The notes below the pieces were generated by a model that was given only the letters and a program-made list of their open reading frames with translations, made no database searches and was not told the DNA's origin. This document shows positions 1 to 64,000 of a stretch of DNA of 64,000 nt, in pieces; within the stretch, counting starts at the first letter, position 1; each line of letters opens with the position of its first letter. The translations under genes and the position numbers were made by a program. Origin of the DNA: a virus; IMG/VR virus record IMGVR_UViG_3300008107_000056, positions 1-64,000 of that record. One strand, given 5' to 3'.

Positions 1-57
1 GCACCAATTTTTTTAACCCTGCAGACCCAGGTTGGGCAGAGTATAGTTACACCACAG

Positions 58-720
58 TTATTGTTGATCTCGCTGTCTAAACTGTAGTTCTTGGCGCTGT
101 ACTTCGCGTTCCTGGTCCTGTAAGGCCAGTGCATCTAGTCTTGGCTGTTGACGTTCTGAGTCTGCTCTACTACGAGCCAAATTATCTTGAAATGTTTGTT
201 GAACTAGTTGATTTCTAAAATGCGTGGCCAATGCTTGATTAGCTTCTGCACTGCCAGCTCTATATCGTCCCGCACCTAGTACACTGTCCACTTTAGCTTG
301 ATCTAATCTATCAGCTCTAGTGGCAAACTGGCCTTTACTGTAATGTGCCAAATCATCAGCAGTTTTAGGTCCCTGTGCTAGAGTAGTTGTGCCCTGTACG
401 CCTTTACCTGTGGCCACTGCTGTGCCTTCACCGGATCTTACCTGTGGCATGCCCAAAGTGCCTCTTCCTGAACTGCCAGTTTGTGTCTGTGGTTGAGCCT
501 GTGCTTGAGGTGATTGAGCAGTGGGCTTTGTTTTTGGATAAAGCTGATCTGCTGCCATGCCTGTGCCCACTGCCGCTGGTATTGCGCCAATAACGGCAGC
601 ATCCTTGGCCGCAGCCACTTCTGGCTTGCTCATTACACTTTTAATGGCCTTTCTCACTATGCCTTCTTGTACAGCTATAATGTCACAGTATTTTCTCATT
701 AGTTCTGATGATTGACTCAT
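58..720 (-). CDS. Ala/Gln-rich protein sharing a segment with the 881-residue virion-type protein
   Basis: I do not recognise the function of this 220-residue protein. It starts with SELMRKYCDIIAV, followed by a short Ala/Gly-rich stretch that could be weakly hydrophobic (about 38-56), then a Gln/Thr/Gly-rich low-complexity region. Residues about 130-170 (F.TRADRLDQAKVDS.LG.GRY.AG.AEAN.AL..HFR) closely match a segment of the 881-residue protein at 23085-25730, so the two share a module. The C-terminus is rich in Gln and Arg and probably forms a coiled coil. A ribosome site (GAGGAAA) precedes the ATG, and a CTAAATAT late-type promoter lies about 35 nt upstream. Late expression and a virion or assembly role are inferred, not shown. 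Confidence 0.7.
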   Translation of the reverse strand: MSQSSELMRKYCDIIAVQEGIVRKAIKSVMSKPEVAAAKDAAVIGAIPAAVGTGMAADQLYPKTKPTAQSPQAQAQPQTQTGSSGRGTLGMPQVRSGEGTAVATGKGVQGTTTLAQGPKTADDLAHYSKGQFATRADRLDQAKVDSVLGAGRYRAGSAEANQALATHFRNQLVQQTFQDNLARSRADSERQQPRLDALALQDQEREVQRQELQFRQRDQQ

Positions 721-753
721 TGTAGTTTCCTCAAAGCATTTTAAGTTAAAAAA

Positions 754-760
754 TATTTAG
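754..760 (-). promoter_or_regulatory. late-type promoter (CTAAATA) for the 220-residue gene
   Basis: Read on the minus strand this is CTAAATAT, matching the core of the T4 late promoter (TATAAATA). It sits 34 nt before the ATG at 720, leaving a short leader that contains a GAGGAAA ribosome site. Confidence 0.55.
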
Positions 761-776
761 CGCATATAACTAGTGT

Positions 777-1001
777 ATGCTCCATGAATTTTACATATTA
801 ACTAGAAGTTTAGATTATATACCAGTGGGACGTTGGCTTGCTCACAATCGAATTAAGCATGAAGTACATCTTAATCGTACACGCTTTTGGATTGATGAAG
901 GACCCTTATTAACAGAGTTCTTACTGCGCTGGCAGGATAGTTGTCCACCAGTCGATCCTTTAGAGGATAAAGCTACTGGAATTATCAATATTGTTAAATA
1001 A
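777..1001 (+). CDS. small hypothetical protein, 74 residues
   Basis: A 74-residue protein with many aromatic and basic residues (LDYIPVGRWLAHNRI, NRTRFWIDEG). I do not recognise a family. It has no signal peptide or membrane segment. The ATG has no Shine-Dalgarno site. A -10-like TATAAC box lies exactly 6 nt before it, the same spacing seen before the gp61 primase and the 391-residue early gene, so the message may be leaderless. The -35 region is poor. The stop is followed after 26 nt by another small gene. It is likely an early accessory protein, but it could be a chance reading frame. Confidence 0.5.
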   Translation: MLHEFYILTRSLDYIPVGRWLAHNRIKHEVHLNRTRFWIDEGPLLTEFLLRWQDSCPPVDPLEDKATGIINIVK

Positions 1002-1027
1002 AGCTAACAACAATTTGGAGCAATTCC

Positions 1028-1120
1028 ATGGGTCACGCACTATGTTACGTAACACTGGCTGTAGGCTTAGCCACACTATACTGGATCTGGGACTACAGTA
1101 AGAAGTTCGGTAAGAAATAA
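1028..1120 (+). CDS. 30-residue single-span membrane miniprotein
   Basis: A short frame beginning MGHALCYVTLAVGLATLYW and ending in a lysine-rich tail (SKKFGKK). The first 20 residues are almost entirely hydrophobic, which fits one transmembrane helix with a short positively charged tail on the cytoplasmic side. A good ribosome site (TTGGAG at 1015-1020) lies 7 nt before the ATG, which argues for translation despite the size. It follows the 74-residue gene and probably shares its transcript. Small membrane proteins like this are common among phage early accessory genes; its role is unknown. Confidence 0.55.
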   Translation: MGHALCYVTLAVGLATLYWIWDYSKKFGKK

Positions 1121-1326
1121 AATCTAGTTTTAAAAATTTTTGCGCAGAAAATTTTTGGGGTTGTAAGACCCTTTTCTTACGTTTGAATTATCTGTATACT
1201 TAATGGAGTAGAAATTTCTGCTACCGGTTGCGCTGGCGCTTCGCGCTTCGCGCACTCTAAAATCAACCGAGCCGACTCCGGTAAAACCTAGAACGTGTGG
1301 TAAATACTACTAGCAGAGGATTAATA
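1121..1326. other. noncoding stretch with hairpins and a GC-rich island
   Basis: About 200 bp without a supported gene. It holds two direct copies of AAAATTTTTG (about 1132 and 1149), a hairpin GTAAGA/TCTTAC (1163-1180), and a GC-rich island at 1223-1282 unlike the surrounding AT-rich DNA. The island contains GCGCTTC repeated in tandem (1236-1253) and two alternative outer pairings: ACCGG/CCGGT (1223-1227 with 1278-1282) and CGGTTG/CAACCG (1225-1230 with 1264-1269). It may be a terminator for the small genes or a structured RNA. The late promoter of the next gene lies at its right end. Confidence 0.5.
1300..1307 (+). promoter_or_regulatory. late-type promoter (GTAAATAC) for the fibre-like gene
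   Basis: TAAATAC occurs 20 nt before the ATG at 1327. An AGAGGA ribosome site (1315-1320) lies between the two, so this transcript would have a short leader. Confidence 0.55.
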
Positions 1327-2313
1327 ATGAGCACACAACAACAGCGTATACTTAGATTGGCTCCAACAAAGGATTCGGTACTGGATCGTAGGGTTGGAAT
1401 TAGGGGTGAGATATTCTATGACGATACCAATCGTGTACTGCGTGTCTTTGATGGAGAACTGTTGGGTGGCTACGAACTCTTACGTGCAGACCTGCAGAAC
1501 ATTGACGTAGCCATTTTAAACAGCAAACTAGCCAACAGCACAGTTACACTGGGATCAACTACAGTTAGCTTGGGTGGATCTAGCAGTACACTGGCAGGGT
1601 TGACTTCGGTCACTGCCACTACATTTAATGGCTCTGTCACAGGCAACGTAACTGGCAACCTGTTGGGTAATGTCACAGGTAATGTTCAGGGTAATGTCAC
1701 AGGTAATGTCACAGGTCGTGCTGACTCGGCCACACAACTGCACACTGCACGTACAATCAACGGTGTCAGCTTTAACGGCACAGCTGATATCACAGTCACA
1801 GCAGATGCTAGTACACTGTCGGGTACTGAACTTAAATCAACAGTGACTGCCAGTAGTTTGACCAGCGTGGGCACATTGGGTAGCTTGACTGTGACTAATA
1901 CCATTAACGGCAGCGTCACAGGCAATGCAGGCACAGTGACCAATGGAGTATATACCAATCAAACCTATGACAATCCCACTTGGTTAAACTCCCTAGCATT
2001 GAGCAAAGTTGGATTCACAGCGGGCAAGAGCTTTGATTACAACAGTGCCGCAACTCCAGCACTCTCAGTCAAAACCACTGCGTATACTGCGGACTTTGGT
2101 GCTACACCTGTGACCAGCAAGAGTTTTACCATCACTGACGCTAACGCAACAGTGACTAATTCAGTGATGATTTATCCAGTGGGCAGTGATGAATGGGAAA
2201 TGGATCCCATTGCCTACTCAGCGGTCTGCAATGCAGGCACAATTACACTCTATGCTTCAACTAGTCAAGGACCTGTTAAGGGCACTAGAAGCATTCGTTA
2301 TGTATTAGTATAA
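1327..2313 (+). CDS. tail-fibre-like structural protein with GNVTGNV repeats
   Basis: This 328-residue protein looks like a phage tail fibre. The N-terminal 60 residues (ILRLAPTKDSVLDRRVG.RGEIFYDD..RVLRVFDG) resemble the attachment region of fibre proteins in marine T4-like phages. The middle has short G-N-V-T repeats (GSVTGNVTGNLLGNVTGNV) and the common fibre motif LHTARTINGVSFNGTADI, both typical of trimeric beta structures. The C-terminus is a small beta domain. I chose the ATG at 1327 because AGAGGA precedes it; an in-frame GTG at 1297 overlaps the promoter. A perfect TATAAATA overlaps its stop codon. The receptor is unknown. Confidence 0.75.
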   Translation: MSTQQQRILRLAPTKDSVLDRRVGIRGEIFYDDTNRVLRVFDGELLGGYELLRADLQNIDVAILNSKLANSTVTLGSTTVSLGGSSSTLAGLTSVTATTFNGSVTGNVTGNLLGNVTGNVQGNVTGNVTGRADSATQLHTARTINGVSFNGTADITVTADASTLSGTELKSTVTASSLTSVGTLGSLTVTNTINGSVTGNAGTVTNGVYTNQTYDNPTWLNSLALSKVGFTAGKSFDYNSAATPALSVKTTAYTADFGATPVTSKSFTITDANATVTNSVMIYPVGSDEWEMDPIAYSAVCNAGTITLYASTSQGPVKGTRSIRYVLV

Positions 2314-2316
2314 ATA
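2309..2316 (+). promoter_or_regulatory. late promoter, perfect TATAAATA
   Basis: A perfect match to the T4 late promoter octamer. It overlaps the stop codon of the fibre-like gene (TAA at 2311-2313). The next gene starts at 2338 with an AAGGA ribosome site at 2324-2328, so the leader would be about 16 nt. Confidence 0.7.
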
Positions 2317-2337
2317 TTGAAATAAGGAATTTAAACC

Positions 2338-3009
2338 ATGGCAATCATTCAATCAGGATCAGACAGTAGTTTACTAACAGTTGATCCAACATTTAAAAGT
2401 GCTCGTGTAACTGTACGTCCTCCAGAAGGTTTGGGCTACTTCCAATTAGGTGCAGCCACAGGTAACTTGGCCAACACCACAGTGGCCGCTAACGGTCCGT
2501 TGTTCAGTATGCGTTGGGCACCTGCTAACGGTAGAATAGCCATCATTAGACGTGTGGTGGTTAACTTTGTACAGGTAGTGGGTTGGACAGCCGCTGCCGC
2601 ACAGCCAATAGGCCTCTATGTTGCACGTAGTTGGACAGCCAGTGACACAGGCGGTACAGCAGTTACTATTTCTGGTAATACTAACAAGATGCGTACTACC
2701 AATGACCCCAGCAACTTTGCCGCACCCAGTGATGTGCGTGTTGCGGGTACTGCTACTTTCACAGCTGGTACACGTACTTTAGATACCAATGCAGTGGCTG
2801 TGGGATTAGTTGCAACCAGCCAAGTTGCTGCCGCGTCAGCTGTATATCCACAACAGACCATCATATTGCATGATGTTAATACTGGTGATCACCCAATTAT
2901 ATTGGAAAACAATGAAGGTATTGTTATCAACAATATCACAGTATGGCCTGCCGCAGCCAACGGCTTCATGTCATTCAACATTGAATGGATTGAAGGCACA
3001 GCTTATTAA
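2338..3009 (+). CDS. virion structural protein, unassigned
   Basis: A 223-residue protein rich in Ala, Val, Thr and Asn with a beta-strand pattern throughout and no Cys. It begins MAIIQSGSDSSLLTVDPTFKS and contains RIAIIRRVVVNFVQVVGWTAA. The C-terminal part (HPIILENNEGIVINNITVWP) reads like a jelly-roll-type strand series. It has its own TATAAATA late promoter and ribosome site and is followed by a strong terminator, so it forms a late unit with the upstream fibre-like gene. I infer a virion surface or fibre-associated protein; no specific family is recognised. Confidence 0.65.
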   Translation: MAIIQSGSDSSLLTVDPTFKSARVTVRPPEGLGYFQLGAATGNLANTTVAANGPLFSMRWAPANGRIAIIRRVVVNFVQVVGWTAAAAQPIGLYVARSWTASDTGGTAVTISGNTNKMRTTNDPSNFAAPSDVRVAGTATFTAGTRTLDTNAVAVGLVATSQVAAASAVYPQQTIILHDVNTGDHPIILENNEGIVINNITVWPAAANGFMSFNIEWIEGTAY

Positions 3010-3027
3010 ACCATCGATGACTGCCAT

Positions 3028-3054
3028 AAAAAAAGCACCTTCGGGTGCTTTTTT
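3028..3054. terminator. bidirectional intrinsic terminator
   Basis: Stem GCACC/GGTGC (3035-3039 with 3044-3048) with a TTCG tetraloop, flanked by A and T runs. It can work in both directions: it ends the + strand fibre unit and, on the - strand, follows the IscA-like gene, whose stop codon (3053-3055) touches the T run. Confidence 0.85.
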
Positions 3055-3391
3055 ATTTCCTCTGGTGCCTAACTGGACCATCTAGATTTTTATACAGCAT
3101 GAATCTAACACCATCAAAATCCAAGGTATATTCGTCTAGGATATAGGCTATGCTGGTTGCATCCATGACTATTTCAACACCAGCTATGTTTAGAATATAA
3201 TCTTCAGAAGCAAATTGATCATCCCACTCAAAGTAAATGTCTGTCTTTAGAGCCAGTATGTCACAGCGAACCCTAAACGCACCTTGTGGTTTGTTCTCTC
3301 CTAATCTTTTGATTTCTAGCACAGCACTGGGAGTAACTGTGAGGAGATTTGGTTGATTGCCCGGAAGAAGATCTACTTGACTTTTATCCAT
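3053..3391 (-). CDS. HesB/IscA-like (A-type iron-sulfur carrier fold) protein
   Basis: A 112-residue protein whose residues about 15-100 follow the HesB/IscA pattern: TVTPSAVLEIKRL, a strand with RVRCDI, FEWDD, then IAGVEIVMDATSIAYILDEYTLDF and GVRFMLYKN. Cellular A-type carriers bind Fe-S with one internal Cys and a C-terminal CxC. Here only the Cys in VRCD is present, and the chain ends in GPVRHQRK without CxC. It probably keeps the fold but not the standard cluster site. The ATG has no ribosome site; TAAATA lies exactly 5 nt upstream, so late leaderless expression is likely. Confidence 0.65.
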   Translation of the reverse strand: MDKSQVDLLPGNQPNLLTVTPSAVLEIKRLGENKPQGAFRVRCDILALKTDIYFEWDDQFASEDYILNIAGVEIVMDATSIAYILDEYTLDFDGVRFMLYKNLDGPVRHQRK

Positions 3392-3396
3392 GCTGA

Positions 3397-3402
3397 TATT
3401 TA
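3397..3402 (-). promoter_or_regulatory. late-type promoter core 5 nt before the IscA-like ATG
   Basis: On the minus strand TAAATA is followed by TCAGC and then ATG. There is no room for a ribosome site. It is one of eight genes in the window with this exact spacing. Confidence 0.6.
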
Positions 3403-3403
3403 A

Positions 3404-3625
3404 TTATATCTTGAATGGACTTTGGAAGGTTTTGGGTCTACTGTTTTCTTCAAGTTCTTTGATCTTCTGTTGGTAGTAGGCGGCTTCGTCTTTTCTAGCC
3501 TGTGACAGTTGACTCATGATTTTGTCGCGTTCAGTCATTAATTCCAATCGTTTTTTCACGCTGGGTTCTGAGCGTACTTGCTCATGAATTATATCCAATT
3601 CTTTTATTAGGTTTTCTACACTCAT
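3404..3625 (-). CDS. small coiled-coil protein, 73 residues
   Basis: A helical, charged 73-residue protein (VENLIKELDIIHEQV, KRLELMTERDKIMSQLSQARKDEA) with heptad-like spacing that suggests a coiled coil. The tail NSRPKTFQSPFKI is probably unstructured. No family is recognised. It lies 12 nt upstream of the IscA-like gene on the same strand. Its upstream region has AT-rich DNA with a possible TATACT -10 box and the twin palindromes at 3662-3749. Its role is unknown. Confidence 0.55.
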   Translation of the reverse strand: MSVENLIKELDIIHEQVRSEPSVKKRLELMTERDKIMSQLSQARKDEAAYYQQKIKELEENSRPKTFQSPFKI

Positions 3626-3661
3626 ATATATGTCTTAGTATATCTTTTAAAACTCGTAACA

Positions 3662-3749
3662 AAAAGAATGTCTTTTCATTAAAAACGTAAGAATTTTCTT
3701 TTAAAAACTGCTGAAAATTTTAAAGAATTTAACGAAAAGAATATCTTTT
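3662..3749. repeat. two copies of a 15-bp palindrome
   Basis: AAAAGA-ATG-TCTTTT at 3662-3676 and AAAAGA-ATA-TCTTTT at 3735-3749 are near-identical inverted repeats 73 bp apart. The second abuts the stop codon of the nucleotidyltransferase gene. Between them the DNA is AT-rich and noncoding. They look like a pair of protein-binding sites or weak hairpins upstream of the 73-residue gene. Confidence 0.5.
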
Positions 3750-4450
3750 TATTTCAAACTCAAGTTCTTGTTAACTATGTCTATCTTCCTGTTTTGTATT
3801 CTTTCTATATCACCGTTATTTCTAAGGGCTTTGAATACTAGATTTTCTGTGCTAAGTTCGCCAAACTTATCCAAGCCAGACTGACGGTAATTTTTCAACT
3901 TATCCATTAGTTTGGTAATATCTTCTTTATCATCAGCCCTATTCAAATATCTCTTAATTTCCACGCTGAGCCAACGATATTTGGCACGTACTGCACGATC
4001 ATCATAACTGGTATCACGTTGTACATCTTTACGTTGTACCCATTCATCAGTTAATAAACTATAGGCATTGCCCTCTACAGTTTCATCGTCATCTTCTACA
4101 TATATTTCTACTGGAACACTTCGCATAGCAATATCATAGGTATTGTTCCAAAGTCTACGCTTACTGTCAAAAAATTGATCTACTAACTCATTACCGCCAT
4201 ATATTTCTTCTTTGGCTACAACAATGTGTAGATCTAAATCGCTGTGTGGAGTATAGGTATAACTGGTGTTGCTGCCTGTAATTATTATATCACGTAGGGG
4301 TATTTTGTCCAGCTTCAAATAGGCCAAAAATTCTTTAGCTGTTTCTAATAATTTTAACCTAACTTCAGCCTGTAGTTTGTCCCCGTCCCATAGTTTAGGA
4401 TTGAGACTGGTGTGAAACATTATGGGAGATTGGAACTCTAAAATCTGCAT
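3749..4450 (-). CDS. nucleotidyltransferase-fold protein (pol beta superfamily)
   Basis: A 233-residue protein with a nucleotidyltransferase signature: ITGSNTSYTYTPHSDLDLHIVV (residues about 58-78, broken here as GS at 59-60 and the metal-binding pair D71/D73), and a third acidic residue in VEIYVED (about 115). The second half is helical (RAKYRWLSVEIKRYL). The fold adds nucleotides to proteins, RNA or small molecules; the substrate cannot be told from sequence. It is transcribed divergently from the YqgE-like gene, with ATGs 31 bp apart. TAAATA lies 6 nt before the ATG and no ribosome site is present, so leaderless late expression is likely. Confidence 0.7.
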   Translation of the reverse strand: MQILEFQSPIMFHTSLNPKLWDGDKLQAEVRLKLLETAKEFLAYLKLDKIPLRDIIITGSNTSYTYTPHSDLDLHIVVAKEEIYGGNELVDQFFDSKRRLWNNTYDIAMRSVPVEIYVEDDDETVEGNAYSLLTDEWVQRKDVQRDTSYDDRAVRAKYRWLSVEIKRYLNRADDKEDITKLMDKLKNYRQSGLDKFGELSTENLVFKALRNNGDIERIQNRKIDIVNKNLSLK

Positions 4451-4456
4451 AACACA

Positions 4457-4476
4457 TATTTATTCAACGGTAAATA
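4457..4476. promoter_or_regulatory. back-to-back late-type promoters
   Basis: TAAATA on the minus strand (4457-4462) drives the nucleotidyltransferase gene and TAAATA on the plus strand (4471-4476) drives the YqgE-like gene. The whole intergenic region is only 31 bp, and the cores are 6 and 5 nt from their start codons. Confidence 0.65.
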
Positions 4477-4481
4477 CTCAT

Positions 4482-5033
4482 ATGGACACAAATTATTATA
4501 CTGGAAATTTATTAGTAGCACCGCCAAAAATGATGGATAAAAGATTCAGCAGTACGGTGGTCTACGTGGTTAATCACACGCCTTCTGGTGCGTGGGGGCT
4601 GGTGCTCAACAAACCAGGAAATCTTTCTAATAAAGAGTTATTATCACAAATTGGCATTGATCTAAATCTTTCTGGTATTGCACACGCTGGCGGTCCAATG
4701 AATACAAATAGTGTGCATTTTTTACACAGTCCAGATGTAACAAGTTCAGGAACTTTTCCTGGCAATATTTTTGCCAGTGGAGATATGGAATTTATTACTA
4801 GACTGCAAGAAGGTAACAGACCAGAAAGATATAGAATGTTTGTGGGCAGTTGTAGCTGGGCACCTGGACAATTGGAAATGGAGGTCATGGGCGAAAGTCC
4901 GTGGAGACCAGAGTTTAGTTGGCTAACAGTTCCTGCTACGCCAGAGCTTGTATTTGATTATGATGATATGTCACAATGGCAGCATTGTCTTGATGCATGT
5001 GCTAATAACGTGGTTAAAGATTGGATGGTCTAA
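4482..5033 (+). CDS. YqgE/AlgH (UPF0301) family protein
   Basis: This 183-residue protein aligns along its length with bacterial YqgE: LLVAPPKMMDKRFSSTVVYVV, GAWGLVLNKP, the GGP motif (HAGGPM), VHFLHSP, SCSWAPGQLEMEV and a C-terminal WLTVPATPELVFD. YqgE/AlgH proteins are small cytoplasmic proteins; AlgH was linked to regulation in Pseudomonas, but the biochemical function is not settled. I chose the ATG at 4482 because TAAATA lies 5 nt upstream; a longer frame from 4422 would run into the divergent gene. It ends 2 bp before the convergent gp41 gene. A late host-modulating role is an inference. Confidence 0.8.
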   Translation: MDTNYYTGNLLVAPPKMMDKRFSSTVVYVVNHTPSGAWGLVLNKPGNLSNKELLSQIGIDLNLSGIAHAGGPMNTNSVHFLHSPDVTSSGTFPGNIFASGDMEFITRLQEGNRPERYRMFVGSCSWAPGQLEMEVMGESPWRPEFSWLTVPATPELVFDYDDMSQWQHCLDACANNVVKDWMV

Positions 5034-5035
5034 AA

Positions 5036-6493
5036 TTAATCTTTTTCAGCATTAATATTAGCTAACATTTCTCTAATACGACTTCCGTCAACCTTACCTC
5101 TAACTTTTGGAACTGCTATACCTTCATCTGGTTCTCTAGCAATTTCCCCAGTTGAGCTATCTACAACTGTGCTAGTCTTTTTCAATCCATTTAAAATATT
5201 CGCTGTTCCAGAACTAGGTTGTGGTCTACCGCCACCTTGACTAAAACTAGACTCTTGAGCATCTTCACCTGGATCAGTAATACGTAAACTATCCAAGTTA
5301 AAGTCCAAATCAATCTTTTGTCCTACTGCACTACTTGAGCGTGTCTTCATAAACTGTATTTGATAACGTCCACGCTCACGCATAGCACGACTTGTAAAGA
5401 TACCAATCACGTTATCAGCTGTTTGGATTTTACTCAAACCGCCACTAATATGACTGTGATCAAATTCAATTTCTTCAACAGCACTACGGTTTAACTGTGA
5501 TGCTGTAACGCAAACACATTGTTGTTCCATAGCAAAGTTACGAATTTCTTCTGACACATATTTGTCTTTAACAAACAAATCACTAGGACTAACTTTAACA
5601 CTAACTGGCATCATCAAATCCAAATAGTCAATCAACACAACATCAGGCTTGTGTCCTTTCTTTACTTGATACTCTTTGATGTAAGCACGTAGATCATTAA
5701 TGTTCTTTCCTGATGGCATATATTTGATTTGAATAGCACCACTACTTTTACCTGCCATTTTTACTTTGAGTTCAACGTCTTCCAAACTTTTAAAAATCTC
5801 TCGGGTCGGAAGACCAGTCATCATCGAATCCAATCTCATCGCAACTAGGTGCTCGCTCAGTTCCAGTGAAACGTAAAGTACGTTGAGTCCTACCTGGGAG
5901 AAGTTCACCGCAAGATTCTGTAGAAACAGGGATTTCCCCGCACCACTGCCCCCAGCGAAAATATTCAATTCGCCCCTGTTGAACCCTCCAAAAAGTTTTT
6001 TGTCGAATGTCGGCCATCCTGTGCTCACTTGTCCATTTTTGTCTTTAAGACCCATCAAACGTCCACGAGGATCTTCAAAATAGTCTGTGCCCATATCTTT
6101 ATTAAGACTGATTTGAACTGCTGCCTTAATCATAGTTTCTACAGGCCCAAACTCTCCCTTTTCCAACATATCTGCACTCTTAATAATTGCTCTTTCTAGT
6201 GCTTTATGCCTACTGAATTTTTCAAACTCATCTAATAGCCAATCATAATTTTCAGAAGGTAATCCTGTTACATCTTTGAAATCTGTTTCACAACTTGTAT
6301 TGACTATATCCAACTCTGGCATCACTTTGTATTTGTCAACGTATACATTGATAAATTCTGCCGCATCCTTTAACTTCCTATCAAAGTTTTCTGGATCAAA
6401 AATATTTTGACAACGTACAAATGTTTCTGCATCACTCAAAAACATTTCTAAATATAATCGTTGTACTTCACTACTGTAATTTGTTTTATTCAT
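5036..6493 (-). CDS. 41: replicative DNA helicase gp41 (DnaB-type)
   Basis: Hexameric 5'-3' helicase that unwinds the fork and works with the gp61 primase as the T4-type primosome. The 485-residue length fits the family. The N-terminal helical domain (1-140) is followed by a RecA-like core: Walker A GGSGAGKS (181-188), Walker B VVLIDYLDLM (285-294) and the ASQLNRSA motif (331-338) typical of DnaB-like helicases. The C-terminal 80 residues are low in complexity. It lies downstream of gp61 and a 66-residue gene on the same strand, so it is likely transcribed from the early promoter at 7808-7836. Confidence 0.95.
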   Translation of the reverse strand: MNKTNYSSEVQRLYLEMFLSDAETFVRCQNIFDPENFDRKLKDAAEFINVYVDKYKVMPELDIVNTSCETDFKDVTGLPSENYDWLLDEFEKFSRHKALERAIIKSADMLEKGEFGPVETMIKAAVQISLNKDMGTDYFEDPRGRLMGLKDKNGQVSTGWPTFDKKLFGGFNRGELNIFAGGSGAGKSLFLQNLAVNFSQVGLNVLYVSLELSEHLVAMRLDSMMTGLPTREIFKSLEDVELKVKMAGKSSGAIQIKYMPSGKNINDLRAYIKEYQVKKGHKPDVVLIDYLDLMMPVSVKVSPSDLFVKDKYVSEEIRNFAMEQQCVCVTASQLNRSAVEEIEFDHSHISGGLSKIQTADNVIGIFTSRAMRERGRYQIQFMKTRSSSAVGQKIDLDFNLDSLRITDPGEDAQESSFSQGGGRPQPSSGTANILNGLKKTSTVVDSSTGEIAREPDEGIAVPKVRGKVDGSRIREMLANINAEKD

Positions 6494-6510
6494 GCTTATA
6501 TGTTATCTTT

Positions 6511-6711
6511 TTAATCTGTGACTCTAGTGAATCTTGAAACGAAACTTTCTACGTAACAACTATACTCATTTTCTCCAGACAATCTTTCATGACTCATGTT
6601 GCCTTCTTTAATATAGTGTACCCAAGTTTTCCCCTCAATATCGAGCACGTCTAATACATGAAAGTATGTGCCCCTACCATCCCACCAACGTGATCCAGTC
6701 TCAACTATCAT
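6511..6711 (-). CDS. small conserved-type hypothetical protein in the primosome operon
   Basis: A 66-residue protein (IVETGSRWWDGRGTYFHVLDVLDIEGKTWVHY..) that reads like a small SH3-like beta barrel with many aromatic residues. It lies between gp61 and gp41, overlapping the end of gp61 by 11 bp and ending 17 bp before gp41, so it is translationally coupled in the primosome operon. I recall similar small proteins in marine T4-like phages but know no function. A role linked to replication or to a mRNA modification step would be guesswork. Confidence 0.65.
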   Translation of the reverse strand: MIVETGSRWWDGRGTYFHVLDVLDIEGKTWVHYIKEGNMSHERLSGENEYSCYVESFVSRFTRVTD

Positions 6712-7801
6712 TCTTTTTCTCCTTTGGATATTTTTTCATTAGCAATTCTAATTTTATTTTATTATCTGTAGCAGAATCTAAAATACTTTTGATCGTAAAA
6801 AGTTTACCATAACGTTTGAACGCATCACTAGCGTCTTTAATATCATCTTCCCATGGGGGTATGGCTACCAACCACTCATTCTCCATAGCATACTGTACTA
6901 ACCCCATACCAGTATGATCCCTGTCTGGAACAACAATAACTGTTTTACCTAGACTATTAATTATAGCACGTTGTCTGTCGTTGGGTAAATTAGTTAATAG
7001 TCCAACTCCATTTACTGCCAATGCATCAAAAGGTCCTTCTGTAACCAAAACTATTTTGTTTGAATAATTTTGTTTATCTATATTGAATACATAACCGCTT
7101 TGACTTTCACTCAAATATTTGGGACTACCTGAAACTACTTTTCTAGCAGTATAGCCTATGAGCTTTTTTTGATGATAAAATGGTATTATTAATCTATCAT
7201 TATATCCAGGCATGGGACAATAATGCCAGTCATAGTCATCTAAATCATGTCCTCTATCAAGCAAATATTCTAAACACCTAACACTATCATCATATTCTAA
7301 CAAAGCATTAACTAAAGGTATTGAATCAGGTGGCAGATACTTTTCATGAAAATCCAGTTGAGCCACAGCTTCAACATCATTATTGTCCAATAATTTAAGA
7401 GCTTCTAAACTCCACTCATTTATCTTACTGGAAGGAACATTTAACCATTTGAATAATTTTTTATTTTTTACACTTATTTGTCTGCCAGGATTATTGTCCA
7501 ATAATTTAAGAGCTTCTAAACTCCACTCATTTATCTTACTGGAAGGAACATTTAACCATTTGAATAATTTTTTATTTTTTACACTTATTTGTCTGCCAGG
7601 TTGCCAACTAGTCTTATAGCCGCAATTGAAACAGTGATATGTAAATCCAGACCCATGGCTAATGAATCCACCTCTTTGTCTTGTGTCAGTAGTTTCGCCA
7701 TTGTGTACACAGCAAGGTGCGTCAAAACTCATCCAACCAGAGGAAGTTTGTTTTCTTTTAAAAGGTAGATATGATAGCAGTTCAGCCTGTATGGCAGTCA
7801 T
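6701..7801 (-). CDS. 61: DNA primase gp61, with an internal tandem duplication
   Basis: Primase that makes RNA primers for the lagging strand together with gp41. The N-terminus has a zinc-binding domain (Cys30, Cys31, His33, Cys57, Cys60 in C..C..H and HCFNCG). The TOPRIM catalytic core shows TEGPFDAL (Glu256) and VPDRD (Asp294, Asp296). Between them a 37-residue segment starting PGRQISVKNKKLFKWL is present twice (about 68-104 and 105-141). Without the extra copy the protein would be about 329 residues, close to typical gp61 length. The start has no ribosome site; a sigma70-like promoter ends 6 nt before the ATG. Confidence 0.93.
   Translation of the reverse strand: MTAIQAELLSYLPFKRKQTSSGWMSFDAPCCVHNGETTDTRQRGGFISHGSGFTYHCFNCGYKTSWQPGRQISVKNKKLFKWLNVPSSKINEWSLEALKLLDNNPGRQISVKNKKLFKWLNVPSSKINEWSLEALKLLDNNDVEAVAQLDFHEKYLPPDSIPLVNALLEYDDSVRCLEYLLDRGHDLDDYDWHYCPMPGYNDRLIIPFYHQKKLIGYTARKVVSGSPKYLSESQSGYVFNIDKQNYSNKIVLVTEGPFDALAVNGVGLLTNLPNDRQRAIINSLGKTVIVVPDRDHTGMGLVQYAMENEWLVAIPPWEDDIKDASDAFKRYGKLFTIKSILDSATDNKIKLELLMKKYPKEKKNDS
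7379..7600. repeat. perfect 111-bp in-frame tandem duplication in gp61
   Basis: The units 7379-7489 and 7490-7600 are identical by eye over all 111 positions, and diverge immediately outside (7378 versus 7489, and 7490 versus 7601). The unit is 37 codons, so the frame is kept. The lack of any difference indicates either a very recent duplication or an assembly error. Confidence 0.92.
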
Positions 7802-7807
7802 GCTATT

Positions 7808-7836
7808 ATTTTAGCTTCTATAGAGTATTTTGTCAA
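7808..7836 (-). promoter_or_regulatory. early sigma70-like promoter for gp61, 6 nt before the ATG
   Basis: On the minus strand TTGACA (7831-7836) and TAAAAT (7808-7813) are separated by 17 nt. Six nucleotides follow before the ATG at 7801, so the expected transcript start is at or next to the start codon. The promoter overlaps the stop codon of the upstream gene (7811-7813). Confidence 0.8.
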
Positions 7837-8599
7837 TAGAACCGATAGTCTTAGTATACCTAAACATTAGATAATTGATATTATCTATATCAGTTATTGT
7901 AATTGGCGATGTGCCATTTTCAGATGAGTATGACTCAGTAGTGATTGGGGTGCAGGCATCCCAGCTAGTTGGTGCAGAATTTGACAATGAACCTCTAATT
8001 TCTAAATTGCCTGTAAAATTGGTAAAGTATGCTTGTATTGAATGTGTACCATTATTTCCTTTACCATCTCTATTGGTAGATATTGGACCTGAAGTGTAGA
8101 TATTGTTCTGACCTTGCAAAAATGATAACTCTTCACTAGGAATAAATTTAGAAATAATTCCGTCAACAACTTCTATTTTTCCCTGTAAATCGCTAGCACC
8201 GTCAATATATGTTGGCAATAGTTGAGTATTTGAAACTTGTAAAATACTATACACATACTGACCTGATTTGAAACTTGTAGGGATATCATTTACGGTTAAT
8301 GTTAGTTGTGTTTTACCTTTTAAATTAAATGTTTCACCGTCATCTAGCACAGTTAAATTTTTAGAAACAACTTCTTTATTAGTGACATAGTCAAACAGTT
8401 TAAATACAAAGGTCTTTGTACTAACATCAATAGGACGTTGATCGCCGTTTAAAAAGTTGAATTGAAGCGTGTTGGTAACGCCTTTTGCTAGTTTTGCATA
8501 TCCGTGATACATTATATCCACCCCATGTTTGGTAGAATTTTCCAAATCTAAAAAGACCCGGATGGCTGGAGTATATAAATAGACTGGTAAATTCAACAT
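7811..8599 (-). CDS. beta-rich virion-type protein, unassigned
   Basis: A 262-residue protein with a mostly beta pattern (TLQFNFLNGDQRPIDVSTK, FVFKLFDYVTN, LTLTVNDIP) that resembles immunoglobulin-like or jelly-roll domains of phage structural proteins, followed by a second domain ending NINYLMFRYTKTIGSIDKIL. I chose the ATG at 8599 because AATAAATAC lies exactly 5 nt upstream, the pattern seen for other late genes here; other in-frame starts are 8662 and 8513. Its late promoter places it outside the replication operon even though it lies next to gp61. A baseplate or fibre-associated role is inferred. Confidence 0.65.
   Translation of the reverse strand: MLNLPVYLYTPAIRVFLDLENSTKHGVDIMYHGYAKLAKGVTNTLQFNFLNGDQRPIDVSTKTFVFKLFDYVTNKEVVSKNLTVLDDGETFNLKGKTQLTLTVNDIPTSFKSGQYVYSILQVSNTQLLPTYIDGASDLQGKIEVVDGIISKFIPSEELSFLQGQNNIYTSGPISTNRDGKGNNGTHSIQAYFTNFTGNLEIRGSLSNSAPTSWDACTPITTESYSSENGTSPITITDIDNINYLMFRYTKTIGSIDKILYRS
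8574..8581 (+). promoter_or_regulatory. late promoter, perfect TATAAATA
   Basis: Perfect T4 late octamer on the plus strand, inside the beginning of the minus-strand gene. It faces the conserved gene at 8632, giving a leader of about 45 nt. Confidence 0.65.
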
Positions 8600-8604
8600 G
8601 CACG

Positions 8605-8610
8605 TATTTA
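8605..8610 (-). promoter_or_regulatory. late-type promoter core 5 nt before the ATG at 8599
   Basis: AATAAATAC followed by GTGC and ATG on the minus strand. Together with the plus-strand octamer at 8574 it forms an overlapping divergent pair. Confidence 0.6.
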
Positions 8611-8631
8611 TTGTTACAGGAATTCTAGAAG

Positions 8632-9009
8632 GTGAACGAACTATTGAAAAACAATTTCCCATTCCTAACCTGCATCAGATGCAATGAGATTGAGATCGTA
8701 GGGATCATAATCAATCAAAATGACAGCGTTTTAAGCATCTACGATTTTGGGGCTATACACAACGACACTGAAAAACAGCAACTCTTAGATTTAGGGGATC
8801 AGTGGTGGTGGGAAAGCAATCGAAAGATCCCAATTAATATTTTCCTAAAAGGCGAAATGGACTTGTTTCGCAGATATATCAAAACACTGAACAGCAAGGA
8901 TATAGAGCTTGTTTTTGGTCCAGTTGTTAATTTAAATGATATATCAGAAAAAAGGGTTAAACGTAAAAGTATTCAGCTAGTTCGGTCTGTTAAGAAAACC
9001 CGTAGCTGA
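8632..9009 (+). CDS. conserved-type hypothetical protein of T4-like marine phages
   Basis: A protein of about 125 residues with the pattern FLTCIRCNEIEIVGIIINQND, LGDQWWWESNRKIPINIF and VFGPVVNLNDIS. I recall this pattern as a conserved small protein in cyanophages of the T4 type, without a known function. The start is uncertain: the frame opens at GTG 8632, with AGGA about 11 nt upstream, and no ATG is available in frame before the conserved core. The basic C-terminus (KRVKRKSIQLVRSVKKTR) could bind nucleic acid. Its end overlaps the convergent polymerase-like gene by 20 bp. It is driven by a perfect TATAAATA at 8574, so it is late. Confidence 0.65.
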   Translation: MNELLKNNFPFLTCIRCNEIEIVGIIINQNDSVLSIYDFGAIHNDTEKQQLLDLGDQWWWESNRKIPINIFLKGEMDLFRRYIKTLNSKDIELVFGPVVNLNDISEKRVKRKSIQLVRSVKKTRS

Positions 9010-9577
9010 TACCTTCACAAATTTTGTTCATTTGAACAACAATAGCGTGGGCATACGCAACTGCGTGACTCTTTTTAAAACTATAAGAATCGTCTGTCTT
9101 TTCCCATATTTCATCTTTAATACTATCCCAACCTTTTGTTTCACAAGTTGGAACTAGGTGTTTCTTACCTGGACGTAGTATTGCTAAGAACATGGCTAAT
9201 TGTTCAATGCTACGTGGCTTTAATCGTGCAATTAAATCATGATAACCATTGACGTGGAAGATTAAGTCACAAAATTCTTTTTGTTCTAATAAATCCCATA
9301 GTGGTTCAATTTTTAGTAAATTTACAATCTCTTCTTCAGATTTTATATCTTTATAGATACCAACATTTAAAAAGTCTACTTTAAAGTATCCTCTTTTTTC
9401 AGCATCATCATAATCTAAACTGGCAAGACCTGTTAATGGATCAGTTGGGACTTGATGCAAGTAGACACCAGTATTGTGTTTTTTGATTTCATCATTATCA
9501 ATTCTTGATGCAGGAATATGCTTTAACAATTTTAAAGCAATGTCTCTATCAAAAAAATCAATATCAATATCAGGCAA
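8990..9577 (-). CDS. minimal DNA polymerase III alpha (DnaE)-like protein
   Basis: A 195-residue protein that keeps, in order, motifs of bacterial Pol III alpha: PDIDIDF at 2-8 (first catalytic acidic pair), FKVDFLNV at 65-72 (like the third catalytic Asp region KFDFLGL), LAILRPGK at 131-138 and KKSHAVAYA at 168-176 (like NKSHSVAYA of the fingers). The PHP domain, most of the fingers and the beta-binding and OB regions are absent, so full polymerase activity is doubtful. It overlaps the upstream gene by 8 bp at the end of the UvsW operon. It could assist replication or recombination, or be a regulator derived from DnaE. Confidence 0.65.
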   Translation of the reverse strand: MPDIDIDFFDRDIALKLLKHIPASRIDNDEIKKHNTGVYLHQVPTDPLTGLASLDYDDAEKRGYFKVDFLNVGIYKDIKSEEEIVNLLKIEPLWDLLEQKEFCDLIFHVNGYHDLIARLKPRSIEQLAMFLAILRPGKKHLVPTCETKGWDSIKDEIWEKTDDSYSFKKSHAVAYAHAIVVQMNKICEGISYGFS

Positions 9578-10250
9578 TGCCAGTCTCCTTACATATTTCT
9601 TTTACCAGTGCAATTTCACTAGGATATGTTTTAAATCTTTTTACCCAATAGGATGGATCAATAATAGTTGCCACAATATCTAATTGTTCGTCATTAAATT
9701 TTGACAACATATCAGTTCCGCTTTTACAATTTAAAAGTAACCACGGACTAATGAGTCCATCTGCAATTTGTCTAACTGCACGATTAATATTAACATAGTT
9801 GAAATAGTGTGTAAAATCTGCTTGATTTTCGTCTGCCCATTCCATCATAGTTGACAATGATCTCTGTATGGCAGCATCAGCTGGTTCTGTTTTTATTATT
9901 TCGGATAGATAGGTATAGTAGAGTTCATCGCGGCACCAATGATCGAGCTTAACTCCGGATTTGATAACATAATCCACAAACTTGTCAGGGTAGATAGGAT
10001 TAACATTATTGACAAAAGAACCAAACTTAACGAAGGCGTTATAGTAAGGGCTTTTACAAAATTCTTCATACGTTTTATCTTTTTTAGCATTTTGTGTCAA
10101 TCTGTAAAATCTATTATATGTCATAAAGCCTGCTTGCACACGCTTCTCATCTTTTTGTAGAGCTCTACGCTTATTCTCACACATGTGGGCAACTAAAGTA
10201 GCTTCTTTAGTATAGCCTTTACCACAGTGAACACAAGTGTAATTACTCAT
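9570..10250 (-). CDS. protein with an N-terminal C2H2-like zinc finger
   Basis: A 226-residue protein starting NYTCVHCGKGYTKEATLVAHMCENKRR, which places C-x2-C and H-x-C as a likely zinc finger in the first 27 residues. The rest is helical (YNRFYRLTQNAKKDKTYEEFCKS, YYNAFVKFG). I chose the ATG at 10250; an upstream frame to 10307 is less likely because the chosen ATG overlaps the previous stop (ATGAGTAA). I recall similar proteins in marine T4-like phages without a known function. Its place between a gp62-like gene and the DnaE-like gene suggests a DNA-related role. Confidence 0.65.
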   Translation of the reverse strand: MSNYTCVHCGKGYTKEATLVAHMCENKRRALQKDEKRVQAGFMTYNRFYRLTQNAKKDKTYEEFCKSPYYNAFVKFGSFVNNVNPIYPDKFVDYVIKSGVKLDHWCRDELYYTYLSEIIKTEPADAAIQRSLSTMMEWADENQADFTHYFNYVNINRAVRQIADGLISPWLLLNCKSGTDMLSKFNDEQLDIVATIIDPSYWVKRFKTYPSEIALVKEICKETGIA

Positions 10251-10698
10251 ATTCTTTTCTTTGCTTCTTGTCGAACCCCAACTGGTCAAATAAACTTTCG
10301 ATGTCATTTTTATCCATTAAACTTGCTTGTAACTTAACGTCACTCATCTTCATAGCTGGGTTAAGTTCGGCAATTAATTTTTCAATTTTAACTGCTTTCT
10401 CTTTTTTACCTGCGGCTAGATACGGGTGATATGCTTTTGCACCTGTACCACAACCTGCAAATAATTTCCAAAGTAGACCTTTGTGATCTTTACTCAATGA
10501 CCAATGATTCTTATTCACAAGTTCATTGGTCATTTCTACAAACCATTCTTGTACATCTCTGTCACCTTGTACATTACTAACATAGCGCATCAAAATATAC
10601 GGACTAAAAGATTTACGTTCTTCATCAGTCCAATTATTAAATGCGTCTTTATCACGCATATCTACACCATTTAATTCTTTCTTAATATCAAGTGCCAT
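10243..10698 (-). CDS. probable clamp-loader small subunit, gp62-like
   Basis: A 151-residue helical protein with FSPYILMRYVSNVQGDRDVQEWFVEMTNELVNKNHW (given here in two parts: FSPYILMRYVSNV and DRDVQEWFVEMTNE) followed by LLWKLFAGCGTGAKAYHPYL. This order of PYI.MR, a pairing helix and a Gly/Lys-rich turn resembles gp62, the subunit that with gp44 loads the gp45 clamp. It is shorter than T4 gp62 (187 residues). gp44 and gp45 are not in the window, so the assignment rests on sequence pattern alone. It overlaps both neighbours by about 10 bp in the UvsW operon. Confidence 0.5.
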   Translation of the reverse strand: MALDIKKELNGVDMRDKDAFNNWTDEERKSFSPYILMRYVSNVQGDRDVQEWFVEMTNELVNKNHWSLSKDHKGLLWKLFAGCGTGAKAYHPYLAAGKKEKAVKIEKLIAELNPAMKMSDVKLQASLMDKNDIESLFDQLGFDKKQRKEYE

Positions 10699-10981
10699 GG
10701 TCTTTACTCAAGTTATATATTAGTATACATTGATCTAGTGCATGACGCAATGCCTCATTTGTTTGGGCTTCTCTTCGAATTTCTCCCCAAAGTTTACTTT
10801 CCATTATGTGACTGTGCAATGATCTTCCATCACCAGTTCTAGGATCAAAGTTTGGATCCTCTGGATCGTAGTCCCAACCAACAACTGTGCGTGTGCTAGG
10901 ATCTGCACCAAATTCTCTAGAATACACAACGTTGTCGTGACGTTCGTATATTAATTTTGTGCCTGGTTTAAGTTGTCCCAT
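10688..10981 (-). CDS. small conserved-type hypothetical protein
   Basis: A 97-residue protein opening LKPGTKLIYERHDNVVYSREFG, followed by a loop rich in Asp and Pro (DYDPEDPNFDPRTGDG) and a helical C-terminus (LRHALDQCILIYNLSK). The pattern matches a small protein I recall from T4-like marine phages; no function is known to me. It overlaps the gp62-like gene by 11 bp and follows the 168-residue gene after 4 bp, so it is part of the same operon. Confidence 0.6.
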   Translation of the reverse strand: MGQLKPGTKLIYERHDNVVYSREFGADPSTRTVVGWDYDPEDPNFDPRTGDGRSLHSHIMESKLWGEIRREAQTNEALRHALDQCILIYNLSKDHGT

Positions 10982-10985
10982 AATA

Positions 10986-11492
10986 TCACCAACATTTAGA
11001 ATAATCTAATATCTCACTTTGACGACTGACTTCTTTAACAAAGTAAGCACATACTGGATTTTCTCCGGCATGTAATGGAGTTGCCAATAATTGTCCAATA
11101 CGCATTTTTGGAAAATACCATTTGACATCTTGATAAACATTGACAATGTCTACAGGATAAAATTCTGGTTTGAAACTACTAAGTGGATTGAAAGTAAAAG
11201 CACTAAATCCCCTGTCATTCAAACTAGTAAGTGGTAGCACTTCCATTTCACCAGTACTTTCTGGATCGCCAACTACCATGCACCAATCCAGTGGCATCTG
11301 AATTTGCCAAGGGCCAATTTGCAATACTGCCGCAGGACATGTAAATGATTCTAAAAAAATCAATGGTTGAAAAAAGTAATCTGGATTTTGATTGTCGCTG
11401 TTATCTAGTACAGCAAATCTACAGTCCTCGTCTACTTCTTCTGGTAGATCATTCAAATAGAATGTCTCATCTTTGAGTGTTAAAATTTGCAT
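10986..11492 (-). CDS. conserved-type hypothetical protein in the UvsW operon
   Basis: A 168-residue mixed alpha/beta protein with FAVLDNSDNQNPDYFFQPL, PWQIQMPLDWCMVVGD, GFSAFTFNPLSSF, DVKWYFPKMRIGQLLATPL and CAYFVKEVSR. I recall this pattern as conserved in T4-like cyanophages without a function. It begins at the last base of the UvsW stop and is followed after 4 bp by the next gene, so it is translationally coupled to UvsW. A role in replication or recombination is only suggested by that context. Confidence 0.65.
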   Translation of the reverse strand: MQILTLKDETFYLNDLPEEVDEDCRFAVLDNSDNQNPDYFFQPLIFLESFTCPAAVLQIGPWQIQMPLDWCMVVGDPESTGEMEVLPLTSLNDRGFSAFTFNPLSSFKPEFYPVDIVNVYQDVKWYFPKMRIGQLLATPLHAGENPVCAYFVKEVSRQSEILDYSKCW

Positions 11493-12949
11493 TAATATTT
11501 CACCTTATCTATTGTAAATGGGTACTTTGCTTCTTTGTAGAATTTTTTACGTTCTGTTAAATGTCTTTTAGCGTATTTGGTACTAGCAGTTATATCCCAA
11601 ATTTGGACGAAGTCTTTGTCTTCCGCTTTTCTAATACCACGTCCAATAGATTGGATAACGCGGACAAAGCTCTTTCCGGGTTCAATAAGAACCAAATTAA
11701 AGATCCTAGGAATATTAAGGCCCACAGCGGCCACACCATAAGTCGCCACAATAATCTTATCATCACTTGTACGTACTTCATCATATTCTGTTTTCCTGTC
11801 TTTTGTCTTTACTGTGCCATTAACAAAAACACTGTTCGGCAAATTTTCTGTTAAAAACTTTCCACACTCAATTCTATCAACTAGAACAAGCGTATTACCT
11901 GATTCGTTAATGCCAGCTATCATACCAGCAATATGTGCCAGTCTATCCTTGTCAGTTACTAGATATTTTAATTCTTCTGCGTAACCGCCAAACTCTTTCC
12001 ATTCTTGTGTTTGGATAACATTAACATGACAATTAGCAAGATGGCCTGCCTCTTGTAGTTCATGTGCCGCAATTCCACCAACAACTGGTCCTAAACTTGC
12101 AACAATGCCCTCAAGTTCATAATGTGCCTTTGGTACTGTGCCTGTTAATCCCCAACGTATTGGACAATGTGCAAATGCTCCTGTTAATAAATTTTTTAAT
12201 ACATCTGCTTTAGCCATATGTACTTCGTCAACAATAACACAAACAACGCCTTCAATAAACTCTAACAAGCTCATTGCATCGTCTATTTCTTTACCCTTCT
12301 TTTCAAGGATATTAAGTGACTGCCAAGTGCAAATTGTGTGTGTCTTGTCTAAGTCTTTACGGTCACCATAATACACACCAACATCTAAACCAACGTTACG
12401 ATAATCTTCTTCTGTTTGTTCTACAAGTCCTTTGTTTGGTACAATAACAAGTGTACGACCATATTTCTCACACATATGACTCATTGTCGCAGTCATAATA
12501 GTTTTACCAGCACCAGTCGCAAGTTCCTGTATACTTTGAGGATTTTCAAAGAAACGATTAATTGCATCAGGCTGGTAATCACGCAACATAATGGGCTCGC
12601 CTTCTTTGACGTGTCCCTTAGGCCAAGTTTTACCTTTATCAGACCAATAAGATTCAGTTACTTTTTCAAACTCTAATTTAATTGGTTTACGTAAGTCTAC
12701 TAAATCAATATCATATTTGTCTTGCTCAATAATTGGCAAAACTCTGTCTAGCATACTTAGATAAGTTGTACCACCTAATCCAAAGAAGCTAACTGTCCCG
12801 TCCCAACGTCCTAATTTAAACGCAGGCATATGGCGTGCATACGGCAACTCGTACTTAAACTTAGACACTAATTTTTTTCTTGTGTCCAAGTCCAAGCCTT
12901 CAATTTTTACATTGACTTCATCTTTTAAAATTATTTTACAAGTTGACAA
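11492..12949 (-). CDS. uvsW: UvsW-type recombination DNA helicase
   Basis: Superfamily 2 helicase that resolves branched DNA and R-loops during recombination-dependent replication. The N-terminal domain (FKLGRWDG, 44-51) is the UvsW-type DNA-binding region. Motifs follow in order: RDYQ (123-126), Walker A ATGAGKT (144-150), DEVH (241-244), GLTGT (268-272) and the C-terminal QSIGRGIRK. I placed the start at a TTG (12949) because an AGAGG ribosome site lies 6 nt upstream and the native N-terminus KIILKDEVNVKIEG begins 4 residues later; no ATG fits. The start overlaps the end of the 391-residue gene. Length is 485 residues. Confidence 0.92.
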   Translation of the reverse strand: MSTCKIILKDEVNVKIEGLDLDTRKKLVSKFKYELPYARHMPAFKLGRWDGTVSFFGLGGTTYLSMLDRVLPIIEQDKYDIDLVDLRKPIKLEFEKVTESYWSDKGKTWPKGHVKEGEPIMLRDYQPDAINRFFENPQSIQELATGAGKTIMTATMSHMCEKYGRTLVIVPNKGLVEQTEEDYRNVGLDVGVYYGDRKDLDKTHTICTWQSLNILEKKGKEIDDAMSLLEFIEGVVCVIVDEVHMAKADVLKNLLTGAFAHCPIRWGLTGTVPKAHYELEGIVASLGPVVGGIAAHELQEAGHLANCHVNVIQTQEWKEFGGYAEELKYLVTDKDRLAHIAGMIAGINESGNTLVLVDRIECGKFLTENLPNSVFVNGTVKTKDRKTEYDEVRTSDDKIIVATYGVAAVGLNIPRIFNLVLIEPGKSFVRVIQSIGRGIRKAEDKDFVQIWDITASTKYAKRHLTERKKFYKEAKYPFTIDKVKY

Positions 12950-14111
12950 TGTCTGCCTCTGCTGATTTATGTTCGTTGTACTGCAAAGAAAAAATAGAAT
13001 TTTTAACGGTATTGATAATACTGTAATGAGATGTAACATATCTGTTTACAAACAAACAGACATCAATATTGTGGTGATTTTTTAATAAACTTTTTGGAAA
13101 TTTATTGCTCAAAAATACCCAATTGGGAGCAGAAGACGCTTCTTTATTCAAACCAAAGTCTTTAATCACTTTATTAAAAGTGACGCCGTCCTCTTCATTT
13201 TTTCTTCTAAAAAATACGCCTATTTGATCTAAGCTAACTCCAACATTGATTAGATCACTAACCCATTCATTTAAAGTATCTGCACTAATATTTTCGTCAA
13301 CAAATACAGCAGTATTCACGTTCATTTCTTTAATTAAAGAAAGAACTTCTGTCCTAGAGTGCTTTGCTTTGTCAATAAAGAATTTTTGATTATGACTTTG
13401 TTCGTATATTTTGTACAAAGAATTTAATTTGATTAGTTCTGATATTTCATCAGCAACATTGTCTGCATAAATGTGAACACCTAATTTAGTACTTTCAATT
13501 AATGCTGATTTTAAATCGTTTGTTTCAAAATCACTCTTAATATTTTTAAATTTATAACTATCGTTTTCTTTTATTAATGTTGGCACAAAATTTTCAAATT
13601 CATCTTTGATTTGATTATATTTGTCAATATAGTTTTTGATTTCGTCATCAATAACAAAACTATCAGACAAATTGTCTAATATAAAGGCCAAACTGACTTC
13701 GTTTAGATCCAGTGTCCAGTTTTTATTATCAGGATCCCATTCAGCTCTGGTGAGCTTTTCTTTAGTATTAAGTGTTCTAAACAATGTTAACAAATTTTGA
13801 TCAAAGGGAAACTTAATAATAAATCTTTTAGAAATTGGATCTAATGTAACAGATTTTGTGTTATCAATAGTTCTTAAATTAAATTTATAAACTGGAGTCT
13901 CTAACATATTTTCTATGTCAGTGACGCCAATTTTTTTAAATTGATTTCGATATTTTTTGACAAGTCGTAAAGCAATATCGGCCTGTTTATGCGTAAATGC
14001 TTTACCATTGAAAATTTGGTTAGCTAGACTTTGAGATATTTTTTCATCAAAGTTACTGACGTGTATACGTCCTAAACCAAACTGTTCGACTAAATCTTCA
14101 ATATATTTCAT
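12936..14111 (-). CDS. 391-residue early protein coupled to UvsW, unknown function
   Basis: A Lys/Asn-rich alpha/beta protein starting KYIEDLVEQFGLGRIHVSN. Residues about 80-150 contain AEWDPDNKNWTLDL within beta strands (KRFIIKFPFD), a pattern like the HARP-type or UvsW N-terminal domains that bind branched DNA. The C-terminal half (VNTAVFVDENISADTLNEWV, WVFLSNKFPKSLL) resembles a degenerate Rossmann/helicase-like fold, but no Walker motif is visible. Its last 14 bp overlap UvsW. The start has no ribosome site, and a consensus sigma70 promoter ends 6 nt before the ATG. It may be a UvsW partner, which is inference. Confidence 0.7.
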   Translation of the reverse strand: MKYIEDLVEQFGLGRIHVSNFDEKISQSLANQIFNGKAFTHKQADIALRLVKKYRNQFKKIGVTDIENMLETPVYKFNLRTIDNTKSVTLDPISKRFIIKFPFDQNLLTLFRTLNTKEKLTRAEWDPDNKNWTLDLNEVSLAFILDNLSDSFVIDDEIKNYIDKYNQIKDEFENFVPTLIKENDSYKFKNIKSDFETNDLKSALIESTKLGVHIYADNVADEISELIKLNSLYKIYEQSHNQKFFIDKAKHSRTEVLSLIKEMNVNTAVFVDENISADTLNEWVSDLINVGVSLDQIGVFFRRKNEEDGVTFNKVIKDFGLNKEASSAPNWVFLSNKFPKSLLKNHHNIDVCLFVNRYVTSHYSIINTVKNSIFSLQYNEHKSAEADIVNL

Positions 14112-14117
14112 ACTAAT

Positions 14118-14146
14118 ATTATAGTTGATATTGAAGCGTTTGTCAA
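14118..14146 (-). promoter_or_regulatory. consensus early promoter, 6 nt before the ATG
   Basis: On the minus strand TTGACA (14141-14146), a 17-nt spacer and TATAAT (14118-14123) make a perfect sigma70 consensus. Six nucleotides separate it from the ATG at 14111. It should drive the operon from the 391-residue gene through UvsW to the DnaE-like gene, with a leaderless first message. Confidence 0.88.
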
Positions 14147-14148
14147 TA

Positions 14149-14601
14149 CTATAATGTAATGTCTTCCATTCCAGCAGTTCTTAGTTTAATGATATTACTC
14201 ATTTGCCATTGCTTTATATCAAGGCTTTTGATAATACCCAACCATTTATTTCTAATCAATGCAAACTCATTAATTAGCTTTTCAAAGTCAACTACGTCTG
14301 CTTCACCATCAACATATTTTTCTACGTCTCGACTGCTTAACGCTCTTTGATAATTTTCTAGATATTTTCTAAATGTTTTACTACGTAGACGTCTAAGTTC
14401 TATATTAAGATATTCTAATATAGCTTCAATTTCTTGAAGTTGGTTGAATCTCTGCTCAACCACGCCTGGTAACTGAGCAGAGAGTTTTTCAATATTACCG
14501 TATATTTTACATTCTGTCTGTGCTTGAGCTAACTCATTATAGTAGTACTCAAGGCAAGCAGGTAGTTCAGAAAGATCTTTACTTACCTTGTTGTACCACA
14601 T
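14149..14601 (-). CDS. helical protein next to UvsX, possibly UvsY-like
   Basis: A 150-residue, almost fully helical protein: WYNKVSKDLSELPACLEYYY, GVVEQRFNQLQEIEAILEYL, RDVEKYVDGEADVVDFEKL and IKSLDIKQWQMSNIIKLR. I recall it as conserved in marine T4-like phages. The C-terminal order (YVDGE, leucine-rich helix, a segment ending with SLxx+.xQ) resembles UvsY, the mediator that loads UvsX onto gp32-coated DNA, and it sits two genes downstream of uvsX. The likeness is not strong enough to name it. It follows the acidic 81-residue gene by 2 bp. Confidence 0.65.
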   Translation of the reverse strand: MWYNKVSKDLSELPACLEYYYNELAQAQTECKIYGNIEKLSAQLPGVVEQRFNQLQEIEAILEYLNIELRRLRSKTFRKYLENYQRALSSRDVEKYVDGEADVVDFEKLINEFALIRNKWLGIIKSLDIKQWQMSNIIKLRTAGMEDITL

Positions 14602-14603
14602 TA

Positions 14604-14849
14604 TTAGTCCTCGTCTTCGTAATATTCTTCATCTTCACCTTCGTCATCATAGCCTGCTTCCTCACGAAGTAGTGCTTTGATAGCTTCATCAAGATGATTA
14701 TCAAGACCTTGCAAACCTTCTAGAGTGTCTGTACTAACATCATTATCAACTAAAAAGTCAACAAAATGATTAGCGGCAGTATCCATATTTTTTGCAGGGA
14801 TATATTCTTTGAACAAGTCCCAGATTTCAATGATTAGTTGTTCTTCCAT
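14604..14849 (-). CDS. small acidic protein in the uvsX operon
   Basis: An 81-residue acidic protein (EEQLIIEIWDLFKEYIPAKN, DTAANHFVDFLVDND) ending in an Asp/Glu run (DDEGEDEEYYEDED). The N-terminal part is helical. The acidic tail resembles tails that mimic DNA or bind recombination proteins, as in gp32. It is 2 bp from uvsX and from the next gene, in one operon. I recall similar proteins at this place in marine T4-like phages; the function is unknown to me. Confidence 0.65.
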   Translation of the reverse strand: MEEQLIIEIWDLFKEYIPAKNMDTAANHFVDFLVDNDVSTDTLEGLQGLDNHLDEAIKALLREEAGYDDEGEDEEYYEDED

Positions 14850-14851
14850 GA

Positions 14852-15913
14852 TTACGCATTTTCCTCTACAATATCTTCAACCTCAGCTTTTGCCAGTGAA
14901 GTATTATAATTAGCCATAATGACATTAAGACCGTCTTTTTCGTTACGTTCCCACGCTTTACGGAATTGTTTAATAATTTCGCCTTCAGGTGTTACATAAA
15001 CAAGACTGTTACCTTCTTTCTTTAGAAGACCTTTACTTTCTGCAAGATCAACTAATCCACTAAACGGGCTCATACCTGTTTCATATGGAATCTCAACCTG
15101 AACAGATTCAAAGGGTTTAGCATACCTTGTTTTCATAATCTTACAAGCGGCACGAATACCGTTAACTGTGGTAGTCTTATTACCATCAGCATCTGTTTTA
15201 AGTTTTAACTTACGCATAGCAACAACAATACTAGATGCATAAATGAAACCTTGACCACCACTGATCTTGTCATCAGGGTCAAACATATCTTGGCTTGCGT
15301 ATGTGTGATTGGTTGCTACCAATCCCACGTTATAACTACCAAACATATTAACACAGTTACGAACAAGTGCTGTCAGTGCTTTAGGCTTACGACCCATGTC
15401 ACCTTTCAAATCACCTGCTTCAAATTGATTAATATCAGTTGGAGTCAGCAACATGCCCAATGAGTCAATAACAAACAATACTTTTGGTCTGTTACCATCT
15501 TCCATTGTTTTGTACTCTTTCATGAATTCGTGAATAGTTTTTGCCACGTCATCAATCATAGCCATGTTAAGTTTGAGCAGTTTGTCTTCACTAGTATCTA
15601 CACCAAGTGCGTGTAGCCATGCTTCATCTAGTGCGTTTTCACTGTCAATTAGAACAACATAAATGCCTTGTTCTTGTGCGTGTCTTACAATGTTGCCTGA
15701 GCAAATATAAGATTTACCTGCACCACTTTCACCAGCAAATACAGTAACTTTACCAAGAGGAATACCTTTGTTAAAATCGCCACTGATCAGGTAGTTGAGT
15801 GCATAATTACCTGTTGAAATCCAGTCTGTAGGATCGTTAAAACCAACACCAAGCCCGTCAATAGACTTAGTGAGGGTTTTACGAAACTTCGAGACATCAA
15901 ATGCCTTACCCAT
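14852..15913 (-). CDS. uvsX: UvsX RecA-like recombinase
   Basis: RecA-family ATPase that forms the strand-exchange filament on single-stranded DNA. The 353 residues show Walker A GESGAGKS (61-68), a VLIDSENALD segment (87-96), Walker B VLFVIDSLGML (145-155) and the DNA-binding loop region GGQGFIYASS. The C-terminus is acidic, as in T4 UvsX. It follows gp32 by 19 bp with a strong AGGAGG ribosome site, and shares the gp32 promoters, matching the joint use of both proteins in recombination. Confidence 0.95.
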   Translation of the reverse strand: MGKAFDVSKFRKTLTKSIDGLGVGFNDPTDWISTGNYALNYLISGDFNKGIPLGKVTVFAGESGAGKSYICSGNIVRHAQEQGIYVVLIDSENALDEAWLHALGVDTSEDKLLKLNMAMIDDVAKTIHEFMKEYKTMEDGNRPKVLFVIDSLGMLLTPTDINQFEAGDLKGDMGRKPKALTALVRNCVNMFGSYNVGLVATNHTYASQDMFDPDDKISGGQGFIYASSIVVAMRKLKLKTDADGNKTTTVNGIRAACKIMKTRYAKPFESVQVEIPYETGMSPFSGLVDLAESKGLLKKEGNSLVYVTPEGEIIKQFRKAWERNEKDGLNVIMANYNTSLAKAEVEDIVEENA

Positions 15914-15932
15914 TCGTAAACCCTCCTAATTA

Positions 15933-16931
15933 TTATTCTGATTTATTTTGACGTGCGCGAATTGCGGCTAAAATGTCTTGAGCACGTTCGCTACCGCTAC
16001 CACTTGCTGGTGCTGAAGCTTTTGTGCTTGGTTCATCTTCCCACGGTGCAGTCTCTGCCTTTTCAGCTTTTGGTGCAACTTTAGGCGCCGCATCAACTGC
16101 GCCAACATCTGCTTCTGCATCGTTGCTACGACCACTACCAGTCATACCTGCTGGTTTGAAGTACTGACCCCAACGGTCCATGTCAAATGCTTCGCCATCA
16201 ACAGATGCTTCAAACATCTCTTTGATAACTTTCAATTCAACATCTGTTGGCTTCTTAGGAAGGAAGTCACGTAGATTGAAAAGACCTCTTTCTTTTACTG
16301 CGCTTTGTTCGTCATCACTAAGAGCACGTTCACGACGTCCCCACTTACTTGTGGAGTAATCAGCATAACCACCTTTAGTTGTTTTAACGATTTTGAAGTC
16401 AAGACCACGAACGTAGTCTGTTGGCAATTCTTCAATTTCATTATCCATCAACGCACCTTTAATAATATTAAAGATTTGTGGACCAATAATAAAACGACGA
16501 ATTGGATTTTCTGGAGTTCTATCTTCTTTGAACTTGCCAGCGTCAACAACAAAACCTTGGAATACGTAAGACTTTTTCTTCCAGTACTTACGACCCATAT
16601 CTTCCAAACTCTTATCCTTGAACCAAGGACGTACTTCAGTTAGAATTGGGCAAGTTTCACCCCACATTTCCATACAAGGAACTTGTACAGTAACAGGACG
16701 TGAATCTGTTTGACCTTTGATGCCAGCAAATGGCAACTTGATCATGGCACGTTCTGCCCAAAAGAAAGTATTGTTTGGATCGTTGTCTGGAAGGAAACGG
16801 ACAGTTACTTCTTGTCCTTCTGCAATATTCCAGTGTGGGAAAATGGCGTTGTCGCCACCTGTTTGACTACCGCCTGACTGACGGTTATTTTGTTCTTGAA
16901 GCTTTGCTCTAATTTCTGCTAAAGATGCCAT
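15933..16931 (-). CDS. 32: single-stranded DNA-binding protein gp32
   Basis: Coats single-stranded DNA and organises the replication and recombination proteins. In the 332 residues the N-terminus is the polymerising helix (LAEIRAKLQEQNNRQ), followed by the OB-fold core (EVTVRFLPDND, FFWAERAMIKLPFAG). The T4 zinc site is altered: only Cys86 and Cys94 (VPCMEMWGETCPIL) are visible at its place. The C-terminal region is low in complexity and acidic (ETAPWEDEP), as expected for partner binding. It leads an operon with uvsX and has an AAGGAG ribosome site. Regulation is from the compact site at 16994-17039. Confidence 0.93.
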   Translation of the reverse strand: MASLAEIRAKLQEQNNRQSGGSQTGGDNAIFPHWNIAEGQEVTVRFLPDNDPNNTFFWAERAMIKLPFAGIKGQTDSRPVTVQVPCMEMWGETCPILTEVRPWFKDKSLEDMGRKYWKKKSYVFQGFVVDAGKFKEDRTPENPIRRFIIGPQIFNIIKGALMDNEIEELPTDYVRGLDFKIVKTTKGGYADYSTSKWGRRERALSDDEQSAVKERGLFNLRDFLPKKPTDVELKVIKEMFEASVDGEAFDMDRWGQYFKPAGMTGSGRSNDAEADVGAVDAAPKVAPKAEKAETAPWEDEPSTKASAPASGSGSERAQDILAAIRARQNKSE

Positions 16932-16993
16932 AATGTTTCTCCTTATAATATGCCTTTAGTTTGCCTTTATTTGTCTGTGCCACTACACAAACA

Positions 16994-17025
16994 AAAAGCG
17001 CATACGTTTAATTGTATGCGCTTTT
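16994..17025. terminator. intrinsic terminator between the late block and gp32
   Basis: A 12-bp perfect stem AAAAGCGCATAC/GTATGCGCTTTT with an 8-nt loop. On the minus strand it stops transcription coming from the 878-residue gene (ends at 17053) before gp32. Its right arm is shared with the gp32 promoter. Confidence 0.82.
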
Positions 17026-17039
17026 ATTTATCTTGTCAA
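17011..17039 (-). promoter_or_regulatory. early sigma70-like promoter for gp32, overlapping a terminator and a late-type core
   Basis: On the minus strand TTGACA (17034-17039), a 17-nt spacer and TACAAT (17011-17016). The spacer contains GATAAATA (TAAATA at 17025-17030), a late-type core, so early and late transcription of gp32 could start a few bases apart. The -10 box and the start lie inside the terminator hairpin. Confidence 0.75.
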
Positions 17040-17052
17040 CTGGAATTTAGGA

Positions 17053-19689
17053 TTAGATTCCGGCTAACTTTTTCAAATCAATTACTTCGCCTGTTTGTTT
17101 ATTTGATTGAGATTTTGTGCCTATTCCAGCTAATTTCTTTAAGTCGATAAAATCAGTACTTTCATTGACCTTCATAGTTTTTACTGGAGACTTATTAATA
17201 GCTACTAATGCGCTATCTCTTTTCACTTGTCCACTTAACACTTTAATATCTTCAAACATTTGTGCTTCGTGACTTTGTGAGGCTAGTTTTTGAATTAAAC
17301 GTTCTGCAAGTTGTCCTGCCTTGTCGCCAAATTCTTTTTCAACTTTAATTTTGACACCTGTTTCGCCTAATGGGAAATTGCCTGTGTTACGGTCATAAAA
17401 GCCCATAATAAATTCTGCAATTTCTTTCATTGGTGCTCCACCAGATTTTTTCTTTTCATCTGTTTGTAGTTCTTCACCTTCATCTACATCTGCACCAAAA
17501 CCTGTAGTGTCTTGTTTAATACCACCACTCTTTGCCTTATTGCGTAGATTGGAAATAAATTGTGCATCGTCATCTTCTTCACTGCCTTTAATGCCACGTA
17601 GTTCTGCATCAATGTCCGCATCGCTCATTGCTGAACGTTTTGGTGCTTCATTTGATCCAGTAATGCGACTCCATGCGGTCATTGTTTTTTCATCACTTAC
17701 ACCTAACATTGGCAATGTATTGAAGAATTCTTGTTCAACTTCTTCTGGCTGTACTTCGCCACTTTTAATTGCGCGAGCAATGTTTTGTAGATATTCCATT
17801 GCGTGACGTTTTTCTTCTGGAGTTTGATCCATATTTTCTCTTGTAATAGGTGTGTGACGATTTGGGTCAAGTATATGATCTGGTTTTTCTTTGCCTGGAT
17901 TTACCATATAATCTTGTGCGTCCTTTTCTGCTTTTTCTGCTTTTTCTTTGTCGTTGTAATATTTTCCACCAGCAGCCACACCAGCACCAGTTACACCAAG
18001 TCTTGTTACTGGATTAAAAGCAAAACTAGTAATAGCTTTATCTGCTAAGTCGCCTACTGCACTGCCTAATTTACCAACTGATTTTGTCCAATGTTCTTGT
18101 ACTTCAGATTGCTGTGATTCATGCAAACTGTCAAAAACTAATTCATGTAGTAGATCACCATGCTCGTCTCTTAACATTTCTAACTCTTCATCAGACATGT
18201 CCGACCCATCTTCAAATTGTCCGTCACTGAAATATGCATCTGAAAAATCTGGATAATCCCTAGTATCAACACCGTCAACTTGCAGACTGTTTACATCAAC
18301 TTCTTTTCCATTAATAGTGATGCCTTGTTGCATACCTTCTTGAACAGGTGTTTGTTGTACATCCAATGCGTTATAAATTTCTGGTTGGAATTTGCTTAAG
18401 AATTCCATTACAACGTCGGCTGCGTTTGCATCTGGACCTTGTTGTTCTGCCAGTTGTGCCAACTGAATTTTAGTTGCATCTGGAACATCAATGCCTAATT
18501 CTTCTAGTGTGCCTGTTACATTGTCCCCATTGAGTCCAACAGGGAAATGCTCACTTAATAATTCGCCTAATTTTGAAAGATCTTCAGGATCTAATCTAGT
18601 TTCTACTAATGTATGTGCCCAATCATAAAATACACTCTCTGGTGTTAGGGTTGCTACATCTTCTAAACTTAATTCTGGTGTTTGGTCTTCTAATTGAGCA
18701 ACTTCTTCTAAATCAATTTCATTTTCCTGCATGATACGATGTAACAATGGGAAAACTTCTGCAATGTCTTCTTTAAAACTTTTAACAGTAAATTTATCTT
18801 TATAATCTTCTAATGTGATGTCATCAATTAAAGGCATGTCACCGCTCATACCTGATTCACATTCTTGTTTAAATGCCTCATAATGATGTTGCATACTTAT
18901 TTTATTGATCTTATCTTTCAACTCTTGAAGTTTAACTTGTGCTCGTTCAACTATGTTGCTAGTTCCACTATTCATTAGGTCTTCACGGTAGACATAGTTT
19001 TTAAAGTTTGATAACTTAGCCATGTCTTCGCTCATCTGTATAATTTTTTGACCAACTGGATCATGAGGATATCCTTCATTTGCCACGTGACGTTGCATTG
19101 CCTTTGCACCAGCCAAATGTTTAAATGGATATTTGAACCTTTCTCCTGAAGCGTTTTCAATAAACAGACTTTCTAAATTTCTACTTCTTGCGCCTGGAAT
19201 TGATTCGTCTACTGGTTTGCTGTGACGAATAATTAGTTTGGTTCTTTGTAATGCTTCTAGAGGTCTATAACTAGTGCGACTAGTGCCTCTCATCATTGAT
19301 TCACTCATAACAGGTCCTTTATTGGCCAAATAGCCATAATCTCTTTTATCTAAATTTGTTTTGCTGATATCTCTAGTATCAAAGCTCATTAATCTTTTCA
19401 TGGCAAATTTTCTCATTTCTCTTAGGAAAGAATACCAAGTTTTAGAAGTTAACTCGTCAGCATCTTCTAATATGTTCTTGTTAAAATATAATTTTAAGCT
19501 GCCTGGCTCGTTGATGCTAATGCTAACTGTGCCTAAATTGCTTTCATTAAAAATTGCGTCAAAATCAAAGAATCTGCCCTTGGCAGCTTCAAATGTGGAC
19601 TGCCCGCTCTCATCGCCCATCTCCATTTTAGGGAATCGGCTACGTATCTTATAGAACAGGTCTTGGGCAATAATATCTTGATTAATCAT
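17053..19689 (-). CDS. large head- or virion-associated protein with C-terminal LAG motifs
   Basis: An 878-residue protein of unknown function. Residues 1-120 form a globular start (SRFPKMEMGDESGQSTF.., SFLREMRKFAMKRLMSFDTRD); the middle is acidic and helical; residues about 555-580 contain a Gly/Ala-rich weakly hydrophobic stretch (VTRLGVTGAGVAAGG); then comes a long charged low-complexity part. The C-terminus carries two copies of a DLKKLAGI motif, which also ends the scaffold gp22. I infer a protein packaged in or assembled on the prohead. It lies downstream of gp17, starts 5 nt after a TAAATA core with no ribosome site, and ends before a terminator. Confidence 0.75.
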   Translation of the reverse strand: MINQDIIAQDLFYKIRSRFPKMEMGDESGQSTFEAAKGRFFDFDAIFNESNLGTVSISINEPGSLKLYFNKNILEDADELTSKTWYSFLREMRKFAMKRLMSFDTRDISKTNLDKRDYGYLANKGPVMSESMMRGTSRTSYRPLEALQRTKLIIRHSKPVDESIPGARSRNLESLFIENASGERFKYPFKHLAGAKAMQRHVANEGYPHDPVGQKIIQMSEDMAKLSNFKNYVYREDLMNSGTSNIVERAQVKLQELKDKINKISMQHHYEAFKQECESGMSGDMPLIDDITLEDYKDKFTVKSFKEDIAEVFPLLHRIMQENEIDLEEVAQLEDQTPELSLEDVATLTPESVFYDWAHTLVETRLDPEDLSKLGELLSEHFPVGLNGDNVTGTLEELGIDVPDATKIQLAQLAEQQGPDANAADVVMEFLSKFQPEIYNALDVQQTPVQEGMQQGITINGKEVDVNSLQVDGVDTRDYPDFSDAYFSDGQFEDGSDMSDEELEMLRDEHGDLLHELVFDSLHESQQSEVQEHWTKSVGKLGSAVGDLADKAITSFAFNPVTRLGVTGAGVAAGGKYYNDKEKAEKAEKDAQDYMVNPGKEKPDHILDPNRHTPITRENMDQTPEEKRHAMEYLQNIARAIKSGEVQPEEVEQEFFNTLPMLGVSDEKTMTAWSRITGSNEAPKRSAMSDADIDAELRGIKGSEEDDDAQFISNLRNKAKSGGIKQDTTGFGADVDEGEELQTDEKKKSGGAPMKEIAEFIMGFYDRNTGNFPLGETGVKIKVEKEFGDKAGQLAERLIQKLASQSHEAQMFEDIKVLSGQVKRDSALVAINKSPVKTMKVNESTDFIDLKKLAGIGTKSQSNKQTGEVIDLKKLAGI

Positions 19690-19694
19690 AATGA

Positions 19695-19700
19695 TATTTA
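19695..19700 (-). promoter_or_regulatory. late-type promoter core 5 nt before the 878-residue gene
   Basis: CATAAATAT, then CATT, then ATG on the minus strand. It lies in the 18-bp gap after gp17 (stop at 19708). Confidence 0.65.
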
Positions 19701-19707
19701 TGCTTTC

Positions 19708-21279
19708 TTAGTTTATGAATATAGGCATGGGCATTATGGTTTCTTCAGTGTTTCTTAGGATATCGTAGACTGAAGGATCCCAGTCACTGAGAACTCCCAT
19801 CATTCTAACACATAATAACATGCTCATTACAAGGTCATCATGATCCCCGTTTTTTGCCTCAAAACTGCTGCCTGAAGCAACAAACGATTTTAGTTGACTC
19901 ACTAGAGATTTGCTCTTTATTTCTATGGTTTTATTTTCTACTAGTTGCTTGAATTTAGCGCAGGCAGCAATTTTAGCATTGTGCGTGGTGTTAAATCCTT
20001 TACGGAATTTACGAACATGCCCTCTTCTAATAGGTTCGCTGATAAACAATCCTTGTATATTATCTTCGCCAATTTCATTAATAGCTACCAATGCGGCTTC
20101 GCCTACTGTGTTGTTTTCCACACTGTAATAGACTTTGGGACTGTCTATTCCCCCTCCTGCTTCTTCACTGATATACTTGCAGATGTCTCTCATTATTCTA
20201 ACCTGTTGCTGTATAGGAGTCATATTATGTTGCCACTCTGCAATTTGTTTCATGCCAGGAATTTCAAATACTTCTATACCAGAATAGTCGCCGCCAGTTC
20301 CTAAACTTGGATCCAATGCCACAAGATATGACTTACCTTTTTGTATTTTGCCATACCAACGAACCTGTCCCATACGCATAACTGGTTCTACACCTTCCAT
20401 CTCTGCTAGAACTAATGCGCTAATCAATGTTTCATCAAAGATAATAAATTCGCATTCGTGTTCACGACGGAAACGTTCTTCGCCAATACGTGCTCGTTCT
20501 TCAGAAGCCCATTTTTCATCTCTATCAGGGTGCTCACTCCAATGTGCTCTAAATGGATGAAACCCGTTGATACCAACATCTTTCTCATCACCGTATTCAT
20601 CAAATAATTTGTTGGCTTCTTTCCATATTGTAGCAAATTGGTCTTCGTCGCTGTTAGGAGTGCTGGTAATAATTGCTTTACCACCAGTGCTCAACGTTGG
20701 GGAGATAGAAGTCCAGAATTCACTAGCAATGTTTGGTGGGACGAAGGCAAACTCATCACAATATAATAATGAAATAGCCATACCACGACCTGTATTACTG
20801 GTTGTAGTTTGACTTACTATTCGACTACCATTGTCAAATTCAATACTGCCTTTATTATAACTTGTAACACCTGCACGTAGAAAGTCAGGACATAGTTCGT
20901 AGGCATAACGAACACGTTGCATGATTTCCTGCGCACCTGAATATTTGTGTGCGGCAACTAGGATTGTGCTATCTGGTATGAACATAGCATACCAAAGCAA
21001 ATACCCTGCTGCCGTAGTTGTTTTACCAGTTTGACGTGGCATCATGTTTACATTAAATCTGTAATCATGATAACTGTGTAAAAGTTTAACTTGAAAGTCA
21101 AATGGCTCAAATAGCATTTGACCTTTGGTTGGGTGCTGTATGTAAAAGAAATTACGAATAAAGTATTCGGGTCCCGTAATAGGATCCGCACACAACAGCA
21201 TCTGTTGTATTTCTTCTTCAGTCCACTTTTGCCTTATGTGGGCTTTTTTAATTAATACGCCTTCTAAGCTCTTTGCCAT
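19708..21279 (-). CDS. 17: large terminase subunit gp17
   Basis: ATP-driven packaging motor and headful nuclease. In 523 residues the ATPase shows Walker A PRQTGKTT (81-88), Walker B LLYCDE (171-176) and coupling motif ITSTPN (204-209). The RNase H-like nuclease shows LVALDPSLG (Asp323), VENN (about 387) and HDDL (Asp481/482). It is shorter than T4 gp17 (610 residues), as is usual in marine relatives. The ATG has no ribosome site; TAAATA lies 5 nt upstream. The small subunit gp16 is not adjacent but about 5 kb upstream, past four other genes. Confidence 0.97.
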   Translation of the reverse strand: MAKSLEGVLIKKAHIRQKWTEEEIQQMLLCADPITGPEYFIRNFFYIQHPTKGQMLFEPFDFQVKLLHSYHDYRFNVNMMPRQTGKTTTAAGYLLWYAMFIPDSTILVAAHKYSGAQEIMQRVRYAYELCPDFLRAGVTSYNKGSIEFDNGSRIVSQTTTSNTGRGMAISLLYCDEFAFVPPNIASEFWTSISPTLSTGGKAIITSTPNSDEDQFATIWKEANKLFDEYGDEKDVGINGFHPFRAHWSEHPDRDEKWASEERARIGEERFRREHECEFIIFDETLISALVLAEMEGVEPVMRMGQVRWYGKIQKGKSYLVALDPSLGTGGDYSGIEVFEIPGMKQIAEWQHNMTPIQQQVRIMRDICKYISEEAGGGIDSPKVYYSVENNTVGEAALVAINEIGEDNIQGLFISEPIRRGHVRKFRKGFNTTHNAKIAACAKFKQLVENKTIEIKSKSLVSQLKSFVASGSSFEAKNGDHDDLVMSMLLCVRMMGVLSDWDPSVYDILRNTEETIMPMPIFIN

Positions 21280-21284
21280 AACTT

Positions 21285-21290
21285 TATTTA
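21285..21290 (-). promoter_or_regulatory. late-type promoter core 5 nt before gp17
   Basis: GTAAATAAAGTTATG on the minus strand: TAAATA, five bases, then the ATG of gp17. It lies directly after the hairpin at 21300-21319. Confidence 0.65.
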
Positions 21291-21299
21291 CTGAAACAA

Positions 21300-21319
21300 A
21301 TAGGCTCCGTAGAGCCTAT
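21300..21319 (-). terminator. intrinsic terminator upstream of gp17
   Basis: Stem ATAGGCTC/GAGCCTAT with a CGTA loop, followed on the minus strand by TTTGTTTC. It closes the operon ending with the 135-residue gene. Confidence 0.65.
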
Positions 21320-21344
21320 CTGAAACTTCCTTTTAAGGAATTAA

Positions 21345-21752
21345 TTAAGCAGTTGTAAAGGATGTTGCATCAGCTACAGTAGTTCCACTGATATCTTTAT
21401 CATTTGGTCCAACGCTAGTAACAGAATAGGTAAATGTGCTAACACCTGTTCTAACAGCAGTAGAGTCAGCACCAATTTGACGAATTCTATGCTGTAGATC
21501 TGCGGCACTGGCATTGTAATCCATAACTAGATAAATCTTACCAGTATTGTCATTAGCAACAAAAAATGCCAATGGGTTAACTTCTCTAACTATTTGTTCA
21601 ACTGTTTCTTCAACTGTATCATCTTCTGCACTAATATCTACAGCAGTACCGCCAGTGTTTTTTACTGTGCAAAGAAATAATTTGCTGTTTAATGGGTAAA
21701 TGGTTCCAGCTGTGCAAGCTAGTCCATTAATTCTTGTAAATCCGGCTGACAT
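21345..21752 (-). CDS. virion-type protein, 135 residues
   Basis: A beta-rich 135-residue protein (ITYP-type strands; LNSKLFLCTVKNTGGTAVDIS, EQIVREVNPLAFFVANDNTG, KIYLVMDYNASAADLQHRI) ending in a Thr/Ser-rich tail. This looks like a small virion surface or decoration-type protein, but no family is recognised. It has a clear GGAGAAC ribosome site and follows the 437-residue gene by 10 bp. A terminator follows, so it is the last gene of its operon before gp17. Confidence 0.65.
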   Translation of the reverse strand: MSAGFTRINGLACTAGTIYPLNSKLFLCTVKNTGGTAVDISAEDDTVEETVEQIVREVNPLAFFVANDNTGKIYLVMDYNASAADLQHRIRQIGADSTAVRTGVSTFTYSVTSVGPNDKDISGTTVADATSFTTA

Positions 21753-21762
21753 TTAGTTCTCC

Positions 21763-23076
21763 TTATTGACCGTTTTTAAATTGGGTGTATGCTTGTAGTA
21801 GGCTCTCTTTAGTCATTACTGGAAAACCTTTTGGCATAGTGCCATCCATTCTGTCGCCTACATCAACTGCATTAGGCTGGTAAGCATGAGCATTTGTATC
21901 TAACTCTGGTACCTCTCTTGGATCTTTAGGAGTATTGCCATACTCTTCTTCCATACTGCCAGTTAATGTTTCTTTATCATCGTGGTCGTGATCATGATGA
22001 TGACTATTCATGCTATCTGAATCACCACGAGAAATGATATCAATTGCTTTAACAATCGGCATTGGAGGCATTGGGGAGGATCCCAACATATCGCCTGTTA
22101 CAGGTTTAACTCCTGCTAGATTCATAATAGCTGCCAACATATTAGCAACTTCTTGTCCGTTGCCAGCAGTGGCATTAATACTTAAACTGGCTGTTTGATT
22201 TGGTGTGCTAGGCATCATTCCACATTCTTCCAATTGAGTTGATTCATGCAGTGCTACGATTTCTTTTGGTTTAATAATGCCTGCAATATTGTCGCGTTCT
22301 GTAATTGACTTTTGACCAGATAATTTTAAAATATCAGCAATACTTTCTTTAGTGGTTTCTGGTTCTACTTGTCTACTATCGCTAGCGTCTCGTCTTTCCC
22401 CTTCTTGTCCGGCACCATCTACTGGTGTATCACCTGCATCTCGATCTTTAAATGCTCCTTGTGCTATGCCAGCCGGAGTGCCAAATATCTTACGTGCCCC
22501 TGCACCCACTATATCGGTTCCAAGATCAACTAGACTATCACCTGTAGGATCTGCCTCTGAGCTTGTTGCGGCTCGGTAACCTAATTCTGCTGTGCCAACT
22601 GGTGCAGACCATTGCCAAATACTTTGAGAAGTAGGATCTGGTTTATCTACCTTTGCAGGAGTTACTATTTTACTGGCAGCATCTTTCTTAATTGCGTCTT
22701 GCCTTCCAACTATATTGTCAAGTCTAGAAGTGTCGCGACCACGAGTAGTTAGCTTATCTCGCATTTTGTCTAACTTGTCAATTCGAGCATCTGCTTTATC
22801 TTGTCTTGCTACTTGAGCAAGATTTTTTTCTGCTTGTTTTTCTGCGGCCGCTACCTGAGTTTTGTAGGTATCAAGAACTCCGCCTGGCTTTGAATCGGCA
22901 CTGGAATAAGTTGTTTTAATATCTTTGTTCCAAATCTGTCTTGGATCCATTTTTTTAACTTGATTGCTTAGCCATTCACCACTAGCACCAAGTAAGTCGC
23001 TAGTTGCTCCTGCAAGTTTGGCTGTTTTTTCAACTTTTTTAGCTGGGCCTTCGTTCATCAATTCATTCATTTTCAT
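21763..23076 (-). CDS. low-complexity virion- or head-associated protein, 437 residues
   Basis: Largely disordered: charged repeats in the first half (KAQVAAAEKQAEKNLAQVARQDKADAR given here as AEKQAEKNLAQVARQDK), Gly/Asp-rich middle, and a His/Asp cluster (SHHHDHDHDDKE, about 357-367) that could bind metals. It contains EKTAKLAGATSDLLG near the N-terminus and ADILKLSGQKS in the middle, both like the LAG motif of gp22 and the 878-residue protein. Function unknown. It lies in a run of similar low-complexity proteins between gp17 and gp16, which I infer are head-internal or assembly proteins. Confidence 0.65.
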   Translation of the reverse strand: MKMNELMNEGPAKKVEKTAKLAGATSDLLGASGEWLSNQVKKMDPRQIWNKDIKTTYSSADSKPGGVLDTYKTQVAAAEKQAEKNLAQVARQDKADARIDKLDKMRDKLTTRGRDTSRLDNIVGRQDAIKKDAASKIVTPAKVDKPDPTSQSIWQWSAPVGTAELGYRAATSSEADPTGDSLVDLGTDIVGAGARKIFGTPAGIAQGAFKDRDAGDTPVDGAGQEGERRDASDSRQVEPETTKESIADILKLSGQKSITERDNIAGIIKPKEIVALHESTQLEECGMMPSTPNQTASLSINATAGNGQEVANMLAAIMNLAGVKPVTGDMLGSSPMPPMPIVKAIDIISRGDSDSMNSHHHDHDHDDKETLTGSMEEEYGNTPKDPREVPELDTNAHAYQPNAVDVGDRMDGTMPKGFPVMTKESLLQAYTQFKNGQ

Positions 23077-23084
23077 AATAATTC

Positions 23085-25730
23085 TTACCTTCTAGATAAA
23101 TGTTTAATTCTTTCTAACTCAGAAGATGGATCTTCTTTAACAGCGCGAGCAACATTTGTTGCCATTGCTGCCGCATCTCTTTTATTGACATCTCCTAGTT
23201 TATCAGCGGCCCATTGCACACCGTCACCAGCTTTGTCAACTCCAGCAGAAAATGCAATATCTCCTGCTAGTGCTTTTCCACCACCTTTTAATAAATCTGC
23301 TTTGCTATTAGCTTGATTTGCCAGTGCTCTAGCTTCTGGACTAGTTGCTACAGCTTTTACTCCTTGTGCAACATTTTTGCCACCTTGATAAGTCTTATGT
23401 AACATATTAGCTAAACGACCACCACGGGCAACAGCCGCTGTGCCTGCAATAGGTGCGGCTAATCCGCCAGTTGCGTAGGTTGCTAGGGCACCAAGACCTG
23501 TGATTCCAGCATCAATGGCTAGATCCTTATAATCATAATCAAAGTCTGGATGTAGTCTGTCACTCATACTCCATTCTATCAGTTCGTCTTTTAAAGAGTT
23601 TAATTGCAAAGACATTTCTTTTAAAGTTAGATCTTCCTTGACACTACCAGCGGCATGTTGGAGTGCTGGCGCAATGTCCTTCCCATCTTTTTGATCCTGT
23701 GCAATCATTTTTTGTAAATCGTTGGCACTTATTGTTGTTAAATCAATGTTACCTGGTGTAGAAGATTTTGTTCGTAGTCTATTACCAGTATTTTGAGATG
23801 ATTGATCAGCAGGCTGTCCTCTAAGGGCTTGTAATCTAGCAAGATCATCTGCGCTAATTATTTGCGATCTTTGTCTATCATAGATTGCTTTGCCTTCTGC
23901 ACTATCACTTGCAGGACCAATCCATCCAAGACCTGGACGCTCTTTGAATCCTTGTCCTGCTACTGTATCATCAATCTCCCAGCTACCATGCACTGGATGT
24001 TGACCAGCGGGGGCGGCACGCCATCTCATTACATTACCAGTCTTAGGATCAACATCTCTGTCACCTTGTTTTAAATCAAAATGGCTTTTTTTCATGTTAC
24101 CTGTGGAAACTCGAAGAGAACTAGGATCAGATGATCCATATCTTGCCATTAAGTCTTTGTCTCGTTGTCTACCTTGAGCCGCTGCCAAATCGTCTAATCT
24201 TTTCTTTTCGGCTGCTAGAACTTCTTGATCTTTTCTTTCTTGTTCTTGTTTAGCATCGTCTGCCGCACGTTGTTCTGGAGTCCTTGGTACTAGACTAAAA
24301 TCTGTTTTGGGCATTTCTGGGACTACATACTTACCGTCTTTATCAAATGTCATGGTAGTACCATCTTTAAAATGAACGGTTCTACCTTTTCCTTCACCTG
24401 GCACTATTTTAGCTACGTCTTTTTCATCATAAAAGGTATTGGTGCCGCCAGTAGCACTTGGAACAACAGCGGCCTGGGCAGCACCATTGCCGCCACCACC
24501 AGTAGTTACAGTAGCAGTGCCATCTACCTTGCCATCTACCTTGCCATCTACCTTGCCATCACCTCCACCGCTAGGATTTTGTCTAAAGTGAGCTAATAAT
24601 GCTAGATTTGCTGCCGCGGTGCCTGCGGTATATTTTCCTTTACCTAATATAGAATCAACTTTCTCTTGATTTAATCTATCAGTTCTATTTTTAAATGCAC
24701 CATTACTTGCTAAGGCTAGTTGTGCTCCTACACTTGTTCCTGTAGACGTGCCAGTACTTGCACCGCCTGCATCATTTTTACCGCCTTTACCGTCTTTACC
24801 GTCTTTACCGCCTTCAGCTTCCCTACGTTTCTTTTCTTCGGCTGCGGCGGCTTCTTTTCTTTTCCTTTCAGCTTCAGCATCCTCTTCTCTTTTTTTCCTT
24901 GCGGCTTCTTCCTCTTCTCTTTTTTTCCTTGCGGCTTCCTCTTCATCTTTTTTCTTTTTTGCGTCAGCTGAATTTGTATCAGATGCTGGAGGACGTTCTT
25001 GTGCCGAACTATCAGCTGACGCCCCTCGCTTAGGATCAGCGGCCTTGGCTAGTTTCCATGTATTTGCATCAAGATTGTCTACAATTTGTTGTCTCAAATT
25101 TTCATCCGATACTTTCCATATATCGCCTGGATTTTTTTTAACGTGAGCAATGTAAGCTCTCATTCTTCTAGCATCAGCACTATCACCGGTAGCAACGTCT
25201 TTATACGATTTGACGGTGTCCTTTCTATCTCTAATTATTTCCCACCATTCTTTTCTTCTTGCTTCTTCTAGTGGTTCACCTGGCTTAGGTGTGTCAATTT
25301 TTCTAGGACCTTGTTCAACATCTTTTTGTTGTTGTACACTAGCACTGGTGTTAGGTTGTATAGTTGGCTGTGAAGGCTGTGTTCGTTGACCAGCAACTGC
25401 TCCTAGAGCCGCCTTCATAAGTTCAATGTCTTTTTTTGGATCACTATATTTGGCTGGCTCAGCATCTGGCTTTTGATTTGGAAACTGTAGTGCCTTTAAT
25501 TGTTCTGGCGACAACTGATTAGGTTTATCGTAATCTGGTTGTTTGCCAGGAATTTTGTCTTGTGCATTAGGAGAAATTGAAGTAGGATTTTGATCAACTT
25601 CAGAACCTGTTGGACTAGTACCCTGCATCTTTGACATTTTATTTGCCATTACCAGATCTGGCATTGACATCTTATCTGGCATTGACTGATCTAATTCATC
25701 TAATCTAGTAAAGAGTTCTCTAAAATTCAT
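23085..25730 (-). CDS. very low-complexity virion-associated protein, 881 residues
   Basis: This protein starts NFRELFTRLDELDQSMPDKM and is mostly disordered. Residues about 255-315 are a charged helix (EEEAARKKREEEEAARKKR, then a Gly/Lys/Asp run); residues about 345-385 carry the segment shared with the 220-residue protein (RTDRLNQEKVDSILGKGKY.AG); next comes a GKVD repeat; the C-terminus has a Gly/Ala-rich hydrophobic part (ITGLGALATYATGGLAAPI) that might insert into membranes. I suspect a protein carried in the capsid, perhaps ejected with DNA, but this is unproven. Coding DNA has simple 12-nt repeats at 24519-24554. Confidence 0.65.
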   Translation of the reverse strand: MNFRELFTRLDELDQSMPDKMSMPDLVMANKMSKMQGTSPTGSEVDQNPTSISPNAQDKIPGKQPDYDKPNQLSPEQLKALQFPNQKPDAEPAKYSDPKKDIELMKAALGAVAGQRTQPSQPTIQPNTSASVQQQKDVEQGPRKIDTPKPGEPLEEARRKEWWEIIRDRKDTVKSYKDVATGDSADARRMRAYIAHVKKNPGDIWKVSDENLRQQIVDNLDANTWKLAKAADPKRGASADSSAQERPPASDTNSADAKKKKDEEEAARKKREEEEAARKKREEDAEAERKRKEAAAAEEKKRREAEGGKDGKDGKGGKNDAGGASTGTSTGTSVGAQLALASNGAFKNRTDRLNQEKVDSILGKGKYTAGTAAANLALLAHFRQNPSGGGDGKVDGKVDGKVDGTATVTTGGGGNGAAQAAVVPSATGGTNTFYDEKDVAKIVPGEGKGRTVHFKDGTTMTFDKDGKYVVPEMPKTDFSLVPRTPEQRAADDAKQEQERKDQEVLAAEKKRLDDLAAAQGRQRDKDLMARYGSSDPSSLRVSTGNMKKSHFDLKQGDRDVDPKTGNVMRWRAAPAGQHPVHGSWEIDDTVAGQGFKERPGLGWIGPASDSAEGKAIYDRQRSQIISADDLARLQALRGQPADQSSQNTGNRLRTKSSTPGNIDLTTISANDLQKMIAQDQKDGKDIAPALQHAAGSVKEDLTLKEMSLQLNSLKDELIEWSMSDRLHPDFDYDYKDLAIDAGITGLGALATYATGGLAAPIAGTAAVARGGRLANMLHKTYQGGKNVAQGVKAVATSPEARALANQANSKADLLKGGGKALAGDIAFSAGVDKAGDGVQWAADKLGDVNKRDAAAMATNVARAVKEDPSSELERIKHLSRR
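24519..24554. repeat. 12-bp tandem repeat inside the 881-residue gene
   Basis: Three copies of GCCATCTACCTT plus a partial fourth, coding for repeated GKVD on the minus strand. Repeat number may vary between isolates. Confidence 0.8.
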
Positions 25731-25732
25731 AA

Positions 25733-26317
25733 TTATTTCTTCCCGCTAATTGGACTTGTGCTTGAACCTTCACTAAATTCAGGAGATGATTTAGAACCTT
25801 CACTAGGTATTTTTTCTCCTCGATCTTTTGCACGTGCCTTGCTTTCTTTAGCAAGATCTTTTAAAAGGCTCTGATTATATTTGCTACCATAATAATCATC
25901 TGATTTAACTTTTGGTAGTTCTTTGTAATTTGGGTCGTCTAGTAGAGCGTTTTTACGCTTTTCATCAGTTTCTGCTTGATAGCCTTCGCTTGGCTCATTT
26001 GGATTACGTACAACAACATTGCCTGCTCCTAATTTTGCACCTGAGCAAAGATACTCATGTAATTCTTGAGGTGTTGTTGGATAATTTAAAGATACATCAA
26101 AGATGCTGACATTAACGTTTTTTAATGTAGGAAAATCCAAAGGCAGTCCTTGGATAGGTGTTGTGCTTTGTTTTGTAAAGTTGTCAACACCGTATTTTTC
26201 AAGTAGACTTTTGATGCTTTTCTCTTGATCTTCTGTGATATCCCCAGCGATTTTCAGCTTGAAGACATACTTCTTCTTTTCGAATGATTCAGTAATATAA
26301 TCTTTTAAAGTTTTCAT
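25733..26317 (-). CDS. hypothetical protein with an MKTLKDYI start, 194 residues
   Basis: The N-terminus KTLKDYITESFEKK is a start often seen in small phage proteins of T4-like phages. Residues about 15-90 form an alpha/beta domain (YVFKLKIAGDITEDQEKSIKS, NVNVSIFDVSLNYP); the C-terminus is disordered and Ser-rich. It looks like a small ferredoxin-like fold, but I know no function. It lies directly before the 881-residue gene. A GATAAATA late-type core overlaps the end of gp16, about 20 nt upstream, with AAAGGG as a possible ribosome site. Confidence 0.65.
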   Translation of the reverse strand: MKTLKDYITESFEKKKYVFKLKIAGDITEDQEKSIKSLLEKYGVDNFTKQSTTPIQGLPLDFPTLKNVNVSIFDVSLNYPTTPQELHEYLCSGAKLGAGNVVVRNPNEPSEGYQAETDEKRKNALLDDPNYKELPKVKSDDYYGSKYNQSLLKDLAKESKARAKDRGEKIPSEGSKSSPEFSEGSSTSPISGKK

Positions 26318-26336
26318 AACTCTATGACCCTTTGAT

Positions 26337-26825
26337 TTATTTATCTATGTTTTTTAACTTTTGCAACAGGCTATTCCTGTCAGTGACCACGAATCCTTTG
26401 CCCTCAACTAGGTTTCCATCGTCCCCATTCTGCTTCTGATCTAGGGCTTGTTTTTTGAGCTGTAATTCGATCATTTTAAGTTTTTTGTCTATCTTAGCAG
26501 ATTTAGCTTCAATTGCATTTTTCAGCATACTGCTGGCTACTTCAAATATTCTTGATCCGTAACGTGCTTCTACATTCATACCTAGATCCATGAGATCATC
26601 ATAAGCATCTGTGGCTCTTTGAGCCAAAGCATCTAATTCGTTATCACTTAATTCGCCCAAGCCTTTGACCTGAGGCAGTGCAGAGCTGATTTTGTCAAAC
26701 TCTTCTATTGTACGAATTCGTTGTTCTGCGGTCTCCTGAATTTCCTCAGGTTTAATTATTTCTGCCGATATTTTCTTATCTGGATTTGGTGGCAGGTCTA
26801 GTAGTTCTTCAAGTTTCTTTGTCAT
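26337..26825 (-). CDS. 16: small terminase subunit gp16
   Basis: The DNA-recognition subunit that regulates gp17. The 162-residue protein begins KKLEELLDLPP, contains ALPQVKGLGELSDNELDALAQRA, then DAYDDLMDLGMNV and a long C-terminal coiled coil (AKSAKIDKKLKMIELQLKKQALD). This order (short N-terminal motif, central helices, C-terminal coil) matches gp16 of T4-like phages, as does its length. It overlaps gp4 by four bases (ATGA) and is separated from gp17 by four other genes, unlike T4, where 16 and 17 are adjacent. Confidence 0.8.
   Translation of the reverse strand: MTKKLEELLDLPPNPDKKISAEIIKPEEIQETAEQRIRTIEEFDKISSALPQVKGLGELSDNELDALAQRATDAYDDLMDLGMNVEARYGSRIFEVASSMLKNAIEAKSAKIDKKLKMIELQLKKQALDQKQNGDDGNLVEGKGFVVTDRNSLLQKLKNIDK
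26338..26343 (-). promoter_or_regulatory. late-type promoter core before the 194-residue gene
   Basis: GATAAATAA on the minus strand, overlapping the stop codon of gp16. It leaves a leader of about 15-20 nt containing AAAGGG. Confidence 0.5.
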
Positions 26826-27271
26826 CTTTTATTTTTCTTTGGATTATGAAATATGTCTTGCTCATTAATTATCCTAAAGACAATTCCGTTTTGTTTACAC
26901 CAGGCCCCTGCTGCCGCCCACTTTGCTTGATTTTTTACATACTGTGCCTGATTGTAAACATTTTTACCTACACGCTCCTTAAGCATTTGACTAGCAGGTT
27001 TGATCTCTACTAGTTCAGTTCTTTTATTGCCATGCTTGTCTTCATACTGTATTAAAAAATCTGGTACATAAACAGTTTGTCTGCCAGATAAAGGATCTTG
27101 ATAAGGTATCTTCACACTTTCACTGGCCCAGTTTGTGATGTTAGGATGACTATCACACATATTCATAAAAGTCCACTCCCAACTGCTACGGTATATAGGT
27201 TCTCTACCTCCTACATACTTTGAAGGATTTTTTAAAAGAAATTTACCTTTAGAAAAATTACCTAAACTCAT
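26822..27271 (-). CDS. 4: head completion protein gp4
   Basis: Needed in T4 to finish the DNA-filled head before tail joining. The 149-residue length is nearly that of T4 gp4 (150). Recognisable parts: GKFLLKNPSKYVGG, YRSSWEWTFMNMCDSHPNI, WASESVKIPYQDPLSGR, YVPDFLIQY and ELVEIKPASQ. These include a nuclease-like PD-(D/E)xK layout (PDF...VEIK), as in the family. It overlaps both neighbours by four bases (ATGA), so translation is coupled. Confidence 0.9.
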   Translation of the reverse strand: MSLGNFSKGKFLLKNPSKYVGGREPIYRSSWEWTFMNMCDSHPNITNWASESVKIPYQDPLSGRQTVYVPDFLIQYEDKHGNKRTELVEIKPASQMLKERVGKNVYNQAQYVKNQAKWAAAGAWCKQNGIVFRIINEQDIFHNPKKNKR

Positions 27272-27642
27272 GCTCTTATATTTCTTTGTACCAAGTTAAT
27301 AGGATTGGTTTTATAAATGATTCCAAGACTACTGGTTTTTACTCTGTTGTAGTTCATTATACTTAATAAAAATTCATTTAGCTGTAATGGATTATAACCT
27401 TTTAACGAATCAATAATTTCCTGTGGCTTGTAATTACTTTCTTTGGCAGTTTTTAAAATAACATAGGTTATATTTTCTGCCGCTGACGATTCAAATCCTT
27501 TACTTTCAAAAAATCCTTTTAAAAGATCAATATCTTCAACTACCAAATCAATTGGCTTAGAATAATAGTTGTCAAAATATTTAACAACTTTTTGAAGACT
27601 GTTCTTGTCTGGACTGTTAGGTAAATTATTATATGTTGTCAT
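27268..27642 (-). CDS. conserved-type hypothetical protein before gp4
   Basis: A 124-residue helical protein: KVVKYFDNYYSKPIDLVVED, LLKGFFESKGFESSAAENIT, YKPQEIIDSLKGYNPLQLNEF and LSIMNYNRVKTSSLGI. I recall this pattern, in the same position next to gp4, in marine T4-like phages; T4 has gp53 (baseplate wedge) after gene 4, so this may be a distant gp53 counterpart, but the likeness is weak. It begins 2 bp after the tail-tube-like gene and ends in an ATGA overlap with gp4. Confidence 0.65.
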   Translation of the reverse strand: MTTYNNLPNSPDKNSLQKVVKYFDNYYSKPIDLVVEDIDLLKGFFESKGFESSAAENITYVILKTAKESNYKPQEIIDSLKGYNPLQLNEFLLSIMNYNRVKTSSLGIIYKTNPINLVQRNIRA

Positions 27643-27644
27643 AT

Positions 27645-29396
27645 TTAAAATAGGCCATTTATTGATTCAAAATTGTTAACAGCAAATTTAGCTATTTCAA
27701 AAGTCCATAATGTCTTAGCCGCCACATTTGCATCTTCTAATGTTCCATTATCAACTAAAACTTGATTAGCGGCTTTAGAAGCATTTTTATTAATAGCCAC
27801 TATCAATGACTCTGGCATTTTATCGTAGACTTTCTTTAATTCTAAATTTGTTAGTAACGAAGTTAAAACAGTTCTAACTATTGAATCTGATTCATCAGTT
27901 GTGCTCAATGTACTAGCATTAGATTCTACATAATAAGAAACTGTACCACCACCTATCAATAGTCTTGCTGCCGCAGATGAAACGACATCAGGATTAGATT
28001 CGCTTTCATAAATTTGAGTTACAGCTTTGGCAGCTAAATTATATAATTCATTTTTCTGTGATCCAGACAAATTATTATATGTTTCTACTAGATATGTGTT
28101 TTGATTTCTTTGTAATGCATCAATAGCATTATTAACTATTGCAGTGTTATTTAAATTTACATTTGTTGCAATATTAGAAGTTGAAATTGTTACTCTATTT
28201 TGTTCTAATGGTGCTATTTGTACATTTACGGCTCTAGGACTTACATTTGATCTACTAGTTGCTTCAGTATAAAATTCGCTAAACGTAGGTCTTGGTACTG
28301 ACAATCCTTGAACAGCTCCAGTAACTCCATTTACTAATCCAAATCCAATAGAATTGATTGTAGCATTTCTTACTTCAGCGTTGACCACATCTTGATTTAA
28401 ATTATTTGCATTATTGATAAGACGAACACCTCTAAGTATTACATCTAATCCGCCTCTAGCATCTGCATTTGGATTATCTTTCATGTCCTGCAAATCTTGG
28501 AATAAACTTGTTCCATCTGCAATTAAACCATTAGGGCCATATAGTCCGCCACTAAAGCGACCAAATATTCCACCTAACGGACTTGGGTCTAAATCATAAT
28601 GTAAGTCAGTCCATCCACTAGGATTAAACCTAGTAACTTTACCCTGGCCCATGTATAGACCTTCATATTCAATAGTAACATTGTGTTCTAATGTTGCTTT
28701 TGCATCAGAAGCAAGGGTATCCATGTTCCAACTTCTTATTTTTGGATTTACTAGAGTATGTAGGAAAAATTGTTTTCTACTTAATTGGTAAATTTCAATA
28801 CTGCGTAGAACAGGTTCAGATGCATTAACGTCTAAACCGTAGCGAGCAGGATCTGTAGTGTTAATAAAATTTGAATCAGCAGGATTAGATCTTTCTAAAA
28901 GTTGCTGTTGTGTTACTGGTGTAGGTTGTTGATATCTATTTTTTGGGTTAGTAGGTATAATTCCAGGCGCGGCATTGTTGCCACCATAATAACTATCTGC
29001 ACTATGATACTGATAATACATTTGCCAAAATTCTCTTACCAAACCTTTATTATCATCATGCAACACCATATTGACTGGCTGGTATGTTACTTTAGAATAG
29101 TATGGTTGCTTTTTGTTATAGACATTAATAACACCGCCGTCAAATGATATTTTTGGTAGGTCACATTTTTTAACCAACATGCCTAATTCTAAATCTTGTC
29201 TACTACTACGCCATGCTTCACCGTCTGCAACTTTTGGATTTAATCTAAAACGGACAAAATATAAAAAACCATGTTTAGGCGCTAGCCTATAGAAGTTCTG
29301 TACAAACAATCTATTGGCATGTTTGTAATCTTTTAAATTGGTGTCTGATAAATCACCACTGATACTGTTGAGAAAATTGGTAAAGATATTGGCCAT
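27645..29396 (-). CDS. tail-tube-like structural protein, 583 residues
   Basis: Residues about 20-270 resemble the gp19 tail tube: LGMLVKKCDLPKISFDG, VYNKKQPYYSKVTYQPVNM and LHDDNKGLVREFW parallel gp19 parts (VARPNVQFDMQTVDVYN, HTWQPINMTVRDD). The C-terminal half is helical and Asn-rich (NQNTYLVETYNNLSGSQKNEL). In T4 the tube initiator gp54 and cap gp48 share the tube fold and are larger, so this may be such a baseplate-tube adaptor; a gp19 paralogue is also possible. The ATG has no ribosome site; TAAATA lies 5 nt upstream. Confidence 0.75.
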   Translation of the reverse strand: MANIFTNFLNSISGDLSDTNLKDYKHANRLFVQNFYRLAPKHGFLYFVRFRLNPKVADGEAWRSSRQDLELGMLVKKCDLPKISFDGGVINVYNKKQPYYSKVTYQPVNMVLHDDNKGLVREFWQMYYQYHSADSYYGGNNAAPGIIPTNPKNRYQQPTPVTQQQLLERSNPADSNFINTTDPARYGLDVNASEPVLRSIEIYQLSRKQFFLHTLVNPKIRSWNMDTLASDAKATLEHNVTIEYEGLYMGQGKVTRFNPSGWTDLHYDLDPSPLGGIFGRFSGGLYGPNGLIADGTSLFQDLQDMKDNPNADARGGLDVILRGVRLINNANNLNQDVVNAEVRNATINSIGFGLVNGVTGAVQGLSVPRPTFSEFYTEATSRSNVSPRAVNVQIAPLEQNRVTISTSNIATNVNLNNTAIVNNAIDALQRNQNTYLVETYNNLSGSQKNELYNLAAKAVTQIYESESNPDVVSSAAARLLIGGGTVSYYVESNASTLSTTDESDSIVRTVLTSLLTNLELKKVYDKMPESLIVAINKNASKAANQVLVDNGTLEDANVAAKTLWTFEIAKFAVNNFESINGLF

Positions 29397-29401
29397 AACG
29401 A

Positions 29402-29407
29402 TATTTA
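29402..29407 (-). promoter_or_regulatory. late-type promoter core 5 nt before the tube-like gene
   Basis: GATAAATATCGTTATG on the minus strand: the core, five bases, then ATG. It follows directly after the terminator of gp19. Confidence 0.65.
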
Positions 29408-29416
29408 TCCATTAAA

Positions 29417-29441
29417 AAAGCCCAGAATAAATCTGGGCTTT
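29417..29441 (-). terminator. intrinsic terminator after gp19
   Basis: Ten-base stem AAAGCCCAGA/TCTGGGCTTT with an ATAAA loop and A/T runs. It separates the gp18-gp19 unit from the next late gene. Confidence 0.85.
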
Positions 29442-29460
29442 TGATCCGCTCCCGTGTCTC

Positions 29461-30087
29461 TTAACCAGTTAAACTAGTACGTAGCTGTCTACCTACGAAA
29501 GTACCGATACCATTTGGATTACCTGCGCCATTTAATTGTAGCGCATTATCGTATTGAATTGCCATTGTAATATCAACTGGACTGCTTTCTGCGTATGTTA
29601 ATTCGTTATAGTTAATATCAGTTAAGAAACAACCATATAACTCAAATGTTTCCAAAACGCTTGGATCCTGTGCTCCGTTACCGCCGTCTAAAATCTCAAT
29701 TCTCATTGTAAACTTGTAATCGCTACCTGAAGATGCGCTTACTTGTTCTAACATGTCAAATTGTTTTTGTACCTGCTCGCCTACTAAGCGACTAACTTGA
29801 CCATTAACATCATCACGAACGGTCATATTGATTGGTTGCCATGTATGCTTACCAGCATAGAAAATCTTGCTGTTGTAAACATCCACAGTCTGCATATCAA
29901 ACTGAACGTTTGGACGAGCAACTGTCATAACTTGTTTTGTTAATTCAGTTGTTGGTTTAGTAACGCCAAAGTTATCCATAAGTACACGGAATCTGTACTT
30001 GAGCTTAGGCATTAGTAAGCCTTGGCTTGTTGCGCTTTGGCCACCTGGAATAGGTACTGTAAATCTACTTAAACTTGAAATTGCCAT
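29461..30087 (-). CDS. 19: tail tube protein gp19
   Basis: Forms the inner tube of the contractile tail. The 208 residues carry the family pattern: LMPKLKYRFRVLMDNFG near the N-terminus, TVARPNVQFDMQTVDVYNSK, HTWQPINMTVRDDVNG and a C-terminal LYGCFLTDINYNELTYAESSP. It is longer than T4 gp19 (163 residues). It follows gp18 by 14 bp with an AAGGAG ribosome site and is closed by a terminator, so sheath and tube are made from one transcript. Confidence 0.93.
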   Translation of the reverse strand: MAISSLSRFTVPIPGGQSATSQGLLMPKLKYRFRVLMDNFGVTKPTTELTKQVMTVARPNVQFDMQTVDVYNSKIFYAGKHTWQPINMTVRDDVNGQVSRLVGEQVQKQFDMLEQVSASSGSDYKFTMRIEILDGGNGAQDPSVLETFELYGCFLTDINYNELTYAESSPVDITMAIQYDNALQLNGAGNPNGIGTFVGRQLRTSLTG

Positions 30088-30101
30088 TTATAGCTCCTTA
30101 A

Positions 30102-33100
30102 TTATTGACGTGACTTAATATCGCCTACATTCTTCAATCTTAGAGGAATGTAAATGAACTCAACTGCTTTGACCGGTTCAACAGCAATATCAACATAAAG
30201 TTGGTTATTACTAATCACGCTTGGTGTGTTGTTTGTCTCATCGCACACTACGATGAAGTCATATATACCACGCAAACTAACCAAATCCAACATTAAACTT
30301 TCACAAACGTTCTTAATCTCGCTACGTGTTTGTTTGTCATTTGGTTCAAACAAGAATGGTTTAGTAATAATGCCTAACTGTCTACGTAGATAGCTTACCA
30401 AACGTGCTACGTTGATTCTATCTAAACTACTGTTTATACCTGTCTTTGTGTATTGTCCAAATGCTACTAAACCAGCGCCTGGAATATTAGTAATTGGATT
30501 GATCTTAACTTGCGCCATTTGATCGCGAACGCCTTGATTCAAACTAACTGGAATAAAGCTACCATCTTTCAAATAACCAACACTTGTTGCATTAGTAATA
30601 CCACCACGACGTGTACCAGCTGGAGCAAACCATTGGAATGCTCTTTGGTCGCTCACTGCGATTGTACGCAACATCATGTGACTTGCAGGAACAACAACAT
30701 TGCTACCAGTTAGATCAGTTGTTAATCCACTTGGATAGTAAACTGCTAAGTGATCACTGTTTGTGTGCAATCCTTGCTCTCCATCAATGCCAGTATTAAA
30801 ATAATCTGTTCCATAGTTAATTAGTGAGCTTGCATTACTTTCTAAACGTAATGGTGTGTCACCAACTACTAGTGCAGTTCCATTTCTACTGCTATTCAAA
30901 TTAACCATGTCGCTGATTAATTCTGGATATCCTGGGCAAGCAATTAGGTTGAAGAAAATATTATCTTCATCTAAAATACGTTGGTTTGTATTGATAGCAA
31001 CTTTTAGTTGACCAACAACGTATGCTCTTTGTGCCTTACGTCCAAAATATGAAACTTGATTTAGATCAGCGCCACTGATACTTACCCAACGATCTGGGAA
31101 GTAGCTAGTCATTGCTTCATCAAAAATTGTGTTTCTTTCAGAAGTGTTAATATAGTTGCGCTTGTATTGCTTGATGTTAAATCCACTTCTGCGAGTATTC
31201 CATAGTAGCATACCACGTGGATAAGCCGCTGGATCTGGACAATCAAAATCAACAAAGTCACTACTTGCTAGTGCATCAATAGTTGCTGGTGCAGTTGCAC
31301 TACCACTAGTGGCCCAACGTGCGTCTGCAAAAATAATACCATATTGACTTGTGTGATCAGTTACATCAATTGCGTCCCAAGTTTGGCTTGTAACATTCCA
31401 ACGCTTAATTGTGCGACCATAGTTGTCTTGACTGCTAGAGTCAACCCAAATGTCGCCTTCATTACGACCAACGTTAGATGGTCTTGTTGCTTGTACTAAT
31501 ACTTGAGCAGATGCATATACCTGTTTAAGTCCTTTCCAGCGTGTTCCATTGTGTACCATAATATCAACTTGATCTTGATAAGTTGCGTACCAAAGTTTTC
31601 CATCTGCTGGAGCATCTGTTGGCTGTGTAGCTTGTGGGAAGTATCCGTCACCTATTGATGCTAGTGGAGCCCAATTACTAATTCTTAGTTCATAAGTGGT
31701 CCCTATTGGGCCAGTATAAACATTAGCTAATGTGTTGTTAAATCCTAAAGTTCCCCATGTTGCGCCATCTAAATATATCTCACCGCCTTCAGCATGTGTC
31801 AATACTAGTTGACCATCAACATAGTCAGCTGTAACATTTACTAATGCACTGTTATTGATAGCTGTTCTTAAACTATCTAAACTTGTACCTGTGGTAATAC
31901 TTACTACATTTAAAGTCGAAGTATTTTTAACAGTTTCTGCAATACCCACTGTTGCACTAACAATAGTCACGTTTGAAGCAACTGTTACTGCGGCTCTTGT
32001 TGAACCAGAATTTTTTCTATACATTAGTTTAAAACTACCAATGCCGTTTTGTTCAAAATTAGCATTTACAAACAATGAACCAACAGCTAAACCACTACCA
32101 CCGTTTAGTGGATCCATCTTGAATAAAGCTTCAACTGTGCCTGAATAAACTGGAGCATCTTTTGTTTCAAATAAACGTGTATCGCTGTTAAAGTTTTTAA
32201 CAACCCACTTTGCACCCAAATTAAATTCAGTAGTTTTAAACCAAACGCTGCCATTTGGTCTTGGAGTAGCATCTGTACTAGTCCAAAATGGTAATTTGGT
32301 ATGATCACTAAACTGTACAGCTGGTGATCTGTATGAACCAGCTAAAATACCAATGTCGTCTGAAGCGGAAGTAGCACCAACTTGTAGTAGTGTTTCTGGA
32401 TCAGTACCTGGTCCAAATACCACCGCAACGTTTGTGTTTGCTAAAATTTCAAATTTGTTGCCATTAACTCTTGCGCCAACTGAAGTGATACTAGCAGTGT
32501 CTAATGCGTCGTTGATTTCTGCTACCATTTCTGCAACTGTTGGATGTGCGTTTTGACTTCCGTTGAAAGAAACAGTTGCAACACTTGATCCAACAGTAAT
32601 GGTCATACCATAGGTTGCGCTGCCTAAATCAATTTCACCATTGGTGAAGCTCTTAGAAGAAACGGCTGGCCAACTTGATGTCCAGTCTAAAATTGTTGGG
32701 TTATTGGCGCCAAATACTGTTTCACCACTTGTACCAATTTTAACCCATGTTCCACTAGTATTTTTGTACCATACGTTATTTTCTGTAGCCAATGTTCCCA
32801 CAGTAACAACTGCATAATCGCCCAATGATCCAATTGTAGATTTTGGCGCGCCTGCTGTAGTATCTGAGCTAGATGTGATTACAATAGGTGATTTTGAAAT
32901 AAACTGTTGTAGAGTTGCGCTCCACTCAAAAATACCAAAACGTGATCTACCAGTGTCAAACCAATAAGTACCAGATGTTGGATCTCCTACTGGGATATTT
33001 GCAGTACCAGAAAGTGCTCCTAAATCAACACCTGCACGTAAAATGTAGGCGCTGTTACTTGCACCTAAATAACTGTAGGCAGCAAATAAACCATATTCGT

Positions 33101-33371
33101 TTAATTCGCTTCCTTGGATAGCATTTCCGCCAGCATCCTTTTGGAAGGATGGTACGCCAAATCTATCTGTTAGATCTTTTTGGCTAGTTGCCAAATATAA
33201 ACTGTTTGCGTTGGCTAAAGTGGTGCCTGCGGCAACACCTGTTCCAGACGCATTTGTCTTATCCTGCGCTGTGGCAATCAAAACCAATGGAATTGTGCCA
33301 GGTGTCGCTGGATTATAAAAACTTTCATCAATGACGTTAACTTGTACGCCAGGTGATCCTAATTGTGCCAT
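30102..33371 (-). CDS. 18: tail sheath protein gp18, unusually long
   Basis: Forms the contractile sheath. The N-terminus (LGSPGVQVNVIDESFYNPATPGTIPL in part) and the C-terminus (RTIAVSDQRAFQWFAPAGTRR; KTGINSSLDRINVARLVSYLR; FLFEPNDKQTRSEIKNVCE) are typical. At 1089 residues it is much longer than T4 gp18 (659). The extra part (about 118-700) holds several modules of the type GxxWxxx...W with aromatic cores: YWFDTGRSRFGIFEW (136-150), NVWYKNTSGTWVKIG, SVWFKTTEFNLGAKWV, KLWYATYQ...RWKGL and DIWVDSSS...TWDAID. These are likely outward-facing domains on the sheath surface. Confidence 0.93.
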   Translation of the reverse strand: MAQLGSPGVQVNVIDESFYNPATPGTIPLVLIATAQDKTNASGTGVAAGTTLANANSLYLATSQKDLTDRFGVPSFQKDAGGNAIQGSELNEYGLFAAYSYLGASNSAYILRAGVDLGALSGTANIPVGDPTSGTYWFDTGRSRFGIFEWSATLQQFISKSPIVITSSSDTTAGAPKSTIGSLGDYAVVTVGTLATENNVWYKNTSGTWVKIGTSGETVFGANNPTILDWTSSWPAVSSKSFTNGEIDLGSATYGMTITVGSSVATVSFNGSQNAHPTVAEMVAEINDALDTASITSVGARVNGNKFEILANTNVAVVFGPGTDPETLLQVGATSASDDIGILAGSYRSPAVQFSDHTKLPFWTSTDATPRPNGSVWFKTTEFNLGAKWVVKNFNSDTRLFETKDAPVYSGTVEALFKMDPLNGGSGLAVGSLFVNANFEQNGIGSFKLMYRKNSGSTRAAVTVASNVTIVSATVGIAETVKNTSTLNVVSITTGTSLDSLRTAINNSALVNVTADYVDGQLVLTHAEGGEIYLDGATWGTLGFNNTLANVYTGPIGTTYELRISNWAPLASIGDGYFPQATQPTDAPADGKLWYATYQDQVDIMVHNGTRWKGLKQVYASAQVLVQATRPSNVGRNEGDIWVDSSSQDNYGRTIKRWNVTSQTWDAIDVTDHTSQYGIIFADARWATSGSATAPATIDALASSDFVDFDCPDPAAYPRGMLLWNTRRSGFNIKQYKRNYINTSERNTIFDEAMTSYFPDRWVSISGADLNQVSYFGRKAQRAYVVGQLKVAINTNQRILDEDNIFFNLIACPGYPELISDMVNLNSSRNGTALVVGDTPLRLESNASSLINYGTDYFNTGIDGEQGLHTNSDHLAVYYPSGLTTDLTGSNVVVPASHMMLRTIAVSDQRAFQWFAPAGTRRGGITNATSVGYLKDGSFIPVSLNQGVRDQMAQVKINPITNIPGAGLVAFGQYTKTGINSSLDRINVARLVSYLRRQLGIITKPFLFEPNDKQTRSEIKNVCESLMLDLVSLRGIYDFIVVCDETNNTPSVISNNQLYVDIAVEPVKAVEFIYIPLRLKNVGDIKSRQ

Positions 33372-33405
33372 GTCCTAATCTCCTTAATGGGATCCTTGTC
33401 CATAA

Positions 33406-33412
33406 TATTTAG
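33406..33412 (-). promoter_or_regulatory. late-type promoter (CTAAATA) for gp18
   Basis: CTAAATATT on the minus strand, 35 nt before the gp18 ATG. The leader contains an AAGGAG ribosome site. Confidence 0.6.
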
Positions 33413-33478
33413 TGATATTTTTAATATTTCACTGGTTATACCAAAGGAAAAAGGGCACGAAAAGGGCTAATTAATTAT

Positions 33479-33817
33479 ATGAATCGCCCGTTGTGTAAAA
33501 AATGTCGTAAAAATCTAGCCGCTATAAATTATCACAAGGAAGATAGGATATATTATAGAAGCATGTGTGATAGTTGTGCTCGTGGCACAACTGTACAAGA
33601 ACCTAGATGGGTACGTGCTGGTTATAAAAAGAAAAGTAAATGCGATAAATGCGGAGTTACCAGCACACAGTCAGTAATTTTTGATGTTTACCACGCAGAT
33701 GGTGATTTAAACAACTGCACACACAGTAATCTAAAAACAGTGTGTGCTAATTGTCAAAGAATTTTAGTTAAACAAGGACTTGGGTGGAAGCAAGGCGATC
33801 TTCTACCAGATTTTTAA
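33479..33817 (+). CDS. zinc-ribbon protein with HNH-like layout
   Basis: A 112-residue basic protein with many paired cysteines: LCKKC (6-9), MCDSC (30-33), KCDKCG (55-58) and VCANC (90-93). The last part (VYHADGDLNNCTHSNLKTVC) resembles the HNH nuclease layout of His, Asn and zinc-binding Cys pairs, as in phage HNH proteins, though the catalytic HH pair is only partly met. I recall similar proteins near gp18 in marine T4-like phages. It could be a nuclease or a nucleic-acid-binding protein. Its 3' end overlaps the convergent kinase gene by 50 bp. No clear promoter or ribosome site was seen. Confidence 0.65.
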   Translation: MNRPLCKKCRKNLAAINYHKEDRIYYRSMCDSCARGTTVQEPRWVRAGYKKKSKCDKCGVTSTQSVIFDVYHADGDLNNCTHSNLKTVCANCQRILVKQGLGWKQGDLLPDF

Positions 33818-34430
33818 CCTTTTCAAATAAATCGTCAATGCTGGTATTATTTTCTAGTACAGCGTCAAACTTAGTTCCAACCCATGCAGTTTCACTAGCA
33901 TGAATTCCAAATTTTTCTAGATTGTGTTTACTAATGGCCCATTTCATATTGCCATTTTCCCCTTGATTAGCGTTTAGAGCCCATTCATACCACTCAGGAA
34001 GTTCACCACGTTTGACCCATACAATGATTCCGCCTGCATCACGGATTGATTTAATTTCGTTAGGGAAACGGCAATCACTAATAACAATATCGTCAGTACT
34101 ATTGCGGAGTTTATTCTCTAAACTAGCAATCCAAATGTCATCATGAAAGCTTCTGCGGCATACTTCAGTGCCCCAATATTGTAGTACCCAGCGTGGTGTT
34201 AAGTTTGGCATACCCAAGCGTTCACTCCACCACGGGTCTACTTGTTCTCGCCATTCACGGGCTTGTTTAGTGCGTCCTTCTAGCATAGTTCTGTCCCAAC
34301 CAAAGACATGAGAAACTGCGTCTTTTAAACTGTTGGCAAAACTCTCTCTTCTAAAACCGTGAAAATTTGTAAGATAGTCAGCAATAGTATCTTTGCCTGA
34401 CCCAATGAATCCGCACACACCTATAATCAT
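33768..34430 (-). CDS. 1: deoxynucleoside monophosphate kinase (gp1-like)
   Basis: Phosphorylates dNMPs made from host DNA so they can be used for phage replication. The protein of 220 residues starts IIGVCGFIGSGKDTIADYL, with P-loop GFIGSGKDT (7-15), and shows the LID-like region (RTKQAREWREQVDPWW) and IVISDCRFPNEI, as in T4 gp1. I chose the ATG at 34430 because GGGGG lies 7 nt before it; a longer frame to 34442 is possible. It is an early gene among late ones, with its own sigma70-like promoter. Confidence 0.9.
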   Translation of the reverse strand: MIIGVCGFIGSGKDTIADYLTNFHGFRRESFANSLKDAVSHVFGWDRTMLEGRTKQAREWREQVDPWWSERLGMPNLTPRWVLQYWGTEVCRRSFHDDIWIASLENKLRNSTDDIVISDCRFPNEIKSIRDAGGIIVWVKRGELPEWYEWALNANQGENGNMKWAISKHNLEKFGIHASETAWVGTKFDAVLENNTSIDDLFEKVKNLVEDRLASTQVLV

Positions 34431-34452
34431 AGTATCCCCCAAGGTATACTAT

Positions 34453-34481
34453 ATTTTATGTTATTTGTGTTACAGAGTCAA
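34453..34481 (-). promoter_or_regulatory. early sigma70-like promoter for dNMP kinase
   Basis: On the minus strand TTGACT (34476-34481), a 17-nt spacer and TAAAAT (34453-34458). A leader of about 20 nt follows, with a GGGGG ribosome site and a small GTAT/ATAC hairpin. Confidence 0.75.
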
Positions 34482-34490
34482 GTCTTTTGA

Positions 34491-35279
34491 TTAACCGGTT
34501 ACCCAGGTATAACCGCCCCAACCTTGACCACCAACTCCTGAAGGATCACCTTTTTTCAGTTCTTCTTCAAGTTCTTTCATCCTTGTAAGACCTTCAGATT
34601 TAAGTGCGCCACCGTTTAGTTGTGTGCCACCCTGTGGACTGGCTATTTGTGCAAATTTTTCACGGGCTTCGCCTAGCATGACTTTGCATCCAGCTAGTGT
34701 ATATTCTTTAATCCATATACCTGCATAAGGGTCTTCTAAAAATGCAAAGTCTGGACGGTGATTATATACCCAAAGAAGTAGTCGTTCATTGCTTTGTGGG
34801 CGTTGTTGTATTGTCAGTTTACGTGTCTGTGGGTTGTAGGTAAAGTTAATGTAGCTACCAAACATTTTACCCACTAATTTTTGATATCCTGCAAACATGT
34901 AGTAAGTTGCTAAACCGCCCATATTTGAGCTTGTAAGCAAATATGTGTTGGTGTAGGCCAAATTGAATGGTTCAAACAACGTTCCACCATCCCCGCCCCC
35001 TGTTCTTGAACCAATGCTTCTACGGAAGATTTCACGCACCACTGTGATTTCTCTTGGTAGAATATATTCGTTCTGATTTTGTACCATATCTAAGAAACAA
35101 TAACTTTCTTCAACGGCATTACTGGCTCTTTGACGATAAATTGCCATGGCTTTTTCTAACGCTGTTTCGTAGTGTATTGGGTCTAACTCAACATCAATCA
35201 TGCCGTCGCCCAAGAAGGCTTTGACGTATGAGAATACTTTTTCTTTTTCGGTTTTTAGGGCGTCTAGTTGGTCACTCAT
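34491..35279 (-). CDS. 13: neck protein gp13
   Basis: Head completion/neck protein that joins head and tail with gp14. The 262-residue protein has the pattern of marine gp13: VELDPIHYETALEKAMAIYRQ, SYCFLDMVQNQNEYILPRE, IREIFRRS, a C-terminal LLLWVYNHRPDFAFLEDPYAGIWIKEY (in part) and FAQIASPQGGTQLNG. I chose the ATG at 35279 because TAAATA lies exactly 5 nt upstream; a frame open to 35357 would cover the divergent gp14 promoter. It lies divergent from gp14-gp15, unlike T4, where 13-14-15 are in one direction. Confidence 0.8.
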   Translation of the reverse strand: MSDQLDALKTEKEKVFSYVKAFLGDGMIDVELDPIHYETALEKAMAIYRQRASNAVEESYCFLDMVQNQNEYILPREITVVREIFRRSIGSRTGGGDGGTLFEPFNLAYTNTYLLTSSNMGGLATYYMFAGYQKLVGKMFGSYINFTYNPQTRKLTIQQRPQSNERLLLWVYNHRPDFAFLEDPYAGIWIKEYTLAGCKVMLGEAREKFAQIASPQGGTQLNGGALKSEGLTRMKELEEELKKGDPSGVGGQGWGGYTWVTG

Positions 35280-35284
35280 GCTTA

Positions 35285-35312
35285 TATTTACCTTATCATA
35301 TTCCAATAAATA
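35285..35312. promoter_or_regulatory. back-to-back late-type promoters between gp13 and gp14
   Basis: Minus-strand TAAATA (35285-35290) lies 5 nt before the gp13 ATG, and plus-strand AATAAATAC (core 35307-35312) lies 7 nt before the gp14 ATG. The whole gap is 40 bp with no ribosome site on either side. Confidence 0.68.
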
Positions 35313-35319
35313 CACTACT

Positions 35320-36654
35320 ATGCCAAGACTCAGTTTATACCGCCCAGAAAAAGCCAACGATTACACCTTTATTGATAGACTTGTTTTAGAACAGTTTATG
35401 GTAGGGGGAACGGATGTCTACATCCACAAATATTTAGGCCCAAAAGACCCATTAGAGGGACAATCTACCCCAGATCAGCCCACAAATACCCACGGTGTTT
35501 CTGAATTGGGTATACAAGATTTACTATTATTAGAAACTAGAGACAGGAGATACAGTGATGACATCTATGTCATGCGTTGTATCTACAATATGCAACAATT
35601 GGATTGGAGTCTAACGCAGTTTGGACTATTTTTAGCCAATGATACTATATTTGTTCACATACATTTAAACGATTGTGTAAAAAGAATAGGTAGAAAATTA
35701 ATGGCTGGCGACGTTTTGGAGTTGCCGCACCTAAAAGATCCTCATGCGCTTAATGAAGCCACTGTTGCCCTTAGAAGATTTTATGTTGTAGAAGATGTAT
35801 TAAGACCTACAGAAGGATTTAGTCAAACTTGGTACCCACATTTGATAAAAATCAAATGTAAACCACTGGTTGATAGTCAAGAATTTAAAGATATACTTGA
35901 CAAGCCTGCTGAAGATCCATTGAGTCCATATGCAAGTGATGATTCTACTACTGCGCTACGAGATTTAATTAGCAGTTATAATAGAAATATGGATATTAAT
36001 AATGCTGTTGTGGCGCAAGCAGAGCTTGATGCGCCTATGAGTGGTTACGATACTGATTCTTTATGGATGGTACCAGTTGATCCTAGTGGAAAAGTTATGC
36101 TAATAGATGCTAGCGGCGAACAAATAGATGCTAGTAAATTTTATATGACTAGTACCACTGACGAAGGAGTTATTAGATATCTAAATAAACTTTGGACTCC
36201 AGAATCTATTACTGAACCAGAATTTTTAATTAATCCTACTGAGTTAGAATTGCAAAATAAGGGTATACCAGTAATAGATACCAGCATTATTTTAAAGAGT
36301 CCTCGTCAAAATTACTATATTGGCTATTTGATTGGTGACAGTGTGCCTCCAAATGGATATCCTTTGAGTGGCATGGGCGCACAATTTCCTGATACAGCAG
36401 TTGATGGCACATTCTTTTTAAGAACTGACTTTTCACCAACAAGATTGTTTAGGTATAATGGTTCTAGTTGGCGTGTTTTTGAAGATAATGTGCGTATGAC
36501 ATTAAGCAACACCAATACACGTAAGACATTAAAAACAGGATTTATTAATAATACGAATCAAACTACCATTGGAGACAAGGTCATTGACGAAAGACAACCA
36601 ATTAGTAAACCTTTGGAAGTTGGAAAGAATTTAAAACCTGAGGCAGACAATTAA
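35320..36654 (+). CDS. 14: neck protein gp14
   Basis: Neck protein partnering gp13. Recognised by DYTFIDRLVLEQFMVGGTDVY, YIHKYLGP, GIQDLLLLETRDRRY, LTQFGLFLANDTIFVHI, GRKLMAGDVLELPHL and RRFYVVEDVLRPTEGF, the pattern of gp14 in marine T4-like phages. At 444 residues it is longer than T4 gp14 (256); the extra C-terminal half contains Asp/Ser-rich segments and a beta part (GTFFLRTDFSPTRLFRYNGSSW) like small fibre-binding domains. The start at 35320 is set by the late promoter. It overlaps gp15 by one base (TAATG). Confidence 0.85.
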   Translation: MPRLSLYRPEKANDYTFIDRLVLEQFMVGGTDVYIHKYLGPKDPLEGQSTPDQPTNTHGVSELGIQDLLLLETRDRRYSDDIYVMRCIYNMQQLDWSLTQFGLFLANDTIFVHIHLNDCVKRIGRKLMAGDVLELPHLKDPHALNEATVALRRFYVVEDVLRPTEGFSQTWYPHLIKIKCKPLVDSQEFKDILDKPAEDPLSPYASDDSTTALRDLISSYNRNMDINNAVVAQAELDAPMSGYDTDSLWMVPVDPSGKVMLIDASGEQIDASKFYMTSTTDEGVIRYLNKLWTPESITEPEFLINPTELELQNKGIPVIDTSIILKSPRQNYYIGYLIGDSVPPNGYPLSGMGAQFPDTAVDGTFFLRTDFSPTRLFRYNGSSWRVFEDNVRMTLSNTNTRKTLKTGFINNTNQTTIGDKVIDERQPISKPLEVGKNLKPEADN

Positions 36655-38045
36655 TGCAACATTATTATGACGGACAGATAAGAAGATATCTAACACAATT
36701 TATTAGAGCACTAAGTGGCTTTAGTTATAAGGATAGTCAAGGAAATTTGAAAGAAGTTCCTGTTAGATTTGGTACGGCTAACAAACAAGCCGCCGCAGTA
36801 CTACGACAAAACAGCGAAAACTTTTTAATGCAAGCACCTTTTATCAGTGTTTACATTAATAATCTTGAATTAAGTCGCGGACGTATGCAGGATCCTAATT
36901 TTGTCAGTAAAGTTCATGTAAGAGAAAGAGAGTGGGACGAAAATTTAGGCGAATATACAGCTAATAAGGGTGCTGACGTTACTATTGAACGTTTAATGCC
37001 TAATCCTTATCAATTAAGTTTAATAGCTGATATTTGGACCACAAATATTGATCAAAAATTACAAATTTTAGAGCAAATTATTGTATTATTCAACCCTGCT
37101 GTAGAATTACAGACAACTAGCAGTTATTTAGATTGGACCAGTTTAACTACATTGGAATTAATGGACATACAGTACACTAATCAAGTAGTTCCAAGCGGTG
37201 ATCAAGAATTAGAAATAGCAAGTTTGACTTTTAGCGCACCAATTTGGTTAAGTCCGCCAGCAAAAGTGAAACGCATGGGAGTTATTACTAGTATTATTGC
37301 TCGTGTGTTTGATGAAGAGGGAAATATTACAGATGATATCATTAATGGCACATTAATGAGCAGACAAGTTATTACTTTTGACAATTATGGCATACTAATA
37401 ACAGATAATAGTGGTCAAGGCCTGTATACTGCCAAATTATTAAGCAATAGTGAAAGCACTACCACTTCTTTTAATACTAAAACAACAAAAAATGGCGTTG
37501 ATATCAATTGGTTAGAGATTTTAGAGAAATATCCTGGCAAGTACGTGGCAAATTTAAGTAAAGTTCAGGTTATGAAGCCAGATGGCCGTTGGGCTCAAGC
37601 CAGTATTTCATTAAATCCTGATAACGAATCACTTTTAAATTTAAATTTTAAGACATTCGATGATAGTTGGCCCACTAATACTGTTATTGCTGGCAGAGGA
37701 ACCATAGATGCAATTATTGATCCTACTAAACCAACTAATAGGATTGCTACATCTGGTCTACGATACCTAATATTAGAAGATATTAACATCACAGATAGAA
37801 CTTATGGTCCTGAAAATGCGAGTCAGCCAGGTGTTGCTCAATGGGGCGACCTAATAGCTAATGCCAATGACATAATTGAATATAATGGCACTGAATGGAC
37901 AGTTATTTTCAATAGCCAGCAGACTAATACACTAACCTACATAACTAATGCTTATACTGGTGTGCAGTATAAGTGGGACAGCGCACAGTGGACTAAGAGT
38001 ATGGAAGGTGTTTATCCTGCAGGCAAATGGCAAATAGTTCTATAA
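36654..38045 (+). CDS. 15: tail completion/sheath stabiliser protein gp15
   Basis: Caps the tail tube and sheath and joins the tail to the neck. The N-terminal 230 residues match the family: YYDGQIRRYLTQFIRALSGF, VPVRFGT, FISVYINNLELSR, YQLSLIADIWTTNIDQKLQI and FSAPIWLSPPAKVK. The C-terminal 230 residues are not present in T4 gp15 (272 residues) and are beta-rich, with WSRA-like ends (VQYKWDSAQWTKSMEGVYPAGKW). It is coupled to gp14 by a TAATG overlap and overlaps the Nudix gene by 19 bp. Confidence 0.88.
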   Translation: MQHYYDGQIRRYLTQFIRALSGFSYKDSQGNLKEVPVRFGTANKQAAAVLRQNSENFLMQAPFISVYINNLELSRGRMQDPNFVSKVHVREREWDENLGEYTANKGADVTIERLMPNPYQLSLIADIWTTNIDQKLQILEQIIVLFNPAVELQTTSSYLDWTSLTTLELMDIQYTNQVVPSGDQELEIASLTFSAPIWLSPPAKVKRMGVITSIIARVFDEEGNITDDIINGTLMSRQVITFDNYGILITDNSGQGLYTAKLLSNSESTTTSFNTKTTKNGVDINWLEILEKYPGKYVANLSKVQVMKPDGRWAQASISLNPDNESLLNLNFKTFDDSWPTNTVIAGRGTIDAIIDPTKPTNRIATSGLRYLILEDINITDRTYGPENASQPGVAQWGDLIANANDIIEYNGTEWTVIFNSQQTNTLTYITNAYTGVQYKWDSAQWTKSMEGVYPAGKWQIVL

Positions 38046-38479
38046 ACAAACTAGTAGTATGTAGTGGTGCTTTATTTTATTCAAAAAGCACTAAAAGATT
38101 CTTATTCTTACAAAGAACCCAAGGTAAAACTGCTAAATCTTGGGGGATTGTTGGCGGAAAACAAGAAGATAAAGACAGTACTACATACGAAGCACTTAAA
38201 CGTGAAATTACTGAAGAAATAGGATTCTTACCAGAAATAAAGAAAACTATTCCTTTAGAATTGTTTGTTAGTAATGATGATAATTTTAATTACCATACAT
38301 ACCTGTTAATAGTAGAAGAAGAATTTATACCCAAATTAAACTATGAGCACAGTGGTTGGGCTTGGGCTACTATGGATCTTGCACCAAAGCCATTACATCA
38401 AGGTCTACGCAATACATTTACCAATAAAACAATTAGAACAAAATTAGAAACTGTATTTGACATCATAGATGTAATCTAA
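38027..38479 (+). CDS. Nudix hydrolase
   Basis: Hydrolyses nucleoside diphosphates linked to another group; the substrate is unknown. The 150 residues show the Nudix box as GGKQEDKDSTTYEALKREIT-EEIGF, with REITEEIGF intact but one residue more than usual between the GG and the RE motif and Asp in place of the first Glu. FLFLQRT and WGIVGG precede it, as in the family. It overlaps the end of gp15 and so is a late gene in this phage, followed by a strong terminator. It could act in nucleotide clean-up or RNA decapping. Confidence 0.88.
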   Translation: MANSSINKLVVCSGALFYSKSTKRFLFLQRTQGKTAKSWGIVGGKQEDKDSTTYEALKREITEEIGFLPEIKKTIPLELFVSNDDNFNYHTYLLIVEEEFIPKLNYEHSGWAWATMDLAPKPLHQGLRNTFTNKTIRTKLETVFDIIDVI

Positions 38480-38494
38480 TATTTTTACAGTCAC

Positions 38495-38521
38495 AAAAAA
38501 GCCCCATTTCTGGGGCTTTTT
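38495..38521. terminator. bidirectional intrinsic terminator
   Basis: Stem GCCCC/GGGGC (38501-38505 with 38512-38516), extended by A and T runs, with loop ATTTCT. It ends the gp14-gp15-Nudix unit on + and the giant structural gene on -. Confidence 0.85.
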
Positions 38522-38539
38522 GTTTGACAGCGTAATCTC

Positions 38540-41500
38540 TTACGCTTGGCTTTCTTTCCATGAAATACGTGCTGTAACTGTTGTTGCGGCACTTGTATCT
38601 GTTGGAACAATACAAACTGTAATAATGTCTGGACCGTTTGGATAGACATAATCACCGCCTAAGATACTGTTACCAATTTCAGCAATTTCACTTAGATCTG
38701 CTGTAACTGGGCTGTTAACGGCTGCACGGAATTCGTAAATTGTAACTCCGCCGTTTACTGTATCTGTAGTTTGACCAGTGTGTTTAATAACCTGTGTCAA
38801 TGATGGTGCACCATAGTTTGCAAAGTATGCCTGTTGTGATAACGCGGCATTTAGAATCAACTTAACGGAAGCAGGCTTGTTGTTGCTGTTACCAACAACT
38901 AGACCAACTTGTTGTAAGTTAATACTCATGCGGTTAATAATATCACGTTCACCTAAAGCACCAACTAAGCTGTTGTCTACACTTGGAGCTAGACGTAAAC
39001 TTAGAATTGGCACGTTTGTTCCAACTAGTGCTTGTGGAATACTGATTGTATCAGAACCACCAGAACCAGAAGCAACTGTGAACAAGTACGCTTTATCATC
39101 TTCAAACACACCGTCCATGATTACAGAAGCACCCCAGTGATATAAGCTAGGAGCGTAACTTGGTGCGTTACCGTTCTTAATTTCATATCTTGCTGGCAAG
39201 TTACCAGAACGTAAATAAGCCTCTGTTTCTTTGTTGTTGTGAATGAATTCATGTACGTACATTACTACTCCGTCAGTTCCTTTGAATCCAAAACGCACTT
39301 TACCTGCACCGTACCAACTGTAATCCATATAGGTCATCTGCATACGATTGATGTTTAGTACCATTCCACTTCTGCCAGTTCCGTCACACTTATCAAGACT
39401 CCACTCACTTTGTGGAATACGTAAGTCTTGTGTCAATGTTCCAACAACGTTATTACGTGTTGTTCCACGATAAGCAGGAGTTACTTGTATCTGTGTATCA
39501 CTAACAACTTTGTTAACTCTATAGCTCATACCACGAATAACAATGTTGTTACCAATTTCTAACTGTTTTGTAAAGTTAGTGTTGGTACCATTTACCACGT
39601 TACTCTTGTTAGTCACATTCAAGAAACCACCAAGTTGTTTGGTACTGTTACGACGAACACAGTGTAAACTCTTTCCGTCATATTCCCAGAACATACCGTT
39701 TTGGTCATCAAACATACCTGAACGTACTACAGCATCTTGCCATCCTGCCACAAACAAGTTAGGGAATCCACGTGGTGCTAGATCATAAGGAATTCCATTT
39801 GTAATGTATCTAAATGTAAAGTCATCAATGACGTTAGCAACTACGAAGTTTGGTCCACTTAACGGCTGTGTATATGGAGCACCACGTACAATGTTAGCAA
39901 TGATTGAAGCACTGTTAGTATCAATTGCTGTCTTTGCAGTTTGGAATTCTGCATCTGCCCATACTACGCTAGGTTCAGTACGTGTTGCTGGCAATAATGA
40001 CAATGCTTGTGTAACACTAGTTGCACCAACAACATCTGCTGTAATTTGAACTAAATCTTGTGCTTTAGTAATTTCTCCAGCATTTGCGTTTGAACCTGTA
40101 GTATCTTGTGTTAGCAAGTTACCTGTAGACTTAGTTACAGTAGTTCCAGCTAAAATTTGACCAATGATAGTCTTCAAACGACCATATGCGGCAACAGTTT
40201 GAACTCTGTGATCTGGACTAATTGTTGCTCCTTGATTTGAGAAACCATAGAAGAAGAATTTAGCCTGATCATAGGTTGCACTGTTTCCACCATATAGAAT
40301 GTCATAAACAATTGCGTTAATGGCATACTTAACGTCACGTTCGCACTTAGCAGTGTCGTGATTGTATAGTGGATAATTTTGTTCTACCCATTTCTCAACT
40401 TCACGTGCCATAAAGTCACGGTTATTAACTAAACGTGCCTTAGCTGCCAATTGACTTGAACTTGCGTTAGTTGGATCGTTGTAGCTTAATGCATCAGCGG
40501 CACTTCTACCGTTGTTGATGATATCTAATACTTCATTCCAGAACGTATTGCTACGTGTTGTTGCGGCTGCACTTGCACTAACCCCAGCCAAAGCCGCAGT
40601 AGCATTTCTTGCATTGGTAATGTTACGCTTAACTCCTTCAGAAATTTCTAAGCTGTTAACTTCAGCAATTCCTAAGAAAATAGAGTTATAGTTTGTACCT
40701 AACGCAACGTCAAATCCTGCTCCTAATAGTAGGTAACCTAAATCGCGTTCGCATTTTACTGCTTCGTATTCACTAGTAGATCCTACGTTTTCTACGATAA
40801 TTTTATTACCTGTAAGAAGTTTGTGTGGACGACGTGTTACAACTGTTGCGTATGTTGAACCGTCATGTGTAATTCGACTTACATCAATACTTGGACTAAA
40901 GTTTATACCTGTAGAGTATTGTAAGCCTTTACCAGACTGATAACGGAAATACTTACGTGTTTGACGTACAATACTTACGTTTGGTCCTCTACTTGCATTA
41001 ATTTCAACGCCACCATCAAACGGTCTGTGTACGTTCATACAATCTGGACGTACATACAACTGTGTTTCATTAATGATTGGTAGTGCTGTTAAAACACCGT
41101 CACGAATATTACCGTCAACTTGACCAGTGAAGAATGCTGTACCAGTAAATGATGTACCACTGGTAATATCACCAGTTGTATTGTAACGGATCCAACTTGA
41201 ACCTGCCGCAGTTGCCGCTACCAAATAATGGTTGAATCCTGAGCCAGTGTTAGTAATATCACGATGTACCGCCTTTAATGCGTTGGCTAGGTTGTCAGCT
41301 AAACGAATTGTGTCATCGTTAACACGGATAACATAATAAGTTGCACCGTCTGTTAAGTTACCAACAATTGTACCAGAGTTAGCTGGACCAATTGAGTAGT
41401 AAACTTTAGTACCAGTTTGTAATCCGTGCGCTGGCAATGTAATTTCATCAGTTGTTGCGTTGACAACTTGTGTAACTAAACCACTGACTGCCACTGTTGT

Positions 41501-44500
41501 TTCCTGTGGGTTAAATGTAATTGCACGGCTTGGGAACGGATCAGTAACTACCATTTCTGAATCGTTGTTTACTGCAAGTACGTTCATAGAATATGTAGCG
41601 TGTTCTAACACTTCAAATCTATGATATACACCAGTACCAAGTGCTGTCAAGTTGACCATGTATTGGAAGTTTCCTGTATCACCGCTACCACCACGCAGTG
41701 CTTCAGCAGGGTTAGTATGTAGCGTAATATCGTTTGCTCCTAAAACGTTTACATAGTAAACTCTGTTGGCTGTTAGACCACCAATAGCAGTTTGAGGTAG
41801 ACCAGATACGTAAGAATCATAATCACTTGAAGCTGCCTGTGAAGCACCGCCAAGTGCATCAATTCTATAAATTACTGCATCACCGTTACGTAGACCGTGT
41901 GCGGCTGTAAAGTTAATAACATTATCTGCAAGAATAACACGAGCTGCCAAAGAACCGTCAAAGTAAATTGTTCTACGTGGAATTGTATTAGATACACGTA
42001 TTACATCTCCACCTCTATAGCTGGTTAAGAAACGTGTGCTATAACTTGGCAATGATGGGCATACAATCCAGCTGACACTATAACGAGCACTATCATTAAT
42101 TGGTGCTTGACCTGTATTAGCTGTACCAGATCTTGTACCACTTACGGACATGTAATATGAATTTCTGTATAGTACAACGTCACCATAGTAGTAACTATCT
42201 GATGTGTTCCACTCGCCTTTGAAAGTTGTACCAGTTAAAGTTGGGTTAGTAACTTTAAATTGGTGAACTGATCCAGTTCCTACACCTAAAATATCCGCAC
42301 GGTCAGTGTTGGTATAAGCACCTACCCATGTATTGTGTAGAGAGAATTGGTTTGCTGCCTGTCCAGCTGCCGCGCCACCTGCAACTGAGCCAAATAGTGT
42401 ATTAGAAACGAAGTATTGGCGTCCATTGATTAGACCATTAATCTGCGTTCCACCTGCCCATACTTGGTAAACAACGCGGTCACCAGTGGTAAAGCCATGA
42501 TTGTTAAACACGATACGATCTGAAGCTGCCAAGGCTGCTGCCGATGAACTACCGTTAACAACAATGTCACGTGCAACAACTGTGCCTAGTCCAACTCCTA
42601 AACTATCACCTGCAACTTGAGCAGTGGTTAATGTATGGCTACCTGCACTACCATTACTGCTATAACGTGTGATAGCAATACCAGCCAATGCGTTTGCTTT
42701 GGTTGTGGCCAATTGGAAAGCATTTAATTCTTTGCTGATCACGTAGTAAACTGTTGCATCGGTTAATTTAACATAGCTGTCATAAACACCAGTAGCACTG
42801 TCACCAATAGCGTATGTTAATGCGCCTTTGCTATATGTTACGGCAGTACCTGTAGCTAGACCATGGTTAGGAATATAAATTATACCGTCTGTCAAATTCA
42901 TTTGATCTTGAGGATCAAACTTAAATTGACGCTGAGCGATAGTAGAACTAGCAGTAAATGACATGCTGGTTGTAGTTGGCAAACTTGAGATTGTATATCC
43001 GCCATCTAGTGTACCAGTTGAACTAGTATCTTCAAAACTATGTGTTGGAACTGAAGTTGTAGTCAACCCTGCCAATGGAACAGCATTATAGAACTGGCGG
43101 AAAGTAAAGTTAGCGGCAGTACCAACAGCAGTGATGTCAATTGGATATGCCGCGTAAGCCAATGCTGGGCTTAGTGCTAATGCGAATGTATTGTTGTCAA
43201 TAACGATCACATAGTAAATGGTTGTTGCGGACCAACCAGTAACTGCACCACCAGTTGACAGTGCTGTTAGCAATACTGTTTCAGCTGTTCTAAAACCGTG
43301 ATTTGTAAATGTCCAAGTATCAGTTGTTGCATTTGCACTACCAAAAGCAACGTTGAATGTACGTGGCAATGTTTGTGTTGTTGTGAACAACTGGAATGTA
43401 CCATATAGTTTTTCAACTACTTGGCCATCCTCATAAGCTGCCGCAGTAGTACTGTTTTGAGCACGAGTTACATTTATGGTAAATGGATTACTTGCACCAG
43501 TAATGGTTCCAACAATCATAACTTCGTTACCAACACGTATATAATCACCTTGAGCCAAGTTTGTTGTAGCTGTAATCTGTAGTGCAGTTGCACTTGCTGT
43601 ACATGCGTACAATGTTCCTGGAACAGCCAAAGGAAGATCTTGTACTACGTTTTTAACAATGTATTGATTATTATTGATTAAACCAGGGGCACCAGTATAT
43701 GGGCTACCAATATCTACACCGCCTTGATTTTCATAACGCACTAGTGCGTTTTCAACAAAAAGCTGTGATTGTCTAGGAATAATAATTCTATTGCCTTGTG
43801 GGTTAGCTACTGCTGTATTGGCAAAACTTTGTGTAGCAGTAACACCTGCAATGGCAGTAAACTGCACAGTTGGCTGACCTGTTGGAAAAGTACCAACGGA
43901 GTACGCTTGTACTTTGAAGATATTATTGGTAATTGGAACCATATAATAACTAGATGCATTAGTCATACCAGTAATTGGTGTTGCCGCTGTATAGGTCATA
44001 CGTACACGAGGCCAACTACGACCAGAACTATCACTTACTAAGTCAAATAATGGACCTGGATAGTCATAACCAGTTGGATATGTACCTTGTGTACCAGTAC
44101 CACCAGTTGTTTGAGTAGCCGCAGTACCGCCATGATTAATCAAGTAGAAGCTGTTGCTGTATGGATTTTCTTCAATTCTAAAAGCATAGAATCTACCTGC
44201 ACCAACTGTTACTGTGCCAGCAAAGTTAATTGGGGCGCCATTTGGAGCAGTTGTTAAAGAGAATTCTTTAACAGCGCCAGCAGTATTAGCACTGATTATA
44301 CTTTCAACATAATACTTTTGATAAGAAGTATATGTATTTGGCGTATCAATTACTGTAGTTGGTAATGTTGAACCAGTACCATTTTTAATAACAATTGGTG
44401 TGTTTTCTTGGATGTAAGATGGTAATGTGTTAAACAATGCAATTACACGATCTCGACCAGTACCAGCACCGCCAGTTGTACCAGCCGCAGTAAAGTTAGC

Positions 44501-46543
44501 AATGGTAAATCCTGGATGGAACGCATAAACACCGCCTGCAGCCGTATTAGATGTTGTAAAGTTTAACTTAGTTGCTCCAACACCAGTTGAATATGGAGTT
44601 GCACCAGCTGTGCCGTTTTCAGTTGTGTATACGTCAAATTGGTCTCTGTTTACAACGCTGACGAAATAGACTTGTCCTTCTACTGGAACAGTTGTACCAC
44701 CAGACCAACTATTACCGCCACCAACAAACATAATTGGTTCACCAGTTGTTAAACCGTGATTTTTAATAAAAATTCTATCTGCTGTAATTGCACTTACGTT
44801 TTGACGGAACCAATACTTACCAGTGGTTGCTTTCCAATCATGGATAGAAGCACGAGTATGGTTGATCATTGGTGAAGTGTGTAGAACAGCACGAGCGCCA
44901 ACAGTAGTATAAATGTTATAACGATCAAAACTTGTTGTTCCGTTACCACCACTATCAACTAGAGTATAGGTTTGCGTTGCAGCCTGATTGCTCAATGTAC
45001 CAGTGTTGTCGGTTGGACCTTCCATTTCAAAAGTATTACCTGTTGCTGTCCAGTTAGCTGAACGAACAACGTACACACCGTTAAGTGCGGCAACACCCAT
45101 ACCAGCAAGGGTAATTTGTTGACTTGGAACAATACCTAACGCATTAACTGTGTTTAAACCGTTAAGTGTTACAACAACAGTTGCAGATCCGCTTGTGGCA
45201 GCAATAGTTGAGATTTTATCTTCAATTCTGTCACCGCGTTTGAAAAGAGCAAAATCATGATTACCAGAACCACGACCGTTAAATGAAATTAAGTTTGTGC
45301 CTGCATAAGCATCTTTAGGATTAGATGTTAAACGTAATGTGTCTTTTGTTAACACTACAGCAAACATCATACCAGAGTTGGTGGTAGCCCATGTTGGAAT
45401 TGTACCGCTGCCTAATGGGAAATCGTTTCCACTGATAGCGTCAATACTAGGTGTTGCACCGCCGCTACTTACACCAACGTATGCTACTGGGTCACCAGTA
45501 ATTAATCCGTGATTTGGAATAGTAACAACGCTTGTGCCAGTATCAATACCGCCTACCGCCGCAATAGTGCGACGAATTGTGCCATCATGATATGGTTCAA
45601 AAATGTTAAAGTTACCAGTGGCTAAACTGATAGAGCTACGATCTTCAACTTGTCCACCGTTAACAACACTACGTGGATCAAATGAAATTGCATTTTTACT
45701 TAAACTGTTAACTAGGGCAAATGTAGCACCAACTTTAAAACCGTGATCAAAAGTGGTTCTTGCTGTTAATGTTGTTGAGCCGTCAGTGGTAATTGTTCCA
45801 GTGATATTAGAAGCTGTGTTATCTAATTGAATATTTGAACCTACATAGAAACGACCAGTTGTGATTGTTGTATATGAAGTAAAGATACTAACTGGGTTAG
45901 TAACCGTACCTTGTAGTTGTACAGCTCTTGCTTCAAATGTAAACACATAATCTGTTGTACGTTTGACAACAAATGTTCCCTCAGCAGTTACGCTGTCAAC
46001 TCCACGAACGTCAATTGGTGTACCTGTACTAATACCATGAGGACTTGAAGTAGTAACAGAAATTAAACTTGTGCCGTTAACAGTAACATCAACAACGTTA
46101 CTTAATGGAACGTCACCTGCTAATGAGTGGAAAGCTGGGACTTCGTTTTGACGCTCTAAGGTTTCCCATTTTGAGCTCTGTAAGCCATATTCAAAGTCAG
46201 TGTCAATTAATGTATTTGGTTGTGAAACGCGAAGTTTTGAAACAGGATCTGTCAAAAATTCTGCGGGTTGGAAAGGCACAGTGTCTCTCTCAATAAAGAC
46301 CTGTACTTGATCGCTGGCGCTCATTGCCGCGCAATCATACTCTAATATGTATGATGTAGTATCAGTAGCTGGATTGTATGACCAACTACTTACGCCTTTA
46401 TTTCCATCGGCGAAGTTGTAAAGAATAATGTTGCGTGTCACGTTTGTAATCAGCAACACTCTCTTTAGAGGCACATTACCTTCAACAGTGATTGTATCTG
46501 TTGTTGGACTAAATGTGTAGTCGAAAATCAGTGATTTTGCCAT
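38540..46543 (-). CDS. giant structural protein with HG(L/F)xTG repeats, 2667 residues
   Basis: Begins KSLIFDYTFSPTTDTITVEG, a start I recall from large virion proteins of marine T4-like phages. Residues about 150-1900 hold at least ten beta modules, each with a motif like NHGLTTGDPVxY (examples: NHGLITGDPVAY, NHGFTTGDRVVY, AHGLQTGTKVYY). At about 1930-2120 there is a helical part with CERDVKYAINAIVYDILYGG; the C-terminus contains MDYSWYGAGKVRFGFKG and HEFIHNNKETEAYLRSG, which look like a conserved end domain. It is probably a baseplate or fibre protein involved in host contact; the exact place in the virion is unknown. It has its own late promoter and ribosome site. Confidence 0.82.
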   Translation of the reverse strand: MAKSLIFDYTFSPTTDTITVEGNVPLKRVLLITNVTRNIILYNFADGNKGVSSWSYNPATDTTSYILEYDCAAMSASDQVQVFIERDTVPFQPAEFLTDPVSKLRVSQPNTLIDTDFEYGLQSSKWETLERQNEVPAFHSLAGDVPLSNVVDVTVNGTSLISVTTSSPHGISTGTPIDVRGVDSVTAEGTFVVKRTTDYVFTFEARAVQLQGTVTNPVSIFTSYTTITTGRFYVGSNIQLDNTASNITGTITTDGSTTLTARTTFDHGFKVGATFALVNSLSKNAISFDPRSVVNGGQVEDRSSISLATGNFNIFEPYHDGTIRRTIAAVGGIDTGTSVVTIPNHGLITGDPVAYVGVSSGGATPSIDAISGNDFPLGSGTIPTWATTNSGMMFAVVLTKDTLRLTSNPKDAYAGTNLISFNGRGSGNHDFALFKRGDRIEDKISTIAATSGSATVVVTLNGLNTVNALGIVPSQQITLAGMGVAALNGVYVVRSANWTATGNTFEMEGPTDNTGTLSNQAATQTYTLVDSGGNGTTSFDRYNIYTTVGARAVLHTSPMINHTRASIHDWKATTGKYWFRQNVSAITADRIFIKNHGLTTGEPIMFVGGGNSWSGGTTVPVEGQVYFVSVVNRDQFDVYTTENGTAGATPYSTGVGATKLNFTTSNTAAGGVYAFHPGFTIANFTAAGTTGGAGTGRDRVIALFNTLPSYIQENTPIVIKNGTGSTLPTTVIDTPNTYTSYQKYYVESIISANTAGAVKEFSLTTAPNGAPINFAGTVTVGAGRFYAFRIEENPYSNSFYLINHGGTAATQTTGGTGTQGTYPTGYDYPGPLFDLVSDSSGRSWPRVRMTYTAATPITGMTNASSYYMVPITNNIFKVQAYSVGTFPTGQPTVQFTAIAGVTATQSFANTAVANPQGNRIIIPRQSQLFVENALVRYENQGGVDIGSPYTGAPGLINNNQYIVKNVVQDLPLAVPGTLYACTASATALQITATTNLAQGDYIRVGNEVMIVGTITGASNPFTINVTRAQNSTTAAAYEDGQVVEKLYGTFQLFTTTQTLPRTFNVAFGSANATTDTWTFTNHGFRTAETVLLTALSTGGAVTGWSATTIYYVIVIDNNTFALALSPALAYAAYPIDITAVGTAANFTFRQFYNAVPLAGLTTTSVPTHSFEDTSSTGTLDGGYTISSLPTTTSMSFTASSTIAQRQFKFDPQDQMNLTDGIIYIPNHGLATGTAVTYSKGALTYAIGDSATGVYDSYVKLTDATVYYVISKELNAFQLATTKANALAGIAITRYSSNGSAGSHTLTTAQVAGDSLGVGLGTVVARDIVVNGSSSAAALAASDRIVFNNHGFTTGDRVVYQVWAGGTQINGLINGRQYFVSNTLFGSVAGGAAAGQAANQFSLHNTWVGAYTNTDRADILGVGTGSVHQFKVTNPTLTGTTFKGEWNTSDSYYYGDVVLYRNSYYMSVSGTRSGTANTGQAPINDSARYSVSWIVCPSLPSYSTRFLTSYRGGDVIRVSNTIPRRTIYFDGSLAARVILADNVINFTAAHGLRNGDAVIYRIDALGGASQAASSDYDSYVSGLPQTAIGGLTANRVYYVNVLGANDITLHTNPAEALRGGSGDTGNFQYMVNLTALGTGVYHRFEVLEHATYSMNVLAVNNDSEMVVTDPFPSRAITFNPQETTVAVSGLVTQVVNATTDEITLPAHGLQTGTKVYYSIGPANSGTIVGNLTDGATYYVIRVNDDTIRLADNLANALKAVHRDITNTGSGFNHYLVAATAAGSSWIRYNTTGDITSGTSFTGTAFFTGQVDGNIRDGVLTALPIINETQLYVRPDCMNVHRPFDGGVEINASRGPNVSIVRQTRKYFRYQSGKGLQYSTGINFSPSIDVSRITHDGSTYATVVTRRPHKLLTGNKIIVENVGSTSEYEAVKCERDLGYLLLGAGFDVALGTNYNSIFLGIAEVNSLEISEGVKRNITNARNATAALAGVSASAAATTRSNTFWNEVLDIINNGRSAADALSYNDPTNASSSQLAAKARLVNNRDFMAREVEKWVEQNYPLYNHDTAKCERDVKYAINAIVYDILYGGNSATYDQAKFFFYGFSNQGATISPDHRVQTVAAYGRLKTIIGQILAGTTVTKSTGNLLTQDTTGSNANAGEITKAQDLVQITADVVGATSVTQALSLLPATRTEPSVVWADAEFQTAKTAIDTNSASIIANIVRGAPYTQPLSGPNFVVANVIDDFTFRYITNGIPYDLAPRGFPNLFVAGWQDAVVRSGMFDDQNGMFWEYDGKSLHCVRRNSTKQLGGFLNVTNKSNVVNGTNTNFTKQLEIGNNIVIRGMSYRVNKVVSDTQIQVTPAYRGTTRNNVVGTLTQDLRIPQSEWSLDKCDGTGRSGMVLNINRMQMTYMDYSWYGAGKVRFGFKGTDGVVMYVHEFIHNNKETEAYLRSGNLPARYEIKNGNAPSYAPSLYHWGASVIMDGVFEDDKAYLFTVASGSGGSDTISIPQALVGTNVPILSLRLAPSVDNSLVGALGERDIINRMSINLQQVGLVVGNSNNKPASVKLILNAALSQQAYFANYGAPSLTQVIKHTGQTTDTVNGGVTIYEFRAAVNSPVTADLSEIAEIGNSILGGDYVYPNGPDIITVCIVPTDTSAATTVTARISWKESQA

Positions 46544-46568
46544 TTTAAGTTACCCTTTTAAGTTCTAA

Positions 46569-46574
46569 TATTTA
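46569..46574 (-). promoter_or_regulatory. late-type promoter for the 2667-residue gene
   Basis: GATAAATAT on the minus strand, about 25 nt before the ATG. The leader contains AAAAGGG as a ribosome site. Confidence 0.6.
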
Positions 46575-46581
46575 TCTATGC

Positions 46582-49500
46582 TTACGCCAACGCAATACTA
46601 AACGCCACACTTAGCGAGTTAATACTTTGATCCACATAAGTTTTTACAGCCTGTTCTGTTGGAACAGCTAAGTTTGAATTTCCGCTTAATGTTCCATCAG
46701 CAGAAAATTCGTTAATTTGTTCTCCAATCTGCGCACCAATACTACCTAGTCGCAAACTTGTCAAACCGCTTAAGTCAAACGCATTAGCGTTCAATGTTGC
46801 ACGACCTGTTGCTTGATCAACTTTGAAGAAGTCGCCTACCCTAAAGTTACCGTCTTGATCCGTACTTACGTAGAACACACGTCCTGGTAAGTTTTCAACA
46901 ATTTCGTTAACTTGTAATGTTGGCGAAAGTTGTGTAGGATATGCAGTTGATCTTCCTCCACTACCAATAGCCAAGAAATCATGACCAGTTAAACGAACCT
47001 TACTATACTTTGTTCTAACAGTGACTCCTGTTCCCTCTGCACTTGCTAAGAGCTTTTCAGTGGTCAATGTTAATATTGCAAATCCTGCTGGTTTATATCC
47101 AGTAGCAGCCGCAGTATAGTCAACAGCTTGAATAACGTATGTTCCGCCTGCACTAGCAATGCTCAAACTTGCGCCTGCAACAGGTTCAGCAGTTAGTCCT
47201 GAAACTACTACTAGGAATCCTTTTTGTCCAGTAACTCCACCAGTAACAATTGACGCTTGAACCGCAGTAGCAGTTCCAGTGATAGTCTGTCCAGCACTAA
47301 ATGTACCACTGTTTACTTTAACGTATAATACGCCTGCGCTTGGTTGTGAACTTAGGATTGTTGCACTACCAGTTGGACTCGTTAATGTCTCTCCAGTATT
47401 GAATACACCAGTTGAACTAGCATAAGTGATTAGTTCTCCGTATAATGTTCCAGTAATAGCTGTTTCGCTGGCATCAAAACCGCCTGCAATACAACCATAT
47501 GTTCCATAACTGTTATTACCGTTCAATGAACGAATCTGTCCGCCTGTACTTGCCGCATATCCATATGTACAGAAATATGTAAAGCAAGAAACAACTTCAG
47601 CTTTTCCAGTATTTGAACACCAAATACCAATTCCACCGTCATTGTTCATAGTATATCCGTGGAAAACAATCGATCTATAACCAGTGGCATGAACTGCTCC
47701 ATTTACAACTGCGCCAATACCGCCCACTGAGAAACATGAACATTCTAGTACATACGGAGACTTAGTTGTGATTGGACTTGCAGGATTCAACGCCACAAAT
47801 ACTCCTCCTGGAGTTGAAGTATCAACGTCGCCTGGAGTTCCAACTAAAAATCCATTTAATCCTTGCATTGTTATTTTTTGCAACAATGAGCCATTACTCA
47901 TTAAGAACATAGTTTGAGTTTCGTCGCCAACTTGTGGTTCAACAATAACACTTCTTAAACTATCTCCGACAATATACACATTGGCAGGGATGATAATAGG
48001 AAGATCTTCTGTGTATGTTCCACTCTTAACAAAAATAGTTGCTGGACCAGTTACTGTTGTACAGGCATATTTGATTGTTGCAAACGCACGATTAATGCTC
48101 TTTCCGTCGTTGCCATTATTTCCTTCTGGTGTAACATAATAAACTTGTCCAGTTACATTATTGTTTTCCCAAGCAGGTAGTCCAGCGCCGTTAACTGCTA
48201 AAACTTGACCGTTAGTTCCTACTGGAATACGTTCAACTGCACCACCTGAACCTTTACGTAGTAAGTCACCTGCGGTAGTCAAGATTGGGGTCACATCACC
48301 TGTTTGTGCTACCAAATTCCATTTTGTTGGATTTGTAGTTGGGGTGTTACCAATGTTGTTAGCACTGATGCTGATCCATGTGCTACCCAAGTATTCTACT
48401 GTGTCATCTAATTCATATTCTGTTCCAGCCGCATAAGTTCCCTTCCAGAACATACCAGCAGCCAACAAACTCCAATATGTAGCATTTGGTGGTTCAACTC
48501 CACCGCCGTTGTTTGAAGTATGTGCAAGAATACAAATGTAACTACGTGCGCCATATCTTACAATATCGCCTGCTAGATAAGCAGTACCATTTGTATAAGT
48601 TGGATTTGGTGCTAGTCTAACCCCGTCAACGTACAATGTAAAGAAACTGGTATTAGTTGGTAAATTGCCAGATCCTTCTGCGGTTGCAATATATAATTTT
48701 GCACCGTACTTAACTACTTCACCAACTTTATAAGTTGTTCCTCCAGCATAATCGCCTGCAAAACTAAAACCTGTAGTAAACGGATCCCAGTTAGCTGTAT
48801 TAGTTGGCGTAACACCAGTTGTATTAACTTTGGCAGCATAGATACTACCACCATAATTTACTAACTCACCTGGCTTATATGCTGTAGCACCACTATAAAC
48901 ACCTGCGTAAGTATAGCCTTTGGTTAATACGTCCCAGTTTGCTGTTACTGTTGGCAAATTGCCAGTAGTGTTTCCTTTAGCTACATAGCTGTAACCACCA
49001 TACTGTACAATGTCACCTTTAACGTATGCAGTTGCTCCGCTATACGCACCTAGTGATTGTAGGCCGCTGACCATCGTATCCCAGTTGGCTGTATCAGATG
49101 GTAAATTGCCTGTTGTATCTTGTTTTGCTACAAATGCGCTTGCACCGTATGTAACAATGTCGCCCTTCTTATAAAGAGTTGCGCCATTATAAATTCCTTT
49201 ATAAACGACACCTTGTGTAATTACTGTAAAATAATTTGTGTCTGTTGGAAGATTACCTGTGGTAGTTACGGAAGCAACGTAAGTGTTAGCACCATAAGAA
49301 ACAACATCACCTGGTTGATAAGTTGCGCCGTTATCGTATGTACCTTCAAATTGCAAACCAGTTGCAAACATTGTAAATTTAACTGTGTCAAATGTTACGG
49401 TACTGGTATGATGCGTGTTACAAATATAAACTTGCCCACCATAGCTAACCATATCGTTTAGCTTGTAACGAGTAGCACTTGCCCATGTTCCTTTGAAAGC

Positions 49501-49869
49501 AATACCGTCGTTGAATAAGCTCCACTTACTGAAATCATCTTCAAGACCTAATGCGGCAGTTGAAGCAGAAGTGTGACTGGTATTTGCAATGTAGCTACGT
49601 CCACCATAGTTAACAATATCGTTAACCTTGTAGTATGTAGCAGTTGCCCAAGTACTTCCCCAAGACTGACCGTCATTCATTAACTGCCATTTGCCAGCAG
49701 TTAAATCAGTCTCAAACCCGCCAGTTGCGTCAGAGTCTGCAATGTGACCTAGCACACAGACGTATGCCTTGCCGCCGTAGCGTACAATATCATCTTTTAC
49801 GTATGTTGTAGAATTGGTCCATACGTTTTTCCATACGAAACGCAATCTACCAAGTTTAAATTCTGCCAT
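46582..49869 (-). CDS. fibre protein with ten carbohydrate-binding-like modules and a beta-helix
   Basis: The first 530 residues are ten repeats of about 49-57 residues, each like G.W....Y..GD.V.YGG..Y.......TGN.P.....W (examples: YVKDDIVRYGGKAYVC, YKPGELVNYGGSIYAA, YVKGDIVQYGGYSYVA). This matches carbohydrate-binding modules of the chitin-binding type. The C-terminal half is a right-handed beta-helix (PANVYIVGDSLRSVIVEP, ATIFVKSGTYTEDLPI) similar to two neighbouring fibres, ending with a domain ending TYVDQSINSLSVAFSIALA. I infer a tail fibre or baseplate fibre that binds surface glycans. Confidence 0.82.
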   Translation of the reverse strand: MAEFKLGRLRFVWKNVWTNSTTYVKDDIVRYGGKAYVCVLGHIADSDATGGFETDLTAGKWQLMNDGQSWGSTWATATYYKVNDIVNYGGRSYIANTSHTSASTAALGLEDDFSKWSLFNDGIAFKGTWASATRYKLNDMVSYGGQVYICNTHHTSTVTFDTVKFTMFATGLQFEGTYDNGATYQPGDVVSYGANTYVASVTTTGNLPTDTNYFTVITQGVVYKGIYNGATLYKKGDIVTYGASAFVAKQDTTGNLPSDTANWDTMVSGLQSLGAYSGATAYVKGDIVQYGGYSYVAKGNTTGNLPTVTANWDVLTKGYTYAGVYSGATAYKPGELVNYGGSIYAAKVNTTGVTPTNTANWDPFTTGFSFAGDYAGGTTYKVGEVVKYGAKLYIATAEGSGNLPTNTSFFTLYVDGVRLAPNPTYTNGTAYLAGDIVRYGARSYICILAHTSNNGGGVEPPNATYWSLLAAGMFWKGTYAAGTEYELDDTVEYLGSTWISISANNIGNTPTTNPTKWNLVAQTGDVTPILTTAGDLLRKGSGGAVERIPVGTNGQVLAVNGAGLPAWENNNVTGQVYYVTPEGNNGNDGKSINRAFATIKYACTTVTGPATIFVKSGTYTEDLPIIIPANVYIVGDSLRSVIVEPQVGDETQTMFLMSNGSLLQKITMQGLNGFLVGTPGDVDTSTPGGVFVALNPASPITTKSPYVLECSCFSVGGIGAVVNGAVHATGYRSIVFHGYTMNNDGGIGIWCSNTGKAEVVSCFTYFCTYGYAASTGGQIRSLNGNNSYGTYGCIAGGFDASETAITGTLYGELITYASSTGVFNTGETLTSPTGSATILSSQPSAGVLYVKVNSGTFSAGQTITGTATAVQASIVTGGVTGQKGFLVVVSGLTAEPVAGASLSIASAGGTYVIQAVDYTAAATGYKPAGFAILTLTTEKLLASAEGTGVTVRTKYSKVRLTGHDFLAIGSGGRSTAYPTQLSPTLQVNEIVENLPGRVFYVSTDQDGNFRVGDFFKVDQATGRATLNANAFDLSGLTSLRLGSIGAQIGEQINEFSADGTLSGNSNLAVPTEQAVKTYVDQSINSLSVAFSIALA

Positions 49870-49906
49870 TTTCTTTTTCCTTTAAGGTAAATCTTATTAA
49901 TTTTTA

Positions 49907-49912
49907 TATTTA
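49907..49912 (-). promoter_or_regulatory. late-type promoter for the module-repeat fibre
   Basis: AATAAATAT on the minus strand, about 38 nt before the ATG at 49869 and next to the stop codon of the previous gene. A ribosome site AAAGGA lies in the leader. Confidence 0.55.
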
Positions 49913-50278
49913 TTACACATCTGAAGGGTAAGTATAGGCCTTGTTGACTCGTGCAACCAACTCGCCTTGTGCGTTCAAATAATAATAAATGCTTCTGCTA
50001 TCCCATCTATATTGGTCTGGATTTAGATTAGTATCTGGTCTAATATGATCTTCATTTCGACCGTCAAAATAGTCTACTCCTACCTCAAACTCTGTAAAAT
50101 CGTCTTCTGCCAATCCTATATTATTGACAACAATTTCTTCATCAACGCCTAATAATTGATCTACTCTAGTAAAATATAAATCACCTTCTTCTGTTCTACG
50201 TAGAGCGTAATAATATCTTGGATTATTTGCACCAAGCAGTGCTGATGTATCCTGATCTCCTACATAATATGTACTCAT
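49913..50278 (-). CDS. small conserved-type virion protein, 121 residues
   Basis: An aromatic-rich protein: STYYVGDQDTSALLGANNP, YYYALRRTEEGDLYFTRVDQ, FEVGVDYFDGRNEDHI and YRWDSRSIYYYLNAQGEL. I recall this pattern from structural gene clusters of marine T4-like phages, without a function. It lies between fibre genes, 12 bp after the 112-residue gene, with a GGAGAA ribosome site. It could be a small baseplate or fibre-connecting protein. Confidence 0.7.
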   Translation of the reverse strand: MSTYYVGDQDTSALLGANNPRYYYALRRTEEGDLYFTRVDQLLGVDEEIVVNNIGLAEDDFTEFEVGVDYFDGRNEDHIRPDTNLNPDQYRWDSRSIYYYLNAQGELVARVNKAYTYPSDV

Positions 50279-50290
50279 AATTTCTCCTTA

Positions 50291-50629
50291 TTACGATATT
50301 TCTACGTAACTTACAATTGAATCAACTGCATTTGCTACATTTGCTATCACATGAACTGCATTATCTGGAGCGACCAATAATCTTTCGCCACCATTGACTG
50401 CTCTCAATGTTTGATTAGCAGGTATAATTATATCTTTCATGTAATACCCTAAAACTGATGGTACTACACTTGAGTCAGTGACTGTGATACTAACAGTCAC
50501 TGGATCTGCTGTTTTATTGGCCAAACTCATACCAATCACAGTTGCTCTTGCTGTAGGAGGCATTGTTATGATTGATGTTGGACTTGTCGCCACATTTGGG
50601 GTTATTTTATTTTTAAATGCTGTTGCCAT
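50291..50629 (-). CDS. small virion protein, 112 residues
   Basis: A beta-rich protein (PTSIITMPPTARATVIGMSL, ADPVTVSITVTDSS, VHVIANVANAVDSIVSYVEI) similar in layout to the 104-residue protein at 58603-58917: both have small-domain strands with an ILKSL- or IIPANQTL-type centre. Each precedes or follows a fibre gene. I infer a connector or chaperone-like virion protein; no family name is known to me. It lies 3 bp from the end of the 1235-residue fibre gene. Confidence 0.65.
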   Translation of the reverse strand: MATAFKNKITPNVATSPTSIITMPPTARATVIGMSLANKTADPVTVSITVTDSSVVPSVLGYYMKDIIIPANQTLRAVNGGERLLVAPDNAVHVIANVANAVDSIVSYVEIS

Positions 50630-50632
50630 TTT

Positions 50633-53600
50633 TTATCCTAATGTTAAAACTAATTGAATTGATAATTCTTCAGCTTCGCCAACTGTAATATTTGCAGTCT
50701 GTTCACCTGCAGAGTTAATCCACTGACTTCCGTTGTAAACTTCTACTCGTTTATCAGAAGTATTATATCTAAGCATTCCAATTTCAGGAACTATTGGTCT
50801 TTCAGGTGTTAATCCATAAGGAATGACTATTGCGCCAGTTCCTTCAAACTTGTAATAGCCTGTACCAGTTTGTTGGAAAGTTAAAACTGCATTATTTGTT
50901 GTTGCTCTAATTTCATTATCTTTAAATGCAAAATTTTCAATATTAACAGATCCTGTACCAGTAGCCTGAATATTAATATTAGTATCAGTGGCCAATGTAG
51001 AAATTGTATTATTGTCTATTGATAATTGGCCAATTTCAAATCTATCAGCACGTAGTCTTGTAGCATTAATATCTGCTATTAAATTTCCATTAGAATAAAA
51101 TCTAATAACATTGTCGTTTGCACCTGGTGTTAATTCAGCTGTAATATAAGTGTTTAGATCTGTATCATATACACCATCTAATATGAGCCAATTGCTGCCG
51201 TTATAACCTTCAAAGTGAGTTGTTTCACTGTTATATCTAATACCGCCAACTTGTGACCCTCTTTGATCAATCGTACCAGAAGGAAGTCTTAAGCTCTGTG
51301 TTGAATCAATATAAACAATTCCAGAGCCATTTGGTTTGATTACAAAATTTTCGTTGGATGTTGTTCTTATTTCATTATCTTGAATTTCAAAATTTTCAAA
51401 TTTAACAACACCTATACCAGTGGCAGCTAGGGTCAATGGACTATTGACATTTGATGATTGTACAGTTGATCCGGTAATTTGTAAGGTGTCAACATTTAAT
51501 GTATTAGTATATAAATTATTCCAACGTTTTGATGTTGATCCTAAATTGTATACTCCGCTTGGAATTAAATCGCTGGTAATTCCTGCAACAAAGCTAATAG
51601 TATCTGTTGGTTGATCACCAATTATAATATTACCACCAATAGTAACGTTACCACCAACTTCTAAGTCGCCCGTAATAGAAACATTGTTTTGTAAGTTGAT
51701 TTGATCACTAGCTGAAGCAATATTTAGGTTAGTGGTCAATGTTTCTATAGTAGAACCACTAATTTTAATGTCGCCAGTAGTTATTTGTGTTGGCTCAACA
51801 GTTGTTACGTTTGTTCCATCACTCAATGTTAAACCAGTACTACTTGCAATGTTGACATTAGATGCAGTAAATTGTACCTGTCCTGTTACTTGATTAACAT
51901 AAAATAAATCACCAACTCTAAAGTCGCCTTTATGGTCTACTGAATTATAATAAATGTATGCACCGTTGGTATCAACTACTTCGTTCGCTTGTACAACTAG
52001 TCCTTCATCATTAGAACTATCTTTTCCAGTTCCAATGTAAGCAAAGTTGTGACCAATCAAATACATGATTACGCCTTTGCCGTCTCCTGCAACGCCGTAA
52101 TTTCCGTATACGTTGGCGCTGGACATAGATCTAACTTCTGTACCAAAATCTGAATAATCGACCAATTCAATATATTTTGCAGTTCCTGTTGCAGTTCTTA
52201 TATCTTGTATTACAAATGAATCGTCTTCTATATCTGTAGAACCCTCTGTGCCATTAAAATGTAATAATAAAACTGTATCAGCTGTTTTTACAAATTCTGA
52301 TGTTGGAACTGAGAAATTGCTTGTATATTTTGCAATGCCTTTGCTAACTCTAAGTTCGTCAATTAGTCCATTAAAGTTCCCAGCAATTCCATCAAATCTT
52401 GAACCAATAGTCAATGGACTCTGTATGTAATTAGTGTTATCAGTCCAAGTAGAACCTACTTGTACTCCGTTAAAGAACAATCTTGTAGATGTACCACTTC
52501 TAGAAAGGGCTATGTGATGAAACGCTCCCGTTGTAACATCAGTTCCTGTAATTCTAACTGCACCATTTACATAATATGTAAGCTGATTAGTGTTTTGAAT
52601 ATAAACTACCGGTGCATTTTGTGTATTTGTTGTTCTAAAATCTAAAATATTATGTTGAGCGCCAGATACACTTCGGTTAATAAAACATTCTAATGTAAAA
52701 TCTCCTGTACCAAAATTAAAATCTGGTGTTGAGCCTATCGTTAGATAATCACCAGTACCGTCTAATAACAGCGCCGCAGTTCCAAATTTTTTGTTGGTCT
52801 GTGTCAATTGTGCATTGCCGTTGGCCGTTACTGTTTTTCCGTTAGCATCAGCTTTAGAAACTAAACCATCAACTTTGCCAGTTAGGAAAATTTTGTCGCC
52901 GCTGATACTACTAATAACTCCCTGTGCTAGAATAGTAGTTCCATCACTGTCGTAAGATGTTAGTGTTTGTCCTGCACTAAATGTACCAGTGGTAGTTGAA
53001 ACTCTAATGGCTGTTTTTCCTGTGCCAGCAAAACCAGTTGTTCCAGTTAATCCTCTTAGACCATAATTTGCATAGTAGGTAAAACTGTTAAGCCATTCAA
53101 CTCTAACACCGTTGGTCATTGTTATGGCATTGGCACCAGGAGTAATAAATGTTGCACCATGGAATAAACAGGCTGCTTCTTTGCTTGATGGGCTTACGAC
53201 ACTGCCATCTAACAATGCACCACGACCAGCATCACCTTGATCAAATCCTAAAGGATCTGTTGGGCTTGTTACACTTCCTTTTGTTATTACACTCACGTTT
53301 CTAATATAAGGGCTCTTAGAAGTTACAGTCATTCCTGAAGCATATCTAAAAGCGTGTCCAGTATTATTTGTACTGTTATAGAAAAAATCAGCAACTGTTA
53401 AATCTTCAATGGTTACTTCACCATTTAATAAAAACGCATCTTTATCATTTGACCCCAATGTTGGTTTGATAATAACACTTCTAATCCCTGATCCTCTAAT
53501 TGTCACTCCAGCAGGAACAGTCATTGGGAAGATTTCAGTGTAAACTCCTGGATAAACTATAACAGTAGTTCCAGAAGTTGCTTGTGTTAGTGCATATTTT

Positions 53601-54340
53601 ACAGATCCGTAAGGATCGTTTTGATGGGTACCTGAATTGGCGTTGTCACCAAACGTTGAAACATATATTGTATTTCCTGGACGGAATGCTAGATCAATTC
53701 CGCCTACAGTTAGGGAATTTGTTACAATGTTGTCAGCGTTAACAGTGTTAATATAGGCGTTTTGCCAACGTTTGTCACTTTGACCAATGTCATATGTGTC
53801 GGTTTGAGATGGTAATAAATTTCCATCTACTCCGCCTGCCAATGTAACGTTTTCTGAGTTAATGGTTCCAGTAGCAGTAATGATTCCTTGAATATGTAAA
53901 TCGCCATAAATCTCTAAATTAGAGTTAATGTTTACATCACCTGTACCAGAGGGGTCTATATCAATATCAGTGTCTGGAGTGAATGCCCCAATGATATTGT
54001 CTTCAACAGTTAGGTCGCCTGCACGTAGTTTTCCATTATAAACTACTGCATTAGCTCCAGAAGGAAGAATATTAATAATTCCATTAGTAGAAGTAATAGA
54101 ATTGTTTGTAACTGTTAGGTATGTGGTATTATCGCCGACCTTTAGTTGATTGTCAACTATTAAATTTGTAGTTTTTGTTGTTCCGTTTACGGTTAATTCG
54201 TGAGTGGGCGTGTTGGTTTTGATCCCAATTTTGCGATCGTTAACATCTAAATACAATAGATCCGTGTCAAACGCTAAATCAACTCCATTACGAAGCAGAT
54301 TCGATTTGAGCAATGGACCGGAAATTTGACCAACGGCCAT
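50633..54340 (-). CDS. beta-helix fibre with an inserted LamG-like lectin domain
   Basis: A 1235-residue fibre starting VGQISGPLLKSNLLRNGVDLAFDTDLLYLDV, shown in part, which is the shared start with its neighbour at 54460. The middle is a beta-helix (VIVYPGVYTEIFPMTVPAGV, TIRGSGIRSVIIKP). After FTYYANYGLRG an extra domain is inserted with YLTIGSTPDFNFGTGDFTLE, GAFHHIALSRSGTSTRLFF and GLIDELRVSKGIAKYT: a LamG/concanavalin-like lectin. Later parts match the neighbour again (NLGSTSKRWNNLYTN, RPIVPEIGMLRYNTSDKR). Likely a receptor-binding fibre. Confidence 0.85.
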   Translation of the reverse strand: MAVGQISGPLLKSNLLRNGVDLAFDTDLLYLDVNDRKIGIKTNTPTHELTVNGTTKTTNLIVDNQLKVGDNTTYLTVTNNSITSTNGIINILPSGANAVVYNGKLRAGDLTVEDNIIGAFTPDTDIDIDPSGTGDVNINSNLEIYGDLHIQGIITATGTINSENVTLAGGVDGNLLPSQTDTYDIGQSDKRWQNAYINTVNADNIVTNSLTVGGIDLAFRPGNTIYVSTFGDNANSGTHQNDPYGSVKYALTQATSGTTVIVYPGVYTEIFPMTVPAGVTIRGSGIRSVIIKPTLGSNDKDAFLLNGEVTIEDLTVADFFYNSTNNTGHAFRYASGMTVTSKSPYIRNVSVITKGSVTSPTDPLGFDQGDAGRGALLDGSVVSPSSKEAACLFHGATFITPGANAITMTNGVRVEWLNSFTYYANYGLRGLTGTTGFAGTGKTAIRVSTTTGTFSAGQTLTSYDSDGTTILAQGVISSISGDKIFLTGKVDGLVSKADANGKTVTANGNAQLTQTNKKFGTAALLLDGTGDYLTIGSTPDFNFGTGDFTLECFINRSVSGAQHNILDFRTTNTQNAPVVYIQNTNQLTYYVNGAVRITGTDVTTGAFHHIALSRSGTSTRLFFNGVQVGSTWTDNTNYIQSPLTIGSRFDGIAGNFNGLIDELRVSKGIAKYTSNFSVPTSEFVKTADTVLLLHFNGTEGSTDIEDDSFVIQDIRTATGTAKYIELVDYSDFGTEVRSMSSANVYGNYGVAGDGKGVIMYLIGHNFAYIGTGKDSSNDEGLVVQANEVVDTNGAYIYYNSVDHKGDFRVGDLFYVNQVTGQVQFTASNVNIASSTGLTLSDGTNVTTVEPTQITTGDIKISGSTIETLTTNLNIASASDQINLQNNVSITGDLEVGGNVTIGGNIIIGDQPTDTISFVAGITSDLIPSGVYNLGSTSKRWNNLYTNTLNVDTLQITGSTVQSSNVNSPLTLAATGIGVVKFENFEIQDNEIRTTSNENFVIKPNGSGIVYIDSTQSLRLPSGTIDQRGSQVGGIRYNSETTHFEGYNGSNWLILDGVYDTDLNTYITAELTPGANDNVIRFYSNGNLIADINATRLRADRFEIGQLSIDNNTISTLATDTNINIQATGTGSVNIENFAFKDNEIRATTNNAVLTFQQTGTGYYKFEGTGAIVIPYGLTPERPIVPEIGMLRYNTSDKRVEVYNGSQWINSAGEQTANITVGEAEELSIQLVLTLG

Positions 54341-54459
54341 ACAATCACTCCTTTAACCCCGTGTTTCACGGTTAACCACCTTACATTGCGGGTTTACCAC
54401 AGTATGTCATGTAAAACTTGGTCGGCTTTACAATTATAGATATTTATCGGTTTTTGAAA
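54341..54459 (-). promoter_or_regulatory. late-type promoter and a hairpin-containing leader for the LamG fibre
   Basis: A GATAAATAT core (54441-54446) lies about 100 nt upstream of the ATG at 54340. The leader holds a hairpin CCGTG-TTT-CACGG (54359-54371), an adjoining GGTTAACC palindrome, and the ribosome site AAAGGAG. This is the longest leader seen here for a late gene. Confidence 0.6.
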
Positions 54460-57400
54460 TTAACCCAAGATAAGGGTCCAAACATTGGTTAATTGTTCAA
54501 CGTCGTCTTCAGTGGCGTTGCCTCCTACCCCACCAAAGTTATCAAAAGAATCTCCGTCCCAAACTTCCATAGTCTGTGTATCAGGATTAAATCGAATTGT
54601 TCCAATTTCGTTTGCTAGAGGTGCTACCAAATTATTAACTGGTACTAATACCGCAGTTGTGCCTCCTAATTTAACCCAACTAAATTGTGTTCCAGGCATC
54701 TTGATAGGATCATTGGTTAAATTAATAATATCATCACCATCAAATTTAATATTATTAAGCATAACATAACCTGTCCCAGATGTAGACAAATTCAAACTAT
54801 TTGACCCAGTGACAGAAATAGTATTTCCAGTGCTTGTAATTTGATCAACATTCATAGCGTTAGCTGATATTGCAGTTGTAGTTATGGCAGCTACTGTTGA
54901 ATTATTAATTACAAATGGTATAGTATTATTAGTTGGATGGGCAACAACTCTTGTATTCCTATTAGATGAATATACTCCCCCTAGAGCAGTCCTAAAATTT
55001 CTTTGCCCTACAAATTGATTTAGTGCGTTGTCATACCTAATTTCTGCACTGTTCATAATAGGTTTATCTGCGCCTGTACCTGAAGGTAATCTTAAAGAAT
55101 CACTTGAATCTATATAGACATTGTAGTTAGATTTAGGTTTAATTCTAATGTTAACACCAGTATTAGCTGATAGTATATTGTCAGTAAATGTCAAACCGTC
55201 AACGATTACCCCACCTGTACCATTTCCTACTAGGTTTAGGTTAGAATTAAGTGCCGTTATTGTATTGTTGTCTATTGTTAGATTTGGTAAATCAATGCCA
55301 TTGATCCAAGAAGTCGTCCATCTTTTTGAGTTAGATCCAAGATTGTATGTGTCGCCAACATCTGGTATGATATCTTGATTTAAATCCATTGCAATGGTCA
55401 CAGTGTCAGTACTTTGATTTCCAACAGTGATCGTTCCTTTGAAATCTAAAATTCCTGAAACATTTAGATTTTTTGCAATATTGACGTTGTCGTCAAGTAA
55501 AAATATACCAGTTGCAGTTTTAAAGTTTATAGGACCAGATATAGTCTCAATAGTAGACCCACTAAATCTAAAGTTGTTAGACTCAACTTTATAAGGAGCT
55601 AATATTGTTGTATTTGTTCCGTCACTGACAGTAATAGTTGATAGCCCAGATAAGTCAAAAGAATCACCACTAAAACTAGTAGTTCCTTTCTTAAAGTTTA
55701 CTAAAAAGTTATCGCCAATTCTAAAATCTCCACCATGATCAGTAGAAATATATCTAACTTTAGCACCGTTTAACTCTACAGTTTCATTGGCTTGCACCCT
55801 CAATGTGTTGTCATTTGATGCATCCTTTTCAGTGCCAATATAGGCAAAATTGTGTCCTATTAGATAAGCTAAAACATCTGCTCCATTACCAACAAAGCCA
55901 TACTTGCCATAAACATTTGCACAACTGATACATCTAATCTCTGCACCATAAGTGGCTGTTGTAGCTACTCCTGGAGAGGAAAAAATTGGGATTCCAAAGC
56001 CAGCTACCAATGAAGTAGTAACATAGATTCTCCACATATTAGTATTAACAGGGTCTTCAATTACGTAATCAACGATGTATAATGTACCTGCTACATTAAT
56101 GGTCCAATCTTTACCTACAGTTGTTTCAAAATTAGGAGGAAGATTATACTTGTACCATGCTACCCACTTTTCACCTACTGAGTTTCCAGTAGTATCCCAA
56201 ATATCATTAGTAACAATAAGCGTTGTTCCAACATCTGGATAGAAGCTAATAGGTTTAAGCTGTGCTGTTGGATCAATGTTTTGATCAAATGTCATTCTCC
56301 ACTGGGTTGGATATATAGGATCTGTTACAACTGATACTACTTGGTAGAATAAAGGTTGTAGTGGATACCTATCAAGCACTGCTGTTTGACCTACTAACGA
56401 CTCTACAAATGTTTGACTGGTGTATAGAGATTTGTCTAAATTTACGCTGTCTGGAGTATAAGAAATGCTTGTATATCCTGGACCAACATTAACTACACCA
56501 GGAGCTGTACCATTTACTGTTTCAAACCCTAGTAAACCTTGAGTTGCATAAAATCCTCTATTGGCATAATATGTAAAACAATCAATTGCTTCTACTCTTA
56601 CACCATTAGTCATAGTAACAGCGTCAACACCTGGAGTGATAAAAGTCACTCCATAAAATAGCATACTGGCACTGATGCTGGTATTATCAGCTACACTGCC
56701 ATCAATATATGCTCCTTTACCTGCATCATGTGTATCATAACTTAGTGGGTCAGATAATGTTATATTTGATCCTTTGGTAATTACGCTGACATTTCTAACA
56801 TAAGGACTCTTACTAGTAACTAGATAATTGTTTGCAAATCTAAAAGCGTGACCAGTATTGTCTACAGCATTATATCTAAACCCAGTTACTGTTAAATCTT
56901 CTACTGATGTATCACCATTTAGTAAAAAGGCATCTTTATCAATTGTTCCTGCGGTAGGCTGAACTATAACTCCTCTTATTGATGTTCCAATTATAGAAAC
57001 ACCTGCAGGAACTGTTAAAGGAAAGACTTCAGTGTATGTACCGCTAGTGATATGGATAGTCGTTCCAGCAGTTGCTACACTTAGAGCTTTTGCGATAGTT
57101 CTAAATGGACTCAACTGTATGTTACCTTGATTTGTGTCTGATCCTAAAATACTAACATAATAACTGTCGCCTGGTAGTGTTAAAAATACTGATATGCCAG
57201 GAGGAACTGTTGGTATCACTACATTATTAGTGTTAACAGTTTCAAAATATGCTTGATCCCAAGTGTATTCAGGACTACCAACAGAACCTGTATTGTTAAC
57301 TGCTGGTCTTACATCAATACTTAAATTGCCTACTTCAGTTTGTGGTAATGGATCTGTTACAGTTGTTGTAAAATATAGTGCATTTCCATTAATAAAAACG

Positions 57401-57840
57401 TTACCAGTAACATTTGTTGTAGACTTAAAATTTGTTCTTCCTGTTCCTGATGGATTAATATTAACACTAGAGTTGGTGCTGGTAGTGCTTATTGTTGCCG
57501 CAGAAAATCTTATATCGTCTGTATCAAGTTTTGGTACATTTATTAATTGTGGCGATTCAATAATAAAATCTGAATTATTTGACGAAGTAATATTGTTTGT
57601 GGTAAATGTTACTCCATTAACCACAACTGGGAAATCTGAAATTATGTCTACAGTTCTAAGCCCAGTATTAATTACCTCTAAATCAGGAGTTGAAGGAGTA
57701 CAAACTACTTTTTTGCCTACACCAATTTTTCTACATTGTACATCTAAGTACAACATATTAGTTTCAAAGGCTAAATCTATACCTTTTCTTTCAAGGTTAG
57801 CTTTGAGTAACGGTCCAGAAATTCTTCCGACGTTGGACAT
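54460..57840 (-). CDS. beta-helix fibre, paralogue of the LamG fibre
   Basis: A 1126-residue fibre with the same start (VGRISGPLLKANLERKGIDLAFETNMLYLDV, shown in part) and beta-helix (ITSGTYTEVFPLTVPAGVSI, GVIVQP, AFLLNGDTSVEDLTV) as the gene downstream. At the point where the neighbour has LamG, after FTYYANRGFYATQGLLG, this one has a different insert with SLYTSQTFVESLVGQTAVLD and WVAWYKYNLPPNFETTVG. The two paralogues thus differ mainly in the inserted domain. C-terminal parts (DTYNLGSNSKRWTTSWING) are similar again. It is likely a receptor-binding fibre in the same structure. Confidence 0.85.
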   Translation of the reverse strand: MSNVGRISGPLLKANLERKGIDLAFETNMLYLDVQCRKIGVGKKVVCTPSTPDLEVINTGLRTVDIISDFPVVVNGVTFTTNNITSSNNSDFIIESPQLINVPKLDTDDIRFSAATISTTSTNSSVNINPSGTGRTNFKSTTNVTGNVFINGNALYFTTTVTDPLPQTEVGNLSIDVRPAVNNTGSVGSPEYTWDQAYFETVNTNNVVIPTVPPGISVFLTLPGDSYYVSILGSDTNQGNIQLSPFRTIAKALSVATAGTTIHITSGTYTEVFPLTVPAGVSIIGTSIRGVIVQPTAGTIDKDAFLLNGDTSVEDLTVTGFRYNAVDNTGHAFRFANNYLVTSKSPYVRNVSVITKGSNITLSDPLSYDTHDAGKGAYIDGSVADNTSISASMLFYGVTFITPGVDAVTMTNGVRVEAIDCFTYYANRGFYATQGLLGFETVNGTAPGVVNVGPGYTSISYTPDSVNLDKSLYTSQTFVESLVGQTAVLDRYPLQPLFYQVVSVVTDPIYPTQWRMTFDQNIDPTAQLKPISFYPDVGTTLIVTNDIWDTTGNSVGEKWVAWYKYNLPPNFETTVGKDWTINVAGTLYIVDYVIEDPVNTNMWRIYVTTSLVAGFGIPIFSSPGVATTATYGAEIRCISCANVYGKYGFVGNGADVLAYLIGHNFAYIGTEKDASNDNTLRVQANETVELNGAKVRYISTDHGGDFRIGDNFLVNFKKGTTSFSGDSFDLSGLSTITVSDGTNTTILAPYKVESNNFRFSGSTIETISGPINFKTATGIFLLDDNVNIAKNLNVSGILDFKGTITVGNQSTDTVTIAMDLNQDIIPDVGDTYNLGSNSKRWTTSWINGIDLPNLTIDNNTITALNSNLNLVGNGTGGVIVDGLTFTDNILSANTGVNIRIKPKSNYNVYIDSSDSLRLPSGTGADKPIMNSAEIRYDNALNQFVGQRNFRTALGGVYSSNRNTRVVAHPTNNTIPFVINNSTVAAITTTAISANAMNVDQITSTGNTISVTGSNSLNLSTSGTGYVMLNNIKFDGDDIINLTNDPIKMPGTQFSWVKLGGTTAVLVPVNNLVAPLANEIGTIRFNPDTQTMEVWDGDSFDNFGGVGGNATEDDVEQLTNVWTLILG

Positions 57841-57850
57841 ATTTTACTCC

Positions 57851-58603
57851 TTATCTATCAAAACCGTATATAATGTATATAGGTTTTCCTAAAGGCACTG
57901 GATTGTCAAATTTAACGTATCCTTTATTGGCTGTGACTTCTATAGTGTAATTAATTTCTGGGAGTTGATAAACGTTTTCAACGTAAACTTGTATGTTAGT
58001 TGAACTAGGGTTTCCTAAATCATCAACTGGAATAAAATTATTATTATCAACGTCTAAAATTTCATGTGTTAAAGAACCATCTAAATTTACTTTTAATGTT
58101 GCAGTTCCTGAAACAGTGGCAGTTGGTACATTCACGTATCCTGTACCACCAGAAACAACTGTAATTTCAGTGATCACGCCAGAAGGATTTACTACTGCTA
58201 TTGCCACTGCATTGTCATCTCCAATGTCTGGAGGACTAATTGTAACGTCTGGCGGATCTAAAGGATCGTAACCACTACCACCATTTAAAACAGTTATAGT
58301 ATTAATTTCTCCTGTGGCAGCACCAACACCAATTTCTTTTAATTTAATTCTACTTGGTCTATTAGTTCTAACTTTTTCCCAACTCCAAGAAGGATCATAA
58401 TCAGTGTATACTTCAAAATCATTTTCTTCTGAGTTATAACGTATCATACCTGGAACACCAGTCACAGGCCTATCATTGGTAGTTCCAATTGGTACAGTTA
58501 ATGATTTATTAGTATTGACTATTGCTCTACCATCAGCTTCAACAGAGAAACGTTGACTTTTTGGTTTGTACGTGTCAATATTTTTACGTTTTATAAATTT
58601 CAT
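57851..58603 (-). CDS. virion protein with a fibre-type C-terminus, 250 residues
   Basis: Begins KFIKRKNIDTYKPKSQRF, then carries RPVTGVPGMIRYNSEENDFEVY, the short motif also found near the ends of the neighbouring fibres (GMLRYNTSDKRVEVY), followed by a Gly-rich repeat (GGSGYDPLDPPDVTI, GGTGYVNVP) and a C-terminal NYTIEVTANKGYVKFDNPVPL. The shared motif suggests a common fibre base. It overlaps the next gene by one base and precedes the 1126-residue fibre. A virion role is clear by context but the exact part is unknown. Confidence 0.72.
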   Translation of the reverse strand: MKFIKRKNIDTYKPKSQRFSVEADGRAIVNTNKSLTVPIGTTNDRPVTGVPGMIRYNSEENDFEVYTDYDPSWSWEKVRTNRPSRIKLKEIGVGAATGEINTITVLNGGSGYDPLDPPDVTISPPDIGDDNAVAIAVVNPSGVITEITVVSGGTGYVNVPTATVSGTATLKVNLDGSLTHEILDVDNNNFIPVDDLGNPSSTNIQVYVENVYQLPEINYTIEVTANKGYVKFDNPVPLGKPIYIIYGFDR

Positions 58604-58917
58604 TATGCTACCGCCATACTGCTGATCACAGCATTAACAACATCTGCGGCATTAGATTGCATAGTAACAGTATCACCATCACTTAAAACTAATTTTTCCA
58701 TATCCATAACAAATGTGTCGCTGGCCACTATAGTTAAACTTTTTAAAATTTGATTAGCGTTTCCTCGACTGCTTCCATCAGGTATTACCCAAACATCCAC
58801 AACAGCATCCGTACTGGTGCTGTGATTGCAAATCATTAATGTTGTTATACCGTTTTCGCCAACAGACACAAAAACATCTGTTGGGTTAGTATTTGCTAAA
58901 TTCGTTGCTGTTATCAT
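58603..58917 (-). CDS. small virion protein, 104 residues
   Basis: A beta-rich protein: DVFVSVGENGITTLMICNHS, TSTDAVVDVWVIPDGSSRGN and LKSLTIVASDTFVMDMEKLV. It looks like the small jelly-roll proteins found between fibre genes in marine T4-like phages and shares its layout with the 112-residue protein at 50291-50629. It overlaps the next gene by one base. Function unknown. Confidence 0.68.
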   Translation of the reverse strand: MITATNLANTNPTDVFVSVGENGITTLMICNHSTSTDAVVDVWVIPDGSSRGNANQILKSLTIVASDTFVMDMEKLVLSDGDTVTMQSNAADVVNAVISSMAVA

Positions 58918-58925
58918 AATAATCC

Positions 58926-60032
58926 TTAGAACATTAAACTAGCAAAAAACGCACGGCGTTTGCTAGGTAATTCATCTCTCACATTTTCACTATTCACAAA
59001 AAATAATCCTGTACCTCCTGGTCCTTCATAATCAGGATAAATTTTAACTCTACCACTTTCATTAGCTGGCGCTTGATAAACACTATCAATGACCATACTC
59101 AATGAAGTTTTTAATTCTATAGAAGGATTAGTTGATATCCCAGGTCCTGGTTTAGTAGACAGTATCATTCTTGTATTAGCTGTCTCCATGGTAATCTCGT
59201 TTGAATCATTGATTTTTATATCACCAATAACCATTCTATTACCAAAGACTGTAATCCATTGATTGCCACCAATACTTGTTCTTAGTTGTGCTTCTGTTAC
59301 AGCGCCTGCGCCTGAGCTTGGATAACCTGGAACGTCTTGTTCAACAAATTCTAGATAAGTGTTATTTCTAAAAACTGGAACACCTGCACCAGTTCTATAG
59401 TTTAACTGAATACGTCTTCTATCTGGCTGTAGTTCAATTGCATAATCTACATAGCCTTTGTTTGGAATATCGTTGTCTTTATTTCTAGTAATAATTCTTT
59501 GTGTGTAGTTTGAAACTCCATCAACAGTAACAGTTCCTTGTGAATTATCTGCTCCTAAAAGACTAAGATCAGTATTTGATGTTCCTGTTCTAATAGCGTT
59601 CACTACGATTGCAGAATGTCCTTCTGAACTTATTCCACCAGAAGGAGGACCAATATAAAATTCCCAAATTCCAGAATTTGTTACGCCATTAAAAGTCCAA
59701 CTTTTATTTTGATTATAAAATAAGTTTGCATTGTAATTAGGAGATGCAGGACCTCCTCTAGCAATACTTAAACCTGAAATACCATTGCCACTAACACCTG
59801 CAGTTGCACCATTACTTAAACCTGATTCGCCCTTGTTTAAGACTAATATTTTATCATTGATGACTAAATCACTACTTTCAATAGTAGTGGTTTGGCCGTT
59901 TACTTGTAAGTTTCCGTAGATGTGAACGGTGCCTAAATTGTCACTGTCATATTTGGTTTCTAGATAGATATCGTTAGACGATTGTACGTGCCAATCGCCA
60001 CTAATTCGATTAACTTTTTTAATAGATGGCAT
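58926..60032 (-). CDS. fibre or baseplate-type protein, 368 residues
   Basis: Begins PSIKKVNRISGDWHVQSSNDI and contains fibre-type beta structure (VHIYGNLQVNGQTTTIESSDL, VINDKILVLNKGESGLSNG, WEFYIGPPSGGISSEGHSAI). The segment NLQVNGQTTTI is a common phage fibre motif. The C-terminus, ending ELPSKRRAFFASLMF, is basic and aromatic. It heads the run of fibre genes and has its own late promoter and AAGGAAA ribosome site. I infer a virion fibre part; the place in the particle is unknown. Confidence 0.75.
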   Translation of the reverse strand: MPSIKKVNRISGDWHVQSSNDIYLETKYDSDNLGTVHIYGNLQVNGQTTTIESSDLVINDKILVLNKGESGLSNGATAGVSGNGISGLSIARGGPASPNYNANLFYNQNKSWTFNGVTNSGIWEFYIGPPSGGISSEGHSAIVVNAIRTGTSNTDLSLLGADNSQGTVTVDGVSNYTQRIITRNKDNDIPNKGYVDYAIELQPDRRRIQLNYRTGAGVPVFRNNTYLEFVEQDVPGYPSSGAGAVTEAQLRTSIGGNQWITVFGNRMVIGDIKINDSNEITMETANTRMILSTKPGPGISTNPSIELKTSLSMVIDSVYQAPANESGRVKIYPDYEGPGGTGLFFVNSENVRDELPSKRRAFFASLMF

Positions 60033-60050
60033 GTTCGTTTCCTTGTATGA

Positions 60051-60056
60051 TATTTA
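60051..60056 (-). promoter_or_regulatory. late-type promoter for the fibre operon
   Basis: GATAAATATC on the minus strand, about 18 nt before the ATG at 60032, with AAGGAAA as the ribosome site in the short leader. It may drive the run of fibre genes down to 54460. Confidence 0.62.
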
Positions 60057-60073
60057 TCTGTATGGCAAAATCA

Positions 60074-60352
60074 TTAACTTTGCGATAAAAGAGCTACCAT
60101 ATACAGCTTATTAAAATTTTTGATCAGTTTATTGATAATAATTATTTGCTCATCTACTCTTCGTAAACTAGCTTTAGATTTTTGATTTCTAGCAATCACT
60201 TCAAGATTACCAAGTTTTACAACTTCTAAATCAACTGCCCGTAACATCCGACTAACATCTTTTTTAAACATAGGTAGGTTGTTTTGGCTATTTTCTAAAC
60301 GATTCCTAACCCTATGCCAGTCTAAACTAGAAGTTATCAAATACTCTTCCAT
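60074..60352 (-). CDS. small helical protein after gp23, 92 residues
   Basis: A helical, basic protein: EEYLITSSLDWHRVRNRLEN, PMFKKDVSRMLRAVDLEVVK, LRRVDEQIIIINKLIKNFNKL. The pattern suggests a coiled coil. I recall similar small proteins after gp23 in marine T4-like phages. The ATG has no ribosome site, and GTAAATAC lies exactly 5 nt upstream, so it has its own leaderless late message after the gp23 terminator. Function unknown. Confidence 0.65.
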   Translation of the reverse strand: MEEYLITSSLDWHRVRNRLENSQNNLPMFKKDVSRMLRAVDLEVVKLGNLEVIARNQKSKASLRRVDEQIIIINKLIKNFNKLYMVALLSQS

Positions 60353-60357
60353 AGCAG

Positions 60358-60363
60358 TATTTA
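60358..60363 (-). promoter_or_regulatory. late-type promoter core 5 nt before the 92-residue gene
   Basis: GTAAATACTGCTATG on the minus strand: core, five bases, then ATG. It follows directly after the gp23 terminator. Confidence 0.65.
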
Positions 60364-60368
60364 CTCAC

Positions 60369-60395
60369 AAAAAAGCCCACCGAAGTGGGCTTTTT
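60369..60395 (-). terminator. intrinsic terminator after gp23
   Basis: Stem GCCCAC/GTGGGC with a CGAA loop, flanked by A and T runs. It ends the capsid transcript (gp21-gp22-gp23). Confidence 0.88.
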
Positions 60396-60416
60396 GTTTG
60401 CTTTGTAACTCTAAGA

Positions 60417-61595
60417 TTACTGGAAGCTAACGTTGCTAGATGTGATAGCAACTTTGCTTAGGTAATCAGCCGCGTTACCTAGAGAAGAAGCAGTGTTGCT
60501 TAGTTCTACGTAACCATAACGTGTCATAAAGCCAACTACTGGTTCAAAAGTAGCTGGATCTAGAACAACGCCAGAGCTCATTAGAGGAATGTATGGGCAA
60601 TAGAATGCAGCCGCATCAGCTTCGCTTGGTCCTTTGTAACCTAGTAGAACTTGGTTATTGTCTTGACCACTGTCAGCTAAGTATGCGTCAACGTAAACAC
60701 GCATAGCACCGTTCAATGTACCAACAAACTTAGTGTTTGTAGGTGCTTCAAAAGTACCTTCTGTTGTACGTGCAAATGCACTTGTAGTAGCAGACTGAAG
60801 AATTGTAAGAGCTTGGTTACTTACAACTGCCCAGTTAGCCGCACCACGACGTGTACGCTGTGCAATCTTGTTTGCTTCACGGTTGATTAGAACTGCTAAT
60901 GCGGCATGCTCGTCACCAACGAATGTAGCTGTACCACTTACTGCTGCCTGGTCGTATGTAGAACCAACACCAGCTAGTGTACGTAGGGAAGCTAGAACTT
61001 CTTGATCGATTTCAGCAGTAATTTCTTGTGCTAGAGCAGCCATAATTTCTGCTTCAATATCGATACCTTGTTGTGCTTGTGCATCTTGAGCAGCTTCGAA
61101 GGTCCAACGTGCGCTTAGTTTGCGTGTCTTAGCTTCAACAGCTTGTTTCAAGATTTGAATGCTCATACGCTTACCTGGTGTACCTTCTAGGCTAGCAGTA
61201 GCGGCAGCTTTACCGTCACCACTGGAACCTGTACCAGAGTAGCTAGTAGCAATCTTGAATGGGCTTAGTGCTTCTTCACCAGCTGTGATACCATCACTTG
61301 TATCAGCATAGCGGATACGTAGTGTATGAATCTGACCAACTGGACCAGTCATTGGTTGAACGCCGACGATTTCGTTAGCGATAACTGTTGGCATAACACG
61401 ACGGATTACTGGAAGAATCACGCGGTTTAGTGTTGCAACATTACCAGCACTTGTAGAGCCAGCTGTTGCACTTTCTGCAAGATACTTACGAGTATTCTCT
61501 AATGTAACACCCATAACGGCCTTTTTATGACCTTGTAGGCCTTCTAGTAGGGCCTCTTTAGTTTCTTGCCATTTTTCGTTTAGCAATACGGACAT
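60417..61595 (-). CDS. 23: major capsid protein gp23
   Basis: Forms the HK97-fold capsid hexamers. Recognised by LPVIRRVMPTVIANEIVGVQPMTGP (in part), LRIRYADTS, ARWTFEAAQDAQAQQGID, RTRRGAANWAVVSN, LGYKGPSEADAAAFYCPYIPL and the end DPATFEPVVGFMTRYGYVELSN. At 392 residues it is clearly shorter than T4 gp23 (521). A likely gp21 cleavage site is YLAE-SATAG, cutting after Glu41, as T4 gp23 is cut after Glu65. It has an AAGGAG ribosome site and is followed by a strong terminator. Confidence 0.96.
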   Translation of the reverse strand: MSVLLNEKWQETKEALLEGLQGHKKAVMGVTLENTRKYLAESATAGSTSAGNVATLNRVILPVIRRVMPTVIANEIVGVQPMTGPVGQIHTLRIRYADTSDGITAGEEALSPFKIATSYSGTGSSGDGKAAATASLEGTPGKRMSIQILKQAVEAKTRKLSARWTFEAAQDAQAQQGIDIEAEIMAALAQEITAEIDQEVLASLRTLAGVGSTYDQAAVSGTATFVGDEHAALAVLINREANKIAQRTRRGAANWAVVSNQALTILQSATTSAFARTTEGTFEAPTNTKFVGTLNGAMRVYVDAYLADSGQDNNQVLLGYKGPSEADAAAFYCPYIPLMSSGVVLDPATFEPVVGFMTRYGYVELSNTASSLGNAADYLSKVAITSSNVSFQ

Positions 61596-61607
61596 TTTGT
61601 CATCTCC

Positions 61608-62711
61608 TTAGTTTTTAAGACCCGCTAGTTTGCGGATGTCAATTAAATTATCAATACCTTCTTGAACTTCGGCAGTGATTTTGGTAGGCTTGTCGCCTGT
61701 GATTTCTTTGCTTTCATTTAGTGCCTGTTTTTGTGCCTTTGCGTGTGCCTTACCTTCCATCACCGCTGGTAAGTACTTGTCAAACGCTACGGACAACTTA
61801 GCAGTCTGTACAGACTCTAGGAGTTGACTCATAATCGCTCTCTTTTCACTACTTAGCGGAGCTAGTAATTCTTGCATTGCTTCCTTGCGTTCCATCAAGT
61901 CTTGAGCAATGCGAGCTTCACGCTCCTTGCTTTCAACTAGTTGTTGTGCTTCAGATAATGCTTGTTGTGCTTCAGCTAGTTCTGCTTCTTTCTTATCAAC
62001 AATCTTCAACAAACGTGAAGTTGTTGACTTTTCATTAACATGACTAGCCATATATTCTGCTGTGAAGGCTTCAAAAATCTTGCGTCCAAAGTGATTCTGA
62101 CGAGCACTATCAATGTCTTCACGTAGTTGAGTGATTTCAGTTGTTAACTTTTCACTTACTGCGTTTTCAACAATAGCGGCGCTCTTCTGGATAAACGCTT
62201 GTTTGATTTCAGCAAATTTTTCTTTTGCTTCACGAACTAAACGTACTTTGGTTTCTGCAAGGTCTTTTTTATCTTCTGCGAATTCTTGGATTTCACGAGC
62301 TAGTGCTTCTACTACAAAAGCTTCTAACTTAGCGAAATTTTCTGCAACTTTTTGACGGTCGCTTTGGAATTCACCTAACTCTTTTGCTAGATTCTGGATA
62401 ACAAAAGTTTCAAGTAATTGAGAATCTTTGGTCATCTTTGCTACATATTGAGCTTGTGCTTCCGCTAGGCTCTGTCTGTCAGCAACGAATTCAGCGATCT
62501 CTCCGGTCAACTTCTCACCTACCATCTTGTCAAGACTTTCAATCATAACGCTACGATCGTGATCGTAACGTTGTGCAAATTCTTCACGCAATTCGGCAGT
62601 AAGTTGGTCGCGAGTTTCTTGGAGCTTTGTGGTCCAAGCTGTTTCGATATCAGCCTTAATTTCCTCAGAAATTACGCCGCTCTCGAAAAGTTTTTTGAAT
62701 GCGTCCAACAT
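61608..62711 (-). CDS. 22: prohead core scaffold protein gp22
   Basis: Internal scaffold on which gp23 assembles, later degraded by gp21. The 367-residue protein is a long charged helix (LFESGVISEEIKADIETAWT, FAQRYDHDRSVMIESLDKMV, FAEIKQAFIQKSAAIVENAV) with many Leu/Ile-x-Glu sites that gp21 could cut. It ends in GIDNLIDIRKLAGLKN, a motif also found twice at the end of the 878-residue protein. It lies 12 bp before gp23 and 18 bp after gp21, with a GAGGAG ribosome site. Confidence 0.92.
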   Translation of the reverse strand: MLDAFKKLFESGVISEEIKADIETAWTTKLQETRDQLTAELREEFAQRYDHDRSVMIESLDKMVGEKLTGEIAEFVADRQSLAEAQAQYVAKMTKDSQLLETFVIQNLAKELGEFQSDRQKVAENFAKLEAFVVEALAREIQEFAEDKKDLAETKVRLVREAKEKFAEIKQAFIQKSAAIVENAVSEKLTTEITQLREDIDSARQNHFGRKIFEAFTAEYMASHVNEKSTTSRLLKIVDKKEAELAEAQQALSEAQQLVESKEREARIAQDLMERKEAMQELLAPLSSEKRAIMSQLLESVQTAKLSVAFDKYLPAVMEGKAHAKAQKQALNESKEITGDKPTKITAEVQEGIDNLIDIRKLAGLKN

Positions 62712-62729
62712 TTCTATTTCTCCTCGGGC

Positions 62730-63356
62730 TTATTTTAGACCTTGAATAATATTAAGGAGACTTTCCTTAAGATATTTTTGGGCCTTTGGATCTTCTTTAA
62801 CTTCGTGTGCTATTTGCATAGCTCTATAACCACCTTTAGAATTCATAAAATGTTCATAAATGGCTGTAGGATATGCACCTGGCGCACTTGGCTGTGCTAC
62901 TACGTCGACTGTAATAATTTCAAAATCTGACACTTCGCCAGTTCTATCATCAACGTTGCCGCTACCTCTGCTACTAACACCTAGCTTAACGCCAGACTCT
63001 AACATGGTGCGGACTAAATTTCCCATTGGCGTTGGCAAAATTTTAAATTTGCCGTAGCCGTTTGGACCGTCCATCCACATATCTGTAATCATGTGACTGA
63101 CACGATCCAAATTTACTTTTAAGTCATCTGGATGATCAACTTCGCCTAATACGCTATATCCATTTTTGATTTGATCAATCAACGTCTTGACAGCATTGCC
63201 AATTTGGTCTACAGGATAAACACGCTGATTTGCGTTGCGTATCCCGCCTTGAATGCAAATACCCTTCATATAAAGGTTTTTTCCATCCTTGTCGTCGGAT
63301 TCAACAATACAACGTGCTTGATCGAAGCTTAAACTTTCGCGTAATAATAGGCTCAT
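62730..63356 (-). CDS. 21: prohead protease gp21
   Basis: Serine protease that processes the prohead. The 208-residue length is near T4 gp21 (212). The N-terminal part has YMKGICIQGGIRNANQRVYP, the catalytic region has GEVDHPDDLKVNLDRVSHMI (His75 and His88), KLGVSSRGSGNV (Ser128/129) and TVDVVAQPSAPGAYP, matching the family order of His, Ser and Asp-bearing segments. It lies 13 bp after the acidic protein gene and 18 bp before gp22. Confidence 0.92.
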   Translation of the reverse strand: MSLLLRESLSFDQARCIVESDDKDGKNLYMKGICIQGGIRNANQRVYPVDQIGNAVKTLIDQIKNGYSVLGEVDHPDDLKVNLDRVSHMITDMWMDGPNGYGKFKILPTPMGNLVRTMLESGVKLGVSSRGSGNVDDRTGEVSDFEIITVDVVAQPSAPGAYPTAIYEHFMNSKGGYRAMQIAHEVKEDPKAQKYLKESLLNIIQGLK

Positions 63357-63369
63357 TAATTTGTCCTAA

Positions 63370-64000
63370 TTACTTGGCGTGGCTTGGAGCTAGTGGGCTC
63401 TTGGTATTGCCTGCGCTTTCTCCGCTACCTTTTTTCTCAGCGCCATGACCTTTGCTGTCCTTGCTGAAAAATTGTTTAGCATTGGTGCCGCCTGGAACAT
63501 TAACATTACCTGCGTTATCTTCCTTTGCACTTGGGTTTAGCAAGCCACCTTTGACTCCACCCTTTTCATCACCAGATCCTAATTTAAATGCTGTTCCGCC
63601 CATACGGTTTTCACCTGCTACTGGACTTTTAGCATTTACACTCTTTTCACCTGCGCCTTTCTTCTCTGCGCCGTGTCCATCACTTACTTTTTCGGTATAT
63701 TCACGAATCATGAACTCGTCTTTCTGTTCATCATCGCCTTCTTCACCTTCTTCACCTTCTTCATCGCCCATGTCGTCCATGCCTTCTTCGCCGGACATTA
63801 GAGCTTCAAATTCTGCTTTTAGTTCTGCTAGAGCGTCTTCTAGGTCATCAATACGTGCATCTGTATCGCCTTCTTCACCCTCATCGCCAAATTCGTCGCC
63901 AAAGTCGCCCATGTCTCCATCGTCCATGCCGTCAGCTTCCATGTCACCAACTAGATCGTCAGTTTCATCTTCAACTGCGCCACCAATTTCGATCACGCTT
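63370..64000 (-). CDS. acidic prohead-associated protein, cut by the window edge
   Basis: Only the C-terminal 210 or so residues are present; the frame is open to the right edge and a GTG at 63996 is probably internal. It has a long Asp/Glu/Gly/Met-rich acidic part (DGMDDGDMGDFGDEFG), a helical part (LEDALAELKAEFEALMSG), then a Lys/Gly/Asn-rich tail with two copies of GHGAEKKG(A/S)GE and conserved NAKSPVAGENRMGGT and GGLLNPSAKEDNAGNVNVPGG. I recall this type next to gp21 in marine T4-like phages, at the place of T4 gp67/gp68. A prohead core role is inferred. Confidence 0.75.
   Translation of the reverse strand, partial: SVIEIGGAVEDETDDLVGDMEADGMDDGDMGDFGDEFGDEGEEGDTDARIDDLEDALAELKAEFEALMSGEEGMDDMGDEEGEEGEEGDDEQKDEFMIREYTEKVSDGHGAEKKGAGEKSVNAKSPVAGENRMGGTAFKLGSGDEKGGVKGGLLNPSAKEDNAGNVNVPGGTNAKQFFSKDSKGHGAEKKGSGESAGNTKSPLAPSHAK

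Follow-up and report, generated by a model that had tools for sequence, protein, structure and literature searches.

A phage YqgE/AlgH gene recurrently placed head-to-head with a Pol-beta-type nucleotidyltransferase gene, with closely spaced late-type promoter elements, in T4-like phages

In a lineage of T4-like phages that are for the most part uncultured and in some cases of jumbo size, a YqgE/AlgH gene belonging to a distinct phage clade usually lies head-to-head with a gene for a Pol-beta-type nucleotidyltransferase and tail-to-tail with the gene for a DnaB helicase. We regard it as fairly probable that the two divergent genes form a conserved late pair served by overlapping leaderless late promoters, with YqgE acting as a late helper and the nucleotidyltransferase acting on a separate target of its own. 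The window (the whole stretch of DNA analysed, 64,000 nucleotides, GC 38%) is part of a 66.7-kb virus record. Its T4-type genes code for the DnaB helicase, a UvsY-like protein, the major head protein, a gp15-like tail sheath stabiliser and a terminase, the last of which finds its nearest annotated phages in the PA5oct group of jumbo phages, at 53% identity. The features of the locus are the following:

3749..4450, minus strand: Pol-beta-type nucleotidyltransferase of 233 aa with a C-terminal helical domain (phrog_36119, E 1.1e-47)
4451..4481, no strand: divergent intergenic region of 31 bp with two back-to-back late-type -10 elements (from the sequence and the layout in relatives)
4457..4462, minus strand: TAAATA element of the nucleotidyltransferase gene, 6 nt before its ATG
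4471..4476, plus strand: TAAATA element of the YqgE gene, 5 nt before its ATG; predicted transcription start on the A of the ATG
4482..5033, plus strand: YqgE/AlgH (DUF179, PF02622, UPF0301) protein of 183 aa (PF02622, E 3.2e-32)
5036..6493, minus strand: DnaB-like replicative helicase (phrog_19, E 3.2e-79; DnaB_C match)

Profile comparison of the window YqgE with PF02622 recovered a match of 112.1 bits (cut-off 27) spanning profile positions 1-155 of 157, bearing out the original prediction of a phage-encoded YqgE/AlgH protein, and all 35 aligned phage YqgEs matched the same profile at E <= 0.01. Eight distinct solved AlgH-family sequences were also matched by the window protein. An AlphaFold model built from 35 phage sequences (mean pLDDT 94.3) aligned with the solved family member 2ew0 at Z 23.0 and an rmsd of 2.4 over 169 residues; the Z scores to eight solved AlgH members ranged from 12.6 to 23.0 and the best non-family row reached Z 3.8, structure-match lists not being taken as grounds for excluding families. 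None of the seven NCBIfam PRK00228 YqgE equivalog models reached its cut-off (best 96.6 bits against 216), and hence the phage protein is treated as a family member and is not called an equivalog of the cellular protein. The gene had been placed at 4448-5033. Its end stands, with the stop codon at 5031-5033, but its start does not, as position 4448 falls inside the start codon of the neighbouring nucleotidyltransferase gene. A start at 4422, which would give the longest ORF, was likewise rejected, since it would put 20 extra residues ahead of the conserved N-terminus. The ATG at 4482 is adopted because the N-terminus is conserved in relatives and because of the promoter spacing, and the gap of 31 bp to the divergent neighbour (4451-4481) is as predicted.

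The divergent gene encodes a member of a family whose function is annotated as unknown (phrog_36119). Its product scores just below the cut-off of the Pfam NTP_transf_2 profile (20.3 bits against 21); among 30 aligned relatives 24 match this profile at E <= 0.1, with a best value of 8.7e-06. The window protein carries a GS-x10-DLD signature, in which G59, D71 and D73 are invariant in the 30 rows and residue 60, a serine in the window, is a glycine in some of the others; we take G[SG] followed by DxD to be the catalytic motif of the Pol-beta nucleotidyltransferase superfamily. A structural model (pLDDT 91.5) displays a Pol-beta nucleotidyltransferase palm and a C-terminal helical domain, and together with the invariant aspartates and the profile matches it upholds the earlier assignment as a pol beta-type nucleotidyltransferase. 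The top Foldseek match of the model is the spectinomycin adenyltransferase AAD(9) (E 5.8e-4, at a TM of only 0.29), whereas VIA-align places the minimal nucleotidyltransferase 2rff first at Z 7.0, with FAM46/TENT5 and AadA within 1 Z; model matches at this level (Z 7.0 or below) may reflect a common arrangement only. A defence or toxin-antitoxin pair was considered and set aside: a PADLOC scan of four proteins gave a weak PDC-S09 match for two nucleotidyltransferases (best E 1e-4, in locus L040), a single and still weaker PDC-M14B match and no match for YqgE, and the MntA antitoxin model scored 14.9 bits on the nucleotidyltransferase against a cut-off of 60.

Relatives of the locus were fetched with the helicase as anchor, a gene that in the window converges with YqgE at a distance of 2 bp and that does not presuppose the presence of YqgE. 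The first set consists of 80 viral loci, which lean to helicases like that of the window because they are the best-scoring 80 of at least 594 qualifying stretches, and it includes near-identical contigs (e.g. L015/L016, L019/L020, L051/L052/L056 and L083/L084), a greedy pick at <75% identity retaining 52 of 65 YqgEs. YqgE is present in 70 of the 80 loci. The ten without it extend <160 nt beyond the helicase in four cases, 576-626 nt in three and >1.4 kb in three; one of the middle class (L067) has the nucleotidyltransferase and no YqgE. In 60 of the 70 loci with YqgE, no more than 200 nt separate the helicase from it. The nucleotidyltransferase is divergently adjacent to YqgE in 54 of the 67 YqgE loci with room upstream. 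In the other 13 it is not next door: in L079 and L057 it lies 0.6 and 1.9 kb away respectively, and in 11 it is missing from the stretch, a search of 10 whole contigs (fragments of 5-51 kb) also giving no match. A second set was gathered with two YqgE alignments as query; it comprised 127 loci, of which 63 were new after subtraction of 46 first-set loci and 18 repeats defined by an exact 200-nt match. All 63 have the helicase within 2.2 kb of YqgE, and in 50 of the 58 with at least 300 nt upstream the nucleotidyltransferase is adjacent to YqgE. The largest contigs measure 355 kb in the first set and 332 kb in the second, and the local BLAST identity of YqgE among the relatives has a minimum of 22% and a median of 35.5% with self-pairs counted. 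The divergent pair is a recurrent conserved feature and not a peculiarity of one contig; that it should stay together in other phages had been set as a test beforehand, and both sets agree with this expectation. The next two window genes past the nucleotidyltransferase recur in 2 and 4 of the 80 loci, not all of which reach so far, and other gene pairs of the helicase-YqgE region are conserved as well.

The 31 bp between the two genes hold two -10 elements (4457-4462 and 4471-4476) that stand eight bases apart and face away from each other. A TAAATA hexamer precedes the ATG of YqgE by 4-10 nt in 65 of 70 relatives, and by exactly 5 nt in 42; the five exceptions are L055 and L062 without TAAATA, L072 with another spacing and two lost to contig ends. 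It precedes the nucleotidyltransferase ATG by 4-9 nt in 57 of 57 relatives (mode 7, with 48 at 6-7 nt), and the promoter motif recurs in 60 of 61 cases of the second set. In most relatives both elements lie within about 30 bp, and in L057 and L079, where other genes separate YqgE from the nucleotidyltransferase, each gene keeps its own TAAATA. Across the window the hexamer occurs 35 times on both strands and is followed in eight cases by ATG after exactly five bases, all eight opening an ORF of at least 60 aa; in 200 dinucleotide shuffles of the window this configuration arose on average 1.8 times and at most 6 times. The TAAATA-to-ATG distance in the window peaks at 5 nt, a value that accounts for 8 of the 19 matches at 0-39 nt. 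In the 80 loci the distance to an ORF-opening ATG also peaks at 5 nt (116 cases, followed by 49 at 6 and 44 at 7), a height to be read as inflated because shared ancestry and overlap raise such counts in related contigs. Five of seven control hexamers show 0-9 cases at 5 nt in the same loci, and the other two, AAATAT and AATATA, show 42 and 45 and overlap TAAATA when T or TA comes next; the controls peak elsewhere (e.g. ATTAAA with 33 at 7 nt, TATAAA with 31 at 3 nt and AAATAT with 64 at 27 nt).

No Shine-Dalgarno core was found upstream of 122 starts of the pair (65 YqgE, 57 nucleotidyltransferase). When the ORFs of 100 aa or more in the 80 loci are counted, such a core precedes 0.5% of the 205 starts that have TAAATA 4-7 nt ahead (those of YqgE and the nucleotidyltransferase among them), 21% of the 109 with a more distant TAAATA and 30.5% of the 622 without one; the contrast is partly forced, because a TAAATA so placed takes up some of the stretch scanned for the core. 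The corresponding counts for window ORFs of at least 80 aa are 1 of 9, 8 of 8 and 18 of 33, the single leaderless-like start with a core belonging to the ORF at 34491-35279. The tiny shared promoter region of the original prediction is not unique to this pair: a second divergent leaderless-type pair exists in the window at 35279/35320, so that a joint role does not follow from the layout by itself. The 80 loci have 40 divergent leaderless-type pairs within 80 nt that include YqgE and 4 that do not include it.

The five-base TAAATA spacing also stands before the window genes for the terminase (21279), a virion protein (19689), a tail-tube-like protein (29396) and the neck adaptor (35279), and because these genes share it the spacing is taken to mark the late class. 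Transcription presumably begins six bases after TAAATA, and so on the A of the YqgE ATG. Late, leaderless expression of both genes, already proposed in the original prediction, is supported as the best reading of the promoter sequences. A gp55-like late sigma factor was found in all four of the relatives of 129-355 kb searched (E 2.4e-25 to 6.6e-27), as well as in PA5oct and S-CRM01. Five relatives of 37-90 kb gave no gp55 match, and the 66.7-kb contig of the window itself yielded no more than a match of 41 residues within a virion-like protein. A search for the gp45 clamp (PF02916) gave no match anywhere, not even in S-CRM01, and is hence uninformative. Under the mechanism that these observations suggest, a gp55-type sigma together with the host RNA polymerase would start each transcript at the AUG or 1-2 nt before it, and both mRNAs would be leaderless or nearly so. 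The two promoters would overlap in one polymerase footprint, only one being usable at a time; as they could not both hold polymerase, the outputs of YqgE and of the nucleotidyltransferase would be linked. No paper on leaderless T4-type late promoters appeared among the matches listed, one of which has the word 'leaderless' in its reference list only; another text makes the general remark that phage transcripts are often leaderless (PMC5312081).

One might object that the genes are not leaderless at all, their transcripts starting upstream and the TAAATA-N5-ATG configuration being a coincidence of an AT-rich genome. The base composition of the window and its modest excess over the shuffles (8 against a maximum of 6) are in line with such an objection, but the sharp distance peak and its conservation over deep divergence argue against it, and we consider it very improbable. 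A more serious contender, to which we give an even chance, holds that the pair is kept solely through the overlap of its promoters: a break would damage one promoter, and no function need be shared. It fits the closeness of the two TAAATA elements in most relatives, the separate elements found after insertion in L057 and L079 and the conservation of the helicase-YqgE junction and of other regional pairs, but it does not explain why the layout of this pair in particular persists over such divergence (40 cases against 4). The same imbalance, which makes this the most frequent divergent leaderless pair of the 80 loci, favours instead a collaboration of the two proteins, in which the nucleotidyltransferase would nucleotidylate YqgE, its host partner or a shared host factor. 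That the two genes are neighbours in 54 of 67 and 50 of 58 loci, against the rare recurrence of the next two genes, points in the same direction, as does a distant likeness of the nucleotidyltransferase to MNT-type protein adenylyltransferases in the structure comparisons, the MntA model staying below its cut-off.

The distribution of the two genes elsewhere speaks against such a collaboration. In a tblastn search of 50,697 phage records the nucleotidyltransferase was recovered in 45, from cyanophages, Prevotella Lak phages, Maribacter phages, uncultured huge phages, a marine single-cell virus and Caulobacter phage Cr30, and the window YqgE in 5, namely a Salmonella chromosome contig with the order gshB-yqgE-yqgF, two Acinetobacter 'phage' assemblies of 220 kb that carry a yqgE annotation and are possibly bacterial DNA, and two faecal scaffolds without annotation. 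In S-CRM01 and Cr30 the nucleotidyltransferase is flanked by other genes, and profile searches found it there without YqgE; the same searches found neither gene in PA5oct and Phosso. The nucleotidyltransferase therefore does not need YqgE. With the 13 YqgE loci that do not have it next door, including the 11 without it on the stretch, these counts leave the joint role unsupported in the form in which it was originally proposed, for example as modification of a host factor, and we consider any such partnership unlikely. Its most elaborate version is a two-gene takeover module, in which a mutually exclusive leaderless bidirectional late promoter of ~30 bp fixes the ratio of YqgE to nucleotidyltransferase and the latter modifies YqgE or its host partner; this we hold to be highly doubtful.

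Phylogenetic analysis separates the phage proteins from their cellular relatives. Of 80 genomes sampled from the phylum to which E. coli belongs, 79 have YqgE, and in an unrooted tree with the 30 best-scoring of these 79, all from the single phylum Pseudomonadota, one branch with 100/100 support parts the 66 phage from the 30 bacterial YqgEs. All 66 phage rows keep the family core residues P15, N43, G70-G71, H82, G122 and W147, and W126 is kept in 94%. The phage clade is typified by an HSxDW-type motif, in which D85 is present in 66 of 66 phage rows against 23% of the bacterial rows and W86 in 83% of the phage rows. Conversely, a cysteine at window position 30 is found in 30 of 30 bacterial rows and in 3% of the phage rows; no claim of a redox switch is made for it, as P. 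aeruginosa AlgH has a valine there. Recent capture of a host gene was considered and provisionally rejected: one scan of the window YqgE against genome contigs confirmed no relative, and the fully supported branch, in an unrooted tree, sets the phage proteins apart from the 30 bacterial YqgEs. The invariant D85 and the rarity of the cysteine could also be read as signs that the phage protein does not help but antagonises the host YqgE pathway or serves as a decoy for it (e.g. for YqgF or Clp-type proteolysis). In one study a plant DUF179 protein was enriched with a ClpC1 trap (PMC8889267), which would suit such a role. However, the retention of the family core residues in the phage rows suggests a working protein and the cysteine is not universal among cellular members, and we judge a decoy to be distinctly unlikely.

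We therefore return to the reading of a late pair with separate targets, in which YqgE may act late as a second, phage-owned copy of the host protein, and would most likely help envelope and redox homeostasis until programmed lysis; this helper role is tentatively ranked first among the possible functions of YqgE. Several studies on cellular members are pertinent here. Multicopy E. coli yqgE was one of ten further genes that mitigated the toxicity of L-like single-gene lysis proteins, an outcome for which the authors hold indirect effects to be the simplest idea and in which the yqgE concerned is the cellular one (PMC10229422), and an algH mutant of P. aeruginosa was sensitive to HOCl (PMC7950407); the enrichment of the plant protein with the ClpC1 trap also counts among these leads. 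A text of 2025 continues to list yqgE among the genes of unknown function (PMC12075407), and the label of MFS transporter given to yqgE elsewhere (PMC12370623) appears to be a confusion of names. Among the matches listed for the YqgE/AlgH/DUF179 literature, no title concerned a phage YqgE. The nucleotidyltransferase, for its part, might nucleotidylate a target of its own, be it a small molecule, an RNA or a protein. The two proteins would then have timing and promoter region in common, and not necessarily a pathway.

That a phage lineage keeps its own YqgE beside the helicase, under a promoter of the type used by structural genes, suggests an importance late in infection, and the phage protein offers a genetic handle on a widespread family of unsettled function. 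If the promoter layout is confirmed, leaderless translation would be tied to T4-type late transcription throughout a wide group of phages, and T4-type late promoters with the AUG at +1, if real, would define a class of leaderless late genes. Should the takeover module be true, working it out would provide the widespread YqgE family with a mechanism.

The elements of this locus have counterparts in several known systems. The cellular YqgE/AlgH proteins, such as E. coli YqgE and P. aeruginosa AlgH, share sequence family, fold and core residues with the phage proteins, whereas the latter form a separate branch, carry the HSxDW-type motif, fall below the equivalog cut-offs and have a late-type phage promoter; the gshB-yqgE-yqgF context of Salmonella is absent in the phages, where the neighbours are the helicase and the nucleotidyltransferase. 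A phage YqgE is already present in public data, namely a COG1678 protein of an uncultured Caudovirales phage in BFVD (A0A6J7WKK4), which has the same fold and length as the window protein at a TM of 0.90 and 36% identity. The nucleotidyltransferase resembles AAD(9)/AadA and the minimal nucleotidyltransferases in its Pol-beta palm with the DxD motif, AAD(9) being aligned by Foldseek over the whole length, but differs from them to the extent that the full-length TM is ~0.3 and Z at most 7.0. Late promoters of T4, served by gp55, gp33 and gp45, consist of a TATA box of 8 bp placed roughly one helical turn before the start and lack a -35 element, and variants at -13/-12 are known from Aeh1 (PMC2988020). 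The predicted promoters of the YqgE pair are akin to these in the TATA box, the missing -35 element and the AT-rich downstream region, and a gp55 homologue is encoded by four large relatives. They differ from them in that only the TAAATA core of the T4-type -10-like box is kept and not the full TATAAATA, that the start codon lies at the predicted +1 and that two of them stand back to back. The jumbo phages CBB and GAP32 have a similar ATAAATA motif before structural genes, predicted in CBB as a late motif at 35 places beside a gp55-like factor, with gp33 and gp45 not detected; leaderless spacing is not mentioned, and the word 'leader' does not occur, in the accessible part of that text (PMC5259590). 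In comparison with these systems, the locus is a variation on known parts, and it provides a testable promoter architecture together with a phage copy of YqgE.

In the phage window the TAAATA element, resembling the -10 element of T4 late promoters, is not confined to the YqgE/AlgH gene. It lies 5 nt before the ATG at the starts 60352(-), 35279(-), 29396(-), 21279(-), 19689(-), 8599(-) and 3391(-), and at a distance of 7 nt at 35320(+). Genes with such closely spaced elements include those for the terminase (21279), a virion protein (19689), a tail-tube-like protein (29396) and the neck adaptor (35279), and on sequence grounds they look like a genome-wide class of predicted leaderless late genes. 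Inspection of the sequence by eye also revealed terminator-like hairpins with T runs immediately before the TAAATA of the 29396(-) and 60352(-) genes. Within an 878-aa virion-like protein, 41 residues (18943-19065) match the profile of the late sigma factor gp55 (E 5e-5 in PHROGs, 3e-7 in the genome search), probably by chance.

Two ORFs gave weak profile matches:
3053-3391, minus strand, small protein with an Fe-S_biosyn match below threshold (17.0 bits, cut-off 26.3)
8990-9577, minus strand, ORF with a weak DNA_pol3_finger match (16.0 bits, cut-off 22)
The former has a TAAATA-N5-ATG start of its own, and its homologs occur in 4 of the 80 related viral loci (the best 80 of at least 594). The latter may represent a fragment of a protein of the DNA polymerase III alpha type.

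The primase-like gene contains an exact 111-bp tandem duplication (7379-7489 and 7490-7600), and its product is 366 aa long in the window as against 329 aa in the close relatives L002, L003 and L004. Given this shorter form in the relatives, the duplication is recent, or else an assembly artefact.

The surroundings of YqgE also vary among the related loci. In L002 (4055-5206) and L004 (6441-7661) a gene of 380-400 aa, oriented like YqgE and without matches in a Pfam search, is present between YqgE and the DnaB-like helicase. A YqgE subclade (L077, L083 and L089) lacks the nucleotidyltransferase and possesses a co-directional upstream gene of ~255 aa. The Pfam search recovered no matches for this gene in L077 and L083, and the L077 version scored 32.4 bits against an NAD synthase model with a cut-off of 479; in L089 it is nitrilase-like (CN_hydrolase, 25.1 bits, cut-off 23.2). 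Despite this co-directional neighbor, YqgE in the subclade retains its own TAAATA start.
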